The notes under the pieces are model-generated. The model was not told the origin of the DNA, ran no database searches, and saw only the letters and a list, made by a program, of their open reading frames with translations. This document shows, piece after piece, positions 1 through 64,000 of a stretch of DNA of 64,000 bases; position 1 is the first letter of the stretch; every line of letters starts with the position of its first letter. Position numbers and translations under genes: made by a program. Source of the stretch: Phytohabitans maris (GTDB lineage Bacteria > Actinomycetota > Actinomycetes > Mycobacteriales > Micromonosporaceae); NCBI RefSeq assembly GCF_031085175.1, contig NZ_JAVHUY010000010.1, positions 124,001 through 188,000 on the forward strand, written 5' to 3'.

Positions 1-455
1 TACTGGTTGTAGAGCCACGCGTACTGCGACGTGAGCGTCATCGTCTTACTGCTCTTCCCGTTGACCGTGACGTCGAGCGGCGCGGTGATGCCACCCCCGC
101 CGGGCGCGTCCGGGATGCTGTAGCGCACGTTGATGGCGTTGGCCGCGGCCGGCAGCGTGAACTCGACGTACTGGCCGGGGGTCAGCTTCACCGCACGGCG
201 GCCGGATGCCTCGGCCGGCAGCGTGTACGGCGTGCGGTCGGGGCCGATGACCACGCCGTTGGTCCGGGCGTTTTCGGCCTCCTGCTCCAGGAAGTCGACG
301 CGGGCGCCACGGCCGGCGACGAGCGAGGGGGCGAGGGCGGCCCGGGTCACCACGGGGGCCGCGACGGTCCGGGCGCTTGCGCTGGCCGGTATGGCCCACG
401 CGGTCGCAGCCAAGGTCAAGACAACGGGGAGTGCCAGCATGCGTCTGTGGGTCAT
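1..455 (-). CDS. Secreted glucan-active protein, N-terminal part (cut by window edge)
   Basis: The start is the ATG at 455; the gene runs off the left edge, so only about 151 residues are visible. It opens with MTHRRMLALPVVLTLAATAW and a small-residue stretch (PASASA), a signal peptide with a likely cut near residue 28. After it comes a beta-rich domain with motifs FLEQEAENARTNG, GQYVEF and SIPDAPGGGG. Very similar motifs (EYEAEAADYQG, GQYVEFTSTNQ, SIPDSAGGGG) occur in the middle of the GH87-like enzyme at 7820-11155, so this is the same kind of accessory module, which in that family precedes a beta-helix catalytic domain. A catalytic domain would lie outside the window, so its presence and specificity are inference. 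It lies upstream of and in line with nothing visible; the next gene ends at 595. Confidence 0.7.
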   Translation of the reverse strand, partial: MTHRRMLALPVVLTLAATAWAIPASASARTVAAPVVTRAALAPSLVAGRGARVDFLEQEAENARTNGVVIGPDRTPYTLPAEASGRRAVKLTPGQYVEFTLPAAANAINVRYSIPDAPGGGGITAPLDVTVNGKSSKTMTLTSQYAWLYNQ

Positions 456-554
456 CAGCACGGGCTCGATTCTGCGAGTTCGGAGAGTTTCGATCACGTT
501 AAATCCCGGCGCAGAATCCCGCAAGAAGTCGTCTGGACAATGCAAGAACCGTAC

Positions 555-585
555 GGGCGGCCGGAGTGAGGCACGCCGGCCGCCC
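555..585 (-). terminator. Stem-loop after the GH55-like gene
   Basis: Ten-base perfect arms, GGGCGGCCGG (555-564) and CCGGCCGCCC (576-585), with an 11-base loop, begin 10 bases past the stop of the leftward gene ending at 595. There is no U tract, as is usual for high-GC actinomycete terminators. Confidence 0.6.
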
Positions 586-594
586 GGGACGGCA

Positions 595-2436
595 CTACGG
601 GATCGGGTACTCCGCGATGTACACGGGGACGCCGATCTTGGTGGTGTCGGCCGCCTCGCCCACGCCGTTGACGACGTGGTCGATCGTGCCGGCGCTGAGG
701 TTGACGGTCATGATGTGGTGCAGCTTGACGCCCGGCCGCTCCGGCACCTCGAAGCCGTTCTCGGTGTGGATGGACGGGTTGTTCTGGTTGAAGACGTAGA
801 CGCCCGCGCCGTACAGCGTGTGGCTGCGCACCTTGGCGCCGACCTTGTAGCCGGCGTACCCCTCGACACCGCCGTTCATCCAGTCGGCCTGCGTCGGCGG
901 GTCGTACGGCAGCTCGTTCTGGTAGAGGACCACCGTGCCGCGCTCGCCGTTCCACACCGTGTTGTACCGCTGGAAGTGCTCGACGAAGAGCCCGGTGGCG
1001 GTCACGTCGTCACCGTTGATCACGGCGCCGTACCGGCCGGTGTTGGTGTTCCACCGCTCGGTGTCGGTAAAGCCCTCGACGCCGTGGTCGCCGCGCCACA
1101 CCCAGGTGTGGTCGATGAGCACGTTGTCGCTGTTGACCTCCAGCGCGATGTTGGTCTTGCCGACGTGCGGCCCGCCGACCCGGAAGTACACGTCGTTGAG
1201 CGTGGTCGGGTTGCTCGGCGAGCTGAAGCCGAGGCCGTGCTTCTGGCCGACCCGCAGCAGCACCGGCGACTCCTTGAGCCCGGCGTCGATGGTGACCCCG
1301 GCGACGATCACGCCGGGCACGTCCGCGATGTCGAGCGGGGTGGAGCCGTTGACCGCGGTGAGCGTGGCGTGGCCGAGGCCGAGGACGACCGTGTTGGGGC
1401 GCCAGACCTCGATGCTGCGGGCGATGTCGTACACGCCCGGGGTGAGCAGCAGGTGCTTGCCGAGCGCGAGCGCCAGGTTGATCTTCAGGACCGAGTCGCC
1501 CGGCTTCGCGACGTAGAAGTCGGAGAGCGGGATCGTGCGGCCCGGCGTCAAGCCGTTCGCCCAGGTGACGCCGCTGGTGTTGCGGTGCGCCGAGGGCACG
1601 CGGACCTGGTACCTGCCCTTCGCGTCGACGAAGAGGAACGGCTTCTCCCGGCTCAGCGGGGTGGTCTCGAGCGTCGTGTACGGCGGGCTCGGGAACGCCG
1701 AGTCGTCCGGCGCGCCGGTGACGCCCGCGAAGACCTGGTTCCACACGCCGTTCGACCAGCCGGCGACTTCACTGTTGCGGGTCAGCCACTGCTGCTGCGA
1801 GCCGTTGGTGGTGGCGGGCAGTCGGGAGTCGGCGATGAAGCCGCCGCTGGCGTACTGCGGGCCGGCCGTGCAGTAGTCCATCAGCGACAGCGTGCCGCCG
1901 GTGATGTTCATGCGGCGCAGCGAGACCGCCTGGGAGACGGCCCAGAAGTTCGCCGACGCCCGGCAGCCGTCCTGGCCCAGGGCGTTGATGTTGATCGAGA
2001 GGTTGGAGAGGGTACGCCAGAAGTTGACCAGCGCGAGGCAGTTGCTCGTGCCGCCCTCCTCCAGGCAGCGGTTGTAGACCTCGACCTTGCCGTTGATCAC
2101 GACGTCGGTGGGCGAGGCGCCGAGGCCGGCGATCTCGGTGTAGTAACCGACCTTGATTTGCAGTGGCTGCTCGGCCGTGCCGTACGTGCCGGGCTTGAAC
2201 AGGAACGTGTACCGGTTGGTGCCCATCTCGCTGCCGACCTGGGCGGCGTGCGTGGCGTCGAGCGCCGCCTGGATCTGGCCGACGGGCATGCTCGGGTCGA
2301 AGACCGTGACGTTCGGCCCGAAGATCGACGCCGGGGTGGCGTGCGGCGGTGCGGCGACGGCGGCGGTCCCGGTCGCGGCGGTGACCGTCGCCAGTACGAG
2401 AGCGAGCGTGAGTGCCCGTCTCAGGTGCCTCTTCAT
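595..2436 (-). CDS. Secreted beta-helix glycoside hydrolase, GH55-like (exo-beta-1,3-glucanase type)
   Basis: A 613-residue exported protein. Residues 1-29 are a signal peptide (MKRHLRRALTLALVLATVTA, ending near AVAA). The rest is one long repetitive beta-strand region with Asn/Gly turns (DVVINGKVEV, NITGGTLSL, NVLIDHTWVWRGDHG, GAVINGDDVTATGLFVEHFQ, TVVLYQNELPYDPP), the pattern of a right-handed parallel beta-helix. Length and motifs resemble streptomycete proteins, often labelled coagulation factor 5/8 type, that belong to GH55 laminarinases such as SacteLam55A; this match is from memory, and a generic pectate-lyase-like beta-helix is the alternative. A perfect 12-base LacI-type palindrome lies 32 bases upstream, so induction by a glucan breakdown product is likely. 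Clear export plus the nearby GH87-like gene suggests attack on fungal or plant wall glucan. Confidence 0.7.
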   Translation of the reverse strand: MKRHLRRALTLALVLATVTAATGTAAVAAPPHATPASIFGPNVTVFDPSMPVGQIQAALDATHAAQVGSEMGTNRYTFLFKPGTYGTAEQPLQIKVGYYTEIAGLGASPTDVVINGKVEVYNRCLEEGGTSNCLALVNFWRTLSNLSININALGQDGCRASANFWAVSQAVSLRRMNITGGTLSLMDYCTAGPQYASGGFIADSRLPATTNGSQQQWLTRNSEVAGWSNGVWNQVFAGVTGAPDDSAFPSPPYTTLETTPLSREKPFLFVDAKGRYQVRVPSAHRNTSGVTWANGLTPGRTIPLSDFYVAKPGDSVLKINLALALGKHLLLTPGVYDIARSIEVWRPNTVVLGLGHATLTAVNGSTPLDIADVPGVIVAGVTIDAGLKESPVLLRVGQKHGLGFSSPSNPTTLNDVYFRVGGPHVGKTNIALEVNSDNVLIDHTWVWRGDHGVEGFTDTERWNTNTGRYGAVINGDDVTATGLFVEHFQRYNTVWNGERGTVVLYQNELPYDPPTQADWMNGGVEGYAGYKVGAKVRSHTLYGAGVYVFNQNNPSIHTENGFEVPERPGVKLHHIMTVNLSAGTIDHVVNGVGEAADTTKIGVPVYIAEYPIP

Positions 2437-2465
2437 GCGGTTTCGTCCTCTCCGCCGTGGCCCTA

Positions 2466-2481
2466 GTGAGAGCGCTCTCCC
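2466..2481. promoter_or_regulatory. LacI-family operator upstream of the GH55-like gene
   Basis: GAGAGCGCTCTC at 2468-2479 is a perfect 12-base palindrome with the central GCGC typical of LacI-family sites. It resembles the CebR box TGGGAGCGCTCCCA of streptomycetes, which controls cellulose and cello-oligosaccharide genes. It sits about 30 bases before the start codon at 2436, where repressor binding would block initiation. The LacI gene at 55707-56711 is not obviously its partner, because that locus carries a different palindrome. Confidence 0.7.
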
Positions 2482-2622
2482 GCTGGGCCACTTCGTTCAC
2501 GTCGTGGAATAAGGGGACGAGGATGTTTCTACCGCGTGAATCGACGAAGCGCCATGCCCGTACGGACGCTGATTTCCGTACGGGCAGGCGGCTTTCCATA
2601 CGGCGCAAACCGTAAGGCGGGC

Positions 2623-3627
2623 TCAGACCGTGATGACCACCTTCGCCCGCGCGTGCTCGACCTCCAGGTAGCGGATCGCCTCGGGCACCTGGGCGAGCGG
2701 GAACGTCCGGTCGAGGGCCGGCAGGACCTTGCCCGCCTCGATCAGCTCGCGCAGCGTCGCGAGCTGCTCCGCTTTCGGCGACATGCCCATCAGGGACGTC
2801 AGCCGGTGGCGGACGAACCGCGACGCGACCTGCGCCTTGATCTGCAGGCCCATCGGGCCGGTGACGTGCGGGCGACCGTTGCGCGACACGCCACCACCGG
2901 AGAGCAGGAGCAGGCCGGTGGGGGTCAGCGCCCGCCGGAGGTCGGCCAGCGAGCGGTTGGCGACCAGGTCGAAGACCATGTCGTACCGCTGCCCGTCGCG
3001 GCTGAAGTCCTCGCGGGTGTAGTCGAGCACGTGGTCCGCGCCAAGCGACCGCACCAGCTCGACGTTGCGGGTGCTGCACACGCCGGTCACCTCCGCGCCG
3101 AACGCCTTGGCGATCTGCACGGCGAACGTCCCCACGCCACCCGACGCGCCGTTGACGAGCAGCCGCTGGCCGGTGGTGACCCGCCCGACGTCGCGCAGCC
3201 CGACGAGCGCGGTGCAGCCGGCCAGTGGTACGGCGGCCGCCTGCTCGAACGTCAGGTTGACCGGCTTGTGTTCGAGCTGGCCGTCCGGCACGCAGACGTA
3301 CTCCGCGAACGCACCGTCCAGGTCGCCCGCGTCGCCGTACACCTCGTCGCCCGGGCGGAACCTGGTCACGCCACCGCCAACCGCCTCCACCCGGCCCGCC
3401 ACGTCGCTGCCCCGGATCTGCCGCTTGGGTCCGCTCAACCCGAAGACCGAGGGCATCGCCAGGCGGGCGAGGTAGGGGTCGCCGCGCATGACGTGCCAGT
3501 CCCGCGCGTTGACCGCCGCAGCGTGTACGCGTACGAGCACCTCGCCGGCGGCGGGTGCGGGTTTGTCCACCTCGCGGAGCACGAGGCCGTCGGATGAGCC
3601 GTACCTGTCCTGGACGATCGCCTTCAT
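2623..3627 (-). CDS. NADPH:quinone oxidoreductase-like MDR dehydrogenase (zinc-free)
   Basis: Medium-chain dehydrogenase/reductase of 334 residues. The ATG at 3627 is chosen because MKAIVQDRYGSSDGLVLREV is the standard family start; an upstream in-frame ATG at 3744 would add 39 residues of no recognisable character. The N-terminal GroES-like half carries VRVHAAAVNARDWHVMRGD, and the cofactor half has GASGGVGTFAVQIAKAFGA, the Rossmann nucleotide-binding loop of quinone-reductase-like members. The catalytic-zinc Cys/His pattern of classical alcohol dehydrogenases is missing, so NADPH-dependent reduction of quinones or enones is the likely chemistry. The gene is alone, with no operon partner, so the substrate is unknown. 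Confidence 0.8.
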   Translation of the reverse strand: MKAIVQDRYGSSDGLVLREVDKPAPAAGEVLVRVHAAAVNARDWHVMRGDPYLARLAMPSVFGLSGPKRQIRGSDVAGRVEAVGGGVTRFRPGDEVYGDAGDLDGAFAEYVCVPDGQLEHKPVNLTFEQAAAVPLAGCTALVGLRDVGRVTTGQRLLVNGASGGVGTFAVQIAKAFGAEVTGVCSTRNVELVRSLGADHVLDYTREDFSRDGQRYDMVFDLVANRSLADLRRALTPTGLLLLSGGGVSRNGRPHVTGPMGLQIKAQVASRFVRHRLTSLMGMSPKAEQLATLRELIEAGKVLPALDRTFPLAQVPEAIRYLEVEHARAKVVITV

Positions 3628-3988
3628 GACATCGATGGTGGCGAGCTGGGGCGCCGCTTTCATCGGCACATGGGCCGCGACTCGGGCGGCCCAAGGTGCG
3701 GTCTGCCGACCGTACTTTAGGACGACTCGCCGCGACCCCTTCACTATTTCGATTATCGTCTATTTACGAGTTTGGTACGCCGGTGCCAACAACCCGCTGA
3801 CGGTGTGACCCCGTCCTGAGTGGACGTGCCGCTTTTCCATATGACGAAAGAAGAATCTGTTGACGTCAATTGCTCACTACAACCCGCGTCTCTTCCTGGG
3901 TTATCGTCCACTTTCGTACTGCGTGGGACTGTAGTCGGCGGCGGAGAGAACCGGGTGCGGCCCTGCGGGACAAAGGAGGGTCCTGCCC

Positions 3989-4342
3989 ATGACCCTGAAA
4001 CGTGCGGCGGCCGTGGCGGCGACCGTCGCGGTCACCCAGTGCCTGACTGTCAACATCCTCGTCGGAGCGCTAACCGGCGGCGAGGTCCCGACCATCGTCA
4101 ACCTGTTTACCGTCGCGGCGGCATCCGTCTCCGTCGTCGTCGCGGTACAGGCCGAATTCCACTACCGGACTCAGGACCGACTGCGGGCGATGAACGACCT
4201 CCTCGTCGCCCGCCTCTCCGAAATCGAGGAACGCACCACCGACCACCACGCCGGGTTCGTGGAAGGCCTTCTGCTCACCCACGGACATGACAGCACTGTC
4301 CGGCCACTAACGTCACCGGGCAACGGACGCCGCCCCCATTGA
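3989..4342 (+). CDS. Small membrane protein of unknown function
   Basis: A 117-residue protein with a strong ribosome binding site (AAAGGAGGG, 3972-3980) before the ATG at 3989, which supports it being real. Two hydrophobic segments are seen, about residues 7-29 (AVAATVAVTQCLTVNILVGA) and 36-53 (IVNLFTVAAASVSVVVAV), followed by a charged tail (FHYRTQDRLRAMNDLL, then SEIEERTTDHH) that could form a short amphipathic or coiled helix inside the cell. No family was recognised. It lies between two unrelated genes and ends in a shared stem-loop at 4344-4377. The function is unknown. Confidence 0.65.
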   Translation: MTLKRAAAVAATVAVTQCLTVNILVGALTGGEVPTIVNLFTVAAASVSVVVAVQAEFHYRTQDRLRAMNDLLVARLSEIEERTTDHHAGFVEGLLLTHGHDSTVRPLTSPGNGRRPH

Positions 4343-4343
4343 G

Positions 4344-4377
4344 GGTGTCAGGGCCGCCGGGCCGCGGCCCTGACACC
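4344..4377. terminator. Bidirectional stem-loop between convergent genes
   Basis: Perfect 13-base arms GGTGTCAGGGCCG (4344-4356) and CGGCCCTGACACC (4365-4377) with an 8-base loop lie just after the rightward gene's stop (4342) and before the leftward MFS gene's stop (4426). Confidence 0.75.
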
Positions 4378-4425
4378 GCGCACGGACCGGGATACCGCCG
4401 GCGGATGCCCTCCCCGCCTGGGTGA

Positions 4426-5778
4426 TCAGGCCGCGTCGGCGACCAGCTCCTTGACCGGGCCGACCTCGACGCCCTCTTCCTCGGCCGGCGGCGTGACGTC
4501 GAGCGGGTGGGCCAGCTCGTCCTTGGGCATCCTGGCCAGCACGATGCCGAGCACGGCGACAACGGTGGGCACCAGGCCGGCGAGCGCGAACGTGAGGCCC
4601 AGCCCGATGCCGCCGCTGACCGGGCCGGCGAGCGCCATCGACACCGGCATGAAGACCAGCGAGACGAAGAAGTCGAGGCTGGAGACGCGGCCCAGCATGT
4701 GCGGCGGCACCCGGCGCTGCAGCAGCGTGCCCCAGATGACCATCGGCGCGGAGAAGCAGACACCGACCACGAACACGGCCGCGGCGATCACCCACACGTC
4801 GGCGAACAGGCCGATCAGCACGAGCGGGAGGCAGCCGAGACCCCAGAAGAGGTTCATGACCGTGAGGTAGCGGCGGGGCATCTTGAACGTCGCCATGCCG
4901 AGCGACCCGATCGCACCGCCGATGCCGAACGCCGCCATCACGATCGCGTGGTCGCCGGGGCCACCGCCGGCCCGGTCCTTGATGACGAACGGGATCAGCA
5001 CCTCGACCGGACCCATGATGAGGAGGATCAGCACCGAGGCGAAGAGCAGCGTGGCCAGCAGCCACGGGGTGCGCGCCATGTAGACGAAGCCGTCCTTGAG
5101 GTCGACCACCGCCGCGCGGACCGGGTGAGCCGGCTCGGCCGACTTGTCGCGGCGCAGCGGCACCGGGCGCACGAACAGCAGGAACGCGACACCGAGCGCC
5201 TCCAGCACGGCCACCACGGCGATCGCCGCGCCGGGCGAGGAGGCCGCGATCAACGCGCTGGCCAGCGCCGGGCCGGCCGCCTGCATGATGGTCGGCCGTA
5301 GCATGCCCTCGACGCCGTTGGCGGCCATCAGGTCTTCCGCCGGCAGGATCGACGGGAGCAGCGCGGAGTACGCCGGGTAGGTGAAGCCGTTGCCGAGGCC
5401 GATCACGCCGGCGACCACGACCAGGTGCCACAGGTGCAGCAGGTCGCCCACCGCCAGCGCGGCGACGACGGCGATCGCGCCCGTGCGCGCCACGGAGACC
5501 GCGAGCAGGATCCGGCGCTGCGGCACCCGGTCGGCCAGCACGCCGCCGAGCAGCGTGGTGGCCACCATGCCACCGGCCGCCGCGGCCGACACGAGCGACA
5601 GCTCGGTGGGGCCACCGCCAAGCGCGATGACCTGCCAGACCAGCGCGATCAGCCAGACCCCGGCGGCGAAGAGGGACATCGTGACCGAACCGGCGAGCAA
5701 CCGGTACTGCCCGCGGCGGAACGGGCGCAGCGGCCCCCGCAGCCAACGCGATCCGCTTGTGGCGGCGACCTCGCTCAT
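4426..5778 (-). CDS. MFS transporter, drug/siderophore exporter type
   Basis: A 450-residue major facilitator with about twelve hydrophobic segments. After a short cytoplasmic lead (RGPLRPFRRGQYRLLAGS) come TM1 and TM2, then ADRVPQRRILLAVSVARTGA, the loop 2-3 motif (DRxxRR type) of the superfamily. The second half starts near residue 215 after a charged linker (RPVPLRRDKSAEPAHPVRA). The layout fits the MFS_3/EntS-like group, whose members export siderophores, macrolides or other small molecules; the substrate cannot be read. The gene stands alone, with no regulator beside it. The start ATG at 5778 gives a normal cytoplasmic N-terminus. The C-terminal tail is acidic (PPAEEEGVEVGPVKELV). Confidence 0.85.
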   Translation of the reverse strand: MSEVAATSGSRWLRGPLRPFRRGQYRLLAGSVTMSLFAAGVWLIALVWQVIALGGGPTELSLVSAAAAGGMVATTLLGGVLADRVPQRRILLAVSVARTGAIAVVAALAVGDLLHLWHLVVVAGVIGLGNGFTYPAYSALLPSILPAEDLMAANGVEGMLRPTIMQAAGPALASALIAASSPGAAIAVVAVLEALGVAFLLFVRPVPLRRDKSAEPAHPVRAAVVDLKDGFVYMARTPWLLATLLFASVLILLIMGPVEVLIPFVIKDRAGGGPGDHAIVMAAFGIGGAIGSLGMATFKMPRRYLTVMNLFWGLGCLPLVLIGLFADVWVIAAAVFVVGVCFSAPMVIWGTLLQRRVPPHMLGRVSSLDFFVSLVFMPVSMALAGPVSGGIGLGLTFALAGLVPTVVAVLGIVLARMPKDELAHPLDVTPPAEEEGVEVGPVKELVADAA

Positions 5779-6463
5779 CGTCCTAACCCCCGTGTGGTGT
5801 GTGCACCTCTAGGGACTATGACGGGTGGCACCGACAAAAGTCATCGAAACTACGGACGGGTGGCCGGCGACGGGCACGGTGAGCGCCCGCCGCCGGTCAC
5901 CCTGGTCGCCGTTCCCGGGAGGAGGAGCCAGCGGCAGAGGAGGGGGCCTCCGGCGCGGGCGTACCACGAGAAGAGCGACCTCGCCCGCCAGCCCGACGCC
6001 GGTCATACCGGAGACCGGCGCGCCGGGCTGGACGGGAGGTCGAACGCCGTGGTGGGCACGCTGCCAGGGTTGGTGCCGGCCGTCGTGCCGGCCGAGCGGG
6101 CGCCACCGCCCCGACCACGGCCGATAGCCGCCCCGGCCAATGTGCCCCCATTGTGGATTCCTCCCACGTGCCCACCAGGCGCTTCCGAGAGACGATGCCA
6201 ACAGACCCGGTACAGCCGGCGCGACCGGTCGATCGGGCGGAGGCGGCGAGCGAACGGTGTAACGGGCGCCGACGTCTGGACACATTTCTCGTTCACTGCC
6301 CGATATCGGTAACACGGTGGCGGACACCTTGCGCGTACCCCACTCAAGCAAGCGCCCGCGACCCTGGTCAGCATCCCGCGAGACGGGTGTAACCTGCTGG
6401 CTCTGCGGGGTTCGACGACGGATGTGAGAGACCACACGGACCGGCGCGACAGGAATCGAGGCT
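5779..6463. other. Intergenic region without a convincing gene
   Basis: This 685-base stretch separates the leftward MFS gene from the rightward ECF sigma gene and so should hold both promoters. Long open frames exist on both strands, but they are Arg/Pro/Gly-rich, overlap each other and show no domain or good ribosome binding site, as expected of random frames in high-GC DNA. No repeat or RNA was seen. Confidence 0.6.
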
Positions 6464-7066
6464 TTGGACGACGAGGAACTCGCGGATGCCCTCGCCGACG
6501 CGGTGCGGGGAGACTCCGCGGCCTTCGCCAGCCTGTGGCGGGCGCAGCAGCCGGCGCTGCTGCGCTACCTGCGGGTGATCGTAGGCGACGGGGCCGAGGA
6601 CGTGGCGTCCGAGACGTGGCTCCAGACGGCGCGGGCCCTGCGCGGCTTCACCGGTACCCCGGCGGGGTTTCGGGTGTGGCTCTTCACGATCGCCCGCAAC
6701 CGGGCGATCGACGAGCGGCGGCGCGCCCGGCGCCGGCCGGAGGAGCCTCGTGACCTGACCGGACGCGAGCTGCCCGGCACCCATCCCGACGTGGCCAACG
6801 AGGTGATCCAGCGATCCGAGACCGACTGGGCGCTGGGCGTGATCGCCTCGCTACCGAAGGAGCAGGCCGAGGTCGTGACGCTCCGGGTCGTGGCCGGGCT
6901 CGACGTCGCGCAGACCGCCCAGGTGCTGGGCAAACGCCCCGGCGCGGTACGGATCGCGGCGATGCGCGGCCTGCGCCGGCTCGCCGAGCACGGCGAGGTG
7001 CGGGCACGCCGCGCCGGGTCGCCGGCACCGCTGGACCTCCAGTCGCCGCGTACGGAGGGGGTGTAA
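6464..7066 (+). CDS. ECF-type RNA polymerase sigma factor
   Basis: A 200-residue sigma-70 family protein of the extracytoplasmic-function class. Region 2 (about residues 15-85) includes FASLWRAQQPALLRYLRVI, EDVASETWLQ and WLFTIARNRAIDERRRARR, the core-binding and -10 recognition helices. Region 4 (about residues 125-180) has LPKEQAEVVTLRVVAGLDVA and VLGKRPGAVRIAAMRGLRRL, the HTH that reads the -35 element. Translation begins at a TTG (6464), in frame with region 2 and preceded by AGGAATCGAG. The next gene starts 4 bases after its stop and encodes a single-pass membrane protein, so the two form an operon in which that protein probably acts as anti-sigma factor. The regulon is unknown. Confidence 0.85.
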   Translation: MDDEELADALADAVRGDSAAFASLWRAQQPALLRYLRVIVGDGAEDVASETWLQTARALRGFTGTPAGFRVWLFTIARNRAIDERRRARRRPEEPRDLTGRELPGTHPDVANEVIQRSETDWALGVIASLPKEQAEVVTLRVVAGLDVAQTAQVLGKRPGAVRIAAMRGLRRLAEHGEVRARRAGSPAPLDLQSPRTEGV

Positions 7067-7070
7067 CGCC

Positions 7071-7793
7071 ATGCCGCTGTGGGACGCACTCTCAAATGTC
7101 ATGCGCGGGTCACGAAGGAACCGGGTCCGGCCGGACGAGGCGGAGCGACTGCTCGCCACCGGCCGCGATCCCACGCCCCCGGAGCTCGACCGCCTGCTCG
7201 CCGCGGCCACCGCGCCACCGCGGCCGCAGGAGCTGACCGGGCTGGAGGCGGCCCTCACCGCGTTCGAGGAGGCCGGCCGGGACGAACGACCGGCCCAGGC
7301 GCCAGCGCCGCCCCGGCTGCGGATGCTCCGGCCGCTGGCCGCCGCGGCGGCCGTCTCGGTGCTGCTCGTGGGTGGCGTCGCGGTGGCTGCCGAGACCGGC
7401 TACCTGCCCGGTACCGACCCGCCGCCGGCCCGCGAGAGCCTCGCGCCCCGCGACGCACCACCGTCCTCCGCGCCGGCGCCCGCGAGCCCGAGCGCCGCGA
7501 GCCGGCCGGCGACCCGCCCGCCGAGCCCCAGCGCGAGCCCGTCGGCGGCCGCACCGGCGGTGGTCAAGCTCTGCCGCACCTGGGAGGACCGGCACCGGAA
7601 GGGTAAGCCGATGAAGCTCGAGGAACTGCGCGAGCTCGCCCGCGAAGCCGGCGGCGAAGACCGGATACCCGCGTTCTGCGCGCCGCTGCTCCGGCCGCAC
7701 GGCAAGCCGCCGGTGACGCCCGGTCCGCCGACCGCGACGGACCATCCGGGCAAGGGAAAGGGCCCCAAGAACGACGGTGGCCCGGCTGGGTAG
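7071..7793 (+). CDS. Single-pass membrane protein, putative anti-sigma partner
   Basis: A 240-residue protein starting 4 bases after the ECF sigma gene. Residues 1-85 are cytoplasmic and charged, residues 88-107 (PLAAAAAVSVLLVGGVAVAA) form one membrane helix, and the outside part holds a Pro/Ala/Ser linker (about 112-165) and a short tail region with KLCRTWEDRHRKGKPMKLEE. The arrangement matches anti-sigma or sigma-associated membrane proteins often found after ECF genes in Micromonosporaceae. The zinc-binding HxxxCxxC motif of ZAS anti-sigma factors is absent, so the anti-sigma role rests on position and topology only. A strong stem-loop follows at 7776-7804. Confidence 0.7.
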   Translation: MPLWDALSNVMRGSRRNRVRPDEAERLLATGRDPTPPELDRLLAAATAPPRPQELTGLEAALTAFEEAGRDERPAQAPAPPRLRMLRPLAAAAAVSVLLVGGVAVAAETGYLPGTDPPPARESLAPRDAPPSSAPAPASPSAASRPATRPPSPSASPSAAAPAVVKLCRTWEDRHRKGKPMKLEELRELAREAGGEDRIPAFCAPLLRPHGKPPVTPGPPTATDHPGKGKGPKNDGGPAG

Positions 7794-7804
7794 GCCGGGC
7801 CACC
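7776..7804. terminator. Bidirectional stem-loop between convergent genes
   Basis: Arms GGTGGCCCGGC (7776-7786) and GCCGGGCCACC (7794-7804) pair perfectly over 11 bases with a 7-base loop. The hairpin includes the stop codon of the rightward gene and lies 16 bases before the stop of the leftward glycoside hydrolase gene. Confidence 0.75.
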
Positions 7805-7819
7805 ACCGCCGTGCGCGGG

Positions 7820-10800
7820 CTAGCCGCCGGTGATCTGGAACTGTGAACCCGGTTCCACCACGATGTTTCCGGCCGCCGAGTTGGTGATGGTGACGTTGGT
7901 CAGCGTCGCGCTGCCCCGGGCGCTGCCCTGCGCCAGGATGCCGGCACCGTTGTTGGACTTGTCGATCCGCACATTCGTGATCGCCACGCCCGGCATGTTG
8001 CCGCCGCCGCCCTTGAACTGGATGCCGTCGTACGTGGAATCCACGATGTCGCTGTCGCGGATGACGACGCCGGTGATGTCCCGTCCCGGGGCGAAGAGCG
8101 TGATCGCGCCAAACTTCTGCTGCTCGCCCCAGAAGACGCCGCCGCATCGGAAGAGCCCGTTGTTGGCGAGCAACGTCGTTCCGGAGAACGGCTGCGGGCT
8201 GTGATCGGTCGCCAGCATGATGCCCGGGTAGTTCATCGTGTCGTAGATCAGGTTGTTTTCCGCGGTGTTTCCATAGCCGCCGTAGATGGCGATACCGTTC
8301 GCCCGCCACGGAAGCTGGATGGTGTTGTTGGTGAAGTGGTTGTCGTGCCCGATGTCCGTCGCGACGTCACGGACGTAGGTGCTCGCCCATACCGCCAGGG
8401 AATCGTCGCCGGTGGTACGGAACGACGAGTTGAAGACCCGCGAGTTCCGGGTGCTGTTGGCGAAGTTGATGCCGTCGGCGTACGTGTTGCGGATCCGCAT
8501 TCCGGTGAACTCGACGCCGTCGCCCGGATTCCAGTACGCGGGGGTGTCCGAGTAGTCACGGCCGACCCAGGCGCCGACGTTGACGTGCTCGATCCAGACG
8601 TTGCTGATCCGCGTGTTCTTGCCCAACCGGCCGTTGATCCCATGGCCCCGGTTGGCCCGGTTGGTGGTCATGCCAAAGATGGCCAGGTCGGATATCTGGG
8701 TGTTGTCGTCGATGTCGAAGCCGACGTTCCCCTCGTGCGGGTGGTTGATGTTGCCGACGACGTTCTGTGGCTCGGTGTTGGTGTAGAGCTTGGTGTGCCA
8801 CATGCCCGCGCCGCGGATCACGGCGTTGCGGATGCCCTTCTGGTTGTACCCTCCCCGGGTCGGGTCCGGCGAGAGGATCTTCTGCTCCTGCCGCCACTCA
8901 CCGGCCGGGATCCAGACGCAGCTGATGACGCCGTTCTCGTCGTCGGTCACGGCCCGCTGGATCGCCGCGCTGTCGTCGATGCCGTCGTTGGCGACCGCAC
9001 CGTACTGGGTGATCGACGTGCAGCCGCTGGGCTGGGACAGCGCCGGCGCCACCTGCTCCAGGTCGATCAGGTCGATGATGTAGAACTGCGCGCCGTCGTT
9101 CGCGTCCCGCTGGAGCTTGAACCGCGTACCCGGCGGATAGCTCTGGCCGAGCAGCGCGTTCGACTCGTCGAAGAGGCGGCGGGCGTTGGCCTGCGGCGAG
9201 TTCGAGAGCCCCTCGGTGTCGTCGGTCGTGCCGTACAGCCAACTGTTGCGGGACGACAGCGTGATCTTCCGGGAGAAGGTGCCGTTGATGTACAGGCTGA
9301 TCGTGGCCTCGATGCCACCGCCACCCGCGGAGTCCGGGATGGAGTTGCGCACCACGATCGAGTTGGCCTGGTTGGTCGAGGTGAACTCGACGTACTGTCC
9401 CGTGCTGTTCAGCCGCACCGACTGGCGTCCCGAAGACTCGGTGGCGAAGTTGGTGTGCCCGAACGTGCGCAGCGGGTCGGCCACCAGCAGCGTGCCCTGG
9501 TAGTCGGCGGCCTCCGCCTCGTACTCGGTGTACGGCACGGCGGCGCCCCGCCCGACCACGATCGAGCGGGCGAGCGAGTTGTTGTTCTCGTTCGTCTCGG
9601 TGACCGCACCGGTCGCGTCGGCGGTGGCCGTGATGGTGGCGCCACCGCTGGTCGCGGTCCAGCTGCCGCTGATCGCCACGTTGACGGTCGCGCCGGCGGC
9701 GATCGAGGCGGTGTTGGTGTTGAGCGTCGTGCCGCCCACCACCACCCGGGTCACCGTGGTCGCGCCGGTCGCGCTGGTGCCGCGGTTGTTGACCGCCACC
9801 GTGAACGTGACGGCGGCACCGACCGCCGGGTTCGCCGGATTGGGGGTGATGCTGGTGACCTGCAGGTCCGGGCCGGGCGCCGGCGCCACCACCAGCGGTG
9901 ACGAGGCGGTGAAGCTGTTGTTGGCGTCGCTCTGCTCGACGACCTGGTCTGCCGGGTCGGCCGTCGCGGTGAGGCTGTAGCTGCCCATCGGCCGCGGGCC
10001 GGCGTTGAACGTGACGGTCGCCGCCGCGCCGGCGGCGAGACCCGCGACCGGCACCGTGCCGGCCACCGCGCCGCCGAGGCTGAAGTTGAGCGTGGTCGCC
10101 GCCGCGGCCGCCGTACCCGAGTTGCGGACCGTGGCCGAGAGGGTGATCGCGGTCGCCTCGTTCGGCGCGGCCGGGCTCCAGCTCGCCGCGGTCACGACCA
10201 GGTCAGGATTGGGCGCCGGGGTGCCGATGACCTGTATCTCGGCGACCTGCCCGCCGGGTGCGCCGCTGTTGGCGGTGAAGCGCAGCCGCACGTCCGCGGT
10301 GCGGCCGGTGACCGGGATCGTCACCGAGTTCTGGTTGACGGACGGGCTGAAGCTGTACGTCCCGCTCGCCTTCAGCGACGTGTACGCGCTCGCGCCCTGG
10401 TCCCGCCCGAGGATCTCGAAGGTCTGGGTGCGCGCGCCCCACACCGAGTCCGGGTTGAGCTTGACCGTGACCGAGGAGATGTCGGCGTTGGCGCCGAGCT
10501 TGACGGTCAGCGTCGCCGGGAAGCCGGCGGACTCCCAGTAGGTGGCGAGGTTGCCGTCGTTTGCGTTGGGCGCCACGAACGTGTGCACGTGTGACGACTC
10601 CTCGACCGGCTTGCCCGCGGCGAGGTCGGTGCCGCCCGGCGGGGTGTCGCCGCCGGCCGTGCCGTACACCTCGAACTCGCTGACCTGCCCGGCCGGCCAC
10701 CCGGTGTTCGCCGTGATGTCGACCCGCACGTACCGGACGCTCGCCGCGGTGAAGTCGATGGTGACCGCGTTGCCGCTCGCCGGGTTGAACACCCGGCCGG

Positions 10801-11155
10801 CCGACGCGGAGAGGGTGCTGAAGCCGGTGCCGTTGGTGCTCCCCTGCACGCTCAGCGTCTGGGTGCGGGTCTCCCAGCCGCTCGGCAGCTTGAGCACGAC
10901 CTGGTCGATGCTGGTGCTGCTGCCGAGGTCGACCTGCACCCACTGGGGCAGCGCGTTGTTGGGGCTCTCCCAGTAGCTGCCCTGGTTGCCGTCGGTGGCG
11001 TTGCCCGCCGTGTAGGGCGAGTTGGACCCGCTGGCCGACGCGGTGCGCCCCGCGGCCAGGTTGGGCCCGCCGGCCGCCGAGGCGGGGCTGGGCGCGAGCC
11101 CGCCGACGACGAGGCCCACGGCGAGAAGCCCGCCGATCAGCTGCATCCGTCTCAT
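7820..11155 (-). CDS. Secreted modular alpha-1,3-glucanase (GH87, mycodextranase/mutanase type)
   Basis: A large exported protein of 1111 residues. In order: signal peptide 1-28 (MQLIGGLLAVGLVVGGLAP then PASA); two F5/8-type discoidin domains, about 30-165 and 175-310 (GNQGSYWESPNNALPQWVQV and NDGNLATYWESAGFPATLTV); two CARDB Ig-like repeats, about 315-425 and 428-530 (VEQSDANNSF, VTETNENNNSL); a beta-sandwich module, about 540-705 (EYEAEAADYQG, SIPDSAGGGG); and a parallel beta-helix catalytic region from about 710 (QYGAVANDGIDDSAAIQRAV, NTYADGINFANSTRNSRV, RTTGDDSLAVWA, GNTAENNLIYDTMNYPGIML). Discoidin plus uncharacterised module plus beta-helix is the layout of GH87 enzymes such as Bacillus Agl-KA; CARDB replaces the usual linker and CBM6. 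It should cut alpha-1,3-glucan of fungal walls or dental-type mutan. A ribosome binding site AAGGGGA precedes the ATG. The gene is monocistronic. Confidence 0.82.
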   Translation of the reverse strand: MRRMQLIGGLLAVGLVVGGLAPSPASAAGGPNLAAGRTASASGSNSPYTAGNATDGNQGSYWESPNNALPQWVQVDLGSSTSIDQVVLKLPSGWETRTQTLSVQGSTNGTGFSTLSASAGRVFNPASGNAVTIDFTAASVRYVRVDITANTGWPAGQVSEFEVYGTAGGDTPPGGTDLAAGKPVEESSHVHTFVAPNANDGNLATYWESAGFPATLTVKLGANADISSVTVKLNPDSVWGARTQTFEILGRDQGASAYTSLKASGTYSFSPSVNQNSVTIPVTGRTADVRLRFTANSGAPGGQVAEIQVIGTPAPNPDLVVTAASWSPAAPNEATAITLSATVRNSGTAAAAATTLNFSLGGAVAGTVPVAGLAAGAAATVTFNAGPRPMGSYSLTATADPADQVVEQSDANNSFTASSPLVVAPAPGPDLQVTSITPNPANPAVGAAVTFTVAVNNRGTSATGATTVTRVVVGGTTLNTNTASIAAGATVNVAISGSWTATSGGATITATADATGAVTETNENNNSLARSIVVGRGAAVPYTEYEAEAADYQGTLLVADPLRTFGHTNFATESSGRQSVRLNSTGQYVEFTSTNQANSIVVRNSIPDSAGGGGIEATISLYINGTFSRKITLSSRNSWLYGTTDDTEGLSNSPQANARRLFDESNALLGQSYPPGTRFKLQRDANDGAQFYIIDLIDLEQVAPALSQPSGCTSITQYGAVANDGIDDSAAIQRAVTDDENGVISCVWIPAGEWRQEQKILSPDPTRGGYNQKGIRNAVIRGAGMWHTKLYTNTEPQNVVGNINHPHEGNVGFDIDDNTQISDLAIFGMTTNRANRGHGINGRLGKNTRISNVWIEHVNVGAWVGRDYSDTPAYWNPGDGVEFTGMRIRNTYADGINFANSTRNSRVFNSSFRTTGDDSLAVWASTYVRDVATDIGHDNHFTNNTIQLPWRANGIAIYGGYGNTAENNLIYDTMNYPGIMLATDHSPQPFSGTTLLANNGLFRCGGVFWGEQQKFGAITLFAPGRDITGVVIRDSDIVDSTYDGIQFKGGGGNMPGVAITNVRIDKSNNGAGILAQGSARGSATLTNVTITNSAAGNIVVEPGSQFQITGG

Positions 11156-11340
11156 GGCGTCCCCTTGGGCTGTCTCATGGTGTCCTCCTGTGCTGGTGAA
11201 CAGAGGTGGAGCGCCGCTGGTCCGGGACAGCCGTGCGGCATGACGGTGTGATTTAGCGCGAGCTTCTGACAGCTTCTTGCACGCATGAATCTACTTCTTG
11301 CGAGCTAGGTGTCTAAGGTTTCAGATATGTCACTGGTTCG

Positions 11341-11607
11341 TCAACAGTCCGCCGCCACATCGATCCGCACGCCGGTCGATGCCTCGGAGAGCCCCCAGCG
11401 GCACCGCTGGGCCGCCACCTCGCGGCCCGGATCCGGTCGGCGGCGCCCGCCGCGCGCTCGGCGGAGCGGCACGCCAGGACCGCGGTCGCGCCCCGCGCGG
11501 CCAGCACCCGGGCGGTCGCGAACCCCAGCCCGGTGTTGCCGCCGGTCACCACCGCGACCCGACCGCCTTTGATCCGACACTTCTGCCTCGGTCCAGCGCC
11601 GTGCCAT
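11341..11607 (-). pseudogene. Decayed short-chain dehydrogenase (SDR) gene with internal deletion and frameshift
   Basis: The ATG at 11607 has a strong ribosome binding site (AGGAGG, 11612-11617) and starts MARRWTEAEVSDQ, the usual start of retinol-dehydrogenase-like SDRs. One extra base then shifts the frame; the next frame reads GRVAVVTGGNTGLGFATARV, then LAARGATAVLACRSAERAAG, the nucleotide-binding Rossmann start. This stops making sense at about residue 58. In the original frame the last codons read RWGLSEASTGVRIDVAADC and a stop, which looks like the very C-terminus of the same SDR family (SExxTGVxxDV). About 240 residues including the YxxxK active site are missing. It lies divergent to the TetR gene at 11698, a common SDR/TetR pairing. 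It is non-functional as an enzyme. Confidence 0.75.
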
Positions 11608-11630
11608 CAGGCACCTCCTGATATAAAATC

Positions 11631-11678
11631 CGGGATGAACGTCCCGCTTTTCCAGGACTATTCGGGACGGCTATCCCG
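11631..11678. promoter_or_regulatory. Twin operator boxes CGGGA-N6-TCCCG
   Basis: Two copies of the same inverted repeat lie at 11631-11646 (spacer TGAACG) and 11663-11678 (spacer CGGCTA), 32 bases centre to centre, between the SDR remnant and the TetR start at 11698. A TATAAA hexamer is at 11622-11627. This is a typical TetR autoregulatory arrangement covering both divergent promoters. Confidence 0.7.
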
Positions 11679-11697
11679 CTTGGCGATGGAGGAGTGC

Positions 11698-12255
11698 GTG
11701 GCCAGAGAGCTCCGTGCCGATGCCCGGCGCAACCGGGCCCGGGTGCTGGCGGTCGCCGCCGAGGTCTTCGCCGCTGAGGGGCTCGGGGTGCCGATCCACG
11801 AGATCGCGCGCCGCGCGGGCGTGGGCACGGGCACGGTCAGCCGGCACTTCCCGACCAAGGAGGCGCTGTACGAGGCGATCCTGCTGGAGCGGATGGAGCG
11901 GCTCACCGCCGAGGCCGACGCGATGGCCGCGAGCGAGGAGCCGGGCGAGGCGTTCTTCCGGTTCTTCGCCACGCTGGTGCACGAGGGCGCGACCAACCGC
12001 GGCCTCGCCGAGGCGCTGGCCGGCGCCGGCTACGACCTGGACACGGCCGGCGTCGAGGCCGGCCACGACATCTCGGGCCGGCTCCGCACGCTGCTCGCCA
12101 TGGCCCAGCAGGCCGGCTCGGTCCGCTCCGATGTGGAGTACGCCGACGTGAAGGCGCTGATGGTCGGCTGCCAGGCACACCCCGGCGGCGGCACCGACAA
12201 GGCCGCGTTGGACCGCATCATCTCGATCGTCTGCTCCGGCCTCCGCACCCCCTGA
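11698..12255 (+). CDS. TetR-family transcriptional regulator
   Basis: A 185-residue repressor. The GTG at 11698 is chosen because GGAGG lies at 11688-11692 and the product then begins MARELRADARRNRARVLAVA, the normal TetR start; a longer open frame exists upstream but would run through the operators. The N-terminal HTH (about residues 12-58) has AAEVFAAEGLGVPIHEIARR followed by GVGTGTVSRHFPTKEALYEA. The C-terminal domain (about 75-185) is helical and of the SBP-type found in many actinomycete TetRs (GEAFFRFFATLVHEGATNRG). It presumably represses itself and the divergent SDR gene, now broken, through the twin boxes at 11631-11678, so it may be an orphaned regulator. Confidence 0.88.
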   Translation: MARELRADARRNRARVLAVAAEVFAAEGLGVPIHEIARRAGVGTGTVSRHFPTKEALYEAILLERMERLTAEADAMAASEEPGEAFFRFFATLVHEGATNRGLAEALAGAGYDLDTAGVEAGHDISGRLRTLLAMAQQAGSVRSDVEYADVKALMVGCQAHPGGGTDKAALDRIISIVCSGLRTP

Positions 12256-12278
12256 GCTGAAGGATCAATCCCAATTGA

Positions 12279-12389
12279 GCTACCGCGACGTCCGTCGTGG
12301 CCCGGACCGTTGCGCGTGGTCCCCGGGGAAACGTGGAGCGCAGCGGAGCGTCTTCTTGGGGTGCGTTCCCGCAGCCTCGCCCTCCGCGC
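12279..12389 (+). repeat. Dispersed repeat of about 111 bp, copy 1
   Basis: This segment, from GCTACCGCGACGTCCGT to CCTCCGCGC, matches the reverse complement of 62348-62458 with only scattered differences over 111 bases. The core GTGGAGCGCAGCGGAGCG holds a direct repeat GGAGCG. It lies between the TetR gene and the phosphatase gene, outside any coding region. Shorter pieces occur at 29031-29066, 29287-29303 and 33865-33897. Confidence 0.8.
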
Positions 12390-12432
12390 GTCACGGCCCA
12401 GCGCCTCCGCCCTTGGCAGGCCTGAGCCACGG

Positions 12433-12864
12433 TCAACGTGGCAAAGGTGTCTTCCGGATGAAGCGCTTCTGCCAGGGGGTCTCCACCGCGTGCTTGTCGT
12501 AGTGGGAGCGGGTCCAGGCGACCGCCGCCTCCGGTGGGACGCCGTCCAGCACGGCCAGGTAGGCGAGCGCGGTGCCGGTGCGGCCGCGGCCGCCGCTGCA
12601 GGCGATCTCGACCCGCTCGCCGGCCGCCCGCTCCCATGCCTCGCGGAGTGTGGCGCGGGCCTGGTCGGGGTCGCGGGGCAGCCACAGGTCGGGCCAGCGG
12701 ACCCACCGGCTCTCCCACGGCACGGGTGGCGGCGGGCGGCCCTGGAGGTACAGGCCGAGGGTCGGCTCCGGGCCGGGCGGCAGCGGACGGCGCAGCGCCC
12801 GCCCGCGGACGAGCCGGCCGGAAGGCAGTCGCACCACACCCGGCGCGCCTGCCTCCCACGTCAT
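12433..12864 (-). CDS. Protein-tyrosine/dual-specificity phosphatase-like protein
   Basis: A 143-residue cytoplasmic protein with the phosphatase P-loop IACSGGRGRTGTALAYLAVL: the CX5R signature is Cys89 to Arg95, followed by Thr-Gly as in active enzymes. An upstream Asp in the segment RWPDLWLPRDPDQ could be the general acid. The length is short but normal for the bacterial family, which often contains YVIDRTPG-like N-terminal strands (here VRLPSGRLVRGRALRRPLPP). The gene is alone between repeat copy 1 and the remnant at 12884; substrate unknown. The start ATG at 12864 gives MTWEAGAPGVV. Confidence 0.75.
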   Translation of the reverse strand: MTWEAGAPGVVRLPSGRLVRGRALRRPLPPGPEPTLGLYLQGRPPPPVPWESRWVRWPDLWLPRDPDQARATLREAWERAAGERVEIACSGGRGRTGTALAYLAVLDGVPPEAAVAWTRSHYDKHAVETPWQKRFIRKTPLPR

Positions 12865-12883
12865 CGCTCCACCCTACGTACGG

Positions 12884-13024
12884 TCAGGTGTTCCAGACCT
12901 GGAATGAGGAGATCTGGCCGGCCGGCCAGCTGACCGGCTGCGGCCACTGTCCACACTGGCCGTACCTGGGACCGTTGATCCACGAGCCGTTGCCGCCGCC
13001 GAGGCAGTTGTAGATGGGCGCTCA
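12884..13024 (-). pseudogene. C-terminal remnant of a secreted protein
   Basis: Between two in-frame stops there are 45 codons rich in Trp, Gly and Cys (IYNCLGGGNGSWINGPRYGQ, then CGQWPQPVSWPAGQISSFQV, ending WNT). Composition and the clean stop suggest the end of an exported protein, but there is no start codon and no upstream continuation. It is probably the debris of a lost gene between the phosphatase and FtsX genes. No family was recognised. Confidence 0.4.
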
Positions 13025-13048
13025 TGTGACGGAAGAGAAGAGCGGCAC

Positions 13049-15271
13049 CTACTCGTTCCGGGCGGTCTCCGGGCCGGTGATGCGGCGCAGCAGCGGCAGG
13101 GTCGAGGCGATGATCGCGAGCGAGGCGACCAGGCCACCGACGACCGCCGCGTAGTACGCCGGGCCGGGCGGGCGCAGCGTGTAGTCCAGCTGTGAGGTGA
13201 GGAAGAGCTGCGCGGCGACGAAGCCCATGCCGATCGCGAGCACCGCCACGAGGAGCAGCGGCACCGCACTCTCCACCGCGACCACGCGGCGCAGCGTGGC
13301 GAGCGGTACGCCGGCGAGGCGCAGCATGCTGAACGGCCGCTTGCGCTCGGTGAGCCCGCCGGCCACGCTGACCGCCAGGCTGCACCCGGCGATCGCCAGG
13401 CTGGCGACGATCACCACGTTGGCAAGCTGCTGCCACTGCACGAGCGAGCGCCGGAAGTCGCTCTCGAAGTCGGCGACCGTGGCGGGGTATCGGCCGCTGT
13501 CGGGGAAGGCCGCCTCGAGCACGGTACGCGACCGCTCGACCGCCGACACCGAGCCGTCCGTCGTGACGACGACCGACACCAGTGGCAGCGCTTGGACGCC
13601 GGCGGTGTCGATGGGCGCGGCCGGCCATACCGGTGGGTCGTCGGTGGCGCGGCGCGGGCCGATGAGGTCGTGCCACACGTAGGCCACCTCCGCGCCGGGG
13701 GAGCAGCTGCCGAACTCCGGCGACCGGGCCAGGTCGGCGCAGGAGATCATCCCGGGGTACCAGTCCGGACTGCCCGGACCGCCGCCGTCACGCGGGCTGG
13801 CGTAGACCGGATGCACGGCCTCGACGCCGGATATCGACGCCAGGCCGGCCGGCACCCGCGACCGGCTCGGGCCCTCGCTGCCCTTGGTGTCGAAGGACTG
13901 GCTGAGCGTGCTGCTCATCACCGACCCGGTGCGCGGGGCACCCCGCTCCGCGACGATCGTAGACATGACGCCGGTGGCGACGCTGGTGACGAAGAGGGCC
14001 AGCGTCAGGCCGCTGACCGCGCGAAAGCCGGCCTGCGGGCTGTCTGCCAGCCGGCGCCCGGCGATCAGCGCGGCGGCGTGGCGGGACCGGCCGGCCAGCA
14101 GCCGCGAGCCGACCAGCGTCAGCCACGGCCCGGCCACGACGAGCCCAACCATGATCATTACAAACCCCGACATGTACGCGATGAGCTGCCCGTTGGTCGT
14201 GCTCGGGCGCCGGCCGACGAAGTAGCAGAGCTCGGCGACGCCGGCCGCGAGCAGGATCAGCCGCCAGGCCCGCGGCGGGCGCGGCGTGACCCGCCGGGTC
14301 ACGCCCAGCGGCGAGATCCGCACCCGGCGCAGCGCGAGCCGCGCCGCCACCGCCGCGCCCAGCGGAACGCCGAGGACCACGAGCAGGACGTCGAGGAGGC
14401 CGAGCGAGAGGTCGCCGGCGAAGAAACGCTCACCGGTGAACGGGATCGTCGCGAGCGCCGGCCGTAGCGCGAAGAACAGGCCGATGCCGGCGACCGTGCC
14501 GGCCACCGCCGCGACGGTCGACTCCACCGCGGAGATCACCGAGATCTGCCGGGGTGTCGCGCCGACCAGCCGCATCGCGGCGAAGCGCTGCTCGCGGCGG
14601 GCGGCGGCGAGCCGGGTCGCCGTGCCGATCAGGATCAGCAGCGGCACGATGAGGGCGCCGGCCACCACCGACAGCACCAGCGTGATCCCCTCGGTGCCGA
14701 TGCCGATCACGCAGCGGTCGCACTCGCTCGGATCGGTCGTCATGATGCTCGCCACCCGGTCGGCGCCGGGCATCCTGGACAGCTCCTGCGGGGTACGGCC
14801 CACGACGATCAGCAGCGAGTCGGGCGAGGGCAGGGCGCTGTCGCCGATCGTGCCGATCTCGTGGCCGGGAAACCGGTCGGCCAGCTCCGCCTCCGGGCTG
14901 GTCCGCAGCAGCTCGCCGAGCGCCGGCGAGACGTAGAACTCACCCGGGCCGGGCAGCCGCGGGATGCCGGGCGGCACCGGCGAGTCCGGACCGGTGGCCG
15001 CGATGTCGAGGCGGCCGATCCGCCGCGCCTGGTGGTAGTCGTCGCGCAGCACCCACCAGCTCGGGTCGGCCGCCTCGGGCCCGGGGGTCTCACCCACGAG
15101 CCCGCTGTTGAGCCAGGCGTACCGCTGGTTTTGCGCGCCGACCGCGTTGATCCCGGCGAGCGCGGTCAGGAGCAGCCCCACCCCGAGCGCCACGGCGGCC
15201 GCGATGATGACCAGCCGGACGACCGCCTCCTGGCCGCTGGCCAGGGCCAGGCGCAGCCCGAACCGGATCAC
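13049..15271 (-). CDS. ABC transporter permease, FtsX/MacB-like
   Basis: A 740-residue membrane protein. The GTG at 15271 is chosen because it overlaps the stop of the ATPase gene by 4 bases (GTGA) and begins VIRFGLRLALASGQEAVVRL, the cytoplasmic lead into TM1. TM1 (about residues 20-42) is followed by an extracellular domain of about 230 residues, three TMs (around 260-400), further TMs near 425-520, a second outside domain and three final TMs near 610-720 (VIVASLAIAGCSLAVSVAGG). The duplicated FtsX core with outside loops is typical of the MacB/LolCE-like group, which move lipids, peptides or antibiotics outward or transmit mechanical force. It pairs with the ATPase upstream under the PadR regulator. 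Confidence 0.88.
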   Translation of the reverse strand: MIRFGLRLALASGQEAVVRLVIIAAAVALGVGLLLTALAGINAVGAQNQRYAWLNSGLVGETPGPEAADPSWWVLRDDYHQARRIGRLDIAATGPDSPVPPGIPRLPGPGEFYVSPALGELLRTSPEAELADRFPGHEIGTIGDSALPSPDSLLIVVGRTPQELSRMPGADRVASIMTTDPSECDRCVIGIGTEGITLVLSVVAGALIVPLLILIGTATRLAAARREQRFAAMRLVGATPRQISVISAVESTVAAVAGTVAGIGLFFALRPALATIPFTGERFFAGDLSLGLLDVLLVVLGVPLGAAVAARLALRRVRISPLGVTRRVTPRPPRAWRLILLAAGVAELCYFVGRRPSTTNGQLIAYMSGFVMIMVGLVVAGPWLTLVGSRLLAGRSRHAAALIAGRRLADSPQAGFRAVSGLTLALFVTSVATGVMSTIVAERGAPRTGSVMSSTLSQSFDTKGSEGPSRSRVPAGLASISGVEAVHPVYASPRDGGGPGSPDWYPGMISCADLARSPEFGSCSPGAEVAYVWHDLIGPRRATDDPPVWPAAPIDTAGVQALPLVSVVVTTDGSVSAVERSRTVLEAAFPDSGRYPATVADFESDFRRSLVQWQQLANVVIVASLAIAGCSLAVSVAGGLTERKRPFSMLRLAGVPLATLRRVVAVESAVPLLLVAVLAIGMGFVAAQLFLTSQLDYTLRPPGPAYYAAVVGGLVASLAIIASTLPLLRRITGPETARNE

Positions 15272-15957
15272 GAGTGCACCCGCTCCGGCGCGAGCGCGGC
15301 CACCTTGCCGTCGCGGACCATGACGTGCCGGTCCGCGTACGCCGCGACGCGTGCCTCGTGCGTGACCAGCACGACCGTGGTGCCGTGCTCGCGCGCGGCA
15401 CCGACCATCTGGTCCATCACCTGCTCGCCGGTGAGCGAGTCGAGCGAACCGGTCGGCTCGTCGGCGAAGAGCACCTTTGGGCTCGTGACCAGCCCGCGGG
15501 CCAGCGCCACCCGCTGTGCCTGGCCGCCCGAGAGCTCGCCGGAACGGCGGCGCTCCAGCCCGTCGAGCCCGAGCCGGCCGAACCACGGACGGGCCTGGCG
15601 CAGCGCCGCGTCACGCCGGACCCCGCCGAGCAGCAGCGGCAGCGCGACGTTTTCCTCGGCGGTCAGCTCGGGCACGAGCTGGCCGAACTGGAAGACGAAA
15701 CCGAAGCTGTCGCGGCGCAGGGCGCTGCGCCTGGCCTCGTCCATCGTGTCGACCCGGCGGCCGGCGAAGTGGATCTCGCCCTCGTCGGGGACCAGGATGC
15801 CGGCCAGGCAGTGCAGGAGCGTCGACTTGCCCGAGCCGCTCGGACCCATGATGGCCAGGATCTCGCCGGGCGCGACCGCCACGGTGGCACCGCGCAGCGC
15901 GGGCGTCTGCCCGAACGAGCGCACGACGCCACGGGCCTCGATCATCAGGTCACTCAT
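15268..15957 (-). CDS. ABC transporter ATP-binding protein (MacB/LolD type)
   Basis: A 229-residue ATPase. Walker A is IMGPSGSGKSTLLHCLAGIL, the signature LSGGQAQRVALARGLV and Walker B VLFADEPTGSLD, with the switch His in VLVTHEARVAAYADR; all needed residues are present. The insertion around FVFQFGQLVPELTAEENVAL is typical of the LolD/MacB/FtsE group, which work with FtsX-fold permeases, and the permease gene overlaps its stop by 4 bases. The ATG at 15957 shares its A with the PadR stop codon, so the three genes padR-ATPase-permease are translationally coupled. Confidence 0.92.
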   Translation of the reverse strand: MSDLMIEARGVVRSFGQTPALRGATVAVAPGEILAIMGPSGSGKSTLLHCLAGILVPDEGEIHFAGRRVDTMDEARRSALRRDSFGFVFQFGQLVPELTAEENVALPLLLGGVRRDAALRQARPWFGRLGLDGLERRRSGELSGGQAQRVALARGLVTSPKVLFADEPTGSLDSLTGEQVMDQMVGAAREHGTTVVLVTHEARVAAYADRHVMVRDGKVAALAPERVHS

Positions 15958-16493
15958 CACTTCACCACCTCCGCGCGGAGCGCGTCGAGCCGGGCCACGG
16001 TGGTGTCGATCCAGCGCAGGTCGGCCTCCAGGTGGAAGAGGCCGTGGTCGGCGAGCAGCCCGTCGACCAGGCTGCCGCCCCGCCGGATCTCGGTCAGCTG
16101 GCGCATCCGCTCCAGGTGGGCGCCACGCTGGATGTCCAGGTACTCATGGGCGGGGCGGTCGAGCATCAGCGCGAGGACGACCTTGCTGAAGAGCACCGAC
16201 TGGAGGTGCGGCTCGGCCTCGAGCGGCTGGACCAGCCACGCGTCGAACTCGGTCGCCCCCGCCTCGGTGATCACGTAGCGCTTGCGCTCCGGCCCGACCC
16301 CCGGCTGCACCTCGCTGATCACCACTTTGCCGTCCCGGGCCAGCCGCCCGAGCGTGGCATACACCTGACCGAACGGAAGCGGGCGGCCGCGGCCGAAGTA
16401 GGTGTCGTAGTCGCGCTTGAGGTCGTAGCCGTGGCTGGGCTCGCGCTCCAGCAGGCCGAGGAGGGTCAACGGGACGCTCATGCCGAGGAGCAT
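15957..16493 (-). CDS. PadR-family transcriptional regulator
   Basis: A 178-residue PadR protein. The winged HTH (about residues 5-80) reads LTLLGLLEREPSHGYDLKRD then GQVYATLGRLARDGKVVISE and GPERKRYVITEAGATEFDAW. The C-terminal half (about 90-178) is the helical Vir_act_alpha_C-like dimer arm. It is the first gene of a coupled operon with an ABC exporter and lies divergent to the KS-ACP-AOS gene with only 39 bases between the two ATGs, filled by GTATA/TATAC boxes; it probably controls both. The ATG at 16481 (MSVPLTLLG) is an alternative start. PadR proteins usually repress until a small molecule or drug binds. Confidence 0.88.
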   Translation of the reverse strand: MLLGMSVPLTLLGLLEREPSHGYDLKRDYDTYFGRGRPLPFGQVYATLGRLARDGKVVISEVQPGVGPERKRYVITEAGATEFDAWLVQPLEAEPHLQSVLFSKVVLALMLDRPAHEYLDIQRGAHLERMRQLTEIRRGGSLVDGLLADHGLFHLEADLRWIDTTVARLDALRAEVVK

Positions 16494-16502
16494 ACCCCGA
16501 GC

Positions 16503-16535
16503 GTATACATCGCGTATATACCCTCGGAGTATATG
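16503..16535. promoter_or_regulatory. Divergent promoter and probable PadR operator
   Basis: The short AT-rich gap between the padR and KS-ACP-AOS starts carries GTATAC (16503-16508) and an inverted repeat ATATAC (16516-16521) / GTATAT (16529-16534) with a 7-base spacer. These AT-rich boxes stand out in very GC-rich DNA. They could be both the two -10 elements and the PadR binding sites. One of the two transcripts would have almost no leader. Confidence 0.55.
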
Positions 16536-19379
16536 GCCTGGTGGGTGTTTACTCCCCGTGTGACGGGTTCTACGGGGGTAGTGCGTTCACCGGTCGCCAT
16601 CGTTGGTCTGGCCTGCCGTTTTCCGGGTGCGGACGGGCCGGAGGCGTACTGGGAGATGATCCGGGAAGGACGGGTCGCGACCGGTCCGGTGTCGCCGCGC
16701 CGGTGGCGGCACCACCACCTGCACCGGCCGGACGACCCGCGGGCGGCCGACTATGCGTACACGGATGTGGTGGCCCACCTCGACGACGTGGAGAGCTTCA
16801 CAGACGCCGGGTACGGGCTGGCGCCGCGCCGCCTGGAGGTCACCGATCCACAGCACCGGCTGCTGCTCACGCTCACCGGCACGGCACTCGGCGGGCGGGC
16901 GATCGGCGATCCCGAGCGCACCGGCGTGTACGTCGGCGCCTCGGTCAGCGAGTACAAGGACCTGCTCACCAGCCGGGTCCGAGCCGGACAGATGGCGGCC
17001 GGCGACCTCGGCGAGCCACTCGACCCCGAAGCGGCCCGGGCCGCCGTGAGCGGCGTGGTCCCAATGCGCGCGTTCACGATGGCCGGCGCGTTGCTCAACC
17101 TGACCGCGGCCACGATCAGCTCCGCATTCGACCTGCGCGGCCCGAGCCTGGTCGTGGACGCCGCCTGCGCCTCCTCACTGCTGGCCGTGCACGAGGCGGT
17201 GGGACACCTGCGCACCGGCCAGGTCGACCTGGCGGTCGCCGGCGGCGTCTACCTCAACCTGGTGCCGGACAACCTCGTCGCGTTCTCCCGGATCGGCGCT
17301 CTGTCCCGGGCCGGCGCGTGCCGGCCGTTCGACCGGCGGGCGGACGGCTTCGTGCTCGGCGAGGGCGCGGCGGTCGTGCTGCTCAAGCGCCTCGACGATG
17401 CGCTTCGCGACGGCGACCCGGTGTACGGGGTGATCCGCGGCACCGGCTGCGCCAACGACGGCCGCGCCGACGGCCCGATGACCCCGCGCCTCGAAGGCCA
17501 GGTCGCCGCGCTCCGCCGGGCGTACGACGACGCCGGCGTGGAGCCGTACACGGTGGGGTTCGTGGAGTGCCACGGCACCGCCACCCCGGCCGGTGACCGG
17601 GTCGAGCTCGCCGCGCTCCGCGAGGTGTTCGGCGGCGGTGTGCACGTCTCCAGCGTCAAGGCGAACATCGGGCACGCGCTGCCCGCCTCGGGGATCGCCG
17701 GCCTTGTCAAGACGCTGCTGGTGCTGCGCCACGGCGTGATCCCGCCGCAGCCCGGATGCGCGGAGCCGATCCCCAGGCTGGCCGACTTTCGCCTGGCCCA
17801 GCGCCCCGAGCCGTGGGCCGGACCGCGCCGCGCCGCCGTCAACTCGTTCGGCTTCGGCGGTACCAATGTGCACCTCGTCCTTGACGAAGGCTCGCCGGAC
17901 GCCGCCCTCCCCGGGCCGGCGCCGGCGGGTGGCCGCCGGTACTGGGCGGTCACTCCCGGGCTGGACCCGGACCCGCCGGGTCCGTCGCGCGGGCTGCTGG
18001 AGGCGATCGCGGCGGCGAGCGACCACCCGGTCGAGGCGCTCCGGCCGGACCAGGCCCTCGTCGCCGACCTCGGCTTCGACTCGCTCATGCTGCTGGACCT
18101 GGAGGAGAAGCTGGGCCTGGAACGGCTGCCACCCGAGCTGGTGCAGCGGACCACGACGATAGGCGACCTGCAGGCGTGGGTGGCCGCGCGTGCGGAGGCA
18201 CCGGCCGACCCGTGGCCCGAGGTGGCCGCGTTCGCCGAGCGCCGGGGACTGCCACAGCGCCTGGGACTGCCCAACCCGTACTTCGTGGCGCACGACGCGG
18301 CGCTCGGCGCGACGACCACAGTGGACGGTGTCGAGCTGGTCGACTTCTCCGGGTACGACTACCTCGGCCTCGCCACCGACCCGCGTGTCGTCGCCGCGGC
18401 GCGGGAGGCGGTCGAGCGGTACGGCACCTCGGTCTCCGCCAGCCGCCTGACCTCCGGCGAACGGCCACCACACCGCGAGCTGGAGAGGGCGATCGCCGGT
18501 CTGCTCGGCGCCGAGGACGCGCTCGCGATGGTCAGCGGCTACGCCACGAACGTCTCGGTGCTCGGCCACCTGCTCGCCCCCGGCGACCTGGTGCTGCACG
18601 ACGCGTACGCGCACGACAGCATCGTGCAGGGCATCCGGCTCTCCGGCGCGACCCGCCGGGCGTTCCCGCACAACGACCTGGCCGCGCTCGAAGAGGCCCT
18701 TTCCGAACAGGCCGGGCGGCACCGCCGCGTGCTGGTGGCGGTCGAGGGTGTGTACAGCATGGACGGTGACCTGGCCGACCTGCCGGCGCTCGCCGACCTG
18801 CGCCGCCGGTACGGCTTCCTGCTCTACGTCGACGAGGCGCACAGCATCGGCGTGCTAGGCCGCACCGGCCGCGGCGCGGGCGAGCACTGGTCGATCTCGC
18901 CGTCCGATGTGGACATCTGGATGGGCACGCTCTCCAAGGCCCTCGCCAGCTGCGGCGGGTACGTGGCCGCCGGCGCCGCGCTCGTCGACTACCTGCGCTA
19001 CACCACGCCCGGCTTCCTCTTCAGCGTCGGCCTGCCACCGGCGGCGACGGCGGCCGCGCTCGCCGCCGTGCGTACCCTCGCCGCCGAGCCCGAGCGGGTC
19101 GAGCGGCTCCGGGCCAACACCGCCCGCTTCCGGACCGCCGCCGCGGCCCACGGCATCGACACCGGCGGCGGCACCGCACCCGTCATCCCGGTACGCGCCG
19201 GCGGGTCCGCGGAGGCACTGCGGCTGAGCGAGCGGATGCGCCAGCGCGGCGTCAACGTCCAGCCGATCGTGGCCCCGGCCGTGGCGGAGGAGGCGGCACG
19301 GCTGCGCTTCTTCGTCAATGCCACGCACACGGCCGAGCAGATCGACCAGACCGTCGAGGCGCTGCGGCTCAGCCGATGA
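16533..19379 (+). CDS. Ketosynthase-ACP-alpha-oxoamine synthase fusion (PKS with PLP off-loading domain)
   Basis: A 948-residue three-domain protein. Residues about 17-435 are a type I PKS ketosynthase (VAIVGLACRFPGADGPEAYW) with the full catalytic triad: Cys212 in VVDAACASSLLAVH, His347 in ECHGTATPAGD, His381 in VKANIGHALPASG. Residues about 480-545 are an acyl carrier domain with Ser517 in ADLGFDSLMLLDL for the phosphopantetheine arm. Residues about 560-948 are a fold-type I PLP alpha-oxoamine synthase (BioF/HemA/serine palmitoyltransferase group), with VDEAHSIGVLGRTGRGAG (Asp767, His770) and Lys802 in GTLSKALASCGGY as Schiff-base lysine. There is no acyltransferase, ketoreductase or thioesterase, so extender loading must come in trans. 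The AOS domain should condense an amino acid with the acyl-ACP, lose CO2 and release an alpha-amino ketone. Start choice is uncertain: ATG 16533 (CGGAG upstream) or GTG 16560/16581. Confidence 0.88.
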   Translation: MAWWVFTPRVTGSTGVVRSPVAIVGLACRFPGADGPEAYWEMIREGRVATGPVSPRRWRHHHLHRPDDPRAADYAYTDVVAHLDDVESFTDAGYGLAPRRLEVTDPQHRLLLTLTGTALGGRAIGDPERTGVYVGASVSEYKDLLTSRVRAGQMAAGDLGEPLDPEAARAAVSGVVPMRAFTMAGALLNLTAATISSAFDLRGPSLVVDAACASSLLAVHEAVGHLRTGQVDLAVAGGVYLNLVPDNLVAFSRIGALSRAGACRPFDRRADGFVLGEGAAVVLLKRLDDALRDGDPVYGVIRGTGCANDGRADGPMTPRLEGQVAALRRAYDDAGVEPYTVGFVECHGTATPAGDRVELAALREVFGGGVHVSSVKANIGHALPASGIAGLVKTLLVLRHGVIPPQPGCAEPIPRLADFRLAQRPEPWAGPRRAAVNSFGFGGTNVHLVLDEGSPDAALPGPAPAGGRRYWAVTPGLDPDPPGPSRGLLEAIAAASDHPVEALRPDQALVADLGFDSLMLLDLEEKLGLERLPPELVQRTTTIGDLQAWVAARAEAPADPWPEVAAFAERRGLPQRLGLPNPYFVAHDAALGATTTVDGVELVDFSGYDYLGLATDPRVVAAAREAVERYGTSVSASRLTSGERPPHRELERAIAGLLGAEDALAMVSGYATNVSVLGHLLAPGDLVLHDAYAHDSIVQGIRLSGATRRAFPHNDLAALEEALSEQAGRHRRVLVAVEGVYSMDGDLADLPALADLRRRYGFLLYVDEAHSIGVLGRTGRGAGEHWSISPSDVDIWMGTLSKALASCGGYVAAGAALVDYLRYTTPGFLFSVGLPPAATAAALAAVRTLAAEPERVERLRANTARFRTAAAAHGIDTGGGTAPVIPVRAGGSAEALRLSERMRQRGVNVQPIVAPAVAEEAARLRFFVNATHTAEQIDQTVEALRLSR

Positions 19380-19453
19380 TGCCCCCTTCCTAGGCAGCGC
19401 CGGCAAGATCGCCGTAAGTTCAGGGGTGGTGATCCGGCAAGGGAGGGACGGCA

Positions 19454-20512
19454 ATGGGCCTCACGATCGGCTACAAGGCGTCGGCGGAGCAGTTCGGGCC
19501 ACGGCAGCTCGTCGAGTACGCCGTGCGGGCGGAAGAGGTCGGCTTGGACAGTGTCTTCGCGTCGGACCACTTCCTGCCCTGGCGGCACGAGGGCGGGCAC
19601 GCGCCGTTCGCGCTGTCCTGGATGGCGGCGGTGGGTGAGCGGACCCGGCGGGTGAAGATCGGCACGAGCGTGCTGACCCCCACGTTCCGGTACAACCCGG
19701 CGGTGATCGCCCAGGCGTTCGCGACGATGGCGCTGCTCTCCGACCATCGGGTGCTGCTCGGTGTGGGCACCGGCGAGGCGCTCAACGAGATCGCGGTCTC
19801 CGGCCTCACCTGGCCGGAGTTCAAGGAGCGCTTCGCCCGGCTGCGGGAGGCCGTGCGGCTCATCCGCGACCTGTGGACCAAGGACGAGGTCAGCTTCGAC
19901 GGCGAGTTCTACAAGCTGGTCAACGCCAGCATCTACGACCGCCCCGAGCGGCCGGTGCCGATATACGTCGCGGCGGGTGGTCCGCTGGTCGCGAAGTACG
20001 CCGGCCGGTCCGGCGACGGGTTCATCTGCACCTCCGGCAAGGGCATGGACCTGTACACGGAGAAGCTGATGCCCGCGGTGGCCGAGGGTGCCGCGGCGGC
20101 CGGCCGCGACGCGGGCCAGATCGACAAGATGATCGAGATCAAGCTGTCGTACGACCGGGACCACGAGGCCGCCCTGGAAAACACCCGCTTCTGGGCGCCG
20201 CTCTCGCTGACCGCCGAGCAGAAGCACACCGTCGACAGCGCCCTGGAGATGGAACGCCTCGCCGACGAGCTTCCGATCGAGCAGGTCGCGAAGCGGTGGA
20301 TCGTGGCCTCCGACCCGGACGAGGCGCTCGCCCAGATCAAGCCGTACGTCGACGCCGGCCTCAACCACCTGGTCTTCCACGGTCCCGGGCACGACCAGGA
20401 GCGGTTCCTGACCCAGTTTGCCGAGGACCTGCTGCCAAGGCTGCGCGCCCTAGGCTCCTCTGGCACCACGGCACGCCCAACGTCGGCGCAGATCAGGTCA
20501 GCAGCTTCGTGA
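19454..20512 (+). CDS. fgd: F420-dependent glucose-6-phosphate dehydrogenase
   Basis: A 352-residue luciferase-like (LLM) TIM-barrel enzyme that oxidises glucose 6-phosphate to 6-phosphogluconolactone and reduces coenzyme F420, feeding F420H2 to other reductases. The match to mycobacterial FGD1 is close over the whole length: [95 protein letters not shown] and [16 protein letters not shown]. The ATG at 19454 has GGGAGGGACGGCA before it. It follows the KS-ACP-AOS gene by 74 bases in the same direction and could be read through from it, though fgd is normally a housekeeping gene. The C-terminus overlaps the converging TetR gene by 20 bases. Confidence 0.95.
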
Positions 20513-21050
20513 GGGACGCGCGCAGCGCGGGCAGGTCGAGCGGCTCGTCCCGCACCAGCGCGTGCACCAGTACGCCGTCGAGGAGGGCCGCCGCGGCCCG
20601 CGCCCCTGCCGGCTCGGCGTGCGCGGCGAGGATCCGCACCAGCCCGTCACCCCACGTCCTGGCCAGCGGGCGCAACTCCGGCCGGCGCGCGGCGGCCACG
20701 TACAGCTCGGTCTCCAGCAGCGCCTGGCCCCGGTCGGCCAGGTAGTCGGCCATCAGCCCGGCCAGCGTCGCCGGTACGTCCGCGCTGCCCTCCAGCGCCG
20801 CCTCCCAGGCGTCCAGCCCGGCGACCATCTCCTCGGTCAGGTGTCGCAGCGCCGCGGCGGACAGGTCGTCGAGGCTGGTGAAGTAGTACGTGGTCGCACC
20901 CAACGGGACCCCGGCCCGCGCGGCCACGAGCCGGTGGGTCAGCCCGGCCACGCCCACCTCGCCGACGAGCTGCCCGGCCGCCTCGACGATCTTTCGCCGA
21001 CGCCCTTCGGGGTCGCGCTTGCTCCGCCCGTCCGGGGCCGGCGAGTTCAA
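20493..21050 (-). CDS. TetR-family regulator of the SMR efflux gene
   Basis: A 185-residue repressor. The TTG at 21050 overlaps the stop of the SMR gene (TTGA), so the two are translationally coupled; the product starts with [20 protein letters not shown]. The HTH (about residues 15-62) has [20 protein letters not shown] and [20 protein letters not shown]. The C-terminal domain is helical. It probably represses its own operon by binding the 26-base palindrome at 21386-21411 in front of the SMR gene, with release by a cationic drug. The gene end overlaps fgd by 20 bases on the other strand. Confidence 0.9.
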
Positions 21051-21370
21051 TGGGCACCGCCCAGGTTGAGGACGACGACACCCGCCACGACCAGCGCGAT
21101 TCCGATGACCTTGGTCGCGGTGATCTGCTCGCTGAGGAAGAGGGCGCCGATGATGACGATCAGCGTGGTGCCGAGGCCGGACCAGATCGCGTAACCGATC
21201 CCGACCTGCAGGCCTTTCTGGATCGCGGTGGCGAGCGCGAGGAACGAGACCGCGTAGGCGCTCAGGCTGGCCAGGGTCGGCCACAGCCTGGTAAACCCCT
21301 CGGTGCTCCTGAGCAGGCTCGTCCCCAACACCTCGGCCCCGATGGCCAACCCGAGCAGCACATACGCCAT
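21047..21370 (-). CDS. Small multidrug resistance (SMR) efflux protein
   Basis: A 107-residue protein with four membrane helices covering nearly the whole chain. It begins MAYVLLGLAIGAEVLGTSLL, in which Glu13 is the conserved membrane-buried glutamate that binds both protons and cationic drugs; WSGLGTTLIVIIGALFLSEQ is the TM3 signature (W-G-G). SMR proteins act as dimers exchanging H+ for quaternary ammonium compounds or guanidinium. The ATG at 21370 is chosen for its GGAGG ribosome binding site. It is the first gene of a two-gene operon with its TetR repressor. Confidence 0.92.
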   Translation of the reverse strand: MAYVLLGLAIGAEVLGTSLLRSTEGFTRLWPTLASLSAYAVSFLALATAIQKGLQVGIGYAIWSGLGTTLIVIIGALFLSEQITATKVIGIALVVAGVVVLNLGGAH

Positions 21371-21385
21371 GACCGCCTCCATCTG

Positions 21386-21411
21386 GTACGCAAGTACATG
21401 TACAAGCGTAC
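21386..21411. promoter_or_regulatory. TetR operator upstream of the SMR gene
   Basis: A 26-base near-palindrome: outer arms GTACGC (21386-21391) and GCGTAC (21406-21411) enclose a perfect core GTACATGTAC (21394-21403), with AA on both sides as the only mismatch. It lies 16 bases upstream of the SMR start. Confidence 0.75.
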
Positions 21412-21429
21412 ACCAAGGCGGGTTGGGAC

Positions 21430-21897
21430 TCAGGAGGTCTCGGGGTCGGTGACGTCGGCGTACGTGGTGTCCAGCGTGGCCAGGGCCGCCTCGGCGTCGA
21501 GGGCGACCGCCACGCCGTGCTCGCCCGCACCCAGGGTGATCTCGCGGCCCCGTACGCGTTCGTCGGCGATGACCGGCCAGCTCGTCGTCGAGCCGAAGGG
21601 GGTGATGGTGCCGCGCTCGTAGCCGGTGGCCTCCTTGGCCGTCGCCGCGTCCGGCATGGAGAGTCGGCTCACGCCGAGCAGCGTGCGCAGCTTGGGCCAG
21701 GAGATGACGCGGCCACCGGGCACGAGCACGAAGAGGAAGTCGTCGCTGCCCCGGCGTACCACTATGGTCTTCACCACATCGGGCACCTCGACGCCCCGCG
21801 CCTCGGCGGCTTCACGCAGGCTGCGCACCGGGCCGTGCCGGATGATCCGATACGCGACACCGGATCTGTCGAGCGCGTGCAGCGCGGCACTTGCCAT
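21430..21897 (-). CDS. YbaK/ProX-type aminoacyl-tRNA deacylase
   Basis: A 155-residue single-domain protein of the YbaK/ProXp/EbsC fold. Visible motifs are YRIIRHGPVRSLREAAEARG, VVKTIVVRRGSDDFLFVLVP and KEATGYERGTITPFGSTTSW, the last containing the conserved lysine that reads Cys- or Pro-tRNA and the GxxxPFG-like loop. Such proteins hydrolyse mischarged tRNA in trans and keep translation accurate. The start ATG at 21897 gives MASAALHALDRSGVAYRI, the family norm. It is divergent to the patatin gene with only 18 bases between the two start codons, so one of the transcripts probably begins inside the other gene. Confidence 0.88.
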   Translation of the reverse strand: MASAALHALDRSGVAYRIIRHGPVRSLREAAEARGVEVPDVVKTIVVRRGSDDFLFVLVPGGRVISWPKLRTLLGVSRLSMPDAATAKEATGYERGTITPFGSTTSWPVIADERVRGREITLGAGEHGVAVALDAEAALATLDTTYADVTDPETS

Positions 21898-21915
21898 GCA
21901 CAGCAGACTATCCGC

Positions 21916-24510
21916 ATGGCTGTCCGAAGCTCCGGCGAAGCGCGCCAGGCCCTCCAGCGGCTCATCGGCTCGGCGCGGGTGCCGTACGCGACGCTGCTGC
22001 GCGAGGGTGACCTGCCCGGTGGCCTCACCGTCCCCGACCCCGCCGGCGGCCAGCGGTGGCTCTGGTCCGAGCCGCCGCCTGGCACGGTCGGTGGATACGG
22101 CGACCCCGAGACGTACGCGCTTTCCGGCGCACCACCGCAAGTATGGGAACCACCACACACAGTGGACGGCGCCGACGACGAGACCTGCCGGTCGTACATG
22201 CGGCACAGTGTCGACCTCACCATGCGCGGCGGCACCACCTCCGGTGTCGTCTACCCGCTCGCGGTCTGCGAAGTGGCCAGCCGCTTCCGGGTGCGCAACG
22301 TCGGTGGTGCCTCGGCGGGCGCGATCGCGGCCGCGGTCACCGCAGCGGCGGAGGTGGGGCGCAGCAGCCAGCTCCCGGCCGAGCGGTACGCGCCACTGTC
22401 CGAAGAGGAGCGTCAGGCCGGGCATGTGCGGCCGGGCTTCGTCGGCATGTCCGACACGATCGCGTGGCTGGCCGAGGTGTCGGCGGAGGACCTCGGCGGC
22501 GAGCGCGACGCGTACCGGCTGGCCCAGCTCTTCCGCCCCGGCCCGCGCGACCGGCGGCTCTACGCGCTCGTCACCGCGTTCATGCGCAAGCAGGTGTGGG
22601 CCGGCGCGCTGGCGCTGGTGCTGGCGTTCGGCAACTGGTCCAAGCTGTTGATCGCCACGCTGATCGCCGCCGGCCTCTGGCTCGCGGCGTGGGTCGGCGC
22701 GCGGCTGCCCTCATGGCCGGCGGTCGACCGGCCCGGTGGCGGCCACGACTGGTGGCGGTACGCCTGGGCCGCGCTCGACCTCTACCTCTTCTTCAACACC
22801 GTAGGGGCGCTGCTGGTGCTCGCGCCGATGGTGCTGAGCCGGTCGTCGAAACCTCTGCCACCCCGCTGGCTCACGCTGCTCACCAGCGTCTCCAGCCAGC
22901 ACCACACCGAGCGGCGGCTGCTGTCACTCTCGTTCTGGCGCCCGCTGACGGCCGTGGCCGTCCTGGCGGTCACGGCGGTCTTCACCTGGCTGCGCTGGTG
23001 GGACTGGGTCGCCGGCGCGCTGGCCGGCGCGATACTCAGCCTGGCGATGGGCGCGGTCGTCGCGACCAGCGCCTGGCGCTACTTCGCGACCGTGGGTCGC
23101 CGGGGCTTCGGGCTGCTCGCCGGCTCCGCGCCGCGGACCGCGCGGCGCCCGTCGGAGTTTCTCGCCGGTGCGGCACGGCCCACCGTTCCCCGGTCGGTGA
23201 TCCCGTGGCTGAGCGACTGCCTCAACGAGGTCGCCGCGCTCGACGAGGGCGAGGTGCTGCGCTTCGGGCACCTGTGGCAGGGGCGGTCGTTCAAGCCCCT
23301 GGCCGAGGCGACGCCGGACGTCCTCGAGCTGGCCCAGGATCCGCAGCGGCGGCTGGTCAACCTCGAGCTGATCACCACCGACCTGTCCCGCCAGCGCCCG
23401 TACCGCTTTCCGCTCACCGCCGCCGACCCGGGCGACCCGGACGCGGACGCCCTCTACTTCCGGATGGAGGATCTCGCGGACGGCGACGACGCGGTCTTCC
23501 CGCCGGACGTCATCGAGGCGATGCGCGACCCGAACCCGCGGACGGTGCCGCAGACCGAGCACGACGCCGAACCCGTCACGCTGCACCGGCTGCCCGACCC
23601 GTGGAACCTCCCGGTCATCTTCGCGGTGCGGCTGAGCCTCGCGCTGCCCGGGCTCTTCAAAGCCATCCGCCTGTACCGGCTGGCGCCGGCCACCGAGATC
23701 GGCGACGAGTTCGGCCGGGGCATCCGCGACCACGCGCGAAACCGTCTCATGTGGCCGGAGGACGGCAAGCGGCGCGCGCAGGAGCTGTGGTTCTCCGACG
23801 GCGGCATCACCTCCAACTTCCCGGTGCACCTCTTCGACTCGCCGCTGCCGCGCTGGCCCACGTTCGGGCTCAACCTCGGCCAGCACCCGTACCAGTTTCC
23901 GCATCAGGACGTGTGGCTGCCGCAGGACTGGGAGCAGGCCGTGGCGCCGGCGACCGACCTCGGTGGGGGCGGCGCGCGGTTTCTCGGGTCTATCTTGGAC
24001 ACCGCGCGGTCGTGGCGTGACTCGATGCAGACCGCGATGCCCGGGTACCGCGGCCGGGTGGCCTGGGTGCGGCAGCGTACCGACGAGGGCGGCACCAACC
24101 TGTACATGCCGCGCGAGATCATCGCCTCGATGGCGCTGCGCGGCGCGCTGGCCGGCGCCCGGCTGACCCGCCGCTTCGGGCACGAGGCCCAGTGGGACCG
24201 GCACCGGTGGCTGCGGCTCCGCTCCACAGTAGACAACCTGGACGAGCTGCGCGGGTCGGTGCGGGGGAGCATGCCGTACTACGCCGACATCCTCGCCGGG
24301 CGCGAGGAGTTTCTGCGGCGGGCCGCGGTCGACTACCCGTACGACCCGCCGGGCGGGGTGGCGGCCACCTGGTTCGAGCCGGGCGATCCGGCGTTCTGGC
24401 CGGCCGCCGGCGCGCTGCTGGACAACCTGACCAAGGGCGACGCCGGCGAGATGCTCACGCGGGGATCGCCTCGCCCGCAGCCGGATCTGCGGCAGGTGCC
24501 ACCGGAGTAG
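21916..24510 (+). CDS. Large patatin-like phospholipase with inserted membrane region
   Basis: An 864-residue protein. The patatin oxyanion loop is MRGGTTSGVVYPLAV (residues 103-117), the nucleophile elbow NVGGASAGAIAAAVT with Ser133, and the dyad Asp628 is in WFSDGGITSNFPVH. Catalytic Ser and Asp are normally 150-200 residues apart; here almost 500 separate them because the middle (about 220-390) holds several membrane helices (AGALALVLAFGNWSKLLIAT, LIAAGLWLAAWVGARL, LTAVAVLAVTAVFTWL, LAGAILSLAMGAVVATS). Such membrane patatins occur in actinobacteria; a lipid acyl hydrolase acting at the membrane is the expected role, with physiological substrate unknown. The ATG at 21916 is chosen because it leads directly to the domain. 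The 3' end overlaps the converging dehydrogenase gene by 56 bases. Confidence 0.85.
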   Translation: MAVRSSGEARQALQRLIGSARVPYATLLREGDLPGGLTVPDPAGGQRWLWSEPPPGTVGGYGDPETYALSGAPPQVWEPPHTVDGADDETCRSYMRHSVDLTMRGGTTSGVVYPLAVCEVASRFRVRNVGGASAGAIAAAVTAAAEVGRSSQLPAERYAPLSEEERQAGHVRPGFVGMSDTIAWLAEVSAEDLGGERDAYRLAQLFRPGPRDRRLYALVTAFMRKQVWAGALALVLAFGNWSKLLIATLIAAGLWLAAWVGARLPSWPAVDRPGGGHDWWRYAWAALDLYLFFNTVGALLVLAPMVLSRSSKPLPPRWLTLLTSVSSQHHTERRLLSLSFWRPLTAVAVLAVTAVFTWLRWWDWVAGALAGAILSLAMGAVVATSAWRYFATVGRRGFGLLAGSAPRTARRPSEFLAGAARPTVPRSVIPWLSDCLNEVAALDEGEVLRFGHLWQGRSFKPLAEATPDVLELAQDPQRRLVNLELITTDLSRQRPYRFPLTAADPGDPDADALYFRMEDLADGDDAVFPPDVIEAMRDPNPRTVPQTEHDAEPVTLHRLPDPWNLPVIFAVRLSLALPGLFKAIRLYRLAPATEIGDEFGRGIRDHARNRLMWPEDGKRRAQELWFSDGGITSNFPVHLFDSPLPRWPTFGLNLGQHPYQFPHQDVWLPQDWEQAVAPATDLGGGGARFLGSILDTARSWRDSMQTAMPGYRGRVAWVRQRTDEGGTNLYMPREIIASMALRGALAGARLTRRFGHEAQWDRHRWLRLRSTVDNLDELRGSVRGSMPYYADILAGREEFLRRAAVDYPYDPPGGVAATWFEPGDPAFWPAAGALLDNLTKGDAGEMLTRGSPRPQPDLRQVPPE

Positions 24511-25477
24511 CCGGCTCCACCACGACCTTGAGGCCGCGGCGGGCGACCGCGGCCTCGAAGGCGTCCGCCGCGGCGGCCAGCGGGTAACGGTCACTGACCA
24601 CAGTGGATACATCGACATGGCCGCGGCGCACGAGGTCGATCGCCCGCGGGTACGTGTCCTTCATCCGCCGCACCATCGCGATGGTGAGTCCCTTGCGGCG
24701 CGCCACCGAGGCGGGAAACGTCGTGCTGTCGCCGTCCGGGATGCCCACCAGTACCACGCGGGCGCCCGGGCCGGCGGCCACCATCGCCGCCTCGACGGCC
24801 GGATCGGTGCCGGCCACCTCGAACGCGACGTCGACGTCGAGCCCGGCCGGGTTGTCCACAATCGACGCTCCGTACGCCTCGGCCGCCCGCTGTCGGTGCG
24901 GCAGCGGCTCGGCGGCGTAGACGGCGCGGGCACCCATGAGCCGGGCGAGCTGCACGAGCAGCAGGCCGATCGGGCCGCAGCCGAAGACACCCACGCTCAT
25001 GCCGAGCCGCAGGTGGGCGAGGTCAAGTGAGTGCAAGGCGACGCCGAGCGGCTCCAGCATCGCGCCGTCGGCGTCGGAGAGCGCGTCCGGGAGCGGGTGC
25101 AGGCGATCGGTGGGCCAGGCCATGTACTCGCGCAGGCCGCCGTCGAGCGCACCGTGGCCGGCGAAGCGGATCGACCGGCAGAGGTTGGGATGGCCGCGCA
25201 GGCACAGGTCGCACCGCTCGCACGGGATGGCCGGATCGATCGCCACCCGCTCGCCGTGCCGCGGCCCACCCTCGATCACGCCGGCCATCTCGTGCCCGAC
25301 CGCCAGCGGCTTGTCGAGTCGGGCGTCGCCGATGCCGGCCTCGCTGTACCAGTGCAGGTCGGAGCCGCAGAGCCCGACCGCCGTCACCTTGACGAGGCTC
25401 TCGTCCGGCCCGGGAGCCGGCGCGGGCTCGTCGGCGACGCGGACGTCCCTGACCCCGTGCAGCCGTGCGGCCCGCAT
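24455..25477 (-). CDS. Zinc-dependent sugar-alcohol dehydrogenase (L-iditol/sorbitol dehydrogenase type MDR)
   Basis: A 340-residue medium-chain dehydrogenase. The catalytic-zinc site is VGLCGSDLHWYSEAGIGD with GHEMAG; the structural-zinc lobe has CERCDLCLRGHPNLC (four Cys). NAD binding is shown by GVFGCGPIGLLLVQLARLMG. The combination fits sorbitol/xylitol/threonine dehydrogenases acting on secondary alcohols of polyols. The ATG at 25477 shares its A with the stop of the adenylate kinase gene, so the two are coupled. At the 3' end the gene overlaps the converging patatin gene by 56 bases. The final residues (PVAPAADPAAGEAIPA) are a disordered tail. Confidence 0.88.
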   Translation of the reverse strand: MRAARLHGVRDVRVADEPAPAPGPDESLVKVTAVGLCGSDLHWYSEAGIGDARLDKPLAVGHEMAGVIEGGPRHGERVAIDPAIPCERCDLCLRGHPNLCRSIRFAGHGALDGGLREYMAWPTDRLHPLPDALSDADGAMLEPLGVALHSLDLAHLRLGMSVGVFGCGPIGLLLVQLARLMGARAVYAAEPLPHRQRAAEAYGASIVDNPAGLDVDVAFEVAGTDPAVEAAMVAAGPGARVVLVGIPDGDSTTFPASVARRKGLTIAMVRRMKDTYPRAIDLVRRGHVDVSTVVSDRYPLAAAADAFEAAVARRGLKVVVEPATPVAPAADPAAGEAIPA

Positions 25478-26109
25478 CAGAGGCCGAGCTTCTGCCGGAT
25501 GTCGCGCTGCACCGTGTCCGGGTCGGGGCGGGCGTCGACCGACACCACGTACTCCTTGCGGCGGAAGATGTCGAGCACGGGCTTGGTCTTGCCGTGGTAC
25601 TCGCGCAGCCGCGCGGCCAGCGCCTCGGGCGTGTCGTCGGCCCGGGTGACGAGCTCGCCACCGCAGACGTCGCACTTGCCTTCCACCTCGGGGCGATCGG
25701 CGATGAGGTTGTAGTCCATGCCGCAGCGGGAGCAGAGCCGCCGGTTGAGCACGCGGCGGTGCACCTCCTCGTCGGGCAGATCGAGGTGGATGACGCCGTC
25801 GATGTCGTAGCTCTCCAGGAAGAACTCCGCCTGCCGTCCGTTGCGCGGAAAGCCGTCGATGACGAAGCCGTAGTTCCAGTCGTGCTGCTGCAGGCGCTCC
25901 CTGACCACCGCCTCGACCTGGTCGTCGCCGACCAGCTCGCCGGCCGCCATCGTGCGACGGACCTGGGCACCGAGCTTGGTGTGGTGCTGCACGTGCCAGC
26001 GGAAGATGTCACCGACGCTGATGTGCACCAGGTCGAACTCCCGGCAGAGCAGCGTGGCCTGGGTGCCTTTGCCGCTGCCCTGCACGCCCATCACGACGTA
26101 CTTGCGCAT
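25477..26109 (-). CDS. Adenylate kinase-family nucleoside monophosphate kinase
   Basis: A 210-residue kinase with MRKYVVMGVQGSGKGTQATL (P-loop GxxGxGKGT), the NMP-binding SVGDIFRWHVQHHTKLG, FVIDGFPRNGRQAEFFLES and a LID with four cysteines (CSRCGMDYNLI and CDVCGGELVTRADD), hence a zinc-binding LID as in Gram-positive adenylate kinases. The expected reaction is ATP + AMP to 2 ADP. FVIDGFPRN and the unusual QGSGKGT replacing the common PGAGKGT suggest a paralogue rather than the housekeeping adk, which normally lies beside secY. It is coupled to the dehydrogenase gene downstream; why the two are joined is unclear. Confidence 0.85.
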   Translation of the reverse strand: MRKYVVMGVQGSGKGTQATLLCREFDLVHISVGDIFRWHVQHHTKLGAQVRRTMAAGELVGDDQVEAVVRERLQQHDWNYGFVIDGFPRNGRQAEFFLESYDIDGVIHLDLPDEEVHRRVLNRRLCSRCGMDYNLIADRPEVEGKCDVCGGELVTRADDTPEALAARLREYHGKTKPVLDIFRRKEYVVSVDARPDPDTVQRDIRQKLGL

Positions 26110-26137
26110 GAGGTGCACGATCGCACACCCTTGGTCG

Positions 26138-27136
26138 ATGCGACTGCGGCACCCCAGTCTGCTCCTCACCACCCTCCTCGCGACCGCGGCGTGCACGGGC
26201 TCCACGGACGAGCCTCGTACCACGGAATCTGCCCCTGGATCCCCGGCGCCGAGCGTGACCACGGCCCTGAGCTGGCAGCGCCTGGCCGCCGCCCCCTCGG
26301 CCCGCACCGAGGTCGCGGCCGCGACCACCGGCTCCCGGGTGTACGTGGTGGGTGGCTACCGGGCGGACGGCGGCACGGTCGCGACCGTGGAGGTCTTCGA
26401 CACCGCGACCGGCCGGTGGGAGTCCGGGCCGGACCTGCCGGTCGCGGTCAACCACGCGATGGCGGCGACCATCGACAACCAGGTGTACGTCTTCGGCGGC
26501 TTCCTGGCCAACGGCGACCCGGGGCGGGACGCGTTCAAGCTGGAGGGCGGCGCGTGGCGGGCGATCGCCCCGCTGCCGCAGGAGCGGGCGGCGGGCACGG
26601 CCGTGGCGCAGAGCGGCAAGGTGTACGTGGCCGGTGGCCTCAACGCCGGTGGGCTGGCCCGGCAGATGCTCGTGTACGACCCGGCCGCAAACATCTGGAC
26701 CAGCGCGCCGGGCCCGCCCACGCCCCGCGAGCACCTGGGCGGCGCCGGGTTCGCCGGCAAGGTCTACACGGTCGGTGGGCGCGCGGGTGGGCAGGGCAAC
26801 TTCACCGCGTTCGAGTCCTTCGACCCGACCACCAACCAGTGGACGGTCCTGCCCGACCTGCCCACCCGCCGGGGTGGGCTGGCCGCGGCGGCGACCTGCT
26901 CGGGGCAGGTGGTGGCGGTCGGCGGCGAGGCGGACGCGACGTTCGAGGAGGCGGAGGCCTTCGACGTCAAGACCGGCACCTGGGCCTCGCTACCGCCGAT
27001 GCCCACGCCCCGGCACGGCCTGGGCGTGATCGCGATGGGCACCACGCTGTACACGTTCGCCGGGGGCCCGAAGCCCGGCCTGCACGTCGCCGACACAGCC
27101 GAATCGATCGACTTGGCCCCACTTGGACCCTGTTAG
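26138..27136 (+). CDS. Kelch-repeat beta-propeller lipoprotein
   Basis: A 332-residue exported protein. The N-terminus MRLRHPSLLLTTLLATAACT ends in a lipobox-like TAAC with Cys19, so it should be lipid-anchored on the outside. Then follow six kelch blades, each with a hydrophobic-GG turn: VYVVGGYRADGG, VYVFGGFLANGD, VYVAGGLNAGGL, VYTVGGRAGGQG, VVAVGGEADA and LYTFAGGPKPG, with the usual Trp at blade ends (GRWESGPDLP, NIWTSAPGPP, NQWTVLPDLP, GTWASLPPMP). Six blades form a closed propeller. Ligand and role are unknown; galactose-oxidase-like catalytic residues are not seen. The ATG at 26138 lacks a clear ribosome binding site. The gene is divergent from the kinase gene. Confidence 0.85.
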   Translation: MRLRHPSLLLTTLLATAACTGSTDEPRTTESAPGSPAPSVTTALSWQRLAAAPSARTEVAAATTGSRVYVVGGYRADGGTVATVEVFDTATGRWESGPDLPVAVNHAMAATIDNQVYVFGGFLANGDPGRDAFKLEGGAWRAIAPLPQERAAGTAVAQSGKVYVAGGLNAGGLARQMLVYDPAANIWTSAPGPPTPREHLGGAGFAGKVYTVGGRAGGQGNFTAFESFDPTTNQWTVLPDLPTRRGGLAAAATCSGQVVAVGGEADATFEEAEAFDVKTGTWASLPPMPTPRHGLGVIAMGTTLYTFAGGPKPGLHVADTAESIDLAPLGPC

Positions 27137-27204
27137 GGCGTGACATAAATCACTTGATAGATCATCCTTGATTGGAAAGGGGGGTCTACTCAAGGAGGCG
27201 CCTC

Positions 27205-28707
27205 ATGGCTGAGGTGACAGACGATGTACGCACCTACCAACTCGGGGTCAGCCGCCCACCACTGACCGTTACCGACCTGCCGGAGCCGGAGGAGGTCTTC
27301 GGCGTCCGGCGTCTCGGACCGCGCGAGCTGATCAAGTACGCCATCGGCCCCAGCCTCATCGCGCTGGGCATCTCCATCGGCAGCGGCGAGTGGCTGCTGG
27401 GCCCGCAGGCCGTCGGGCAGTACGGCTTCGTCGGCGTCGGCTGGGTGATCCTGGTGTCGGCGCTGCTACAGACCTTCTACAACGTCGAGAGCTCACGCTA
27501 CGTACTGGCCACCGGCGAAGTGCCCGTCGTCGGCTGGGGCCGCGTGCCGCCGGGGTGGTTCCTGTGGGTGCCGATCTCGGTCGGGGTCGTCATCTTCGCG
27601 TTCATCGCCGGTGGCTGGGCGGCCAGCGCCGGCCAGGGCCTGTACGCGCTGGTGCACGGCGAGGTGCCCCCGTCCGGCGCCGAGGAGCCGCGGATCTGGG
27701 CGATCGCGCTGCTCGTACTCGTCTTCGTGATCACGGCCTCGGCCCGCCGGATCAGCCGTGCGCTCGAGCTGGCCAACTGGGTGATGGTCGTCTCCGTCCT
27801 CGTCGGACTGCTGCTCATCGACCTCTTCGTCGTGCCGTGGGAGCTGTGGTGGGACGGCATCAAGGGCTTCGTCACGCCCGCCGCGCCACCCGAGGGGATC
27901 ACCGCCACGCAGCTCGGCGCGCTCGCCGGCTTCACCGCGCTCGCGTCCGGCCTCAACTGGTACGTGATGGGCCACTACCGCGACAAGGGCTACGGCATGG
28001 GCTTCCGCACCGGGTTCATCGCCGGGCTCCGCGGCGAGGGGAGCAAGCTCGAGCCGAGCGGCATGACCTTCCCCGACGACGCGGCCAACACCGCGCGCTG
28101 GCGCCGCTGGTACCGGCTGCTGCTCACCGACATGTGGGGCGTCTTCTTCGTCGGGGCGATGCTCGGCATGCTGCTGCCGACGATCCTGATGGCCCACGCG
28201 GTGGAGTCCACAGGGGAGCGACCCACGACGGCAAACGTGCCGACGTTCGTGGCGAGCGCCCTCGACGACCAGTACGGCACGACCCTCTTCTACCTCGCGC
28301 TCGTGCTCGGCGTGCTCATCCTCTTCAGCACCCAGCTCGGCATCTTCGAGGCGATGGTGCGGGTCACCACCGACGCCGCGCACGCCACCAGCCCCACCCT
28401 GCGCCGCCTGATCGAGGGTGATCCGCGGCGGTTCTACTACCCGTTCATGTTCCTGCTGATGGTGGTCATCGCGGTGATCCTGCACCTGGCGCTGCCGGTC
28501 AACCTGGTGCAGTGGTCGGCCAACATGTCCAACCTGGGCGCGCTGATCTTCCCGTTCATGCTGATGTACCTGAACAGCAAGCTCCCCCGGCCGGCTCGCC
28601 CCCGCCCGTACCACTACGTGATCCTGGGGCTCAACGTCCTGTTCTTCGGCTTCTTCTTCATCAACTTCATCGCCGACTTCCTCGGCAGCCCTCTGATCAC
28701 CTTCTGA
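27205..28707 (+). CDS. Nramp-related membrane transporter
   Basis: A 500-residue integral membrane protein with about eleven to twelve helices. A good ribosome binding site AAGGAGG (27192-27198) precedes the ATG. After 45 cytoplasmic residues, helix 1 is YAIGPSLIALGISIGSGEWL, corresponding to the broken helix of Nramp/LeuT-fold carriers, but the metal-binding DPGN of true Nramp proteins is absent and GSGE stands there instead. The other broken helix has ALASGLNWYVMGHYRDKG. It therefore belongs to a divergent Nramp-related group, and Mn/Fe transport should not be assumed; another cation or a small organic solute is possible. The gene is monocistronic, ending in a strong terminator at 28717-28746. 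Confidence 0.78.
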   Translation: MAEVTDDVRTYQLGVSRPPLTVTDLPEPEEVFGVRRLGPRELIKYAIGPSLIALGISIGSGEWLLGPQAVGQYGFVGVGWVILVSALLQTFYNVESSRYVLATGEVPVVGWGRVPPGWFLWVPISVGVVIFAFIAGGWAASAGQGLYALVHGEVPPSGAEEPRIWAIALLVLVFVITASARRISRALELANWVMVVSVLVGLLLIDLFVVPWELWWDGIKGFVTPAAPPEGITATQLGALAGFTALASGLNWYVMGHYRDKGYGMGFRTGFIAGLRGEGSKLEPSGMTFPDDAANTARWRRWYRLLLTDMWGVFFVGAMLGMLLPTILMAHAVESTGERPTTANVPTFVASALDDQYGTTLFYLALVLGVLILFSTQLGIFEAMVRVTTDAAHATSPTLRRLIEGDPRRFYYPFMFLLMVVIAVILHLALPVNLVQWSANMSNLGALIFPFMLMYLNSKLPRPARPRPYHYVILGLNVLFFGFFFINFIADFLGSPLITF

Positions 28708-28716
28708 CCCGCCGCC

Positions 28717-28746
28717 GTCAGGGCCCGCTGGAGAGCGGGCCCTGAC
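28717..28746 (+). terminator. Strong rho-independent-like hairpin
   Basis: Perfect 13-base arms GTCAGGGCCCGCT (28717-28729) and AGCGGGCCCTGAC (28734-28746) with a GGAG loop, 10 bases after the stop of the Nramp-related gene. No U tract. Confidence 0.8.
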
Positions 28747-28854
28747 CCAAAGATCCAGCCTAAGAGAAGATTCCGAGCTGCCGCGATGCCTGCTGTTGAC
28801 CGGCCTGGGCGCGCCAGGTCGCGATCGATCAAGGACAGCACCGAGCGGCCGACG

Positions 28855-28904
28855 AGATCGTGGTACGCAGTTGCCCTCAGGCGGGCGGATCCGTACCACG
28901 ATCT
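28855..28904. repeat. Palindromic REP-like element, copy A
   Basis: Arms AGATCGTGGTAC (28855-28866) and GTACCACGATCT (28893-28904) are perfect 12-base inverted repeats around a 26-base interior. The same arms occur in copies at 29089 and 62258. Confidence 0.8.
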
Positions 28905-29030
28905 GCTGGGACGGTCCCGATCTCAAGCCGTGAACTCGGGTCGAGGTCCGTGCGTCCTCCTTGATCGGCGTCGGGGGTCGGTCTGCGCCTTGGGCTAATC
29001 GTCCCCGGCGTTCGGGGTGCAGGGCATTGG

Positions 29031-29066
29031 GTCCGGACCGTTGCCCCGCGGCCTCAACCTCCGCGG
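29031..29066 (+). repeat. Fragment of the 111-bp repeat, middle deleted
   Basis: GTCCGGACCGTTGC (29031-29044) followed at once by CGCGGCCTCAACCTCCGCGG corresponds to the left and right parts of the 111-bp family at 12279 and 62348, with the central part of about 60 bases missing. Confidence 0.55.
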
Positions 29067-29088
29067 TTCACCACCCAAGCCGACGCGC

Positions 29089-29138
29089 AGATCGTGGTAC
29101 GCAACTGCCCCTCCAGGGGCACCTGAGTACCACGATCT
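29089..29138. repeat. Palindromic REP-like element, copy B
   Basis: Same 12-base arms as copy A (29089-29100 and 29127-29138), exactly 50 bases long. The interior forms a second hairpin, TGCCCC / GGGGCA, as in copy C. Confidence 0.8.
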
Positions 29139-29286
29139 ATTCAGAGCCGGCCGGCGTCGATGTCGATCAAGGAGTGGCTCCTCCTCCAGGCCCCGGGTTG
29201 GGCGCATGGACGGGGCAGCTCGGTAGCTTCGCGCGCGCATCGACTGCACGCGCCGCGGGCCGCGCACGCGGCCGGAGCGGCAGGAC

Positions 29287-29303
29287 GCAACGGTCTGGAC
29301 CAC
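29287..29303 (-). repeat. Short fragment of the 111-bp repeat (inverted)
   Basis: GCAACGGTCTGGACCAC is identical to part of the copy at 62348-62458 read in the same direction, and to the inverse of copy 1. The flanks still look related (GGGCGTCCCGG). Confidence 0.5.
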
Positions 29304-29462
29304 CGCGGGCGTCCCGGCAGCTCGAATCTTTGGAAGCCACCAGCGGCGCGGGCCGTCCGGTCACTATGCGGTGGCCACCAACCTTTGCCGGCTTCGCCGG
29401 GCCGTGTGACCAGCGGCCGAAGGCCGCGGTCACCCGGTGAACGTTAGTGGTCACCGCACTGA

Positions 29463-30014
29463 CTAGCCGGTCACGCCGCGTTTTTCGAGGGCGCTGCGCA
29501 GGGCGCGCAGGGCGTAGTAGACGCGGGACTTCGCGGTGCCGAGCGGCAGGCCGAGTGCCTCCGCCGCCTCCGCCACCGTGCGTCCCTTGAAGTACGTCTC
29601 CAGCAGCATCTCCTGGTGTGGCTGGCTGAGTGTGCGCAGCGCGTCGGTCACAGTCATGCGGCGCAGTACGTGGTCGCTCTCATCCGGCTCGGAGACGTTC
29701 TCCAGGTCCACGCCGTACGCCTCGGCGGGGCGTGCGCTCTGGCTGCGGTGCTCGTCGATCGCGATGCGGCGGGCCACGGTGACCAGCCACGGGCGCAGGG
29801 AGACCTGGCCCTGCGCACCGAGCCGGTGCGCGTTGCGCCAGCCGCGCAGGAGGGTCTCCTGCACGATGTCTTCCGCGCGCTGCCGGTCGCCCGCGACCAA
29901 CTGGAGGACGAACCTCAGCAGCGGTGCCGCGTGCTCCTCGTACAGCTGGCGAACCAGAGCGTCCTCGTTGCCCTCGCCCCGCTGGTGGCGTCCCGCGGTC
30001 AGCCCCGACGTCAT
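29463..30014 (-). CDS. ECF-type RNA polymerase sigma factor (SigL-like)
   Basis: A 183-residue ECF sigma factor. Region 2 (about residues 20-90) has LYEEHAAPLLRFVLQLVAGD, EDIVQETLLRGWRNAHRL and WLVTVARRIAIDEHRSQSAR. Region 4 (about 120-178) has LRTLSQPHQEMLLETYFKGR and LGLPLGTAKSRVYYALRALR, the -35 recognition HTH. It resembles the mycobacterial SigL/SigK-type group in the spacing and in the short acidic linker (ENVSEPDESDHV). Such sigma factors usually have a membrane anti-sigma partner with zinc; none lies next to it here, since the next gene on this strand (Tex) is upstream and not related. The ATG at 30014 is the first possible start. Confidence 0.88.
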   Translation of the reverse strand: MTSGLTAGRHQRGEGNEDALVRQLYEEHAAPLLRFVLQLVAGDRQRAEDIVQETLLRGWRNAHRLGAQGQVSLRPWLVTVARRIAIDEHRSQSARPAEAYGVDLENVSEPDESDHVLRRMTVTDALRTLSQPHQEMLLETYFKGRTVAEAAEALGLPLGTAKSRVYYALRALRSALEKRGVTG

Positions 30015-30162
30015 GCGCGGCAGCCCGACGCGAACACGGTCACTGACACCCTCACCTCACGGTCTTCGGCATGACCGGGCCGGGCGCGCCCGACCCCCTG
30101 CGTATAGGAGATGCGGTACGCGCTGTGCGATAACAGAAACTATCTCGTGTCTACCGGGCGGT

Positions 30163-32523
30163 TTAGCGGGGGCCGCCGAGTCCCTTGTCGAGCCCGGCGC
30201 GGCGCAGCGCGTCGGCCATCGCACCCTGCGGCTGGCGGGCCGGCTGAGCTGGGCGTTTGCCACCCTGCCGGGCCGGCCGCTCGCGGCGTCCCTGGCCGGC
30301 GGCGGCACCGTTGCCCCCGGCTCTCGCCTTGTCGGCGCCACCCTCGTCGTCCAGGCGGAGCGTCAGCGAGATCCGCTTGCGCGGCACATCGACGTCGAGC
30401 ACCTTCACCCGGACGATGTCGCCCGGCTTGACCACGTCACGCGGGTCCTTGACGAACGTCTTCGACATCGCCGACACGTGTACCAGTCCGTCCTGGTGCA
30501 CGCCCACGTCGACGAACGCGCCGAACGCCGCCACGTTGGTGACCACACCCTCCAGCACCATCCCGGGCTGGAGGTCGGCCAGCTTCTCCACGCCCTCGGC
30601 GAAGGAGGCCGTCTTGAAGGCCGGCCGCGGGTCGCGACCCGGCTTTTCCAGCTCCTTGAGGATGTCGGTCACCGTGGGCAGGCCGAACGTGTCGTCGACG
30701 AAGTCGACGGGCTTGAGCGACTTCAGGATCGAGGAGTTGCCGATCAGCGCGGGAAGGTCGCTCTTCGTGGCGGTCAAAATGCGACGGACCACCGGGTACG
30801 CCTCCGGGTGCACGCTGGACGCGTCGAGCGGGTCGGCACCGCCCGGGATACGCAGGAAGCCCGCGCACTGCTCGAAAGCCTTCGGCCCGAGCCGCGGCAC
30901 CTCCTTGAGCGCCTGCCGGCTGTGGAATGGGCCGTTGCTGTCGCGGTGCGTCACGATGCTCGCGGCCAGCCCTTCGCCGATGCCGGAGACCCTGGTCAGC
31001 AGCGGTGCGGAGGCGGTGTTTACGTCCACACCGACCGCGTTGACGCAGTCTTCGACCACCGCGTCGAGCGAGCGGGAGAGCTTCACCTCCGACAGGTCGT
31101 GCTGGTACTGCCCCACGCCGATCGACTTGGGGTCGATCTTCACCAGCTCGGCCAGCGGGTCCTGCAGGCGGCGGGCGATCGAGACCGCGCCGCGCAACGA
31201 GACGTTGAGGTCGGGCAGCTCCTGCGAGGCGTACGCGGAGGCGGAGTAGACCGACGCCCCGGCCTCGGAGACCACGATCTTCGTCAGCTTGAGCTCGGGG
31301 TGCCGCGAGATCAGGTCGCCGGCCAGCTTGTCGGTCTCCCGCGACGCCGTACCGTTGCCGATCGCGACGAGCTCGACCTTGTGCGCGGCGGCCAGCTTGG
31401 CCAGCGTGGCGATCGACTCGTCCCACCGGTGGGCCGGCACGTGCGGGTGGATCGTTTCGGTGGCGACCACCTTGCCGGTCGCGTCGACCACCGCTACCTT
31501 CACGCCGGTGCGGAAGCCGGGGTCGAGCCCCATCGTCGGGCGGGTGCCGGCGGGCGCGGCCAGCAGCAGGTCACGCAGGTTGGCGGCGAAGACCCGGACC
31601 GCCTCCTCCTCCGCCGCCTGCCACAGCCGGCTGCGGATATTGGCATCCAGGTGGATCAGGATCCGGGTACGCCAAGCGGAGCGCACAGTGTCGAGCAGCC
31701 ACCGGTCGGCCGGCCGCCCCTTGTCGGCGATGCCGAAGTGCCCGGCGATCCGCGGCTCGTACGAGTTGGGGCCGTCGGCGTCCTCCGGCTCCGGCGTCAG
31801 GTCGAGGACCTCTTCCTTCTCACCCCGAAACATCGCCAGGATCCGGTGCGACGGCAGCTTGGTGAACGGCTCGGCGAAGTCGAAGTAGTCGGCGAACTTG
31901 GCGCCGTCGTCCTGCTTTCCGTCCCGTACCTTGGCGACCAGCCGCCCGCGCGCCCACATCTGCTCGCGGAGCGCCCCGATGAGGTCGGCGTCCTCGGCGA
32001 ACTTCTCTACCAGGATGTGGCGCGCCCCTTCGAGCGCCGCCGTTTTGTCCAGGCCTTCCTTCGCGTACGCCTCCGCGGCCGCCAGCGGATCCTGCGCGGG
32101 GTCGCTGAGCAGCGACTCGGCCAGCGGCTCCAGCCCGGCCTCGCGCGCGATCATCGCCTTGGTCCGCCGCTTCGGCTTGTACGGCAGGTAGATGTCTTCG
32201 AGCCGCGCCTTCGAGTCGGCCGCCATGATCTGCGCTTCGAGCGCCTCGTCGAGCTTGCCCTGGCTGCGGATCGACTCCAGGATCGCGGCCCGCCGCTCGT
32301 CCATCTCGCGCAGGTAGCGCAGCCGCTCCTCCAGCGTACGAAGCTGCGCGTCGTCGAGGGCGCCGGTGGCCTCCTTGCGGTAGCGGGCGATGAACGGCAC
32401 GGTCGCCCCGCCGTCGAGCAGGTCGACCGCGGCGGACACCTGCCGCTCCCGCACACCAAGCTCGTCGGCGATCCGCTGGGTGGTCGAGATCCGCTGAGCC
32501 GCCGGGGACAGATCTGAAGTCAC
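30163..32523 (-). CDS. tex: Tex-family RNA-binding protein
   Basis: A 786-residue cytoplasmic protein that fits Tex over its whole length. Order: N-terminal helical region with ATVPFIARYRKEATGALDDA and LEDIYLPYKPKRRTKAMIAR; a YqgF/RNase H-like domain (TMGLDPGFRTGVKVAVVDAT to about residue 460); helix-hairpin-helix region (SAPLLTRVSGIGEGLAASIV, then RLGPKAFEQCAGFLRI); and an S1 domain near 640-710 (MVLEGVVTNVAAFGAFVDVG, then HQDGLVHVSAMSKTFVKDPR). The tail is basic, Gly/Arg-rich. Tex proteins bind structured RNA and RNA polymerase complexes and affect transcription and expression of toxins in other bacteria; the exact role in actinomycetes is not settled. The gene is apparently monocistronic. 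Confidence 0.95.
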   Translation of the reverse strand: MTSDLSPAAQRISTTQRIADELGVRERQVSAAVDLLDGGATVPFIARYRKEATGALDDAQLRTLEERLRYLREMDERRAAILESIRSQGKLDEALEAQIMAADSKARLEDIYLPYKPKRRTKAMIAREAGLEPLAESLLSDPAQDPLAAAEAYAKEGLDKTAALEGARHILVEKFAEDADLIGALREQMWARGRLVAKVRDGKQDDGAKFADYFDFAEPFTKLPSHRILAMFRGEKEEVLDLTPEPEDADGPNSYEPRIAGHFGIADKGRPADRWLLDTVRSAWRTRILIHLDANIRSRLWQAAEEEAVRVFAANLRDLLLAAPAGTRPTMGLDPGFRTGVKVAVVDATGKVVATETIHPHVPAHRWDESIATLAKLAAAHKVELVAIGNGTASRETDKLAGDLISRHPELKLTKIVVSEAGASVYSASAYASQELPDLNVSLRGAVSIARRLQDPLAELVKIDPKSIGVGQYQHDLSEVKLSRSLDAVVEDCVNAVGVDVNTASAPLLTRVSGIGEGLAASIVTHRDSNGPFHSRQALKEVPRLGPKAFEQCAGFLRIPGGADPLDASSVHPEAYPVVRRILTATKSDLPALIGNSSILKSLKPVDFVDDTFGLPTVTDILKELEKPGRDPRPAFKTASFAEGVEKLADLQPGMVLEGVVTNVAAFGAFVDVGVHQDGLVHVSAMSKTFVKDPRDVVKPGDIVRVKVLDVDVPRKRISLTLRLDDEGGADKARAGGNGAAAGQGRRERPARQGGKRPAQPARQPQGAMADALRRAGLDKGLGGPR

Positions 32524-32700
32524 GCAGCGATCCTAGGTGCTCCGCCCGCGCGCCACGACCGACACGGTGTCCGGCGATTCACCGTTCCGTCCCCTCACAG
32601 AGCCCAACGCGGCGACCCCGCTGCTGGTCACTGCCCATCCACGCCTTTTCCGGACCGCAAATCGCCGCCGTGGACAATCATGCCGGACGATGAACGATCG

Positions 32701-32955
32701 TTACGCGCTACGTTGGGCGTCCGCGTTGGAGGCGGCGCCGATCCGCGGAAACGGGTCGATCGAAAAGAGCACCTCGACCGGTACCTCGAAGTAGCGGGAC
32801 AGTCGCAGCGCCAGGTGCAGGCTGGGGCTGAACTCGCCACGTTCGAGGTAGCCGACCGTCTGGTAGTGGACGCCCAGCGCCTCCGCCAGCTCGCGGCGGG
32901 AGATGCCCCGTTCGGCGCGCAGCATGGCGATGCGGTTGTAGATGACCTCACTCAT
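32701..32955 (-). CDS. Small XRE-family HTH regulator
   Basis: An 84-residue protein, nearly all one Cro/C1-type HTH: MSEVIYNRIAMLRAERGISR, RRELAEALGVHYQTVGYLER, GEFSPSLHLALRLSRYFEVP, then VEVLFSIDPF. It is of the YgzD/YozG type that commonly accompanies ABC-2 type transporters or DUF2975 membrane proteins. It starts 12 bases after the stop of the ABC permease gene, so it is the third gene of that operon and probably regulates it. The 3' end carries a 10-base palindrome AACGATCGTT at 32692-32701. Confidence 0.88.
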   Translation of the reverse strand: MSEVIYNRIAMLRAERGISRRELAEALGVHYQTVGYLERGEFSPSLHLALRLSRYFEVPVEVLFSIDPFPRIGAASNADAQRSA

Positions 32956-32967
32956 CCGCGCCGCCCC

Positions 32968-33849
32968 TCATGTGATTCGCTGCATGGCCTTTTCCCGGCG
33001 CTCCGCCACCCGGGAGCCGGACTCGCGGCGGGCCATGCGGCGCAACACTATCGGCGCGACGACCAGGCCGAGGATGGCCCACGCGCCCAACACGCCGACG
33101 GTCTCCAGGTGGCGCCACGACTCGCCGATCTCGACGGCCGCCATGTCGCCGGGCAGGAACGCCGAGCGCATGCCCAGCCCCAGCCAGTAGATGGGGAAGA
33201 CCTGGGCGAGCCACTGGAGCCACACCGGAAAGTTGGTGATCGGGTAGAAGATGCCCGACGTGGCGATCAGGCCCATCAGCGGCAGCATGATCATGCCCAT
33301 GTTGCGCGGGTTGGTGACGAGCGAGCCGAAGATCGCGCCGATCGGCATCGTGGCGACCATGCCGAGCAGCACCACCCAGATCAGGGTGAGCCAGCTCGAC
33401 GCGCCGCGCACGGAGAGGCCGTCCAGCAGGAGCAGGCCGGGTACGAGCTGGATGGTGAGGCTGATCAGGCCCATGCCCGCCACCAGCGTGATCTTGCCGA
33501 TCAGGTAGCCGACCATCCCGTTCGGGATCGCCTTGGCGCGCAACAGCGTGCCGTCCTCCCGGTCGACGGTCAGCGCCATGGCCATCGTGACCAGCCCGCC
33601 GAACGCGACGTTCATGCCCAGGGCGCTGGGCATGGTGCGCGAGCCGAGCGAGAAGCTCGTGCCCGGCACCGTCGCATTGCGCATGAAGAAGATGACCACC
33701 AGCAGGAGCACCGCGGGAAAGATGTAGTTCCACAGGTCCTGGCCATTGGTGAGCGTGTGCCGCAGCTCGATGCGACCGCGGGTCAGCCCGGCGCGGGCCG
33801 CGCGCATCGCCGGCCGTCCGGCCGAGAGGGCCGCTGGGATCGCGCTCAT
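32968..33849 (-). CDS. ABC-2 type transporter permease
   Basis: A 293-residue membrane protein of the ABC-2 (DrrB-like) type. Six helices are predicted: NYIFPAVLLLVVIFFM near residue 43, then the region LGMNVAFGGLVTMAMALTVD, the coupling segment REDGTLLRAKAIPNGMVGYL, and LIGKITLVAGMGLISLTIQL, WLTLIWVVLLGMVATMPIGA, MLPLMGLIATSGIFYPITNF with the typical FYP motif, and a last helix near residue 255. It works with the ATPase upstream; export of a drug or natural product, or a lipid, is typical. The 52-base gap to the ATPase gene holds the core of a dispersed repeat. Confidence 0.88.
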   Translation of the reverse strand: MSAIPAALSAGRPAMRAARAGLTRGRIELRHTLTNGQDLWNYIFPAVLLLVVIFFMRNATVPGTSFSLGSRTMPSALGMNVAFGGLVTMAMALTVDREDGTLLRAKAIPNGMVGYLIGKITLVAGMGLISLTIQLVPGLLLLDGLSVRGASSWLTLIWVVLLGMVATMPIGAIFGSLVTNPRNMGMIMLPLMGLIATSGIFYPITNFPVWLQWLAQVFPIYWLGLGMRSAFLPGDMAAVEIGESWRHLETVGVLGAWAILGLVVAPIVLRRMARRESGSRVAERREKAMQRIT

Positions 33850-33864
33850 TTCGGGCCCCGGCCA

Positions 33865-33897
33865 AAACGTGGAGCGAAGCGGAGCGTTTTCGTTGGG
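33865..33897 (+). repeat. Core of the dispersed repeat inside an operon
   Basis: ACGTGGAGCGAAGCGGAGCG followed by TTTTCGTTGGG matches the core of the 111-bp family (12279, 62348) with one or two changes. It fills most of the gap between the ABC ATPase stop (33902) and the permease start (33849). Confidence 0.65.
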
Positions 33898-33901
33898 TGA
33901 T

Positions 33902-34876
33902 TCAACGAGTGACCTCCTCGAACGCGCGCAGGGCCGACGCGCTGCGCCCCGACTCGTACTCCCGGACGAAGGCCATGTAGGTGTCCTCCAGGCTGGCGCG
34001 GCGGACCTCGAGGTCGGCGATGGCCTCGCCGTACTGCTGGAAGAGCTCCCGCACGAACGCGGTGGCGTCGCCGGTGGAGTGCACGAACCGGTCGCCGTCG
34101 CGGCTCCACCGCACCTCGGCGTCGGCGGCGACGCGGCGGGAGAGCTGGTCGGGCGAGCCGTCCGCGATGATCGCGCCGCCGGCCAGGATGAGGATGCGGT
34201 CGGCGAGCTTTTCCGCCTCGTCCAGGTCGTGCGTGGTCAGCAGGATCGTGGTGTCGTCGATGTCGGCGAGCCGGTGCACGAGGTCGTGAAACTCGCGGCG
34301 CGCCTCCGGGTCGAAGCCGGCCGTCGGCTCGTCGAGGAAGAGCAGCTCGGGCCGGCCGACGATGCCGATCGCGACGTCGAGGCGGCGGCGCTGGCCGCCG
34401 GAGAGCTGGCTGACCCGCTTGCCCGCGTGCGGCGTGAGGCCGACCGCGTCGATCAGGTCGTCGACGTCCCACGGGCGGCGGATCCGCGGCGTCGAATACG
34501 GTGTGTAGTAGAGCCCGAGGTGGGCGAGGAGCTCGCGCACCTGCCACTTGCCATGGTCGCGCCAGGACTGGAGCACCACGCCGAGCCGGGAGCGCCACCG
34601 CTCGTCGCCGTGGCCCGGGTCGACGCCGAGCACCCGCACATCGCCGGCGGAGCGGATCCGAAAGCCTTCCAGGATCTCGATCGTGGTGGTCTTGCCCGCC
34701 CCGTTTGGCCCCAGCAGCGCCACCACCTCACCGCGCTGGGCGGTGAAGGAGACGCCGGTGAGCACGTCGGTCGTCCCGTATCGCATGCGAAGGTCGTGGA
34801 CCTCGATCGCGGCGAGGTCGTCGTCGGGCGGATCGCTGACCGCCGCCGGTGCTCGCAACTGCCTTACGACGGTCAT
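33902..34876 (-). CDS. ABC-2 type transporter ATP-binding protein
   Basis: A 324-residue ATPase of the DrrA/CcmA type: Walker A LLGPNGAGKTTTIEILEGF, signature VSQLSGGQRRRLDVAIGIVG, Walker B LLFLDEPTAGFDPEARREFH, switch His in LLTTHDLDEAEKLADR. All catalytic residues are present. Residues from about 235 form the C-terminal extension common in this group (VRWSRDGDRFVHSTGDATAF). It is first in a three-gene operon with the permease and small XRE regulator. A 16-base perfect palindrome at 34914-34929, 38 bases upstream, is a likely operator. Confidence 0.92.
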   Translation of the reverse strand: MTVVRQLRAPAAVSDPPDDDLAAIEVHDLRMRYGTTDVLTGVSFTAQRGEVVALLGPNGAGKTTTIEILEGFRIRSAGDVRVLGVDPGHGDERWRSRLGVVLQSWRDHGKWQVRELLAHLGLYYTPYSTPRIRRPWDVDDLIDAVGLTPHAGKRVSQLSGGQRRRLDVAIGIVGRPELLFLDEPTAGFDPEARREFHDLVHRLADIDDTTILLTTHDLDEAEKLADRILILAGGAIIADGSPDQLSRRVAADAEVRWSRDGDRFVHSTGDATAFVRELFQQYGEAIADLEVRRASLEDTYMAFVREYESGRSASALRAFEEVTR

Positions 34877-34913
34877 ACGTGTCCCCCGTCTCGTCTAACC
34901 AGTCCTCCAAACT

Positions 34914-34929
34914 GTAGTACATGTACTAC
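34914..34929. promoter_or_regulatory. Perfect 16-base operator upstream of the ABC operon
   Basis: GTAGTACATGTACTAC is a perfect palindrome of the kind bound by GntR/YtrA-like or TetR repressors. It lies 38 bases upstream of the ABC ATPase start, and the stop codon of the upstream 75-residue gene (34926-34928) is inside it. Confidence 0.7.
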
Positions 34930-35153
34930 GGGCGGGTCCAGGCGATAAACCGCTGGTACAGCTCCGTCGTCGATGCGCCGGTCAGCTCGCCGGCGGCGTG
35001 GCCGAGCTGCGTCGCCATGTAGACAGCGAGGTTGACACGCTGCTCGCCGTACTCCTGGCCGAGCTGCTCACGGGCCTCGTCGCAGGGCCAGTGGGCGCCG
35101 CAGATCGAGCACGTCCAGGACGGCCGGTTCGGCGCATGGTCGCCGTCGGCCAT
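34926..35153 (-). CDS. Small protein with CxxCx5C zinc-like motif
   Basis: A 75-residue protein with SWTCSICGAHWPCDEAREQL near the N-terminus: Cys15, Cys18 and Cys24 with His21 could bind zinc. The C-terminal half (VNLAVYMATQLGHAAGELTG, then TTELYQRFIAWTRP) is helical. I recall similar WxCxxCxxxWPC proteins next to XRE regulators in Micromonosporaceae and Streptomyces, exactly as here, where it follows the regulator gene by 119 bases. A ribosome binding site (GGGGGTGAAAGAG) precedes the ATG. A role as a partner or small effector of that regulator is inference from position. Confidence 0.75.
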   Translation of the reverse strand: MADGDHAPNRPSWTCSICGAHWPCDEAREQLGQEYGEQRVNLAVYMATQLGHAAGELTGASTTELYQRFIAWTRP

Positions 35154-35272
35154 GCTCTTTCACCCCCATCGTCACCCGACGTGAGGCAACGTACGGCGGC
35201 GGCCGGCCGGCCCGGTGTGGCGCGCTGGGCGACCCCGTCGCCACCGGCGTGCCGGCCCGGGGACACCACGTC

Positions 35273-36469
35273 CTACCCGGTGGCGGCGATGCCGATCCGC
35301 TCGGCGAGACCGACGAGGCCGGGCAGGCGCTGCTTACGCCGGCGGGGCAGCAGCTCGGCGATGATCGTGTGGACGATCGTCTGGTGCGGCAGCATCTCCG
35401 CCGCCAGCGCCTCGACGGTACGCAGCGTGTCGACCGCGTCCTGGGAACGCCAGTCGGTCATCTGCGCCCACGCCACGTTGAGCAGGTAGCGGGCGTGCAT
35501 CGCGGTGGGCGCCGCCTCCGGGTGCTCGACCCGCTCGGCCAGCTTGATCGCCTGGCGCGGGCGGTCGGCGGCGATCGCCACGTCCACCGCCTTCATCGCC
35601 GCGACCGTCGGGCCGAAGGCCATCCCGACGTACCGGCTGCGCTGGTCTCCGGCCATCCTCGCGGCGGCCGCCCGGACCAGCCCGAGCATCTCCTGCGCCT
35701 CGGACTGGCGTCCGGACCGGGCGATGGCCGTCGTGCCGTACCGGAGGAGCTCTCCCCAGACCGCGAGCTGGTCGACGGAGGCCCGGGACAGCGCCGGCTC
35801 CACCTGCTCGGCCGCGGTCACCGCGACGTGCTCGGCCTCCGACCACAGGCCCTGCCGGGACAGCACCCACGACCGGGTGGCCTGCTGGCCGGCGAAGAGC
35901 AGCTCGTCACCGGAGGCCTCGGCGGCCCGCGCGGCCTCGGCGAGCGCGAGGTGGGCCAGGTCTTCGTGCGCGAGGTGGGCCAGGAGCGAGGCGGTTAGCT
36001 GGAGCAGCTCGGCCAGCGTCGCGGACGCGGCGGCCCGGTCGCCGGGCGAGGCCGTCGAGACCGCCGCGCGCGCCCCGGCGATCCGGTCGGGCAGGTCACG
36101 GGCGAGCTCGGCGTAGCGGCCGGCCCAGTACAGGCGCCACGCCTCCCGGGCCTCCCGGCGCAGGTCGTCAAGCACCGGTGGCTCCGGGTCAGGACGGCGC
36201 ACGCCCAGCACCGCCCGCCGGATCGCGCCCACCTCGCCGCTGACCCGACCGGCCGGCAGCCCGCGCGGCTTGCCCAGCAGGTCGGCCGGCGAGACGTCGA
36301 GCGCGTTGGCGAGGGCGGTGAGGCTGGCGATCCGGGTGGCGTGGCGTTGTCCCTGCTCAAGCTTGCGCACCAGGTCGACGGAGACGCCGGCCCGCTCGGC
36401 CAGATCGCGCTGTGACATGGCCCGCCGTCGGCGCAGGGCGGACAGTTGAGCGCCGAGCGTCGATCGCAT
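35273..36469 (-). CDS. XRE-family regulator with TPR-like C-terminal region
   Basis: A 398-residue protein. Residues 5-65 form a Cro/C1-type HTH (QLSALRRRRAMSQRDLAERA, GVSVDLVRKLEQGQRHATRI, ANALDVSPADLLGKPRGLP). The rest (about 100-398) is all-helical with Ala-rich repeats (WRLYWAGRYAELARDLPDRI, EDLAHLALAEAARAAEASGD, SRQGLWSEAEHVAVTAAEQV, AIKLAERVEHPEAAPTAMHA), as in TPR-type sensors of actinomycete regulators. Such proteins are numerous in Streptomyces and Micromonosporaceae and tune development or specialised metabolism, sometimes via peptide binding. The next gene downstream encodes the small Cys-motif protein. Targets are unknown. Confidence 0.88.
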   Translation of the reverse strand: MRSTLGAQLSALRRRRAMSQRDLAERAGVSVDLVRKLEQGQRHATRIASLTALANALDVSPADLLGKPRGLPAGRVSGEVGAIRRAVLGVRRPDPEPPVLDDLRREAREAWRLYWAGRYAELARDLPDRIAGARAAVSTASPGDRAAASATLAELLQLTASLLAHLAHEDLAHLALAEAARAAEASGDELLFAGQQATRSWVLSRQGLWSEAEHVAVTAAEQVEPALSRASVDQLAVWGELLRYGTTAIARSGRQSEAQEMLGLVRAAAARMAGDQRSRYVGMAFGPTVAAMKAVDVAIAADRPRQAIKLAERVEHPEAAPTAMHARYLLNVAWAQMTDWRSQDAVDTLRTVEALAAEMLPHQTIVHTIIAELLPRRRKQRLPGLVGLAERIGIAATG

Positions 36470-36577
36470 CGCAGCTCCCCAGGACCGTCTTGGATCGACG
36501 GTATGTGCTGCGCACGGTGCCGTGAAGACCCCGAAGGGTGACGGAACAGCTCGGTTTACTCACTCATCCGGGCGGAT

Positions 36578-36635
36578 CTGTGATCGAAGCTCCCCTCAAG
36601 TCGTTCTAGCGACTTGAAAGGAGCTTCGATCACAG
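36578..36635. repeat. Long stem-loop element, 58 bp
   Basis: Arms of 26 bases (36578-36603 and 36610-36635) pair except for one CC/AA mismatch, around a TTCTAG loop. The outer 16 bases read CTGTGATCGAAGCTCC and return exactly. It lies just past the stop of the leftward dGTPase gene (36646), so it may act as terminator, but it is much longer than the other terminators here. Confidence 0.75.
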
Positions 36636-36645
36636 GCCATCACCT

Positions 36646-38160
36646 CTAAAGGACGAAGGCGTCCGTCCACAGTTGGCGGGAGCGGCCGGAGAGGGCGTCG
36701 AGCAGGGCGACCGCCTGGCTGTCGGTCAGTGCCGCGACGAAGTCGATCACCGCTCTGCCGCGGGCCTGGATCGACCGCTCCGGGCCGGGGGCACTCCCGT
36801 CCAGGGCCTGCAGCTCGGCGTCGGCCAGCTCGACCAGGTCGTGCAGCCGCCGCGGCAGGCGGGCCTGCTCCTCGGGGTCGAGCAGCCATTCGTACAGCGC
36901 CTCGACCAGGGTGGTGAGCAGGCTGGCCTGGCCGCGCTGGTGCAGCGCCAGGTCGGGACGGGCCAGCACGAAGCCCTGGTGGACGAACTTCAGCACCTGC
37001 ACCTCGTGCCACTGTGCCGGCGCGAGCAGTACGTGCCCGGAGCGCACCGGCGGGTCCGGCACCACCGTGATCGCGCCGATCAGGCGGCGGGTCCAGCGGG
37101 CGGAGAAGCGGGCCACGTACTGCTCGGCCTCCACCGAGCCGTCGAACGAGGCGGCCAGCAGCCCGTCGACCAGCTCGTGCCGTACCTGCTCGACCGCCGC
37201 CGCGAACGCCTCGTCGTCGCTGATCCACCCGTCCTTGCGGTGCAGCTGACGGCGCAGCCGCTCCACCGAACGCCCGGGCCGCCGCACCCCGGCGTCCAGC
37301 TCGGCGTCGGGCAGTTTGCGCAGCTCAGCGTGCTCGTTTTGCCAGGCGATCAGCTCGGTCGCCACCGAACCCTGCTGGAGCACCCCGACCCGGTGAAAGT
37401 CCTCCACGTCGTGGATGGCGTACGCGATGTCGTCCGCCGTGTCCATCACGGACGCCTCGACGGTCTGCTGCCAGTCGGCGATCCGCCCGGCGAACGGCTC
37501 GCGCGCCTGACGCAGGTCGGCCACCTCGGTCGTGTACGCCCCGAACTTCGCCGACCCGCTCTCCGGGTCGCCCGGCGGTGGACTCGCCCCGCGCGGCGGC
37601 GGGTCGAGGTGGCGGGGGTGCGGCTCCGGGTACGAGTGGCGGGTCCACGGGTACTTGAGCATCGCCGCCCGCACCGCCGCCGTGAGGTCGAGCCCGATGG
37701 TGGTAGCGCGGCGGATCTCGGTGCTGGTGACGATCCGGTACGACTGCGCGTTGCCCTCGAACCCGTCGGGCAGGCCGAGCCGCTGCCGGGCGAGCCGGTC
37801 GAGCACCTGCTCACCGAGGTGCCCGAACGGCGGGTGCCCGAGATCATGGGCGAGTGCGGCCGCCTCCACGACGTCGGGGTCGCACCCGCCCAATTCGTCG
37901 AGAAGCCCGCCGTAGCGCCCGTCGGCGATCAGCCGCTCGGCGATCGCGCGCGCGACCTGGGCGACCTTGAGGCTGTGGGTGAGCCGGTTGTGCACCAGCA
38001 GCCCCGAGCCGCCCGGGCTGATCACCTGCGTGACGCCGCCCAGCCGGCTGAAGAACGGTGAGCTGACGATGCGGTCACGATCGACCCGGAACGGACTCGC
38101 CGCAAGGTCGCCGGGCGCGATCGCGGTGCCGCCAAACAGACGCCGGGCCCGCTGATTCAT
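36646..38160 (-). CDS. dgt: dGTP triphosphohydrolase family protein (HD domain)
   Basis: A 504-residue metal-dependent phosphohydrolase. The HD signature is VHNRLTHSLKVAQVARAIAE (H...) with EAAALAHDLGHPPFGHLGEQ, then FEGNAQSYRIVTSTE as in all dGTPases and VMDTADDIAYAIHDVEDFHR with the final Asp of the site. The family splits dGTP (or dNTPs) into deoxynucleoside and triphosphate, controlling dNTP pools. Compared with bacterial Dgt of the 420-residue class there are insertions with Pro/Arg-rich composition near residue 185 (HLDPPPRGASPPPGDPESGS). The start ATG at 38160 is the first in frame and starts MNQRARRLFGG, normal for actinomycete versions. Confidence 0.9.
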   Translation of the reverse strand: MNQRARRLFGGTAIAPGDLAASPFRVDRDRIVSSPFFSRLGGVTQVISPGGSGLLVHNRLTHSLKVAQVARAIAERLIADGRYGGLLDELGGCDPDVVEAAALAHDLGHPPFGHLGEQVLDRLARQRLGLPDGFEGNAQSYRIVTSTEIRRATTIGLDLTAAVRAAMLKYPWTRHSYPEPHPRHLDPPPRGASPPPGDPESGSAKFGAYTTEVADLRQAREPFAGRIADWQQTVEASVMDTADDIAYAIHDVEDFHRVGVLQQGSVATELIAWQNEHAELRKLPDAELDAGVRRPGRSVERLRRQLHRKDGWISDDEAFAAAVEQVRHELVDGLLAASFDGSVEAEQYVARFSARWTRRLIGAITVVPDPPVRSGHVLLAPAQWHEVQVLKFVHQGFVLARPDLALHQRGQASLLTTLVEALYEWLLDPEEQARLPRRLHDLVELADAELQALDGSAPGPERSIQARGRAVIDFVAALTDSQAVALLDALSGRSRQLWTDAFVL

Positions 38161-38259
38161 GCCTACCCCGCTCCGTCGCTCGGCGCTCGGCCACCGTCGT
38201 GCTCAAGGCCCGTAGCCTCACGACTCCCGCTCACAATCCGACGTTAACCCACTCCACCC

Positions 38260-38874
38260 TCAGGAGATCTCGGCTGTGCCGAACTCCGGGCGCCCGGTCG
38301 GCCGGTACACCTGGATGGTCACGCCCGCCGGGGTCGAGCGGGACTCCACGAGGGAGACCCCGGTGGCCACGCCCCGCTCCGGGAAGAGCCGCTGACCCTC
38401 GCCGAGGATCACCGGAAAGATCATGAGGCGGTACTCGTCCACCAGATCGTTCTCGTGCAGGGTGCGGACCAGCGCACCGCTGCCGTGCACCTGGAGCTCC
38501 CGCCCCGGCTGCTCCTTGAGCTTGGCCACCGCCGTGGGCACGTCCCCGCCGAGCACGGTGACCGGACCCCACCGCGGATCCGTCAGCGTGTTCGAGGCGA
38601 CGTACTTGGGCAGCGTGTTGAGCTTGCTCGCGACCGGGTCGTTCGGGTCGGTGGCCTTGGGCCACGCGCTCGCGAAGATGTCGTAGGTGTGGCGGCCCAG
38701 CAGGAACGCGTCCACCTCGGCGAAGACGCTGTCCACGTAGCTGCCCAGCTCGGCGTCGAAGTGCGGCATCACCCAGCCGCCCCGGGTGAAGTCGCCGCGC
38801 CGGTCCTCCTCCGGACCGCCAGGCCCCTGCATCACGCCGTCGATCGAGAGGAATGTCGTCACCGTCAGTTTCAT
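38260..38874 (-). CDS. Dihydrofolate reductase/RibD C-terminal-like oxidoreductase
   Basis: A 204-residue protein of the RibD_C/YwjB family. It begins MKLTVTTFLSIDGVMQGPGG, with FLLGRHTYDIFASAWP, then ELQVHGSGALVRTLHENDLV, and DEYRLMIFPVILGEGQRLFP, which are the family landmarks including NADPH-binding Gly turn. In actinomycetes these stand-alone proteins are common and mostly uncharacterised; some reduce pteridine- or nitro-compounds. GAGGAG lies before the start (ATG 38874, or GTG 38877 just ahead). It is monocistronic. Confidence 0.88.
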   Translation of the reverse strand: MKLTVTTFLSIDGVMQGPGGPEEDRRGDFTRGGWVMPHFDAELGSYVDSVFAEVDAFLLGRHTYDIFASAWPKATDPNDPVASKLNTLPKYVASNTLTDPRWGPVTVLGGDVPTAVAKLKEQPGRELQVHGSGALVRTLHENDLVDEYRLMIFPVILGEGQRLFPERGVATGVSLVESRSTPAGVTIQVYRPTGRPEFGTAEIS

Positions 38875-39010
38875 CACGCTCTCCTCATGTATCGGTCATT
38901 TGGACGTTAGACGGCCCGACCAGCGCGCACTCATCGCTTGACGACCTTGATCTATTCGCAACATGACTCCGCTTGGATGCTCAGCTGAAGCCTCAACGAG
39001 AGGGAAACAG

Positions 39011-40702
39011 ATGGTGAGTAGAAGGCTCATGGCCGGCGCGGTCGCCACCGCGACCTCGCTGGCCCTCGTGGCGGTCATCCCGGCAGGGTCGTCCACCGCG
39101 GCACCGGCGGCCACCACGGAGTACACAGTGGTCGCCGAGGACGGCGTGGCGGCCGACGCGGCGGTCGCCGCGATCACCGCCGCCGGCGGCACGGTCGTGG
39201 CGCGCAACGACGGGGTCGGCGTGTTTCAGGTGACCTCCACCCGCACCGACTTCGCCAACCGCGCCGCCGCCGACGCCGCGCTGGTCGGTGCGGCGCAGCG
39301 CCGCGCGATCGGGTACGCCCCGAAGATCGACGCGGTCGAGCAGGAAAATCGCCTGGTCGACACAGCCGGCAAGGGTAGGGGCAAGGGGCACTCGTCGGCC
39401 CGGCTGGACCCGCTCGACGACAAGCTCTGGGGCCTGGAAATGGTGCGCTCAGACCAGTCGCGCCGCAAGCAGCCCGGCGACAAGGGCGTCACGGTGGGCA
39501 TCCTCGACACCGGCCTGGACGCCAGCAACCCGGATCTCGCGCCCAACTTCAGCACGCGCCTGTCCCGCAACTTCGCGCCCGACCTGACCGACATCGACGG
39601 TCCGTGCGAGGTCTCCGGCTGCCTGGACCCGGTCGGCACCGACGACGGCGGCCACGGCACCCACGTGGCGGGCACGATCGGCGCCGCGGCCAACGGGATC
39701 GGCGTCTCCGGCGTCGCGCCGAACGTGACGCTGGTCGAGCTCAAGGGTGGCCAGGACTCCGGCTACTTCTTCCTCGAACCGGTCGTCAACGCCCTCACGT
39801 ACGCCGGCGACGCGGGCATCGACGTGGTCAACATGTCGTTCTACGTCGACCCGTGGCTGTACAACTGCCTCGACAACTCCGCGGACAACACGGCGGCGAA
39901 GGCGGAACAGCGGGCCATCCTGCGGGCCATGACGCGCGCCCTGACGTACGCCCACCTGCGCGGCGTCACGCTCGTCAGCGCCCTGGGCAACGAGCACACC
40001 GACCTGGGCAAGCCGCTGCCGGACGCGAGCAGTCCCGACTACGGTGCCCCGGCGTACACGCGGCAGATCGACAACAAGACCTGTTGGAGCATGCCGACCG
40101 AAGGTCCGTTCGTGATCGGCGTGTCGTCGCTGGGGCCGTCCGGCAAGAAGTCGGACTTCTCCAACTACGGCACCGAGCAGATCTCGGTCTCCGCGCCGGG
40201 CGGCTGGTTCCGTGACGGGTTCGGCACGCCGTCGTTCCAGACCGACGCCAACATGATCCTCTCCACGTACCCGCTGAAGGTGCTGCAGGAGGACGGGCTG
40301 GTCGACGCGGACGGCAACATCACCCCGGACGGCGAGGGATCCGTCTTCAAGGAGTGCAAGGCCGGCAAGTGCGGCTACTACACGTACCTCCAGGGCACGT
40401 CGATGGCCTCCCCGCACGCGGCCGGTGTCGCGTCGCTGATCGTCAGCGAGTTCGGCCAGCGCGACCGCCGCCGTGGCGGCCTCACGCTTGAGCCGTGGAA
40501 GGTGGAGAACCAGCTGCTGCGTACGGCCGCCGAGCACGCCTGCCCGGAGCCGCGCCTGCAGACGTACACCGACGAGGGCCGGCCGGCTGAGTTCAACGCC
40601 CTGTGCGAGGGCGGCACGAACTTCAACGGCTTCTACGGGTACGGCGTCGTCGACGCGTACGCCGCCGTCACCACCAAGCCGCGGTGGGGCGCCCGTCCGT
40701 AA
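39011..40702 (+). CDS. Secreted subtilisin-family (S8) serine protease
   Basis: A 563-residue exported protease. Signal peptide about 1-31 (MVSRRLMAGAVATATSLALV to STAAPA), then an I9-like propeptide to about residue 115 (EYTVVAEDGVAADAAVAAI, then VGVFQVTSTRTDFANRAAAD) and the catalytic domain. The triad is Asp166 (GVTVGILDTGLDASNPDL), His215 (DDGGHGTHVAGTIGAAANG) and Ser464 (QGTSMASPHAAGVASLIV), with oxyanion Asn in VSALGNEHTDLG. It is a broad secreted scavenging enzyme by family. The ATG at 39011 follows GAGAGGGAAACAG. A strong terminator at 40716-40745 follows, shared with the converging peptidase gene. Confidence 0.93.
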   Translation: MVSRRLMAGAVATATSLALVAVIPAGSSTAAPAATTEYTVVAEDGVAADAAVAAITAAGGTVVARNDGVGVFQVTSTRTDFANRAAADAALVGAAQRRAIGYAPKIDAVEQENRLVDTAGKGRGKGHSSARLDPLDDKLWGLEMVRSDQSRRKQPGDKGVTVGILDTGLDASNPDLAPNFSTRLSRNFAPDLTDIDGPCEVSGCLDPVGTDDGGHGTHVAGTIGAAANGIGVSGVAPNVTLVELKGGQDSGYFFLEPVVNALTYAGDAGIDVVNMSFYVDPWLYNCLDNSADNTAAKAEQRAILRAMTRALTYAHLRGVTLVSALGNEHTDLGKPLPDASSPDYGAPAYTRQIDNKTCWSMPTEGPFVIGVSSLGPSGKKSDFSNYGTEQISVSAPGGWFRDGFGTPSFQTDANMILSTYPLKVLQEDGLVDADGNITPDGEGSVFKECKAGKCGYYTYLQGTSMASPHAAGVASLIVSEFGQRDRRRGGLTLEPWKVENQLLRTAAEHACPEPRLQTYTDEGRPAEFNALCEGGTNFNGFYGYGVVDAYAAVTTKPRWGARP

Positions 40703-40715
40703 GTGATCTCCGCTG

Positions 40716-40745
40716 AAGGGCGCCCCGGTCCGCCGGGGCGCCCTT
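40716..40745. terminator. Strong bidirectional terminator hairpin
   Basis: Perfect 13-base arms AAGGGCGCCCCGG (40716-40728) and CCGGGGCGCCCTT (40733-40745) with a 4-base loop lie between the stops of the subtilase gene (40702) and the prepilin peptidase gene (40748). Confidence 0.85.
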
Positions 40746-40747
40746 TC

Positions 40748-41464
40748 CTATCCGAGCGCGGCTATCGCGGCCAGGACGCCGAGCAGGAGGAACGGGCCGT
40801 GGGCGATGTGGTCCTTGCGGCCGACCCGGCGCAGCAGTAGCAGTGCGGTGGCGTACAGCCCGGCCAGCAGGAAGCCGGCCAGCGCCGCGGCCACCGCCAC
40901 TCCCCAGCCGAACCAGCCCGCCACCAGGCCCACGCACAGCGCCGCCTTCGCGTCGCCGAACCCCATCCCGTTCGGTGAGACGAGCACGAGTACGAGATAG
41001 AAGGCCGCGAGTGCCGCCGCGCAGGCGACCGCCGAGGCGAGGCGGCCCCACTCGCCGCCGACCACCGCAGACAGTCCAAACAGGACCAGAGCGCCACCGG
41101 CGGCCGGAAACGTAAGCCGGTCCGGCAGTCGATGCACGGCAACGTCCACATGCGCCAGTACCACGCCGAACAGCGCGACCCACCCGACGGCGAGCAGCGG
41201 CAGCGGCTCGTGGACCCGCCACGCGACCACCGCCAGGGCGACGGCGGCCACCACTTCGACCACCCCGGGCGGCGGCCCGATACGCCCGCGGCAGTGCGGG
41301 CAGCGGCCGGTGGGCGGGAGGAAAGCACCATTCAACCGCGCCGCGCAGTGCGGGCAGTCGCGACGCCACGACTCACCCGCGGGCACGGTGTGTACGAACA
41401 CCTGCGCACGCAGTAACGGGCCGAGCAGCAGTCCCGCGACGGCAGCCACCACGATCCAGGTCAT
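40748..41464 (-). CDS. Prepilin peptidase (A24, TadV/PilD type)
   Basis: A 238-residue membrane aspartic peptidase that cuts and, in the full-length class, methylates prepilins. The N-terminal CPHCAARLNGAFLPPTGRCP with CxxC...CxxC pairs is the zinc-binding cytoplasmic loop of the PilD class. The two catalytic Asp are in LAHVDVAVHRLPDRLTFPAA and in NGMGFGDAKAALCVGLVA (GxGD motif). About seven membrane helices are visible. It is divergent to the Tad gene cluster and would process the Flp-like and TadE-like pilins at 48104-49202. The ATG at 41464 is chosen; a longer frame upstream has no family similarity. Confidence 0.9.
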   Translation of the reverse strand: MTWIVVAAVAGLLLGPLLRAQVFVHTVPAGESWRRDCPHCAARLNGAFLPPTGRCPHCRGRIGPPPGVVEVVAAVALAVVAWRVHEPLPLLAVGWVALFGVVLAHVDVAVHRLPDRLTFPAAGGALVLFGLSAVVGGEWGRLASAVACAAALAAFYLVLVLVSPNGMGFGDAKAALCVGLVAGWFGWGVAVAAALAGFLLAGLYATALLLLRRVGRKDHIAHGPFLLLGVLAAIAALG

Positions 41465-41838
41465 CGCCGGCCACGCAGGGTGAACGCGCGAATGCGGAAG
41501 ATCGGATTGGCACGCCCGCCCCCAACCGACCCCGCGCGCCCGGGATGCGCGTGGACATAGGCCCCGATACCCGGATTTGGCCAATCGATCCCCATCGCAC
41601 CCTTCCCAGCATCCGGCTGCTGACGATCATCACTCCGCGTGATCATTTGGATTGCCTCTGTTGCATCGGCGGCAGTCAGCCTATGCTGCCCATCTGGGTG
41701 AGAGCACCAGCCGTCCGCCGACCGCGCGGCGACGGTTCGCACCGCACATATCGCCTGGGGGGCAAGACAGCAAGGGAAACAACGGCACGCGAGCGGTTCG
41801 GAGGCGCCGATCGCGAGCCAGGGGGAGAGGAAACACCG
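41465..41838. other. Divergent promoter region of the Tad locus
   Basis: These 374 bases lie between the leftward prepilin peptidase and the rightward Tad genes and hold no believable gene. A GATCA / TGATC inverted pair occurs around 41627-41646. Compared with surrounding DNA it is slightly AT-richer near 41630-41690, where promoters are expected. Confidence 0.5.
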
Positions 41839-42384
41839 TTGCCCGCAAAGCACCTGGGCCGAGCCTCTGCGGTCCTCGTGGCACTGCTCGTCGGCGCTTG
41901 TGCGTCGTCCGGCGAGGCCACGCCTCCGGTCGCCGCACCGAGCACGGCCGCCTCCGCCGGCCCGGACGCGAAAGCAGCGTCGACGGCCGCACTCGCCGCC
42001 TACAAGGGCTATCTCGCCGCATCCAGCGAGGCCTCGGCGGATCCGGATGTCACCCATCCCGCCCTGACGAAGTATCTGGCCGACCCGCTGCTCACCCGGG
42101 TCAGAGACACCGTGCGCGACCTTGAGACGCACGGCGCCGTGCGCACCGGAAAGATGGTCTCCGATCCGCGAGTGAGCGCCCTCGACCTGAGCGCCGACCC
42201 GCCGACGGTGTCCATTCAGGACTGCATCGACTCCTCGGGATACAAGATGGTCTACGCAGAGAGCAAAAAGCCCGTGCCCGGCACCACCGGCGGCCGGTAC
42301 GTGGCGACCGCCACCGCGACCCTCTATCCCGATGGCCGCTGGCTGATCAGCGACGGCGCGATCCACCAGGACCAGCCATGCTGA
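41839..42384 (+). CDS. Tad-locus lipoprotein of unknown function
   Basis: A 181-residue lipoprotein. The TTG at 41839 with GGGGGAGAGGAA before it gives MPAKHLGRASAVLVALLVGA ending in the lipobox LVGAC (Cys21). After an Ala/Ser/Pro-rich linker (about 22-50) comes a small domain with KAASTAALAAYKGYLAASSE, DPLLTRVRDTVRDLETHGAV and DCIDSSGYKMVYAESKKPVP, which looks like the NTF2-like fold of actinomycete secreted hypothetical proteins; this is only a guess. The next gene starts before its stop (overlap 7 bases), so they are coupled. Its place first in the cluster suggests an envelope accessory of the pilus. Confidence 0.75.
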   Translation: MPAKHLGRASAVLVALLVGACASSGEATPPVAAPSTAASAGPDAKAASTAALAAYKGYLAASSEASADPDVTHPALTKYLADPLLTRVRDTVRDLETHGAVRTGKMVSDPRVSALDLSADPPTVSIQDCIDSSGYKMVYAESKKPVPGTTGGRYVATATATLYPDGRWLISDGAIHQDQPC

Positions 42385-43277
42385 CCCGCCGCATACTCGC
42401 CGTGGCGGCCGCGTTCGTGGTGTTGGCCGTGCCGTCGGCGGCGGTCGCCGCCCCGCCGATCGGCGAGTGCCCGCCCGGCTCCGACAGCTGCCACATCATC
42501 GACGATGACGAACAGACCGGGGGCGGCGGCAACACCGGCGGGGGTAACAACGGCGGTGGCGACGGGGGCGGCGGCGAGCGCACCTGCACCCGTGGCGGTG
42601 AGCCGATCGCCTGCTACGACCCGGTCTTCGGCTGGTTCAACCAGGCCGACGAGTGCTACTACAAGCTCGCCGAGCCGCAGCTCCCGCCACCGCCCGGCGC
42701 CAGCCCGGACGGTGGCTGGTACACGCCCTCCTGCGCCGGCGGGATCGGCGAGCCGGACTGGTTCGACGCACCGCCGGCTGGCGCCGAGCCACCGCCCGAC
42801 CCGGAGACGCTGGCCCGCCGCGCGCTCGCCAAGATCACGCTGCGCGAGCCCGACATGCAGATCAAGCCGGACCCCGACGGCGCTGGACTTGTCGGACTCC
42901 CGGTGTGGCTCTGGGTGGAAAGGGCTCCCGAGACTTGGGGGCCGATCTCCAGTGTCGAGGAGGACCGAGGGCTGAGCGTGGAAATCAGTGCGAGCGTCAC
43001 CAACCTGACCTTCGACCTGGGCGACGGCAGCCCGCCGGTCAGCTGCCCGGGCGGCGGCACGCCTTACCCGAAGGGCGCCACCGGCCCCTCGCCGGACTGC
43101 GGGCACGTCTTCACCAGGTCCAGCAAGCAGCAGCCAGGGCAGAAGTTCACCGTCACCGCGACCACCACGTGGACGGTGACGTGGATCGGTGGCGGCGAGA
43201 GCGGCACGCTCGAGCCGCAGATCCGGGAAGCCACGGTCGGCGTACGCATCAACGAGCTCCAGGTGGTGACCGAGTGA
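42378..43277 (+). CDS. Secreted Gly-rich protein of the Tad locus
   Basis: A 299-residue exported protein. Signal peptide 1-25 (MLTRRILAVAAAFVVLAVPS to VAA), a short Cys-containing acidic piece, a Gly/Asn repeat (GGGGNTGGGNNGGGDGGG, about residues 48-66) and then two structured parts: a Cys/Pro/Trp-rich region (YDPVFGWFNQADECYYKLAE) and a C-terminal beta region (NLTFDLGDGSPPVSCPGGGT, then KFTVTATTTWTVTWIGGGES) with a PKD-like look. I do not recognise a named family, but such genes accompany Tad loci in Micromonosporaceae. It overlaps both neighbours by a few bases and is surely in the operon. Extracellular pilus accessory or tip function is inference. Confidence 0.75.
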   Translation: MLTRRILAVAAAFVVLAVPSAAVAAPPIGECPPGSDSCHIIDDDEQTGGGGNTGGGNNGGGDGGGGERTCTRGGEPIACYDPVFGWFNQADECYYKLAEPQLPPPPGASPDGGWYTPSCAGGIGEPDWFDAPPAGAEPPPDPETLARRALAKITLREPDMQIKPDPDGAGLVGLPVWLWVERAPETWGPISSVEEDRGLSVEISASVTNLTFDLGDGSPPVSCPGGGTPYPKGATGPSPDCGHVFTRSSKQQPGQKFTVTATTTWTVTWIGGGESGTLEPQIREATVGVRINELQVVTE

Positions 43278-43960
43278 CCGTCGCGGCAAACCACCGCGTG
43301 GCGGGGCCGGTCGACGCGCCGGTCGAGCCGCCCCGCGTCGTCCGGCAGCGGCGCATGCGCCCCGGCCTGCTCGGCCTCGCCGTCCTGCTGATCGCGCTCG
43401 GTGGCCTGGGCGCGGCGTTCGCGGTCACCTCGGTGCGGGCGACCGGCACCTACCTGGCCGTGGCCCGATCGGTCTCGGTGGGCACCGCGCTGACCGCCGA
43501 CGACCTGCGCTCGGTGCAGGTGGCCGGCGGTGTCGGGCTCTCACCGGTGCCGGCCGGCAAGATCAACGACGTGATCGGCAAGCGGGCGGCCGTGACGCTG
43601 GTACCCGGCACGCTGGTCACGATGGACCAGCTCACCGACAAGCCACTGCTCGGCCCGGGCCAGCAGCAGGTGGCGATCGGTCTCAAGCCCAACCAGGTGC
43701 CGGCCAAGGAGCTCCGCCCCGGCGACAAGGTGTTGCTGGTCAGCACGCCCCCGCAAAACAGCTCGACCACCGGCGAGGTGCGCGCGTCGCAGACCACGCG
43801 ATACGAGGCGACGGTCGTCGACGCCGCCGAGCCGGACGAAAAGGGCCCCGACCGCACCACCGTCGTCGTCTACCTGGCGCTCGCCGGCCGGGACGCACCG
43901 GCCGTGGTCACGCTGGCCGCGCAAAACCGGCTGGCCGTCATCCTCACCGGAGCTGCCTGA
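43274..43960 (+). CDS. cpaB: SAF-domain pilus assembly protein (CpaB/RcpC-like)
   Basis: A 228-residue protein with one membrane helix (about residues 30-52, GLLGLAVLLIALGGLGAAFA) followed by an SAF domain (TYLAVARSVSVGTALTADDL, VIGKRAAVTLVPGTLVTMDQ) and an RcpC-type beta domain (VAIGLKPNQVPAKELRPGDK). CpaB/RcpC proteins form part of the Tad envelope assembly; in monoderm bacteria they sit outside the membrane. The GTG at 43274 overlaps the previous stop by 4 bases (GTGA). The next gene starts 2 bases after the stop. Confidence 0.85.
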   Translation: MTVAANHRVAGPVDAPVEPPRVVRQRRMRPGLLGLAVLLIALGGLGAAFAVTSVRATGTYLAVARSVSVGTALTADDLRSVQVAGGVGLSPVPAGKINDVIGKRAAVTLVPGTLVTMDQLTDKPLLGPGQQQVAIGLKPNQVPAKELRPGDKVLLVSTPPQNSSTTGEVRASQTTRYEATVVDAAEPDEKGPDRTTVVVYLALAGRDAPAVVTLAAQNRLAVILTGAA

Positions 43961-43962
43961 CC

Positions 43963-44766
43963 ATGGCGATCGTCGCGCTGGTCTCGCCAAAGGGGTCGCC
44001 CGGGGTGACAACGACGGCACTGGCCTGTGCGCTCACCTGGCACCGGCGGCTCGTGCTCGCCGAGTGCGACCCTGCGGGCGGCTCGATCATGGCTGGCTAC
44101 CTCGGCGGCGCCGTACCCGGCCCGCGCGGCATCGGCGAGCTGGCCGTGGCCGAGCTGCGCGACGGGCGGCTCGGCCACGACTTCTGGTCCCAGCTGATCG
44201 ACCTCGACGCGCCCCGCCGCGAGCGGCTGCTGCTGCCCGGCATCGTCGACCCGGCGCAGTCCGGCAGCGTCAGTCCACTGTGGCAGCGCTTCGCCGACTT
44301 CTTCCTGGGGCTGGAAAAGGGCGAGCCGGCGTACGACGTCATCGTCGACTGTGGACGGCTGCACGCGCCTAGCCCGCCCTGGCCGATCCTGCGCGCCGCC
44401 GCCCTGGTGCTCGTGGTGACCGGTGCGCGGCTGCCCGACCTCTCCAGCGCGCGGGCCACGATCGCGGCGCTCCAGCGCGACTTCCGCGAGCACCGTGTCG
44501 CGGCCGGCTCGCTCCGCTTGCTGCTGGTCGGCGAGGGGCACGCGCAGGGCGAGATCAGCAAGGCGCTGGAGCTGCCGGTCATCGCCCGGCTGCCCGACGA
44601 CCCGCGCACCGCCGAGGTGCTCACGCTGGGCGGGACGGTCAAGGCAAACCGCCCGCTCATGCGCGCCGCCAACGCCCTCGAGGTGCCGATCACCGCGATC
44701 CTCGACCGCCGGCGCGCCCGGCTCAACTGGCGGAGCCTGCCCGCGGAGGTACCGGATGCGGTTTGA
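43963..44766 (+). CDS. cpaE: ParA/MinD-like ATPase of the Tad locus (CpaE-like)
   Basis: A 267-residue P-loop protein of the CpaE/TadZ type, which places the Tad machine in the cell. The P-loop region is VSPKGSPGVTTTALACALTW: the early signature Lys of deviant Walker A is there, but the usual GK(T/S) lysine is replaced by Val, as I recall from other actinomycete versions. Other landmarks are LAECDPAGGSIMAGYLGG and YDVIVDCGRLHAPSPPWPIL. ATP binding may therefore be weakened or altered. The TadA gene starts before its stop (overlap 11 bases). Confidence 0.85.
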   Translation: MAIVALVSPKGSPGVTTTALACALTWHRRLVLAECDPAGGSIMAGYLGGAVPGPRGIGELAVAELRDGRLGHDFWSQLIDLDAPRRERLLLPGIVDPAQSGSVSPLWQRFADFFLGLEKGEPAYDVIVDCGRLHAPSPPWPILRAAALVLVVTGARLPDLSSARATIAALQRDFREHRVAAGSLRLLLVGEGHAQGEISKALELPVIARLPDDPRTAEVLTLGGTVKANRPLMRAANALEVPITAILDRRRARLNWRSLPAEVPDAV

Positions 44767-46315
44767 GCCGGTCACCCACGACCCCCGCACGCGGCAGCCG
44801 GAGGCGACCTCGACCGCGCCGCCGGTCCGCCCGCCACAGGTGCACGTCGGCCGCCACCAGGCCAACGGCATGCCCGCCCTCCCGGCCGCACCGTCCACAC
44901 CGGCGCCGCCGCCACCTCCGCCACCGCGGCGGCCGGCCGACTTCTCCGTGGTACGGGAGCTGCGGCGCCAGCTCACCGAGCGGTTGACCCAGTGGCAGCG
45001 GGGCCGCGACTTCACGCCCGAGGAGGAAGACGTCGAGCGGGTACGGCTGGCGGTGGCCGTCGTCTCCGAGTACGCCGACACGGTCCGCCGCGCCGGCACC
45101 CCGATGCAGGCGGTCGAAGAGCGGATGCTGCTCGACCAGGTCACCGCCGAGCTGGTGGGGCTTGGGCGGCTCCAGACGCTGCTGGTCGACGACACGATCG
45201 AAGAGGTGCACATCCTCGGCTGCGACCACGTGCGGATCACCCGGCACGGCGGCGGCGTGGAGTGGGCCGCGCCGATCGCCGACAGCGACGAGGAGCTGGT
45301 GGAGATCCTCCAGGCGGCCGCCCGCCGGGCCGGTGCCACCGAGCGCTCGCTCTCGACCTCCAAGCCCACGCTCGACCTGCAACTGCCCGACGGCAGCCGG
45401 CTCGCCGCGGTCTACCTGGTCAGCCACCGGCCGTACGCGGTGATCCGCAAGCACAACACGCTCGACATCACGCTCGACGACATCGCCGGTGGCCGGGGCG
45501 ACCTCGACGAGATGATGGACGCGCTGATCCGCGACTTCCTGCGCGCCGCGCTCCGGGCCGGCCTCAACATCATGGTCGCCGGGCTGGCCGGTGCCGGTAA
45601 GACCACGGTGATCCGGGCGCTGATGTCGGAGATCCCGCCCGACGAGCCGTACGTGCTGCTGGAGGAGAGCCGCGAGCTGCTGCCGGCCCGGCGTGGGGAG
45701 CGGCACCGCGCGGTGATGAGCTTCGAGTCCCGCGAGGGGCACGGCGAGCGGGGTGCGGACGGCCGGCCGGCCGGCGAGGTCACGATCGCCGACCTGATCC
45801 CGGTGTCGCTGCGGATGGGCGCGCTACGGATCATCGTCGGCGAGGTGCGGTCGCGGGAGATCGTGCCGATGCTCCAGGCGATGACCACCAGCCGCGGGTC
45901 GATGTGCACGATCCACGCGCGTACGCCGGGCGGGGTCAGCGAGCGCATCATCGAGCTGGCGCTCTCGCACGGCCGGGAGATGACCGTCGAGCAGGCCCGC
46001 CGGATGGCCGGCAACGCGCTCGACCTGATCGTGTACGTGGCGGTGGAGGACGAGACCGCGATCGGCGGCCGCAAGCACCGCTTCGTCTCCCACGTCGAGG
46101 AGATCGTCGGGGTCGGTGACGGCGCGCGGATCGCCACGACCACCATCTTCGGCCCGGGCGCCGACGGCCGGGCGGTGCCGCTGCACCTGCCCGAGCGGGT
46201 GCGCGAGCAGCTCATGCGCGTGGGGTACGACGCCCGCGTGCTCAGCCGCTACATCGAGGCTCGCGCCGGCGCCTGGCGGCGACCCCGGCACAGCCAGCTG
46301 CGGAGGCGGGCATGA
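44756..46315 (+). CDS. tadA: Tad secretion ATPase (TadA/CpaF)
   Basis: A 519-residue type II/IV secretion ATPase powering pilus extension and retraction. The first 60 residues are a Pro-rich disordered lead (STPAPPPPPPPRRPADFSV). N-terminal domain with LLDQVTAELVGLGRLQTLLV. Walker A is IMVAGLAGAGKTTVIRALMS, the Asp box/Glu region LLEESRELLPARRGERHRAV, Walker B ALRIIVGEVRSREIVPMLQA and the His box TSRGSMCTIHARTPGG. All catalytic motifs are intact. The stop overlaps the tadB start (ATGA). Confidence 0.95.
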   Translation: MRFEPVTHDPRTRQPEATSTAPPVRPPQVHVGRHQANGMPALPAAPSTPAPPPPPPPRRPADFSVVRELRRQLTERLTQWQRGRDFTPEEEDVERVRLAVAVVSEYADTVRRAGTPMQAVEERMLLDQVTAELVGLGRLQTLLVDDTIEEVHILGCDHVRITRHGGGVEWAAPIADSDEELVEILQAAARRAGATERSLSTSKPTLDLQLPDGSRLAAVYLVSHRPYAVIRKHNTLDITLDDIAGGRGDLDEMMDALIRDFLRAALRAGLNIMVAGLAGAGKTTVIRALMSEIPPDEPYVLLEESRELLPARRGERHRAVMSFESREGHGERGADGRPAGEVTIADLIPVSLRMGALRIIVGEVRSREIVPMLQAMTTSRGSMCTIHARTPGGVSERIIELALSHGREMTVEQARRMAGNALDLIVYVAVEDETAIGGRKHRFVSHVEEIVGVGDGARIATTTIFGPGADGRAVPLHLPERVREQLMRVGYDARVLSRYIEARAGAWRRPRHSQLRRRA

Positions 46316-47211
46316 GTTCCGACATCGAGCTGATCGCGCTGCTCTCCGGCGCCGCCTGCGTGGGCGGGCTGGTGCTGGCCGTGATGTCCATTGTGGGCAC
46401 CCGCTCGCCGGTCAAGCCCCCGTCCCGCACCAGCCGCCGCCTGCACCGCCTCTGGAACGGCACCGGCCTCAGCGCCGCCGAGCGCCGCCGCCACCGGATC
46501 GTGCTGGTATCCGCGATCGTGGCCGGCGCGCTCGCCTGGATGGTGACCGGCCTGCCGATGGTCGGGCTGCTGGTCGGAGTCGCCGTGCCGGGCGCGCCCT
46601 GGCTCTTCGGGGTTGGGCGGGCGGAAAAGCAGGCGATCACCCGGATCGAGGCCGTGGGCGAGTGGACCCGGCGGCTGCGCGACGTCTCCAGCACCGGGCA
46701 GGGGCTGCAGCAGGCGATCGTCGCGACCGTCTCCACCGCGCCCGAGGAGATCGGCGACGAGGTCGCGCTGCTCGCCGCCCGCCTGCAGGCCGGCTGGCAC
46801 GCCCGCGACGCGCTGCTCGCGTTCGCCGGGCAGCTCGGCGACCCCATGTGCGACCAGGTCGTCGCCGCGCTGATCCTGCACCTGAGCGACCGTGGCGAGC
46901 GCCTCGGCGACGTACTCTCCTCGATCGCGACCGCCGCCGCGGCCGAGGTCGCCACCCGGCGCGAGGTCGAGGCCAAGCGCACGCAGCCACGGTTCGCGGT
47001 CCGCTTCCTCACCGGGATGACGCTGCTGACCTTGGCGTACGGGCTGCTCAACCCCGAATACATGGAGCCGTACGGCACACCCACCGGCCAGGTCGTGCTG
47101 GTGGTGCTCGGCGGCACGTTCGTCGCCCTGCTCGCCTGGACCCGGGCGATGAGCCTGCCACCGGCGCCGGTGCGCTTCCTCGCGATCCCGGACGAGCGGC
47201 GGGAGGCGTGA
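46312..47211 (+). CDS. tadB: Tad inner-membrane platform protein TadB
   Basis: A 299-residue T2SSF-domain protein. It has an N-terminal helix (LIALLSGAACVGGLVLAVMS), a second pair near residues 65-100 and two at the end (MTLLTLAYGLLN and VVLVVLGGTFVALLAWTRAM), with the cytoplasmic T2SSF helical bundle in between (IEAVGEWTRRLRDVSSTGQG, CDQVVAALILHLSDRGERLG). It pairs with TadC to make the platform on which TadA pushes subunits. Starts in the stop of tadA and shares its last A with tadC's start. Confidence 0.92.
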   Translation: MSSDIELIALLSGAACVGGLVLAVMSIVGTRSPVKPPSRTSRRLHRLWNGTGLSAAERRRHRIVLVSAIVAGALAWMVTGLPMVGLLVGVAVPGAPWLFGVGRAEKQAITRIEAVGEWTRRLRDVSSTGQGLQQAIVATVSTAPEEIGDEVALLAARLQAGWHARDALLAFAGQLGDPMCDQVVAALILHLSDRGERLGDVLSSIATAAAAEVATRREVEAKRTQPRFAVRFLTGMTLLTLAYGLLNPEYMEPYGTPTGQVVLVVLGGTFVALLAWTRAMSLPPAPVRFLAIPDERREA

Positions 47212-48074
47212 TGGGCAACCCGTACCTGGTCATCGCGATCCTCGGCGGCGCCGCGGTGGGGCTCGGCATCTTCCTGGTCGTACGCGAGGCGCTGCCGGCC
47301 ACACCCGCGCTCGGCCCGGCCCTGCACCGCCTGCACCCGCCGGCCACGCTCCGCACCACCCAGCCGAGCCGCCGCCTGGAGTGGCTGACCGGCCTGTCAC
47401 GGTGGACCCGCCCGCCGGTAAAGGAGCTCGCGCTGCTCGGCAAGACGCCCGAGCAGTACACGCTCTCGCTCATCCTGTCGGCGCTGATCGGCCTGGCCAT
47501 TCCCGCGTTCCTGTCGCTGGCCGCGCGGACGGCCGGCCTCTCCCTCCCCTTCGTCTTCCCGACGGCGGCCGGGCTCGGCCTGGCCGCGCTCTTCGCGCTG
47601 GTGGCGCATGGCGACGTGCTGTCGAAGGCGAAGGCCGCGCGGCGCGAGTTCACCCAGGCGGTCTGCACCTACCTCGACCTTGTCGCGCTCCAGCTCTCCG
47701 CCGCGCACGGGCCGGTGCAGTCGCTGGAGCGCGCGGCCGAGGTCTGCGACGGCTGGGTCTTCGAGCGGCTGCGCGAGTCGCTGCGGATGGCGCAGATGCA
47801 GATGCAGTCGCCCTGGGACGAGCTGCGCACGCTCGCCGAAAAGATCGGCGTGCCGGAGCTGGGCGACGTGGGCGCGATCGTCCAGGCGTCCGGCACCGAG
47901 GGCGCTCAGGTGCACGAGACCCTGCGGGTACGCGCGGACTCGCTGCGCGACCAGATCCGCACCGACAACCTGGCCCGCGCCGAGGCGATCACGAGCCGCC
48001 TCGACGTACCGGGCGCGTTGCTGGTCTTCGTGCTCGTCGGCTTCGTCATGTACCCGTTCCTGGCCCGAATCTGA
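47211..48074 (+). CDS. tadC: Tad inner-membrane platform protein TadC
   Basis: A 287-residue T2SSF-domain protein. Helices: VIAILGGAAVGLGIFLVVRE near residue 8, a pair at about 85-130 (LSLILSALIGLAIPAFLSLA, FVFPTAAGLGLAALFALVAH) and a last one VPGALLVFVLVGFVMYPFLA. The T2SSF core has REFTQAVCTYLDLVALQLSA and ELGDVGAIVQASGTEGAQVH. The ATG at 47211 shares its A with the tadB stop. It partners TadB. Confidence 0.92.
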   Translation: MGNPYLVIAILGGAAVGLGIFLVVREALPATPALGPALHRLHPPATLRTTQPSRRLEWLTGLSRWTRPPVKELALLGKTPEQYTLSLILSALIGLAIPAFLSLAARTAGLSLPFVFPTAAGLGLAALFALVAHGDVLSKAKAARREFTQAVCTYLDLVALQLSAAHGPVQSLERAAEVCDGWVFERLRESLRMAQMQMQSPWDELRTLAEKIGVPELGDVGAIVQASGTEGAQVHETLRVRADSLRDQIRTDNLARAEAITSRLDVPGALLVFVLVGFVMYPFLARI

Positions 48075-48103
48075 GCCACCCGCCCTCGACCGGGAGGAAA
48101 CCG

Positions 48104-48286
48104 ATGATCAAGATGTTGTGGACGCGGATCGCGCTGCTGCGCGGTCCCGGCGAGCGCGACCGGGGTGACAGCCCGGTGCCGACCGCCATCATCATCGCCG
48201 GCCTGGCAGCGGCGGCCGGCGCGGTGGTGCTGGCCGCGAGCGGCCTGGTCGACTCGTTCATGGGCTCCATCGGCTCGGCGCCGTAG
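48104..48286 (+). CDS. flp: Flp-like pilin subunit
   Basis: A 60-residue protein with a clear ribosome binding site (GGAGGAAA). It has a charged lead (MIKMLWTRIALLRGPGERDR then GDSPVPT) and one hydrophobic helix (AIIIAGLAAAAGAVVLAASG), a layout like that of Flp/TadE-type class III signal peptides in which the peptidase cuts before the hydrophobic part, here around the GDS segment. Position between tadC and tadE genes fits the major pilin. Classical Flp pilins have Glu and Tyr shortly after the cut (G/XXXXEY); these are absent, so the match is by size, topology and position. Confidence 0.75.
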   Translation: MIKMLWTRIALLRGPGERDRGDSPVPTAIIIAGLAAAAGAVVLAASGLVDSFMGSIGSAP

Positions 48287-48291
48287 CCGGT

Positions 48292-48732
48292 ATGCGTCGC
48301 CGCACGGTCATCCGCGTACGCCGAGCCGCCGACGCGGTCCGGCGCCGGTTGACCGCCGGTCGGGATCGGGGGGCGACGCCCGTCGAGCTGGCGATCGCGT
48401 TTCCGGCGATCCTGATCCTCACGTTCGCCTCGATCCAGGTGGGCGCGTGGTTCCTGGCCCGCGCGGTGGCGCTCAACGCGGCGCAGGTCGCGGTCAGCTC
48501 CACCCGAACGCTCAACGGCGTCTCGCCGGAGGCGGGCGAAGGCCAGGCGAGCGACTTCATCGCCGACACCGGCGGATGGCTGGTCGGCTGGGACGTACAG
48601 GTGGCCCGCGACGACGACCAGGTCACGGCGACGGTGACCGGGAGCGTGGTGTCGGTGATCCCCGGCATCGACTGGACGGTCAGCCAGACCGCCCGCGGCC
48701 CGGTGGAGCGCTTCGTCGAGGAGTCGCCATGA
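48292..48732 (+). CDS. tadE: TadE-family minor pilin
   Basis: A 146-residue TadE-like protein: a basic lead, then RGATPVELAIAFPAILILTF as prepilin-type segment with the conserved Glu in the VELA motif at position +5 after the cut, and a beta-rich outside domain (DVQVARDDDQVTATVTGSVV). It starts 5 bases after the flp stop. TadE proteins are processed by the prepilin peptidase and help pilus assembly. Confidence 0.85.
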   Translation: MRRRTVIRVRRAADAVRRRLTAGRDRGATPVELAIAFPAILILTFASIQVGAWFLARAVALNAAQVAVSSTRTLNGVSPEAGEGQASDFIADTGGWLVGWDVQVARDDDQVTATVTGSVVSVIPGIDWTVSQTARGPVERFVEESP

Positions 48733-49202
48733 CGCCGGCCGACCGCGGCTCTGCTGGCCGCGCATCCCAGGCGCCCGGTGCGATCCGGACCCGGGGCTCG
48801 GTGTCGGTCGAGATCGCCATCCTCGCGCCGGCGTTCCTCATGTTGATCGTGCTGGCGGCGGTGGCCGGCCGCACCGCGATCGCGCAGAACGCGGTCGACC
48901 TGGCCGCGCACGAGGCCGCCCGCACCGCGTCGCTGGCCCGTACCGCGCCGGCCGCGGAGACCGACGGCGAGGCCGCGGCCAACGCGACCCTCGCCGCGCA
49001 GGGGCTGGACTGCGGCGACAGCCTGGAGGTGGCGGTCGACACCAGCGGGTTCGGGGCAGAGCTGGGTGAGCCGGCCACGGTTACCGCCACGGTGAGCTGC
49101 ACAGTCTCCTTCGCCGACCTGGTCATGCCGGGCGTACCGGGCGCCAAGACGGTCGTGGCCACCTACGTCTCGCCGCTCGACCGCTACCGGAGCCGCGGAT
49201 GA
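48729..49202 (+). CDS. TadE/TadF-family minor pilin
   Basis: A 157-residue second TadE-like pilin. The prepilin segment is RGSVSVEIAILAPAFLMLIV with the usual Glu; the outside part has two Cys (LDCGDSLEVAVDTSGFG and VSCTVSFADL), likely a disulfide, which TadF-like proteins often have. It overlaps the previous stop (ATGA) and the next start by 4 bases, so the whole run of pilin genes is coupled. Confidence 0.85.
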   Translation: MTPADRGSAGRASQAPGAIRTRGSVSVEIAILAPAFLMLIVLAAVAGRTAIAQNAVDLAAHEAARTASLARTAPAAETDGEAAANATLAAQGLDCGDSLEVAVDTSGFGAELGEPATVTATVSCTVSFADLVMPGVPGAKTVVATYVSPLDRYRSRG

Positions 49203-49630
49203 GGGCGCGGCTTCGGGACGACGGGCGGGTCAGCATCTTCCTGGCGATCGCGCTCGCCGGCATGCTCATGGTCATCGGCCTGGCGTACGACGGCGCCGGC
49301 CAGCTCGGGGCCCTCCAGCGCGCACACAACCTCGCCGCCGAGGCGGCCCGCGCGGGTGGCCAGGCGATCGACCGGGCGCAGGCGATCGAGGGCGGCCCCA
49401 CCCAGATCGACCAGGCCGGGGCGGTCGCCGCCGTCGACGCCTACCGGGCGGCCGCCGGGGTGGGTGGGCCGCCGCCGACGTTCTCCACCGGCCCGGACGG
49501 CGAGCCGCTGATCCAGGTCGAGGTCTCCGTCACGTACGACAACAAGTTTCTCGATGTCTTCGGTTTCTCCGACACCAGTACGGTGACCGGCACTGCCACG
49601 GCGGTGCTGCTCACCACGCCCGACGAGTAA
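49199..49630 (+). CDS. TadG-like pilus protein
   Basis: A 143-residue protein with RLRDDGRVSIFLAIALAGML as TadG/TadE-type hydrophobic start (a TadE_like or DUF4190-like segment), then AHNLAAEAARAGGQAIDRAQ and a beta region ending TVTGTATAVLLTTPDE. The Flp-type Glu is absent (RVSIFLA), as in many Tad pseudopilins of the TadG class, which carry a short von Willebrand-less form in actinomycetes. It starts in the previous stop. 12 bases separate it from the LysM gene. Confidence 0.8.
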   Translation: MRARLRDDGRVSIFLAIALAGMLMVIGLAYDGAGQLGALQRAHNLAAEAARAGGQAIDRAQAIEGGPTQIDQAGAVAAVDAYRAAAGVGGPPPTFSTGPDGEPLIQVEVSVTYDNKFLDVFGFSDTSTVTGTATAVLLTTPDE

Positions 49631-49642
49631 GGAGGCGGTGCC

Positions 49643-50713
49643 GTGCGTCTGCGACAGGTTGTCAAGGGCCTGGGTGCGCTCGTCATCCTCATTGGACTGT
49701 TGGTGGGCGCGCCGGTCGCGCTGGCCGTGTTCGCCGGCAACCCGCTGCCCGACCACGTGCCCGCCCTCTCCGAGATCGGCGACGCGCTCACCACCCGCGA
49801 CGACGGGCAGCTCTTCCTGCGCGCCCTGGCGGTGGTGGGTTGGCTGGGCTGGGCCACGTTCGCGCTGTCGGTGCTGGTGGAGATCCCGGCCCGGGCGCTG
49901 CGCATCCCGGTGCCCCGGCTGCCCGGCATGCGGCGCCAGCAGCGCATGGCGGCGGCCCTGATCGGTGGCGTCGCGCTGATCATCGGGGCGAGCCCGGCGA
50001 TGGCCTCCGCCGCCGCGACCGCGCCCCCCACCTCGTACGCCGCGGCGCCCTACACACCGGCGACGGTCTCCGCCCCTGCCGCCGCGGCCTGGGAGCGCAC
50101 CGCCGCGGCCGCCGCCGACGAGGATCCGGTGCCGGTCTACCGGGTCGAGCGCGGCGACTACCTGGGCCACATCGCCGACCGGTACCTCGGGGAGTTCGAC
50201 CGCTATCCGGAGCTGGCCAAGCTCAACAAGCTCCGCGATCCCGACCTGATCCGGCCGGGACAGATGCTGCACATGCCGGAGGGCGCGGCCGACGGCGGGG
50301 TACGCCGGCACGCGACCGGCCTCGTCTCGGTGCCTCCCCCGCCAGCTGCGGAGAAGCCGGCTCCCCCACCGGCGGCCGGCGGTGCGGAAAAGCCGGACGG
50401 GACGGAAAAGCCGGACGGCGCGGATGCGGGCCAGACGCCGAGCCCGCTGCCCGGTGGAGGCGGCTCGGAGACGCGGCGCCCCGCCACCGAGGAGCCGGCA
50501 GTGCCGTACGTCCCGCCGCCGCCCACGGTGCAGGACGGCGACGACGCCCGCGAGCCGGTGCACGCGGGTGAGGCCCGGCCGGGCGAGAAGGAACGGCTCA
50601 ACCTGCCGCTCGCGGTCACCGCCGTGCTGACGGCGGCGAGCCTGGTCGGCGCCCAGATCGGCGTGCTGCTCGGCCTGCGCGACAAACGCCGCCAACGCAC
50701 GCGCCGCCCCTAG
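49643..50713 (+). CDS. Membrane protein with LysM domain, last gene of the Tad cluster
   Basis: A 356-residue protein starting at GTG with GGAGG upstream. Two helices at about 10-32 (GLGALVILIGLLVGAPVALA) and 68-85, a third near 108-122, then a Pro/Ala linker, a LysM domain at about 167-215 (YRVERGDYLGHIADRYLGEF, LRDPDLIRPGQMLHMPEG) for binding peptidoglycan, a long Pro/Glu linker and a last helix near 325-345 (LAVTAVLTAASLVGAQIGVL). Longer relatives in actinomycete Tad loci carry an additional BTAD/regulatory region, missing here. It may anchor the machine to the wall; that is inference. Confidence 0.8.
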   Translation: MRLRQVVKGLGALVILIGLLVGAPVALAVFAGNPLPDHVPALSEIGDALTTRDDGQLFLRALAVVGWLGWATFALSVLVEIPARALRIPVPRLPGMRRQQRMAAALIGGVALIIGASPAMASAAATAPPTSYAAAPYTPATVSAPAAAAWERTAAAAADEDPVPVYRVERGDYLGHIADRYLGEFDRYPELAKLNKLRDPDLIRPGQMLHMPEGAADGGVRRHATGLVSVPPPPAAEKPAPPPAAGGAEKPDGTEKPDGADAGQTPSPLPGGGGSETRRPATEEPAVPYVPPPPTVQDGDDAREPVHAGEARPGEKERLNLPLAVTAVLTAASLVGAQIGVLLGLRDKRRQRTRRP

Positions 50714-50750
50714 CCCCCGCTGCCGCCCCCGCGCTGCCGCGCCCCACGGA

Positions 50751-50812
50751 GTTGATCAGGGAGTTCGCGGGCGTGCCGGTCGGCGTGTCGCTCCATCAAG
50801 TCCCTGATCAAC
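50751..50812. repeat. Inverted-repeat element with GTTGATCAGGGA arms
   Basis: Arms GTTGATCAGGGA (50751-50762) and TCCCTGATCAAC (50801-50812) are perfect 12-base inverted repeats 38 bases apart. It lies between the LysM gene stop (50713) and the converging DUF1707 gene and may act as a terminator or be another intergenic palindromic element. Confidence 0.7.
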
Positions 50813-50832
50813 CGCAGGAGGGTGGGGAGGGC

Positions 50833-51273
50833 TCAGCGGCGCAGCGGGCGGCGGGTCTGGGCCTCCAGCACCGCGCGCACCGGGATGACGTGGCCCAGCA
50901 GGCCCACGCCCCAGCCGAGGATGGGCCAGACCGGCCAGAAGTACCAGGCGCCGCTGCTCATGCCGACGGCCGCCCAGATGCCGAGCATGAGGAGCGAGCC
51001 TGCGATGTATGCCGCGACGTGTGCCCGCATCCCGAGCCGGGCGCCGGCGGCTTGCCGCTCGCGGCGGCGGTCACGGGCCCGGCTCCGCACCCAGGCCGCG
51101 GGCAGGTCGGCGACGAGCGCCTCGAGCTCGCCCCGGGTGCGTGCGGCATATGCCGCCGTGGACCGCTCGCCGAACTCCCCGGTCTCCAGGTAACCCGCCG
51201 CGAGGGCGTCACCCAGCAGCGCGGCCACCGACTCCCGCTGCGCGGTGCCGACACGTTCAAGTTCGCTAGCCAT
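50833..51273 (-). CDS. DUF1707 and 2TM domain protein
   Basis: A 146-residue protein. The N-terminal half is DUF1707 (ELERVGTAQRESVAALLGDA, LETGEFGERSTAAYAARTRG, ELEALVADLPAAW), a domain found in many actinomycete membrane and regulatory proteins. The C-terminal part has two helices (HVAAYIAGSLLMLGIWAAVG and WPVWPILGWGVGLLGHVIPV), the 2TM domain. Role unknown. The ATG at 51273 is chosen as it begins the domain; a longer frame reads into low-complexity repeat DNA. Confidence 0.88.
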   Translation of the reverse strand: MASELERVGTAQRESVAALLGDALAAGYLETGEFGERSTAAYAARTRGELEALVADLPAAWVRSRARDRRRERQAAGARLGMRAHVAAYIAGSLLMLGIWAAVGMSSGAWYFWPVWPILGWGVGLLGHVIPVRAVLEAQTRRPLRR

Positions 51274-51540
51274 GACGTCTACGGTGCCACCCAGTCTTGT
51301 CACTGTCAAGATGTGGGCCCGGCAAAGCACGGCCGCGCACGCCAAGGCCTCTCGGCAGGGCGCAGCGCACGCGGCCCCAGGAGGCGTCGCGGCAAGGCGC
51401 GGCCCACCGCGTGCCAGCGCGTCACGGCAAAGCGCGGCGGATGCGAGTGCGGGGCGGTGCGCGGCGGGGTGCGGGGTGCGCGGGGTGCGGGGTGCGCGGG
51501 GTGCGGGGTGCGCCAAGGCTTCGCAGCAAAGCGCGAAGGC
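51274..51540. repeat. Low-complexity region with 16-bp tandem repeat
   Basis: Three perfect copies of GGGGTGCGGGGTGCGC lie at 51466-51513, itself made of two GGGGTGCG halves. The flanks hold looser copies of a GCAAAGCGCGG-like word (around 51310, 51385, 51430 and 51525). No gene is seen. It separates the DUF1707 and PAP2 genes. Confidence 0.75.
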
Positions 51541-52362
51541 TTAGAGCAGGACGCGGGAGAAGCTCGGCAGTGGCTGCCCCGGCAACCGGCCGGGGTATCT
51601 GGTGCGCAGGGCGAGCAGGCGGATCGCGCCCACCAGCAGGAGCCCGGCCACGATGCCGTCGAGCCAGTAGTGGTTGGCGGTGATCACCACCACGCTCACG
51701 GTCAGCGCCGGATGTGCCAGCGCCAGCCACCGCCACCGGCTGGTGCCCACCCGGATCACCGCGATCGCCACGAGCAATGCCCAGCCGACGTGCAGCGAGG
51801 GCATCGCGGCGAACTGGTTGGCCACCCCGTCGGTGCTGTTGTCCGGGTACGCCGAAGGGCCGGTGAGGATCATCGTGTCGACCATCCCGAAGCTGCTGAC
51901 CAGCCGCGGGGGTGCGAGCGGGAAGATGACGTGCACGAAGAGCGCGGCCCCGGTGAGGAGCGCCATCTCGGTGCGCATGCGCAGGTAGTCGGGGCGGTGC
52001 CGGATCCAGAGCCACACCATCGCCGCGATCGTGCCGGGGAAATGGACGCCGACGTAATAGAGGTTGGCCAAGCGGGCCGTCCCTCCCCAGGAGAGCGCCC
52101 AGTGCTGGATCGCTGCCTCACTGGGCAGGCGAAGTGCCCGTTCGACCTCCCAAACCCAATCCGCATGGCGGAAAGCAACGCCCAATTGGCCGTCGGCAAG
52201 ATGCCGGATGCCCTGGTAAATAACCATCATCGAGGCGATCAAGACCACCTCGATAACGAGTTCGCGTAGGCGTGCCGCTCGGGAGCGACCCGGCCCTGGC
52301 CTCACAGGTGGTGCTGTCTGTGGACCCGCGGCAGGCCGCGTGATCCCTTCCGTGACTGCCAT
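51541..52362 (-). CDS. PAP2-family phosphatase (membrane, inositol-phosphotransferase-like)
   Basis: A 273-residue membrane protein with about six helices. The PAP2 active-site parts are AAMPSLHVGWALLVAIAVIR (SLH with catalytic His) and VVVITANHYWLDGIVAGLLL (second His before YxxD). This PAP2_3 type occurs in actinobacteria as phosphatases of prenyl or phosphatidyl phosphates or as inositol-phosphoceramide-synthase-like transferases; which it is cannot be read. The ATG at 52362 follows GTGGGGGACGGCG. Monocistronic. Confidence 0.88.
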   Translation of the reverse strand: MAVTEGITRPAAGPQTAPPVRPGPGRSRAARLRELVIEVVLIASMMVIYQGIRHLADGQLGVAFRHADWVWEVERALRLPSEAAIQHWALSWGGTARLANLYYVGVHFPGTIAAMVWLWIRHRPDYLRMRTEMALLTGAALFVHVIFPLAPPRLVSSFGMVDTMILTGPSAYPDNSTDGVANQFAAMPSLHVGWALLVAIAVIRVGTSRWRWLALAHPALTVSVVVITANHYWLDGIVAGLLLVGAIRLLALRTRYPGRLPGQPLPSFSRVLL

Positions 52363-52515
52363 CGCCGTCCCCCACCGAGATTTCATCCACGGTTTACGCA
52401 ATTCAACGCTAAGTGAAATCTCTATACCAGAACAGCGGTTATCCGTGTGACCCCACGCACAACGACACACCTCGAAGTCATCCGGTCCCCGATCGTAGAA
52501 GGGCCGGACAACGAT

Positions 52516-52545
52516 CAGGGCGCCTCGCCGAAGCGAGACGCCCTG
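52516..52545 (-). terminator. Stem-loop after the ScyD-like gene
   Basis: Arms CAGGGCGCCTCGC (52516-52528) and GCGAGACGCCCTG (52533-52545) pair over 13 bases with one mismatch and a CGAA loop, 20 bases beyond the stop at 52565. Confidence 0.8.
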
Positions 52546-52564
52546 AAAGAGAAGGAGCCGCAGG

Positions 52565-53707
52565 TCAGGCGCGGATGCGCAGCACCTCGCCACCGCCCGC
52601 GACGATCGACTTGTTGGTGACGTAGATCGCGCCGTCGCCGCCGACCACGACGCCACCGGGAGCGGTCAGCCGTCCGGCCGCGAGTTCGGTCCGCTCGCCA
52701 CCGCGCTTGTCGACGCGGATCAGTGCGCCGTTCGGGTCACCGGCGAGGAGCCCCTCCTTGGAGATCTGCAACACCAGCAGCCGGCCCCGCCGGTCGAAGG
52801 CGAGGTCGACGATGTTGGTGAACCCCGTCGCGTACACCGTGGGCGCCTTGCCCGGCACGATCCGCCACACCCGCGCGGCGCCCTTCTGGAACGGGAAGCC
52901 GGTCAGCTCGCCCACGTAGAGCGCGCCATCCGGGCCCCACGTCACGCTCGTCGGCACCGCCTGCATCGGGATCTGCGGCGGCAGGTCGGGGATCGGCGGC
53001 GCGGTGACCAGCCGGGCCGGGAAGGTCGCCACTGTGGACACCTTGCCGCGCTTGCCGACCCTGAGCAGGTCGTTGCCGCCCGCGTCCGTGGCGAACGCGC
53101 CGAACGGTGTGGCCAGGATCCCGTACGGGTTGGAGTCGACCGCACTGCCCGGGTCGCCTTGGTCGGGGTTCTTCCTCGCCTCGTACGCGTTGAGGTCCGC
53201 GATCGGCTTGACCGCGCCGGCCCGCACCCCCGGACGCAGGGCCACGACGTGGCCCATGAGTCGCCCGCCGGCGCCGAGGAGTTCGCGCGTCTCCAGGTTG
53301 AAGGCGCCGCCGATCGTGGCGACCAGGCCGGTGCCGGCCGGCGAGATGTCGTGCAGGCCGATCGCCGAGCCGCCGTCCTCGTTGGCGAGCGACGGCAGAC
53401 CGGTGATCACGCGGTGCGGCTTCGCGTAGCGGTCGAGCCGTGGCGGGACCGCGGTCAGCGCCGCGCTGTCGCCGAGGCACTGCCGGTCACCTTCCGGGCC
53501 GTCGATACAGGGGCCGTCCCCGCCCCGGCCGGCCTCCGCGACGTACAGCCAGCCGCCCTTGCCCACCGCGATCCCGCGTGGGTTGTCCAGGCCGCTGGCG
53601 ATGACGGATACCGATGGCTTGCGCTCGGCGCCGATAGCGGCGGGCGCGCCGGTCAACACCAGCGCGGCGGCCACGGCGGCAGCCGCGAAAACGTGACCAA
53701 GCTTCAT
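52565..53707 (-). CDS. Secreted ScyD/ScyE-family beta-propeller protein
   Basis: A 380-residue exported protein. Signal peptide about 1-27 (MKLGHVFAAAAVAAALVLTG to AAIGA). The rest shows six-bladed NHL/SGL-type repeats (LDNPRGIAVGKGGWLYVAEA, VDSNPYGILATPFGAFATDA, PTSVTWGPDGALYVGELTGF, IVDLAFDRRGRLLVLQISKE, LTAPGGVVVGGDGAIYVTNK), with Cys pairs near the front. The ScyD/ScyE family is named from cyanobacterial scytonemin genes, but actinomycete members have no known role. The ATG at 53707 is preferred over an upstream one since it begins the signal peptide. Confidence 0.85.
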   Translation of the reverse strand: MKLGHVFAAAAVAAALVLTGAPAAIGAERKPSVSVIASGLDNPRGIAVGKGGWLYVAEAGRGGDGPCIDGPEGDRQCLGDSAALTAVPPRLDRYAKPHRVITGLPSLANEDGGSAIGLHDISPAGTGLVATIGGAFNLETRELLGAGGRLMGHVVALRPGVRAGAVKPIADLNAYEARKNPDQGDPGSAVDSNPYGILATPFGAFATDAGGNDLLRVGKRGKVSTVATFPARLVTAPPIPDLPPQIPMQAVPTSVTWGPDGALYVGELTGFPFQKGAARVWRIVPGKAPTVYATGFTNIVDLAFDRRGRLLVLQISKEGLLAGDPNGALIRVDKRGGERTELAAGRLTAPGGVVVGGDGAIYVTNKSIVAGGGEVLRIRA

Positions 53708-53796
53708 GAACACCCCGTTTCTCGTGTACCGAACCAAGGTGCATCATGCTGTCTTCCGGTGATCAAGATGACGAAGATACCCGAATGGGTGAAAGG

Positions 53797-53847
53797 GGTT
53801 TGTGAGTGGCCGCCACTGTCCCGGCGGTGGCGGACCACCCACAAACC
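53797..53847 (-). terminator. Long stem-loop after the GH13 gene
   Basis: GGTTTGTG (53797-53804) pairs with CACAAACC (53840-53847) and the inner GTGG / CCAC and CGCCA / TGGCG extend the stem, giving about 17 paired bases around a 12-base loop, 10 bases past the GH13 stop (53858). Confidence 0.75.
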
Positions 53848-53857
53848 GCTCGAAGGC

Positions 53858-55459
53858 CTAGCTGTCGAGACGTAGCCAGGCCGCGGTGTCGACGGGCAGC
53901 GCGGCACCGTCCAGGGGGCCGCTCGCGAGCAGCACCTCGCCGTGCGCGGGCAGCGGCACGGCCGCCGCCGACAGGTTGAGCACACACGCGAAGCCAGCCT
54001 CGCGCGCGGCCTCGGGCTCCCGGGCGAAGGCGAGGACGCCGTCCGGCGCCGGCAACCAAACCATGCGGCCATCGCCGAGGGCAGGCTCCGCGCGCCGGAT
54101 CCGCAACGCCTTCCGATAAAGCTCCAACATGGAGTACGGGTCACCGGACTGCGCCTGCACCGTGCGATCCTTCCAGTCCGGCGGTTGGGGGAGCCACGGT
54201 GCCGCCGCAGCGCCAGCCGGACTAAACCCGAATGGCGGCTCCATCCCGGACCACGGCAGCGGCACGCGGCAGCCGTCGCGACCGGGGTCGGTGTGTCCGG
54301 AGCGGTGCCACATCGGGTCCTGGCGCAGCTCGTACGGGATGTCCTCGACCTCCCAGAGCCCCAGCTCCTCGCCCTGGTAGACGTACGCCGAGCCGGGCAG
54401 CGCGAGCGTGAGCAGCGCCGCCGCCCGGGCCCGTACGCCGCCGAGCTGCAGGTCGGCCGCGACACCCTCACGCTTGCCGGCAAAGCTGAACGAGCTGTCC
54501 ACCCGCCCGTACCGGGTCACGTGGCGGGTGACGTCGTGGTTGGAGAGGACCCAGGTGGCCGCCGCCCCGACCGGCGCGTGCGCGCTCAGCGTCGCGTCCA
54601 CGCACTCGCGCAGCGCCGCCGCGTCCCAGGGGCAGCAGAGAAAGTCGAAGTTGAAGGCGGTGTGCAGCTCGTCGGCCCGTAGGTAGTTGGTGAAGCGTTC
54701 CCGGTCGGGTAACCACACCTCGCCGATCAGGACCCGGTCGCCGGGGTAGCTGTCCGCGACCCGCCGCCACGAACGGTAGATGTCGTGCACCCCGTCCTGG
54801 TCGGTGTACGCCTCGATGCCGTCGAGCGCCGGATCCTTTACCGGCAAGGCGGCCGAGTCGATGCGGATGCCGTCGACGCCACGGTCGAGCCAGAAGCGCA
54901 GGATGTCTTCGAACTCCGCGCGCACCCGCGGGTGGGCCCAGTTGAAGTCGGGCTGCTCCGGCGCGAACAGGTGCAGGTACCACTCGCCGTCGGCGACGCG
55001 GGTCCAGGCCGAGCCGCCAAAGATGGAGCGCAGGTCGGTCGGGGGCTGGTCACCGTTGGGGCCGCGACCGGGGCGAAACCAGAAGAGCTCCCGCTCCGGG
55101 CCGCCGGCCAGCGCCGCCTCGAACCACGGATGCGCGCTGGAGCAGTGGTTGGGGACGATGTCGATGATGATCCGGATGCCCCGCTCGTGCGCTTCCGCGA
55201 TCAGCGCCTCGGCCTCGTCGAGCGTGCCGAAGACCGGGTCGATGTCGCGGAAGTCGGCCACGTCGTAGCCGGCGTCGGCCATGGGTGACGGGTACCACGG
55301 GCTCAGCCACACCGCGTCCACACCGAGCTCGACCAGGTGGTCCAGGCGCGCCCGGATCCCCGCCAGGTCACCGATCCCGTCACCGTTTCCGTCGGCGAAG
55401 CTGCGCGGATAGACCTGGTAGATGACGGCGCCGCGCCACCAGTTGGCTGCTGTGGACAT
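53858..55459 (-). CDS. GH13 alpha-glucosidase (oligo-alpha-glucosidase)
   Basis: A 533-residue cytoplasmic (no signal peptide) enzyme with a (beta/alpha)8 barrel. Catalytic residues: nucleophile Asp201 in RGVDGIRIDSAALPV, acid/base Glu247 in VLIGEVWLPDRERF, transition-state Asp309 in WVLSNHDVTRHV. Family start YQVYPRSFADGNGDGIGDL and GYDVADFRDIDPVFGTL with the oligo-1,6-glucosidase/alpha-glucosidase type QPDFNWAHPRVRAEFEDI. It should cleave maltose, isomaltose or similar into glucose after import. The converging signals and the LacI gene upstream suggest a small regulon: the CTTTCTGAAAG box at 55618-55628 is 159 bases before the start. Confidence 0.93.
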   Translation of the reverse strand: MSTAANWWRGAVIYQVYPRSFADGNGDGIGDLAGIRARLDHLVELGVDAVWLSPWYPSPMADAGYDVADFRDIDPVFGTLDEAEALIAEAHERGIRIIIDIVPNHCSSAHPWFEAALAGGPERELFWFRPGRGPNGDQPPTDLRSIFGGSAWTRVADGEWYLHLFAPEQPDFNWAHPRVRAEFEDILRFWLDRGVDGIRIDSAALPVKDPALDGIEAYTDQDGVHDIYRSWRRVADSYPGDRVLIGEVWLPDRERFTNYLRADELHTAFNFDFLCCPWDAAALRECVDATLSAHAPVGAAATWVLSNHDVTRHVTRYGRVDSSFSFAGKREGVAADLQLGGVRARAAALLTLALPGSAYVYQGEELGLWEVEDIPYELRQDPMWHRSGHTDPGRDGCRVPLPWSGMEPPFGFSPAGAAAAPWLPQPPDWKDRTVQAQSGDPYSMLELYRKALRIRRAEPALGDGRMVWLPAPDGVLAFAREPEAAREAGFACVLNLSAAAVPLPAHGEVLLASGPLDGAALPVDTAAWLRLDS

Positions 55460-55617
55460 TCGTTACCTCGACTCTGTCGTGGTGATCTTCCAGACTCGCC
55501 GCCTGCGGGGTTCGCGACGGACTCGCGCCCGGGGGTTCGCGCCTGCGGGTTCGCGCCTGCCAGGTTTCGTGACGACGACGATACAAAGCCAAACTTGAGT
55601 ACGCAATAACTCGACTG

Positions 55618-55628
55618 CTTTCTGAAAG
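55618..55628. promoter_or_regulatory. Candidate LacI operator between GH13 and lacI-type gene
   Basis: CTTTCTGAAAG is a palindrome with an odd centre lying upstream of the GH13 gene and downstream of the LacI gene. MalR/AglR-type LacI sites in streptomycetes have a related look. A weaker pair TTGAGT / ACTCGA lies at 55594-55613. Confidence 0.45.
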
Positions 55629-55651
55629 AAGCGCGACGTTGGGTAGAAACA

Positions 55652-55687
55652 ACCAGGGCGCCCCACTGGTTGGTGGGACGCCCTGGT
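55652..55687 (-). terminator. Stem-loop after the LacI gene
   Basis: ACCAGGGCG (55652-55660) pairs with CGCCCTGGT (55679-55687), extended by CCCAC / GTGGG inside, with a 6-base loop, 20 bases beyond the stop at 55707. Confidence 0.8.
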
Positions 55688-55706
55688 CAGGCTCGGGTTT
55701 GGCCGG

Positions 55707-56711
55707 TCAGCCCCTGGGTGCCGGGGCGGTCGAACCCCGGACGACGAGCTCCGGCTCGAAGAACAGCTCCTCGGGCGGCACCCCGACCCCCTCCATCTGC
55801 TGCACGAGCAGGTCGACGACCGACTGGCCCATCGCCTCGATCGGCTGCCGGACGGTGGTCAGCGGCGGGTCGGTGCAGGTCATGATCGCGGAGTCGTCGT
55901 AGCCGACGATCGACATCTCCTGCGGCACCCGCTTGCCCAGGCGGCGAACCGCCCGCACGGCGCCGAGGGCGAGCACGTCGCTGGCGCAGAGGATGCCGGT
56001 CACGCCCCGCTCGGCCAGCCGGGTGGCCGCCGGCCGCGCGCCCTCCATCGAAAAGCTCGCGCGCTCGACCTCGCAGGTCACGTCCGGGGTGCCCTTGGCG
56101 GCGGCCACGAGCGCGTCGAGCTTGCGGCGGGAGGGCACGTGGTCCTCCGGGCCGAGCAGCGCGCCGACCTTCTGGTGGCCGAGCGACACCAGATGCGCGA
56201 ACGCCTGCTCCACCGCCACCGCGTCGTCCGTCGAGACGCTCGGGAAGCCCAGCCCCTCGACACCCGCGTTGACAAGTACCGCCGGCAGCCCCCGCTCGCG
56301 GAGCGTGCGGTAGTGGTCGTGCGGCGCATCGGCCATCGCGTAATTGCCGCCGGCGAAGATCACGCCGGACACCTGGTGCTCCAGCAGCATCTCCAGGAAG
56401 TCGGTCTCGGAGACACCGCCGATCGTACGGGCGCAGAGGATCGGCGAGAGGCTGCGCTGCACCAGCGCCCCGGTCACCGCCTCGGCCAGCGCCGGAAAGA
56501 TCGGGTTTTGCAGCTCGGGCAGGACCAGGCCGACCAGCCGGGCACGCTCGCCGCGCAGCTTGGACGGGCGCTCGTAGCCGAGCACGTCGAGCGCGGTCAG
56601 CACCGCGGCCCGGGTCGCCTCGGACACGCCCTCGCGGCCGTTGAGCACGCGGCTCACGGTGGCCTCGCTGACCCCCGCCTTCTTGGCGACCTCGGTAAGG
56701 CGTCGTGTCAC
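55707..56711 (-). CDS. LacI-family regulator of sugar use
   Basis: A 334-residue repressor. The GTG at 56711 with GGAGACACC before it yields TRRLTEVAKKAGVSEATVSR, the LacI HTH and hinge (VLNGREGVSEATRAAVLTAL, GYERPSKLRGERARLVGLVL). The rest is the periplasmic-binding-like sensor (LPELQNPIFPALAEAVTGAL, GVTGILCASDVLALGAVRAV, VGYDDSAIMTCTDPPLTTVR). The GH13 gene follows downstream on the same strand after a terminator, so the pair likely forms one maltose/alpha-glucoside regulon (AglR/MalR type). The gene's own promoter region, 56712-56803, is short. Confidence 0.9.
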   Translation of the reverse strand: MTRRLTEVAKKAGVSEATVSRVLNGREGVSEATRAAVLTALDVLGYERPSKLRGERARLVGLVLPELQNPIFPALAEAVTGALVQRSLSPILCARTIGGVSETDFLEMLLEHQVSGVIFAGGNYAMADAPHDHYRTLRERGLPAVLVNAGVEGLGFPSVSTDDAVAVEQAFAHLVSLGHQKVGALLGPEDHVPSRRKLDALVAAAKGTPDVTCEVERASFSMEGARPAATRLAERGVTGILCASDVLALGAVRAVRRLGKRVPQEMSIVGYDDSAIMTCTDPPLTTVRQPIEAMGQSVVDLLVQQMEGVGVPPEELFFEPELVVRGSTAPAPRG

Positions 56712-56803
56712 GGTGTCTCCGCGCCAGCTCTGTCGCTCACGGCGAAATCGTACGGCAGCGCGCTGCAAGAACTGACACCGCTGACCAGCCCGCTGGCGAT
56801 TTC

Positions 56804-58162
56804 TTAACGCAGATCACGCAAGGAATCCTCAATTGCGCGGTGAAAAGTGGGATATGCGTAAATCATCTGGCGCAACGTCTCCAGCGGCACCTCGGCCTTC
56901 ACCGCAAGCGTGAGCGGGGCGAGCACCTCGCCGCCGACCGGGCCTGCGGAGGTCGCGCCGATGAGCACGTCCCGCTCGGCGTCGGCGACCAGCTTGACGA
57001 ACCCGTCGTTGCCCGCCTTGTGGATCCAGCCCCGCGCCGAGCTGGGCACCTGGGACAGACCGACGCGCACCGGGATGCCGCGCTCCCGCGCCTGCGCCTC
57101 GGTCAGCCCCACCGCGCCGATCTCCGGGTCGGTGAACGTCACCCGCGGCACCGCCCGGTAGTCCGCCGCCGGTCCCTCCTGGCCCAGGATGTCGCGGACC
57201 GCGATGCCGGCCTGGTACATCGCCACGTGCGTGAACGCCCCGTGCCCGGTGACGTCGCCGACCGCCCAGATCCCGTCGGCGGCCCGCATCCGGCCGTCCA
57301 CCTCGATCTGCTCGGCCGCCGAGTCGAGCCCCACCGACTCCAGTCCCAGCTCGCCGAGCTGCGCCCGCCGACCGATCGCCACCAGCAGCTTCTCCGCGAC
57401 GACCGGGGCACCGCCGCTCAGGTGCACGGTGAACTCGCCGCCCTCGTACCCGATCCGCTCCGCCCGCGTGCCGGTGCGCAGCTCCACGCCGTCCCGGCCG
57501 AGCGCCGCCGCGGCCAGCTCGGACGACTCCGGCTCCTCCAGCGCGAGGAGGCGGTCGAGCGCCTCGATGACCGTGACCCGTACGCCGAAGCGGGCGAACA
57601 CCTGCGCCAGCTCCAGCCCGACCGCGCCGCCGCCCAGCACCGCCAGCGAGGCGGGCAGCTCCTCCACCTCGATGGCCTCGCGGTTCGTCCAGTACGGCGT
57701 ACCCGCCAAGCCCTCGATCGGCGGGATAACCGCGGAGGTGCCGGTGCCGAGCACGATGCCCCGCCGCGCCTCGTAGATGTCGCCGCCCACCTCGACCCGG
57801 CCGGGGCCGGCCAGCGTGCCGTACCCCCGCACGAAATGCCCGCCTTTGCCGGTGAACCGGTCGACGGCGACCGTGTCGTCCCAGGTATCGGTGGCCTCCT
57901 CGCGGATGCGCTTGGCGACCGGCGCCCAGTCGGGCTCCACCCGCGCCTGCCCGGCCAGCAGCTCGACCCGCCGCGCCTCGGCCAGCGCGTTGCCCGCCCG
58001 GATCATCATCTTGCTGGGCACGCACCCCCAGTACGGGCACTCGCCGCCGACCAGGTTGTGCTCGACGCCGACGACCGAGAGGCCCGCCTCGGCCAGCCTG
58101 CCGGCTACCTCCTCACCGCCGACGCCCAGCCCCACGACCACGATGTCCACCTGCCGCGCCAT
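56804..58162 (-). CDS. Flavin disulfide reductase (dihydrolipoamide/mercuric reductase-like)
   Basis: A 452-residue FAD/NAD(P) enzyme of pyridine nucleotide-disulfide oxidoreductases. FAD loop VDIVVVGLGVGGEEVAGRLA; redox disulfide GGECPYWGCVPSKMMIRAGN (C-x4-C); NAD(P) loop SLAVLGGGAVGLELAQVFAR; FAD second motif ADGIWAVGDVTGHGAFTHVA; the dimer domain ends with LRQMIYAYPTFHRAIEDSL holding the HPTxHE-like His (here YPTFHRAIED, so the normal His-Pro is Tyr-Pro). The active-site His/Glu pair of lipoamide dehydrogenase is thus kept as H-R-A-I-E. Substrate uncertain: mycothione, mercuric or dihydrolipoyl-type. Divergent to crtI. Confidence 0.85.
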   Translation of the reverse strand: MARQVDIVVVGLGVGGEEVAGRLAEAGLSVVGVEHNLVGGECPYWGCVPSKMMIRAGNALAEARRVELLAGQARVEPDWAPVAKRIREEATDTWDDTVAVDRFTGKGGHFVRGYGTLAGPGRVEVGGDIYEARRGIVLGTGTSAVIPPIEGLAGTPYWTNREAIEVEELPASLAVLGGGAVGLELAQVFARFGVRVTVIEALDRLLALEEPESSELAAAALGRDGVELRTGTRAERIGYEGGEFTVHLSGGAPVVAEKLLVAIGRRAQLGELGLESVGLDSAAEQIEVDGRMRAADGIWAVGDVTGHGAFTHVAMYQAGIAVRDILGQEGPAADYRAVPRVTFTDPEIGAVGLTEAQARERGIPVRVGLSQVPSSARGWIHKAGNDGFVKLVADAERDVLIGATSAGPVGGEVLAPLTLAVKAEVPLETLRQMIYAYPTFHRAIEDSLRDLR

Positions 58163-58230
58163 GTCGCCAGCATGCCACCAACGGGTGACGCGGATCGCCG
58201 GCCTTCCGGAGCCCTACGGCATTTCCGCAG

Positions 58231-59736
58231 GTGGTCGCTACGCTCGATCGCGTGCGTCGCGTGAGTGGACGGACCGATCGGGTAGTGGTCGTCGGTGCCG
58301 GCCTTGGTGGTCTCGCCTGCGCCCTGCACCTCGCGGGCGCCGGGCGGCAGGTCACCGTGCTCGAACGCGAGGCGGTGCCCGGTGGGCGCGCCGGGCGGCT
58401 GAGCGTGTCCGGCTACGAGTTCGACACCGGCCCGACCGTCCTCACCATGCCGGACCTGATCGCCGAGCCGCTCGAGGCGGTGGGCGAGCGGCTGACCGAC
58501 TGGCTGGAGCTGCACCGCCTCGACCCGGCGTACCGCGCGCACTACCCGGACGGTTCCACATTGGACGTCGTCACCGAGCCCGAGCGGATGGCGGAGGAGG
58601 TGGCCCGGGTCTGCGGACCGTCCGAAGCGGACGGTTACCGGCGCTTCGTCGAGTACGCCCGGCGGCTGTGGCAGGTGGAGCGGGCAGACTTCGTCGAGCG
58701 CAACCTCGACTCCCCCACCGACCTGCTCACCGCCAACCTGCTGCGGCTGCTCTCGATGGGGGCGTTCGGGCGGCTGCAGGCGAAGGTCGACCAGTTCTTC
58801 GCCGACCCGCGCACCCGGCGCGCCTTCTCGTTCCAGGCGATGTACGCCGGCCTCGCCCCGCGCGACGCGCTCGCCATCTACGCCGTCATCGCGTACCTCG
58901 ACTCGGTCGCCGGCGTGTACTTCCCGCGTGGCGGCGTCCACGCGGTGCCGAAGGCGCTGGCCGGCGCGGCGGAAAAGCACGGCGTCCAGATCCGGTACGG
59001 CACCACGGTCACCCGCGTGGAGACCTCCGCCGGCCGCGCGGTCGCCGTGCGCACCGGCGACGGCGAGCGGATACCGGCCGACGTCGTGGTGCTCAACCCC
59101 GACATGCCGGTCGCCCGCCGCGACCTGCTGCCGCCGGAACGCCAGCGCCCGCTGCGCTACTCGCCGTCGTGCGTGGTGCTCCACATTGGATCCACACAGG
59201 AGTACGGCCGGATCGCGCACCACAACCTCCACTTCGGACGTACGTGGGAAGCCGCGTTCGACGAGGTGATCCGGGACGGCCGCCTGATGTCCGACCCGTC
59301 GCTGCTGGTCACCAACCCCAGCCGCATGGACCCTTCGCTGGCGCCGGCGGGCCGCCAGACCTACTACGTGCTCGCCCCGGTGCCCAACCTGGCCGCCGGC
59401 CGCGACCTCGACTGGCGCGGCGGCCTCGGCGAGCGGTACGCCGCAGAGCTCGTCGAGGTGCTGGAGGCTCGCGGCTACAAGGGATTCGGCGCGGGCGTGG
59501 AAGTGTCCCATGTGGTCACGCCGGCCGACTGGGCGGATCAGGGGATGGCGGCGGGCACCCCGTTCGCCGCCGCGCACACGTTCTCGCAGACCGGCCCGTT
59601 CCGCCCGGGCAATCTGCATTCCACTTTGGACAACGTCGTCTTCGTCGGCTCGGGCACGCAGCCCGGCGTGGGGGTGCCCATGGTCCTCATCTCCGGCAAG
59701 CTCGCCGCCCAGCGGGTCACGGGGCGTGCCACGTGA
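58231..59736 (+). CDS. crtI: Phytoene desaturase-family FAD oxidoreductase
   Basis: A 501-residue CrtI-type enzyme. FAD loop RVVVVGAGLGGLACALHLAG with the following GGRAGRLSVSGYEFDTGPTV (GGR and FDTGPT are CrtI marks), and a C-terminal FAD motif VVFVGSGTQPGVGVPMVLIS typical of carotenoid desaturases. In the family it removes hydrogens from phytoene to give coloured carotenoids; other C40 or C30 substrates are possible, since crtB and other carotenoid genes are not in the window. Start candidates are GTG 58231, 58252 and 58261; none has a ribosome binding site. The idi gene overlaps its stop (GTGA), supporting an isoprenoid role. Confidence 0.88.
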   Translation: MVATLDRVRRVSGRTDRVVVVGAGLGGLACALHLAGAGRQVTVLEREAVPGGRAGRLSVSGYEFDTGPTVLTMPDLIAEPLEAVGERLTDWLELHRLDPAYRAHYPDGSTLDVVTEPERMAEEVARVCGPSEADGYRRFVEYARRLWQVERADFVERNLDSPTDLLTANLLRLLSMGAFGRLQAKVDQFFADPRTRRAFSFQAMYAGLAPRDALAIYAVIAYLDSVAGVYFPRGGVHAVPKALAGAAEKHGVQIRYGTTVTRVETSAGRAVAVRTGDGERIPADVVVLNPDMPVARRDLLPPERQRPLRYSPSCVVLHIGSTQEYGRIAHHNLHFGRTWEAAFDEVIRDGRLMSDPSLLVTNPSRMDPSLAPAGRQTYYVLAPVPNLAAGRDLDWRGGLGERYAAELVEVLEARGYKGFGAGVEVSHVVTPADWADQGMAAGTPFAAAHTFSQTGPFRPGNLHSTLDNVVFVGSGTQPGVGVPMVLISGKLAAQRVTGRAT

Positions 59737-60284
59737 CCGCCGACCGTGAGGCCCACCTCGTCGAGCTGGTGGACGACGGCGGGTACCCCGTGGGCCAGGC
59801 CACCGTCGACGCGGCGCACCGCGCGCCGGGCATGCTGCACCGGGCGTTCTCGGTGCTGCTCGCCGACCCCGACGGGCGGGTGCTGCTGCAGCGCCGGGCC
59901 GCCGTCAAGACCCGCTTCCCGCTGCGCTGGGGCAACGCCTGCTGCGGCCACCCGGCGCCCGGCCAGCCGGTCACCGAGGCGGCCAACGCGCGGCTCGGCG
60001 AGGAGCTTGGGGTGGCGCCGCTGCCCCTGACCGAGCTGGGCGTGCACGTGTACCGTGCCGAGGACCCGGTCACCGGCCGCGTCGAGGTGGAGTACGACCA
60101 CGTGCTGCTCGGCCACGTCGACGCCGACCACCCGATGAGCCCCGACCCGGCCGAGGTGGCCGAGCTGCGATGGGTACCGCTCGACGAGGCCCGGGCGGGG
60201 ATCGGCGCGCGGCCCGACGACTACGCTCCGTGGCTGGTTGGGGTACTGGAAAAGCTGAATCTCGATTCTCAGCAGGCACTCTAG
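59733..60284 (+). CDS. idi: Isopentenyl-diphosphate delta-isomerase, type I
   Basis: A 183-residue Nudix-fold enzyme converting IPP and DMAPP into each other. GTG 59733 overlaps the crtI stop by 4 bases. Landmarks: GMLHRAFSVLLADPDGRVLL with the usual His-Arg-Ala-Phe, LRWGNACCGHPAPGQPVTEA (catalytic Cys in the T/N-x-C-C/S-HP motif), ARLGEELGVAPLPLTELGVH (Nudix-type Glu residues) and YDHVLLGHVDADHPMSPDPA. All catalytic residues look intact. It supplies DMAPP for carotenoid or other isoprenoid work, consistent with its crtI neighbour. Confidence 0.95.
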   Translation: MTADREAHLVELVDDGGYPVGQATVDAAHRAPGMLHRAFSVLLADPDGRVLLQRRAAVKTRFPLRWGNACCGHPAPGQPVTEAANARLGEELGVAPLPLTELGVHVYRAEDPVTGRVEVEYDHVLLGHVDADHPMSPDPAEVAELRWVPLDEARAGIGARPDDYAPWLVGVLEKLNLDSQQAL

Positions 60285-60328
60285 TAGGGTTTTGTCGCTC
60301 TGTTCCCGAACCGCCGGGAGTACGCGAC

Positions 60329-61150
60329 GTGACCCACCGAGCCGCCATCGTCAGCGCGCTGGTCGTACTTGCGCTGCTGGTCGGTGGCCGCTGGGCGCTC
60401 GGCCGCGGCCCAGTCGAAACGCTCCTCGTGGAGACCGGCCCCGGCATGCCGGCCGCCCCCTCGACATCCGCCCCGCCCGGCACCCCGTCGCCGTCGCCGT
60501 CGACCTCGCCCGGGGGCGGTACCCCGTCGCCGAAGGCGCCCAAGCCCCCTGCCGCCGGCGGCTCGATCGAGACCCGGCGGCTCACCGGCAGCAAGAAGAT
60601 CGCCCTGACCTTCGACGACGGCCCGCACCCCACGTGGACGCCGAAGGTGCTCGACATGCTGCGCAAGGTGGGCGTGAAGGCGACGTTCTGCCTGGTCGGC
60701 ACGGAGGTGCATCAGTACCCGGCGCTGGTCCAGCGGATCGTCCGCGAGGGCCACACGCTGTGCAACCACACCTGGCACCACGAGCTCGACCTGGGCACCA
60801 AGCCCGAGGCCGAGATCCGCGCCAACCTCGACGCCACCAACCGCGAGATCCGGCGCGCCGTGCCTGGCGCCAAAATCACATTCTTCCGCCACCCCGGCGG
60901 CATGTGGACGGCGGCGGCCATCAAGGTCGCCCGCGAGCTGGGCATGACGCCGCTGGGCTGGGACGTCGACCCGCTGGACTGGAAGAAGCCGAGCGCCGAG
61001 GCCATCCGCACCCGGGTCATCAACCAGGCCCGCCCCGGCTCCATCGTGCTGCTGCACGACGGCGGCGGCGACCGCGCCGCCACGCTGGCCGCCTGCCCGT
61101 CCCTCGTGGGTGAGCTCAAACGCAAGTACGGGATCGTCCTGCTCCGCTGA
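60329..61150 (+). CDS. Secreted polysaccharide deacetylase (NodB domain)
   Basis: A 273-residue protein with an N-terminal hydrophobic anchor or signal (AIVSALVVLALLVGGRWALG, about residues 5-24), a Pro/Ser linker (residues 38-75) and a carbohydrate esterase 4 domain. NodB motifs: KIALTFDDGPHPTWTPKVLD (catalytic Asp pair), TLCNHTWHHELDLGTKPEAE (two metal His), TFFRHPGGMWTAAAIKVARE, LGWDVDPLDWKKPSAEAI and PGSIVLLHDGGGDRAATLAA (last His). It deacetylates chitin-like or peptidoglycan N-acetylglucosamine. GTG 60329 has GGGAG 8 bases upstream. It follows idi by 44 bases in the same direction. Confidence 0.9.
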   Translation: MTHRAAIVSALVVLALLVGGRWALGRGPVETLLVETGPGMPAAPSTSAPPGTPSPSPSTSPGGGTPSPKAPKPPAAGGSIETRRLTGSKKIALTFDDGPHPTWTPKVLDMLRKVGVKATFCLVGTEVHQYPALVQRIVREGHTLCNHTWHHELDLGTKPEAEIRANLDATNREIRRAVPGAKITFFRHPGGMWTAAAIKVARELGMTPLGWDVDPLDWKKPSAEAIRTRVINQARPGSIVLLHDGGGDRAATLAACPSLVGELKRKYGIVLLR

Positions 61151-61357
61151 GCGTGGCTGCGCCCCGGACCTGATCTCGCGCTGGGCGCCCCCGCCTGCGC
61201 CGCAGCCGCCGATCTTGTAGCGATCTGCGGGGGAATGTGACGCGCCCAGTATCGGTTTGGAGGGAGGGTCGCATGTCGCGTATGCTTTCGAAGCCTCCGG
61301 CGGGGCCGGATGGGAGCAAAGCTGCCAGACTTGCGATGTGCAATGATGGCGGGGCCC

Positions 61358-61430
61358 GCCCTCATCGTCTAGTGGCCCAGGACGCCGCCCTTTCAAGGCG
61401 GTAGCACGGGTTCGAATCCCGTTGGGGGCA
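61358..61430 (+). tRNA. tRNA-Glu (anticodon UUC)
   Basis: Cloverleaf of 73 nt: acceptor GCCCTCA (61358-61364) pairs with TGGGGGC (61423-61429, one G-T), anticodon loop CTTTCAA with TTC, T arm GGTTCGAATCC. No encoded CCA. First of three clustered tRNA genes. Confidence 0.95.
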
Positions 61431-61454
61431 CGGTCCGGCCCAGCCGGAGAGCAA

Positions 61455-61528
61455 GGTCCTGTGGAGCAGTCGGAGTGCTCGCCGCCCTGTCAAGGCGGAG
61501 GTCGCGGGTTCAAGTCCCGTCAGGACCG
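61455..61528 (+). tRNA. tRNA-Asp (anticodon GUC)
   Basis: 74 nt: acceptor GGTCCTG (61455-61461) pairs with CAGGACC (61521-61527); anticodon loop CTGTCAA with GTC; T arm GGGTTCAAGTCCC; discriminator G. No encoded CCA. Confidence 0.95.
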
Positions 61529-61550
61529 CGGTTGCATGAGCCGAGACCCT

Positions 61551-61624
61551 GGCCAGGTAGCTCAGTTGGTACGAGCGTCCGACTGAAAATCGGAAGGTCG
61601 GCGGTTCGACCCCGCCCCTGGCCA
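61551..61624 (+). tRNA. tRNA-Phe (anticodon GAA)
   Basis: 74 nt: acceptor GGCCAGG (61551-61557) pairs with CCTGGCC (61617-61623); stem CCGA/TCGG around CTGAAAA with GAA; T arm GCGGTTCGACCCCGC; discriminator A. The order Glu-Asp-Phe is common in actinobacteria. Confidence 0.95.
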
Positions 61625-61787
61625 CATAGCCTTTCGCCGGGCTACAGCAACGTCCACCAGCGGTTACGCCGGTGGGCGTTTTGCTTTCCGCGACCTCGCC
61701 CGGCGCGGGTGACGCCAAGGACATGGGTTGCGGCGGGCCCAGACGACCAGCGGCCGAAGTAGCGGCGGTGAACGTAGCGTCCGAGCG

Positions 61788-62177
61788 CTAGGCAGCGCGG
61801 CGGCGGAGGGTGGCTACGGCGGAGCCGGCCAGGGTCAGGAGGCACTCGGGGAGCTGGCCGTCGGCGAGGGCGGCGCCGAAGAGGGCCTCGCCGGTCGAGG
61901 CGTCGGCGTTCGCGTACGCGCTGACGAATCTGGCGACCCAACGGGCGTCGTAGCGGGCCTCGTCGATGCCGGGGAAGTCTAGCGTCCAGCGGCCCTGCTG
62001 CACGTTGTCGCCGACCATGGTGGCCGCTAAGCACCAGGCCACGTCGTAGGCGCCGGCCACGCCGGACCGGTCGACCACCGCGTCGAAGGCTCCGACGACG
62101 GCGTCACTGTCGCCGGCCAGCGCGCTGCGGAGCACCTGGGCGGCATCGTCCAACGCCTCGGGCGGAACATCCGTCAC
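61788..62177 (-). CDS. Hypothetical protein, 129 aa
   Basis: A 129-residue soluble protein starting (GTG 62177) MTDVPPEALDDAAQVLRSAL, then VVGAFDAVVDRSGVAGAYDV, AWCLAATMVGDNVQQGRWTL and FVSAYANADASTGEALFGAA, ending DGQLPECLLTLAGSAVATLR. All-helical look; composition is normal for a real gene. An upstream ATG at 62255 would extend it across the edge of the palindromic repeat C; the GTG start is preferred. No family recognised. The end faces the tRNA cluster. Confidence 0.7.
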   Translation of the reverse strand: MTDVPPEALDDAAQVLRSALAGDSDAVVGAFDAVVDRSGVAGAYDVAWCLAATMVGDNVQQGRWTLDFPGIDEARYDARWVARFVSAYANADASTGEALFGAALADGQLPECLLTLAGSAVATLRRRAA

Positions 62178-62257
62178 GAGCCGAAGGGTATGCCGCCGGG
62201 TCAAGACGCGCTCGGTGAAAGCCACAACACCCCCGGACGCTGCGGGGATGGTCATCG

Positions 62258-62306
62258 AGATCGTGGTACTTGGGTGCCCCCAGAGGGGCACTGGAATACC
62301 ACGATC
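62258..62306. repeat. Palindromic REP-like element, copy C
   Basis: Arms AGATCGTGGTA (62258-62268) and TACCACGATC (62297-62306) match copies A and B. The inner GTGCCCC (62274-62280) / GGGGCAC (62285-62291) forms a second perfect hairpin as in copy B. It abuts the 111-bp repeat copy. Confidence 0.8.
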
Positions 62307-62347
62307 ACCCGGGGGCCGTGCGGCCAACGGCCGCTAAAGCGCGACAA

Positions 62348-62458
62348 GCGCGGAGGGTGAGGCCGCGGGAACGCACCCCAAGAAAACGCTCCGCTGCGCT
62401 CCACGTTTCCCCGGGGGCCCCGCGCAACGGTCTGGACCACAACGGACGTCGCGGTAGC
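62348..62458 (-). repeat. Dispersed repeat of about 111 bp, copy 2 (inverted)
   Basis: Reverse complement matches 12279-12389 nearly base for base, ending at the 3' side of the thioesterase gene (stop 62465). The palindromic copy C lies 41 bases away. Confidence 0.8.
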
Positions 62459-62464
62459 CCAAAG

Positions 62465-62881
62465 CTACGCCCCGCGCAGCAGGCAGGTCAGCCGGGCCGT
62501 GCAGACGCGGTCGCCCTTTTCGTCGGTGATGACGATGTCGTACGTGGCGATGGTGCCGCCGAGGTGCACCGGGGTGGCCACGCCGGTCACGGTGCCGCCG
62601 CGCAGGCCTTTGTGGTGGGTCGCGTTGAGATCGACGCCAACCGCGAGGGGGCGGCCGATCGTACTTCCGTGCATGACCGCGCCGAACGAGCCGAGCGTCT
62701 CGGCCAGTACCGCCGATGCGCCGCCGTGCAGCAGTCCCATCGGCTGGGTGTTGCCCTCCACGGGCATCGTGCCGACCACCCGCTCGGGCGCCGCCTCCAG
62801 GATGACGATCCCCATCCGGTTGGCGAGCGCGCCCGGATCGAGCCGGTGCGGCCCAGGTGAGACGTCCGTCGCAGGTTCCAC
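62465..62881 (-). CDS. PaaI-family hotdog-fold thioesterase
   Basis: A 138-residue hotdog-fold protein: RMGIVILEAAPERVVGTMPV, then QPMGLLHGGASAVLAETLGS with the HGG-A and the catalytic Glu in LAET, AVGVDLNATHHKGLRGGTVT and IVITDEKGDRVCTARLTCLL. The family hydrolyses small aromatic or acyl-CoA thioesters (PaaI, menaquinone DHNA-CoA thioesterase type). The ATG at 62881 is the only good one. Alone, divergent to the substrate-binding gene. Confidence 0.9.
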   Translation of the reverse strand: MEPATDVSPGPHRLDPGALANRMGIVILEAAPERVVGTMPVEGNTQPMGLLHGGASAVLAETLGSFGAVMHGSTIGRPLAVGVDLNATHHKGLRGGTVTGVATPVHLGGTIATYDIVITDEKGDRVCTARLTCLLRGA

Positions 62882-62999
62882 GCAGCGCAGGTTACCCCCG
62901 CGTACGAGAATGGCCAGCGACCACAGTCACACTGCGTACCGGCGGCACGCTAGTGTCCCCAGCGGACCCCCGCCGACCCCCGGGGAGGGAGGACAGGCC

Positions 63000-64000
63000 A
63001 TGTACCGCTCGCGCAGCGCTGCCATCGCCGCCTGCACCGCGTTCATGCTCGCCATCGCGGGCTGCGGAAGGACGGACGACACGCCGGAGGAGACCCCAAC
63101 CGGTCCCGTTCGCCTCTACGGAGCGGACGGCAACATGATCAACTCGTTCGGAGACGAGTTCAAGGACCTGGCCGGCACGCTCGCCGGCATGAAGGGCACC
63201 ACGCCCCTGACGCCGCTCTCCGACGACTTCAAGAGCCGGCTCCGCTCGGTCGACGCCGACCTGGGCGACTACGTGTACGCGGGCGAGAGCTACGACGCCG
63301 TGGTGATCAGCGCGCTCGCCGCCCAGCTCGCCGGCAGCACCGATCCTGGTGAGATCGCAAAGTACGTCAACGGCGTGACCACGGAGGGTGAGCGCTGCGA
63401 CACGGCGAAGGGCTGCCTCGCTCTCGCGCGCGCCGGCAAAGACATCGAGTACCGCGGGGTCTCGCTCAAGCGTGGCGGCTTCACCGACGCCGGCGAGCCG
63501 TCCACCGCGAGCTACGCGACGCTGCACTTCGACTCCAGCGACAAGCTCGACGACGGCAAGACGGAGTTCGTCGGCGCGGGCGACGAGTCGACCACCACCA
63601 CCAAGCGCTCACCGGCCCCGCGCTCCACGGACGGGCGCGACGAGGCGGAGACCGGCGCGCCGCTGAAGATCGGTGGCCTGCTGCCGCAGACCGGTGACCT
63701 GGCGCTGGCAAACCCGCCGCTGGCGGCCGGCTCGGCCCTCGCGATCCGCGACGTCAACGCGGCCGGTGGCGTGCTCGGCCAGCCGGTCGAGTGGATCGAC
63801 GGCGACGACGGCACCAACCCGGAGAAGGCGAAGCAGACGGTGGCGTCGCATGTCGCCGCCGGGGTACACGTGATCATCGGCGCGGGCGCCTCGGGCATCT
63901 CCCGGGCCGTGCTCCCGGATGTGGTCAAGGCCGGTCTGATCCTCTTCTCGCCCTGCAACACCGACGCCGGGCTGAGCGAGATCGACGACAAGGGCCTCTA
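63000..64000 (+). CDS. ABC transporter substrate-binding lipoprotein with duplicated lobe (cut by window edge)
   Basis: At least 333 residues; the 3' end is outside the window. Start ATG 63000 with GGAGGGAGGACA upstream. Lipoprotein signal MYRSRSAAIAACTAFMLAIA followed by GC (Cys22). Residues about 40-190 look like the C-terminal part of a Leu/Ile/Val-type binding protein (DLGDYVYAGESYDAVVISAL, DPGEIAKYVNGVTTEGERC, CLALARAGKDIEYRGVS, FTDAGEPSTASYATLHFDSS), then a linker (TTTTKRSPAPRSTDGRDEAE) and from about 220 a normal N-terminal lobe (PLKIGGLLPQTGDLALANPP, AAGSALAIRDVNAAGGVLGQ). So a C-terminal lobe precedes a fresh binding protein. Peripla_BP_6 family; ligand unknown. Confidence 0.85.
   Translation, partial: MYRSRSAAIAACTAFMLAIAGCGRTDDTPEETPTGPVRLYGADGNMINSFGDEFKDLAGTLAGMKGTTPLTPLSDDFKSRLRSVDADLGDYVYAGESYDAVVISALAAQLAGSTDPGEIAKYVNGVTTEGERCDTAKGCLALARAGKDIEYRGVSLKRGGFTDAGEPSTASYATLHFDSSDKLDDGKTEFVGAGDESTTTTKRSPAPRSTDGRDEAETGAPLKIGGLLPQTGDLALANPPLAAGSALAIRDVNAAGGVLGQPVEWIDGDDGTNPEKAKQTVASHVAAGVHVIIGAGASGISRAVLPDVVKAGLILFSPCNTDAGLSEIDDKGL

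Follow-up and report, generated by a model that had tools for sequence, protein, structure and literature searches.

A ketosynthase-ACP-α-oxoamine synthase fusion gene of Phytohabitans maris with a probable role at the end of a small lipid-amine pathway

The fusion gene and its locus

The window, that is, the whole stretch of 64,000 nucleotides of Phytohabitans maris DNA that was analysed, contains a gene in which a ketosynthase (KS), an ACP and an α-oxoamine synthase (AOS) are joined in a single frame. This gene stands alone in the window, with PadR and ABC genes diverging upstream. The features of the locus are the following:

15957..16493, minus strand: PadR-family regulator, divergent; by its context, a possible regulator of the fusion gene
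16492..16534, no strand: GTATA/ATAC repeats with 13-bp spacing, flanked by PadR and the fusion gene; a candidate operator
16533..19379, plus strand: KS-ACP-AOS fusion gene, 948 aa (translation, Pfam, NCBIfam, dN/dS)
16587..17897, plus strand: ketosynthase domain, approximately residues 19-455, with Cys212, His347 and His381 present
17898..17990, plus strand: KS-ACP junction, residues 456-486, with an RRYWAV stretch (alignment to AT-bearing relatives)
17991..18182, plus strand: ACP domain, residues 487-550, with Ser517 within DLGFDSL (Pfam, motif position)
18309..19364, plus strand: AOS domain (BioF/SPT-like, PLP), residues 593-944, with Asp767, His770 and Lys802
19454..20512, plus strand: F420-dependent glucose-6-phosphate dehydrogenase, downstream neighbour (TIGR03554, 591 bits against a cut-off of 420)

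The translation runs through 16533-19379 without internal stops. In-frame start candidates are located at 16533, 16545, 16560 and 16581, the orthologue starts being closer to 16560/16581, and all domains are intact whichever start codon holds. Pfam detects ketoacyl-synt at residues 19-290 (221 bits), Ketoacyl-synt_C at 298-407 (121 bits), PP-binding at 488-549 (21.0 bits, barely above the cut-off of 20.8) and Aminotran_1_2 (PF00155) at 602-944 (177 bits). Thus, the complete KS, ACP and AOS described in one frame by an earlier sequence-only reading are all there, and the catalytic residues that it had named (Cys212, His347, His381, Ser517, Asp767, His770 and Lys802) lie exactly where it had placed them, being invariant in 8/8 aligned sequences, namely the window protein and 7 homologues. 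That reading was equally right in finding the chain free of AT, KR, DH and TE, since none of these Pfam families appears at E ≤ 0.001. An AMP-binding domain is also absent by Pfam, which sets the protein apart from the RedL type, in which fatty acyl activation, ACP, KS, AT, ACP and AOS are found in one chain.

The KS has the Cys-His-His triad of elongating type I PKS ketosynthases, and the AOS is a fold-type I PLP domain with the catalytic Lys, Asp and stacking His of its family. The closest solved structure to this last domain is a serine palmitoyltransferase (3a2b, E 9e-73), and none of the 25 NCBIfam families listed reaches its cut-off, the top one being bioF (366 against 426 bits). Family membership supports the earlier proposal that this domain would release an α-amino ketone.

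Orthologues and the five-gene cassette

The search of Micromonosporaceae for conserved KS-ACP-AOS genes, suggested by the sequence-only reading, was fruitful, as an orthologue was found in Planosporangium. In all, BLAST and alignment identified two orthologues, in Planosporangium thailandense (71% identity) and in genome G140 (70%), both with the same domain order in one frame; in the G140 protein Pfam detects KS and AOS, its ACP falling short of E 0.001. Because two orthologues keep this architecture in an intact frame, a sequencing frameshift, or an AT hidden by error, both raised earlier as objections, is unlikely. Comparison with both orthologues shows purifying selection acting on KS, ACP and AOS alike (dN/dS 0.27-0.42 in every domain, NG86), while the 31-residue KS-ACP junction is unconserved (dN/dS 1.31 and 0.40 against the two orthologues, NG86).

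In both orthologues, the fusion gene closes a cassette with the order FAAL-like ligase, CMAS-like methyltransferase, free ACP, acyl-ACP-desaturase-like protein and KS-ACP-AOS, whose genes are tightly coupled, with overlapping stop and start codons, in two genera. The top PDB matches of the ligase are FAALs (3pbk, E 7e-87), the first coumarate-CoA ligase appearing at E 1e-33; the ligase is about 20 residues shorter where the best FAAL carries an insertion (an alignment break), and it clears no cut-off among the 25 NCBIfam families listed. The methyltransferase belongs to PF02353 (193 bits against a cut-off of 27) and matches the CFA synthase 5z9o (E 5e-31), passing no NCBIfam CFA equivalog cut-off. 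The desaturase-like protein belongs to PF03405 (64 bits against 22.7), and its EExxH, QE and DExxH diiron motifs align to those of the stearoyl-ACP desaturase 1afr, in a match of E 9e-8 only.

Taking into account that in two related bacteria a five-gene set for handling fatty acids ends with this gene, its product probably completes a small lipid-amine pathway and does not form one by itself. The idea of a distinct one-protein pathway is not supported, since 2/3 known members have the gene in final position among five coupled genes, and the small aminoketone once predicted as its product becomes doubtful because the cassette partners resemble fatty-acid enzymes. A search by title and beginning of abstract, which covers subscription journals thinly and is weak evidence of absence, found no paper on the KS-ACP-AOS fusion or the five-gene cassette, and the part of PMC8895605 that was available contains nothing on fusions.

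AT-bearing relatives and a suggested loss of the AT

Proteins of the KS-AT-ACP-AOS kind occur in Actinoplanes and other actinobacteria, with KS and AOS domains homologous to those of the fusion (36-53% and 52-63%, respectively), and to our knowledge none of them has a known product. Longer relatives are no rarity: in 15/200 Micromonosporaceae genomes, an AOS match at E ≤ 1e-130 lies in a frame of 1534-1692 aa. The relatives scanned with Pfam mostly hold an AT between KS and AOS (4/5 in one set, the fifth being the AT-less L142, and 3/3 in another). The KS end motif and the ACP motif lie 64 aa apart in the window protein, whereas in six relatives that were judged AT-bearing the distance is 522-728 aa. 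The GHSxG pattern is a poor test for this domain, as it misses L131, which is AT-bearing by Pfam.

In the KS tree, the window trio (100/100) is nested in a 20-row set (97/92), with the AT-bearing L051, L075 and L089 as the next group outside. Tree and alignment together point to an ancestor of the KS-AT-ACP-AOS type from which the AT was excised, with the short 'RYWAV' stretch as the scar, and a second AT-less form seems to have arisen independently. The module of the fusion protein has no AT, as in trans-AT PKSs, and it lacks the AT between KS and ACP of the cis-AT KS-AT-ACP-AOS type; in the KS tree, built without a curated trans-AT KS set, the window KS falls among AOS-linked KSs, of which several are AT-bearing. 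The argument for a trans-AT origin of the KS from its top PDB match, 7zma, was rejected: the match to this chain is split into three stretches, covering two KSs, of which the best one (187 bits) scores below the whole-chain values of many other PKSs.

FAAL-like genes also adjoin the AOS-PKS genes of L051, L075, L089 and L134 (AT by Pfam), as well as those of L138 and L139 (AT judged from the GHSxG motif only). The Polyangiaceae MAG L051 shows the same order, FAAL-CMAS-ACP-PKS/AOS, with a 60% identical CMAS, and no recognisable desaturase relative is found near this CMAS, so desaturation and the CMAS reaction need not go together. An MMPL-type transporter gene is present at 12/26 KS-AT-ACP-AOS-type loci examined.

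Proposed pathway and comparison with described systems

The reading that we prefer, to which we give an even chance, is that of an AT-less terminal module, in which the KS would receive an acyl group carried by a partner ACP and extend it with trans-loaded malonate, and the AOS would release an amino ketone. For the cassette, the following steps can be proposed. The ligase would charge the free ACP with a fatty acid, the desaturase-like protein would introduce a double bond, and the CMAS-like enzyme would convert it to a cyclopropane or a methyl branch. The acyl group would then pass from the free ACP to Cys212 of the KS, and a malonyl group on Ser517 of the internal ACP, loaded in trans, probably by FabD of the fatty acid synthase, would be decarboxylated and condensed with it. 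Loading in trans is assumed because Pfam reveals no AT gene among ten neighbours of the fusion gene; FabD is said to be able to load such ACPs in the case of PigH. Finally, in a reaction that gives off CO2, the AOS would join the β-ketoacyl-ACP to an amino acid, which by analogy would be serine or glycine, and the resulting α-amino-β'-diketone may cyclise to a pyrrolinone. The fuller version, a compact actinobacterial pathway that would activate, desaturate and cyclopropanate a fatty acid on the free ACP before the AT-less KS-ACP-AOS releases it as a cyclopropane fatty α-amino ketone (a lipid new to science, either sphingoid-like or of the alkyl-pyrrolinone kind), the AT having been shed at least twice, is put forward tentatively, as something well short of an even prospect.

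Several described systems offer parallels. In prodigiosin (PigJ and PigH) and undecylprodiginine (RedX and RedN) synthesis, as outlined in the available parts of PMC6667630, PMC11188435 and PMC12654105, malonyl is held on an ACP, the KS condenses it and the AOS then condenses the product with serine, so that, as proposed for the fusion, a KS acts with an ACP-AOS. PigJ and PigH are separate proteins using a pyrrolyl starter, whereas the fusion has the KS, one ACP and the AOS in one chain, and fatty-acid-type genes adjoin its two orthologues; the likeness drawn here is at the level of description. PigH reportedly has tandem ACPs. RedL, the 4-keto-2-undecylpyrroline synthase of undecylprodiginine, is described in the same partial sources as taking a fatty acyl starter, which is extended by a KS on an ACP and released by the AOS with glycine (PMC6667630, PMC11188435, PMC12654105). 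The cassette, with FAAL, ACP and KS-ACP-AOS, resembles RedL taken apart, differing from it in the separate encoding of the adenylating enzyme and the ACP and in having no AT. The RedL chain is said to include A-ACP and AT domains.

A rather unlikely alternative is that the KS is a transfer station, through which the acyl group moves unelongated from the free to the fused ACP, the AOS making a simple acyl α-amino ketone, or a 3-ketosphinganine-like base if serine were used. In its favour, the chain has lost both the AT and the linker belonging to it, no AT gene was seen among the ten neighbours scanned, and loading of an AOS without a KS is common, since FAAL and AOS share a frame without a KS at 60/80 loci; FAAL-ACP-AOS proteins, mostly of planctomycetes, combine fatty-acid activation and AOS in one chain. 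The accessible part of PMC12134224 describes SgaAB of Pseudomonas fluorescens MYb115 (PKS-derived sphinganines), in which a PKS feeds an AOS using L-serine and PfSgaB makes 3-ketosphinganines from acyl-CoAs and L-serine. SgaAB comprises separate genes for a large iterative PKS and an AOS, unlike the fusion, and was compared by description; at 8 loci with an SgaAB-like arrangement, in which PKS and AOS are encoded separately, the AOS is 51-58% identical to that of the window. Against transfer, the window KS keeps all three catalytic residues. In trans-AT KSs that do not elongate, the HGTGT histidine is usually lost. The AT-bearing relatives presumably elongate, and PigJ/PigH, as far as its partial sources go, is an elongating precedent with the KS separate from the ACP-AOS. 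Between the two roles that the sequence-only reading had proposed for the KS, elongation or direct loading of an acyl unit, the conserved triad thus leans towards elongation.

If correct, the terminal-module reading would define a minimal fused release module for fatty amino ketones, and the cassette that accompanies the orthologues, with its five genes, is compact enough for expression as a whole, by which both the identity of the lipid and the choice between elongation and transfer could be settled. At the level of sequence comparison, PKS modules of the KS-AT-ACP-AOS kind appear able to lose the AT cleanly more than once.

The fusion gene in Phytohabitans

The gene is found in 1/6 genomes of the genus. 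The cassette desaturase has no match in the window genome (the same search gives strong matches in G140 and G076, and only remote ones, 25-31%, in four other genomes), the nearest CMAS is a paralogue with 32% identity, and the adenylating enzymes are 30-43% identical to the cassette ligase. Hence, a draft of 95 contigs and 97% completeness holds no close relative of the three cassette partners searched, namely the desaturase, the methyltransferase and the ligase, and the cassette scheme is not directly applicable to this genome. Here, an AT-less terminal module would have to depend for its acyl supply on an unlinked ACP or CoA pool.

It is improbable, in our view, that the window copy is a stand-alone, signal-like aminoketone synthase working on acyl-ACP or acyl-CoA of primary metabolism under PadR control, functionally apart from the cassette orthologues. 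Its solo context, the missing close cassette relatives elsewhere in the genome, the purifying selection on its coding sequence and the repeats common to the PadR and fusion-gene starts would agree with such a role. However, those absences depend on the draft assembly, a diverged ligase or ACP could stand in for the cassette, and the regulatory link to PadR is conjectural. More improbable still is that the gene is a stranded, non-functional relic of a cassette lost from the lineage, as its restricted distribution in the genus and the lack of close partner relatives might indicate; the intact frame, the complete set of catalytic residues and the low dN/dS of every domain speak against it, bearing in mind that pairwise dN/dS is blind to recent loss of function.

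The luciferase-like gene downstream was ruled out as a tailoring enzyme, since it passes the cut-off for F420-dependent glucose-6-phosphate dehydrogenase, and it is read as a housekeeping gene outside the pathway.

A ketosynthase, an ACP and an alpha-oxoamine synthase in one chain

A stop-free frame at 16533-19379 (+) of the window is translated to a protein of 948 aa, with start candidates at 16533, 16545, 16560 or 16581, in which Pfam recognises ketoacyl-synt, Ketoacyl-synt_C, PP-binding (a weak match, yet above the cut-off) and Aminotran_1_2. As the sequence-only reading had held, this ketosynthase (KS)-ACP-alpha-oxoamine synthase (AOS) fusion contains no acyltransferase (AT), KR, DH or TE domain detectable by Pfam, and the seven catalytic or ACP residues named there (Cys212, His347, His381, Ser517, Asp767, His770 and Lys802) each lie at the claimed position, being moreover invariant across eight aligned sequences (the window protein and seven homologues). 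Among solved structures, serine palmitoyltransferase and BioF/KBL-type enzymes come closest to the AOS part, and no cut-off is passed among the 25 NCBIfam families shown. The surroundings of the gene are as follows:

Upstream, divergent: PadR regulator (Pfam)
Upstream, divergent: ABC transporter, ATPase and FtsX-like permease (Pfam)
16492-16534, between the divergent PadR and fusion gene starts: three ATAC...GTATA copies, 13-bp-spaced, 69-100% similar; candidate PadR operator
16533-19379 (+): KS-ACP-AOS fusion gene
Downstream: F420-dependent glucose-6-phosphate dehydrogenase (591 bits against a cut-off of 420), read as a housekeeping gene

Since no AT, ligase, desaturase or methyltransferase family is matched by Pfam in the 10 neighbour proteins, the fusion gene is read as standing solo in the window. 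The gene at 7820-11155 (-) encodes a large enzyme of the alpha-1,3-glucanase type, in which Pfam finds F5/8 C and CARDB domains.

Orthologues and their five-gene cassette

Among 80 listed loci of homologues (L numbers), a subset kept from a larger number of matches to genome contigs, a single full-length match has the same architecture: L012, from Planosporangium thailandense. In Micromonosporaceae (four candidates scored per genome), 18 of 200 genomes match at E<=1e-130, and the fusion is found in three of them, namely the own genome, G076 (the Planosporangium of L012) and G140; the other 15 match in the AOS only, within frames of 1534-1692 aa. One of six genomes of the genus matches at E<=1e-100, as do two of 200 in the order sample at E<=1e-145 (the own genome and G140) and 13 of 345 in the class sample at E<=1e-115, with no further orthologue among the other 12 class matches (two candidates scored per genome). 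Pairwise identity to the window protein is 71% (L012) and 70% (G140). Between the window gene and these two orthologues, NG86 dN/dS is 0.27-0.42 for KS, ACP and AOS taken separately, which shows purifying selection on each domain; the KS-ACP junction of 31 residues gives 1.31 and 0.40.

The search for conserved fusion genes and their neighbours in Micromonosporaceae, which the sequence-only reading had proposed, thus yielded two orthologues, each preceded on the same strand by four genes, for a FAAL-like ligase, a CMAS-like methyltransferase, a free ACP and an acyl-ACP-desaturase-like protein (identified by Pfam for the G140 copies and by BLAST for those of Planosporangium). These four proteins are 75-88% identical between L012 and G140, and stop and start codons overlap (TGATG, GTGA, ATGA), with a single short gap before the ACP. 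In comparisons with PDB structures, the ligase groups with FAALs, minus about 20 residues at an alignment break, the methyltransferase resembles CFA synthases, and the desaturase resembles, weakly (E 9e-8), stearoyl-ACP desaturases, its diiron motifs being conserved within the aligned part. A search of the window genome with the desaturase yields no match; in six other genomes, matches are strong in G140 and G076 and remote (25-31%) in the other four. The nearest CMAS of the window genome is a 32% paralogue, and its adenylating enzymes are 30-43% identical to the cassette ligase.

Immediately 3' of the Planosporangium fusion gene, a YegS/diacylglycerol-kinase-type lipid kinase gene is located (L012 12976-13959); it has no counterpart among the compared G140 genes, where the fusion gene is followed by an LCM-type methyltransferase gene.

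Probable loss of the acyltransferase

The Actinomycetota relatives of the fusion protein are KS-AT-...-AOS proteins. Pfam finds an AT in four of the five scanned (L131, L135, L144 and L134, the exception being L142), while for PP-binding L135 and L134 alone pass E 0.001; by BLAST, an ACP is present in L142, partial in L131 and not found in L144. L051, L075 and L089 are KS-AT-ACP-KR-DH-AOS, with a partial DH in L089. A gene resembling, by eye, a phosphopantetheinyl transferase abuts the KS-AT-ACP-AOS gene of L131 (7796-8524).

In a midpoint-rooted KS tree of 36 rows, the window protein and its two orthologues group together (100/100) within a supported 20-row set (97/92), their immediate sister being poorly supported (85/75). 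This set includes L140, ended by a contig edge before any AOS, and for the rows checked by Pfam is AT-positive in L131, L135 and L144 and negative in L142. The next group outside it is the AT-bearing L051/L075/L089. On the basis of this tree, the direction would be AT loss, not gain. In the AOS tree (98 rows), the three proteins form a clade to themselves (100/100), for which no sister group is well supported.

The ACP motif follows the KS end motif at 64, 79 and 86 aa in the three proteins, at 246 aa in L142 and at 235 aa in L133; in six relatives with an AT, as judged by Pfam (L131, L051, L075, L089) or by a GHSxG motif only (L132, L138), the spacing is 522-728 aa. It could be measured in 11 of 23 rows, since a motif pattern failed in the other 12. 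In the alignment, 'RYWAV' in the short junction of the three proteins faces a 'YW' stretch behind the AT of relatives, which we take to be the post-AT linker. The junction may therefore be read as the product of a clean AT excision. L142 and L133, which pair in the KS tree (100/100; Pfam-based AT absence for L142 only), look like a separate AT loss with the linker sequence retained. This second AT-less form, KS-(linker)-ACP-AOS, lies at L142 7119-10742 and L133 9853-14475, both in one genus, next to regulator-like and metallopeptidase-looking genes (by eye).

Proposed reaction and product class

RedL is described as converting a dodecanoyl group and glycine to 4-keto-2-undecylpyrroline (PMC12654105, PMC11188435), and PfSgaB as an AOS with a strong preference for L-serine (PMC12134224). 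PigJ and PigH are reported to divide the KS and ACP-AOS roles, using malonate and serine (PMC6667630); whereas these roles are on two proteins there, the window protein unites them in one chain. The component parts and the KS plus ACP-AOS logic are already known. What appears to be new is the AT-less fusion together with its cassette of CMAS and desaturase, no description of either having been found among the papers listed from the literature searched, in which subscription journals are poorly covered.

We infer a route in which an acyl group would pass from the free ACP to Cys212 of the KS, the internal ACP would receive malonyl in trans, the KS would condense both groups, and the AOS would release the chain with an amino acid. 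The main alternative is that the KS purely transfers the acyl chain, as might be expected from the disappearance of the AT and from the frequency of KS-free FAAL-ACP-AOS proteins. However, elongation by the KS is favoured, given its intact triad and the elongating precedent of PigJ/PigH.

FAAL-like genes adjoin AOS-PKS genes at L051, L075, L089, L134, L138 and L139, and FAAL and AOS share a single frame at 60 of the 80 listed loci (KS and AOS do so at seven, are separate frames at nine, and the AOS frame is alone or truncated at four). Taking this into account, fatty-acid-derived amino ketones are the likely product class. The Polyangiaceae locus L051 follows the gene order of the cassette, FAAL-CMAS-ACP-PKS/AOS, with a 60% identical CMAS and no desaturase match. 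An MMPL-type transporter gene, sometimes kilobases off, occurs at 12 of 26 AOS-PKS loci (L050, L054, L062, L076, L132, L137, L138, L141, L144, L145, L146 and L152; annotated as such in L152, the other 11 being assigned by BLAST clustering with that copy) and is absent from the three loci with the KS-ACP-AOS fusion; these genes suggest exported lipid products.

AOS and KS also occur as separate genes on a plasmid of Streptomyces sp. NBC_01351 (L092 8981-23231), accompanied by KAS III, MaoC, AMP-binding, ACP, ectoine-synthase-like and TrpA/TrpF/TrpC-like genes, and, per annotation, six Streptomyces plasmids (H1-H6) carry a pair of AOS-type and KS genes.
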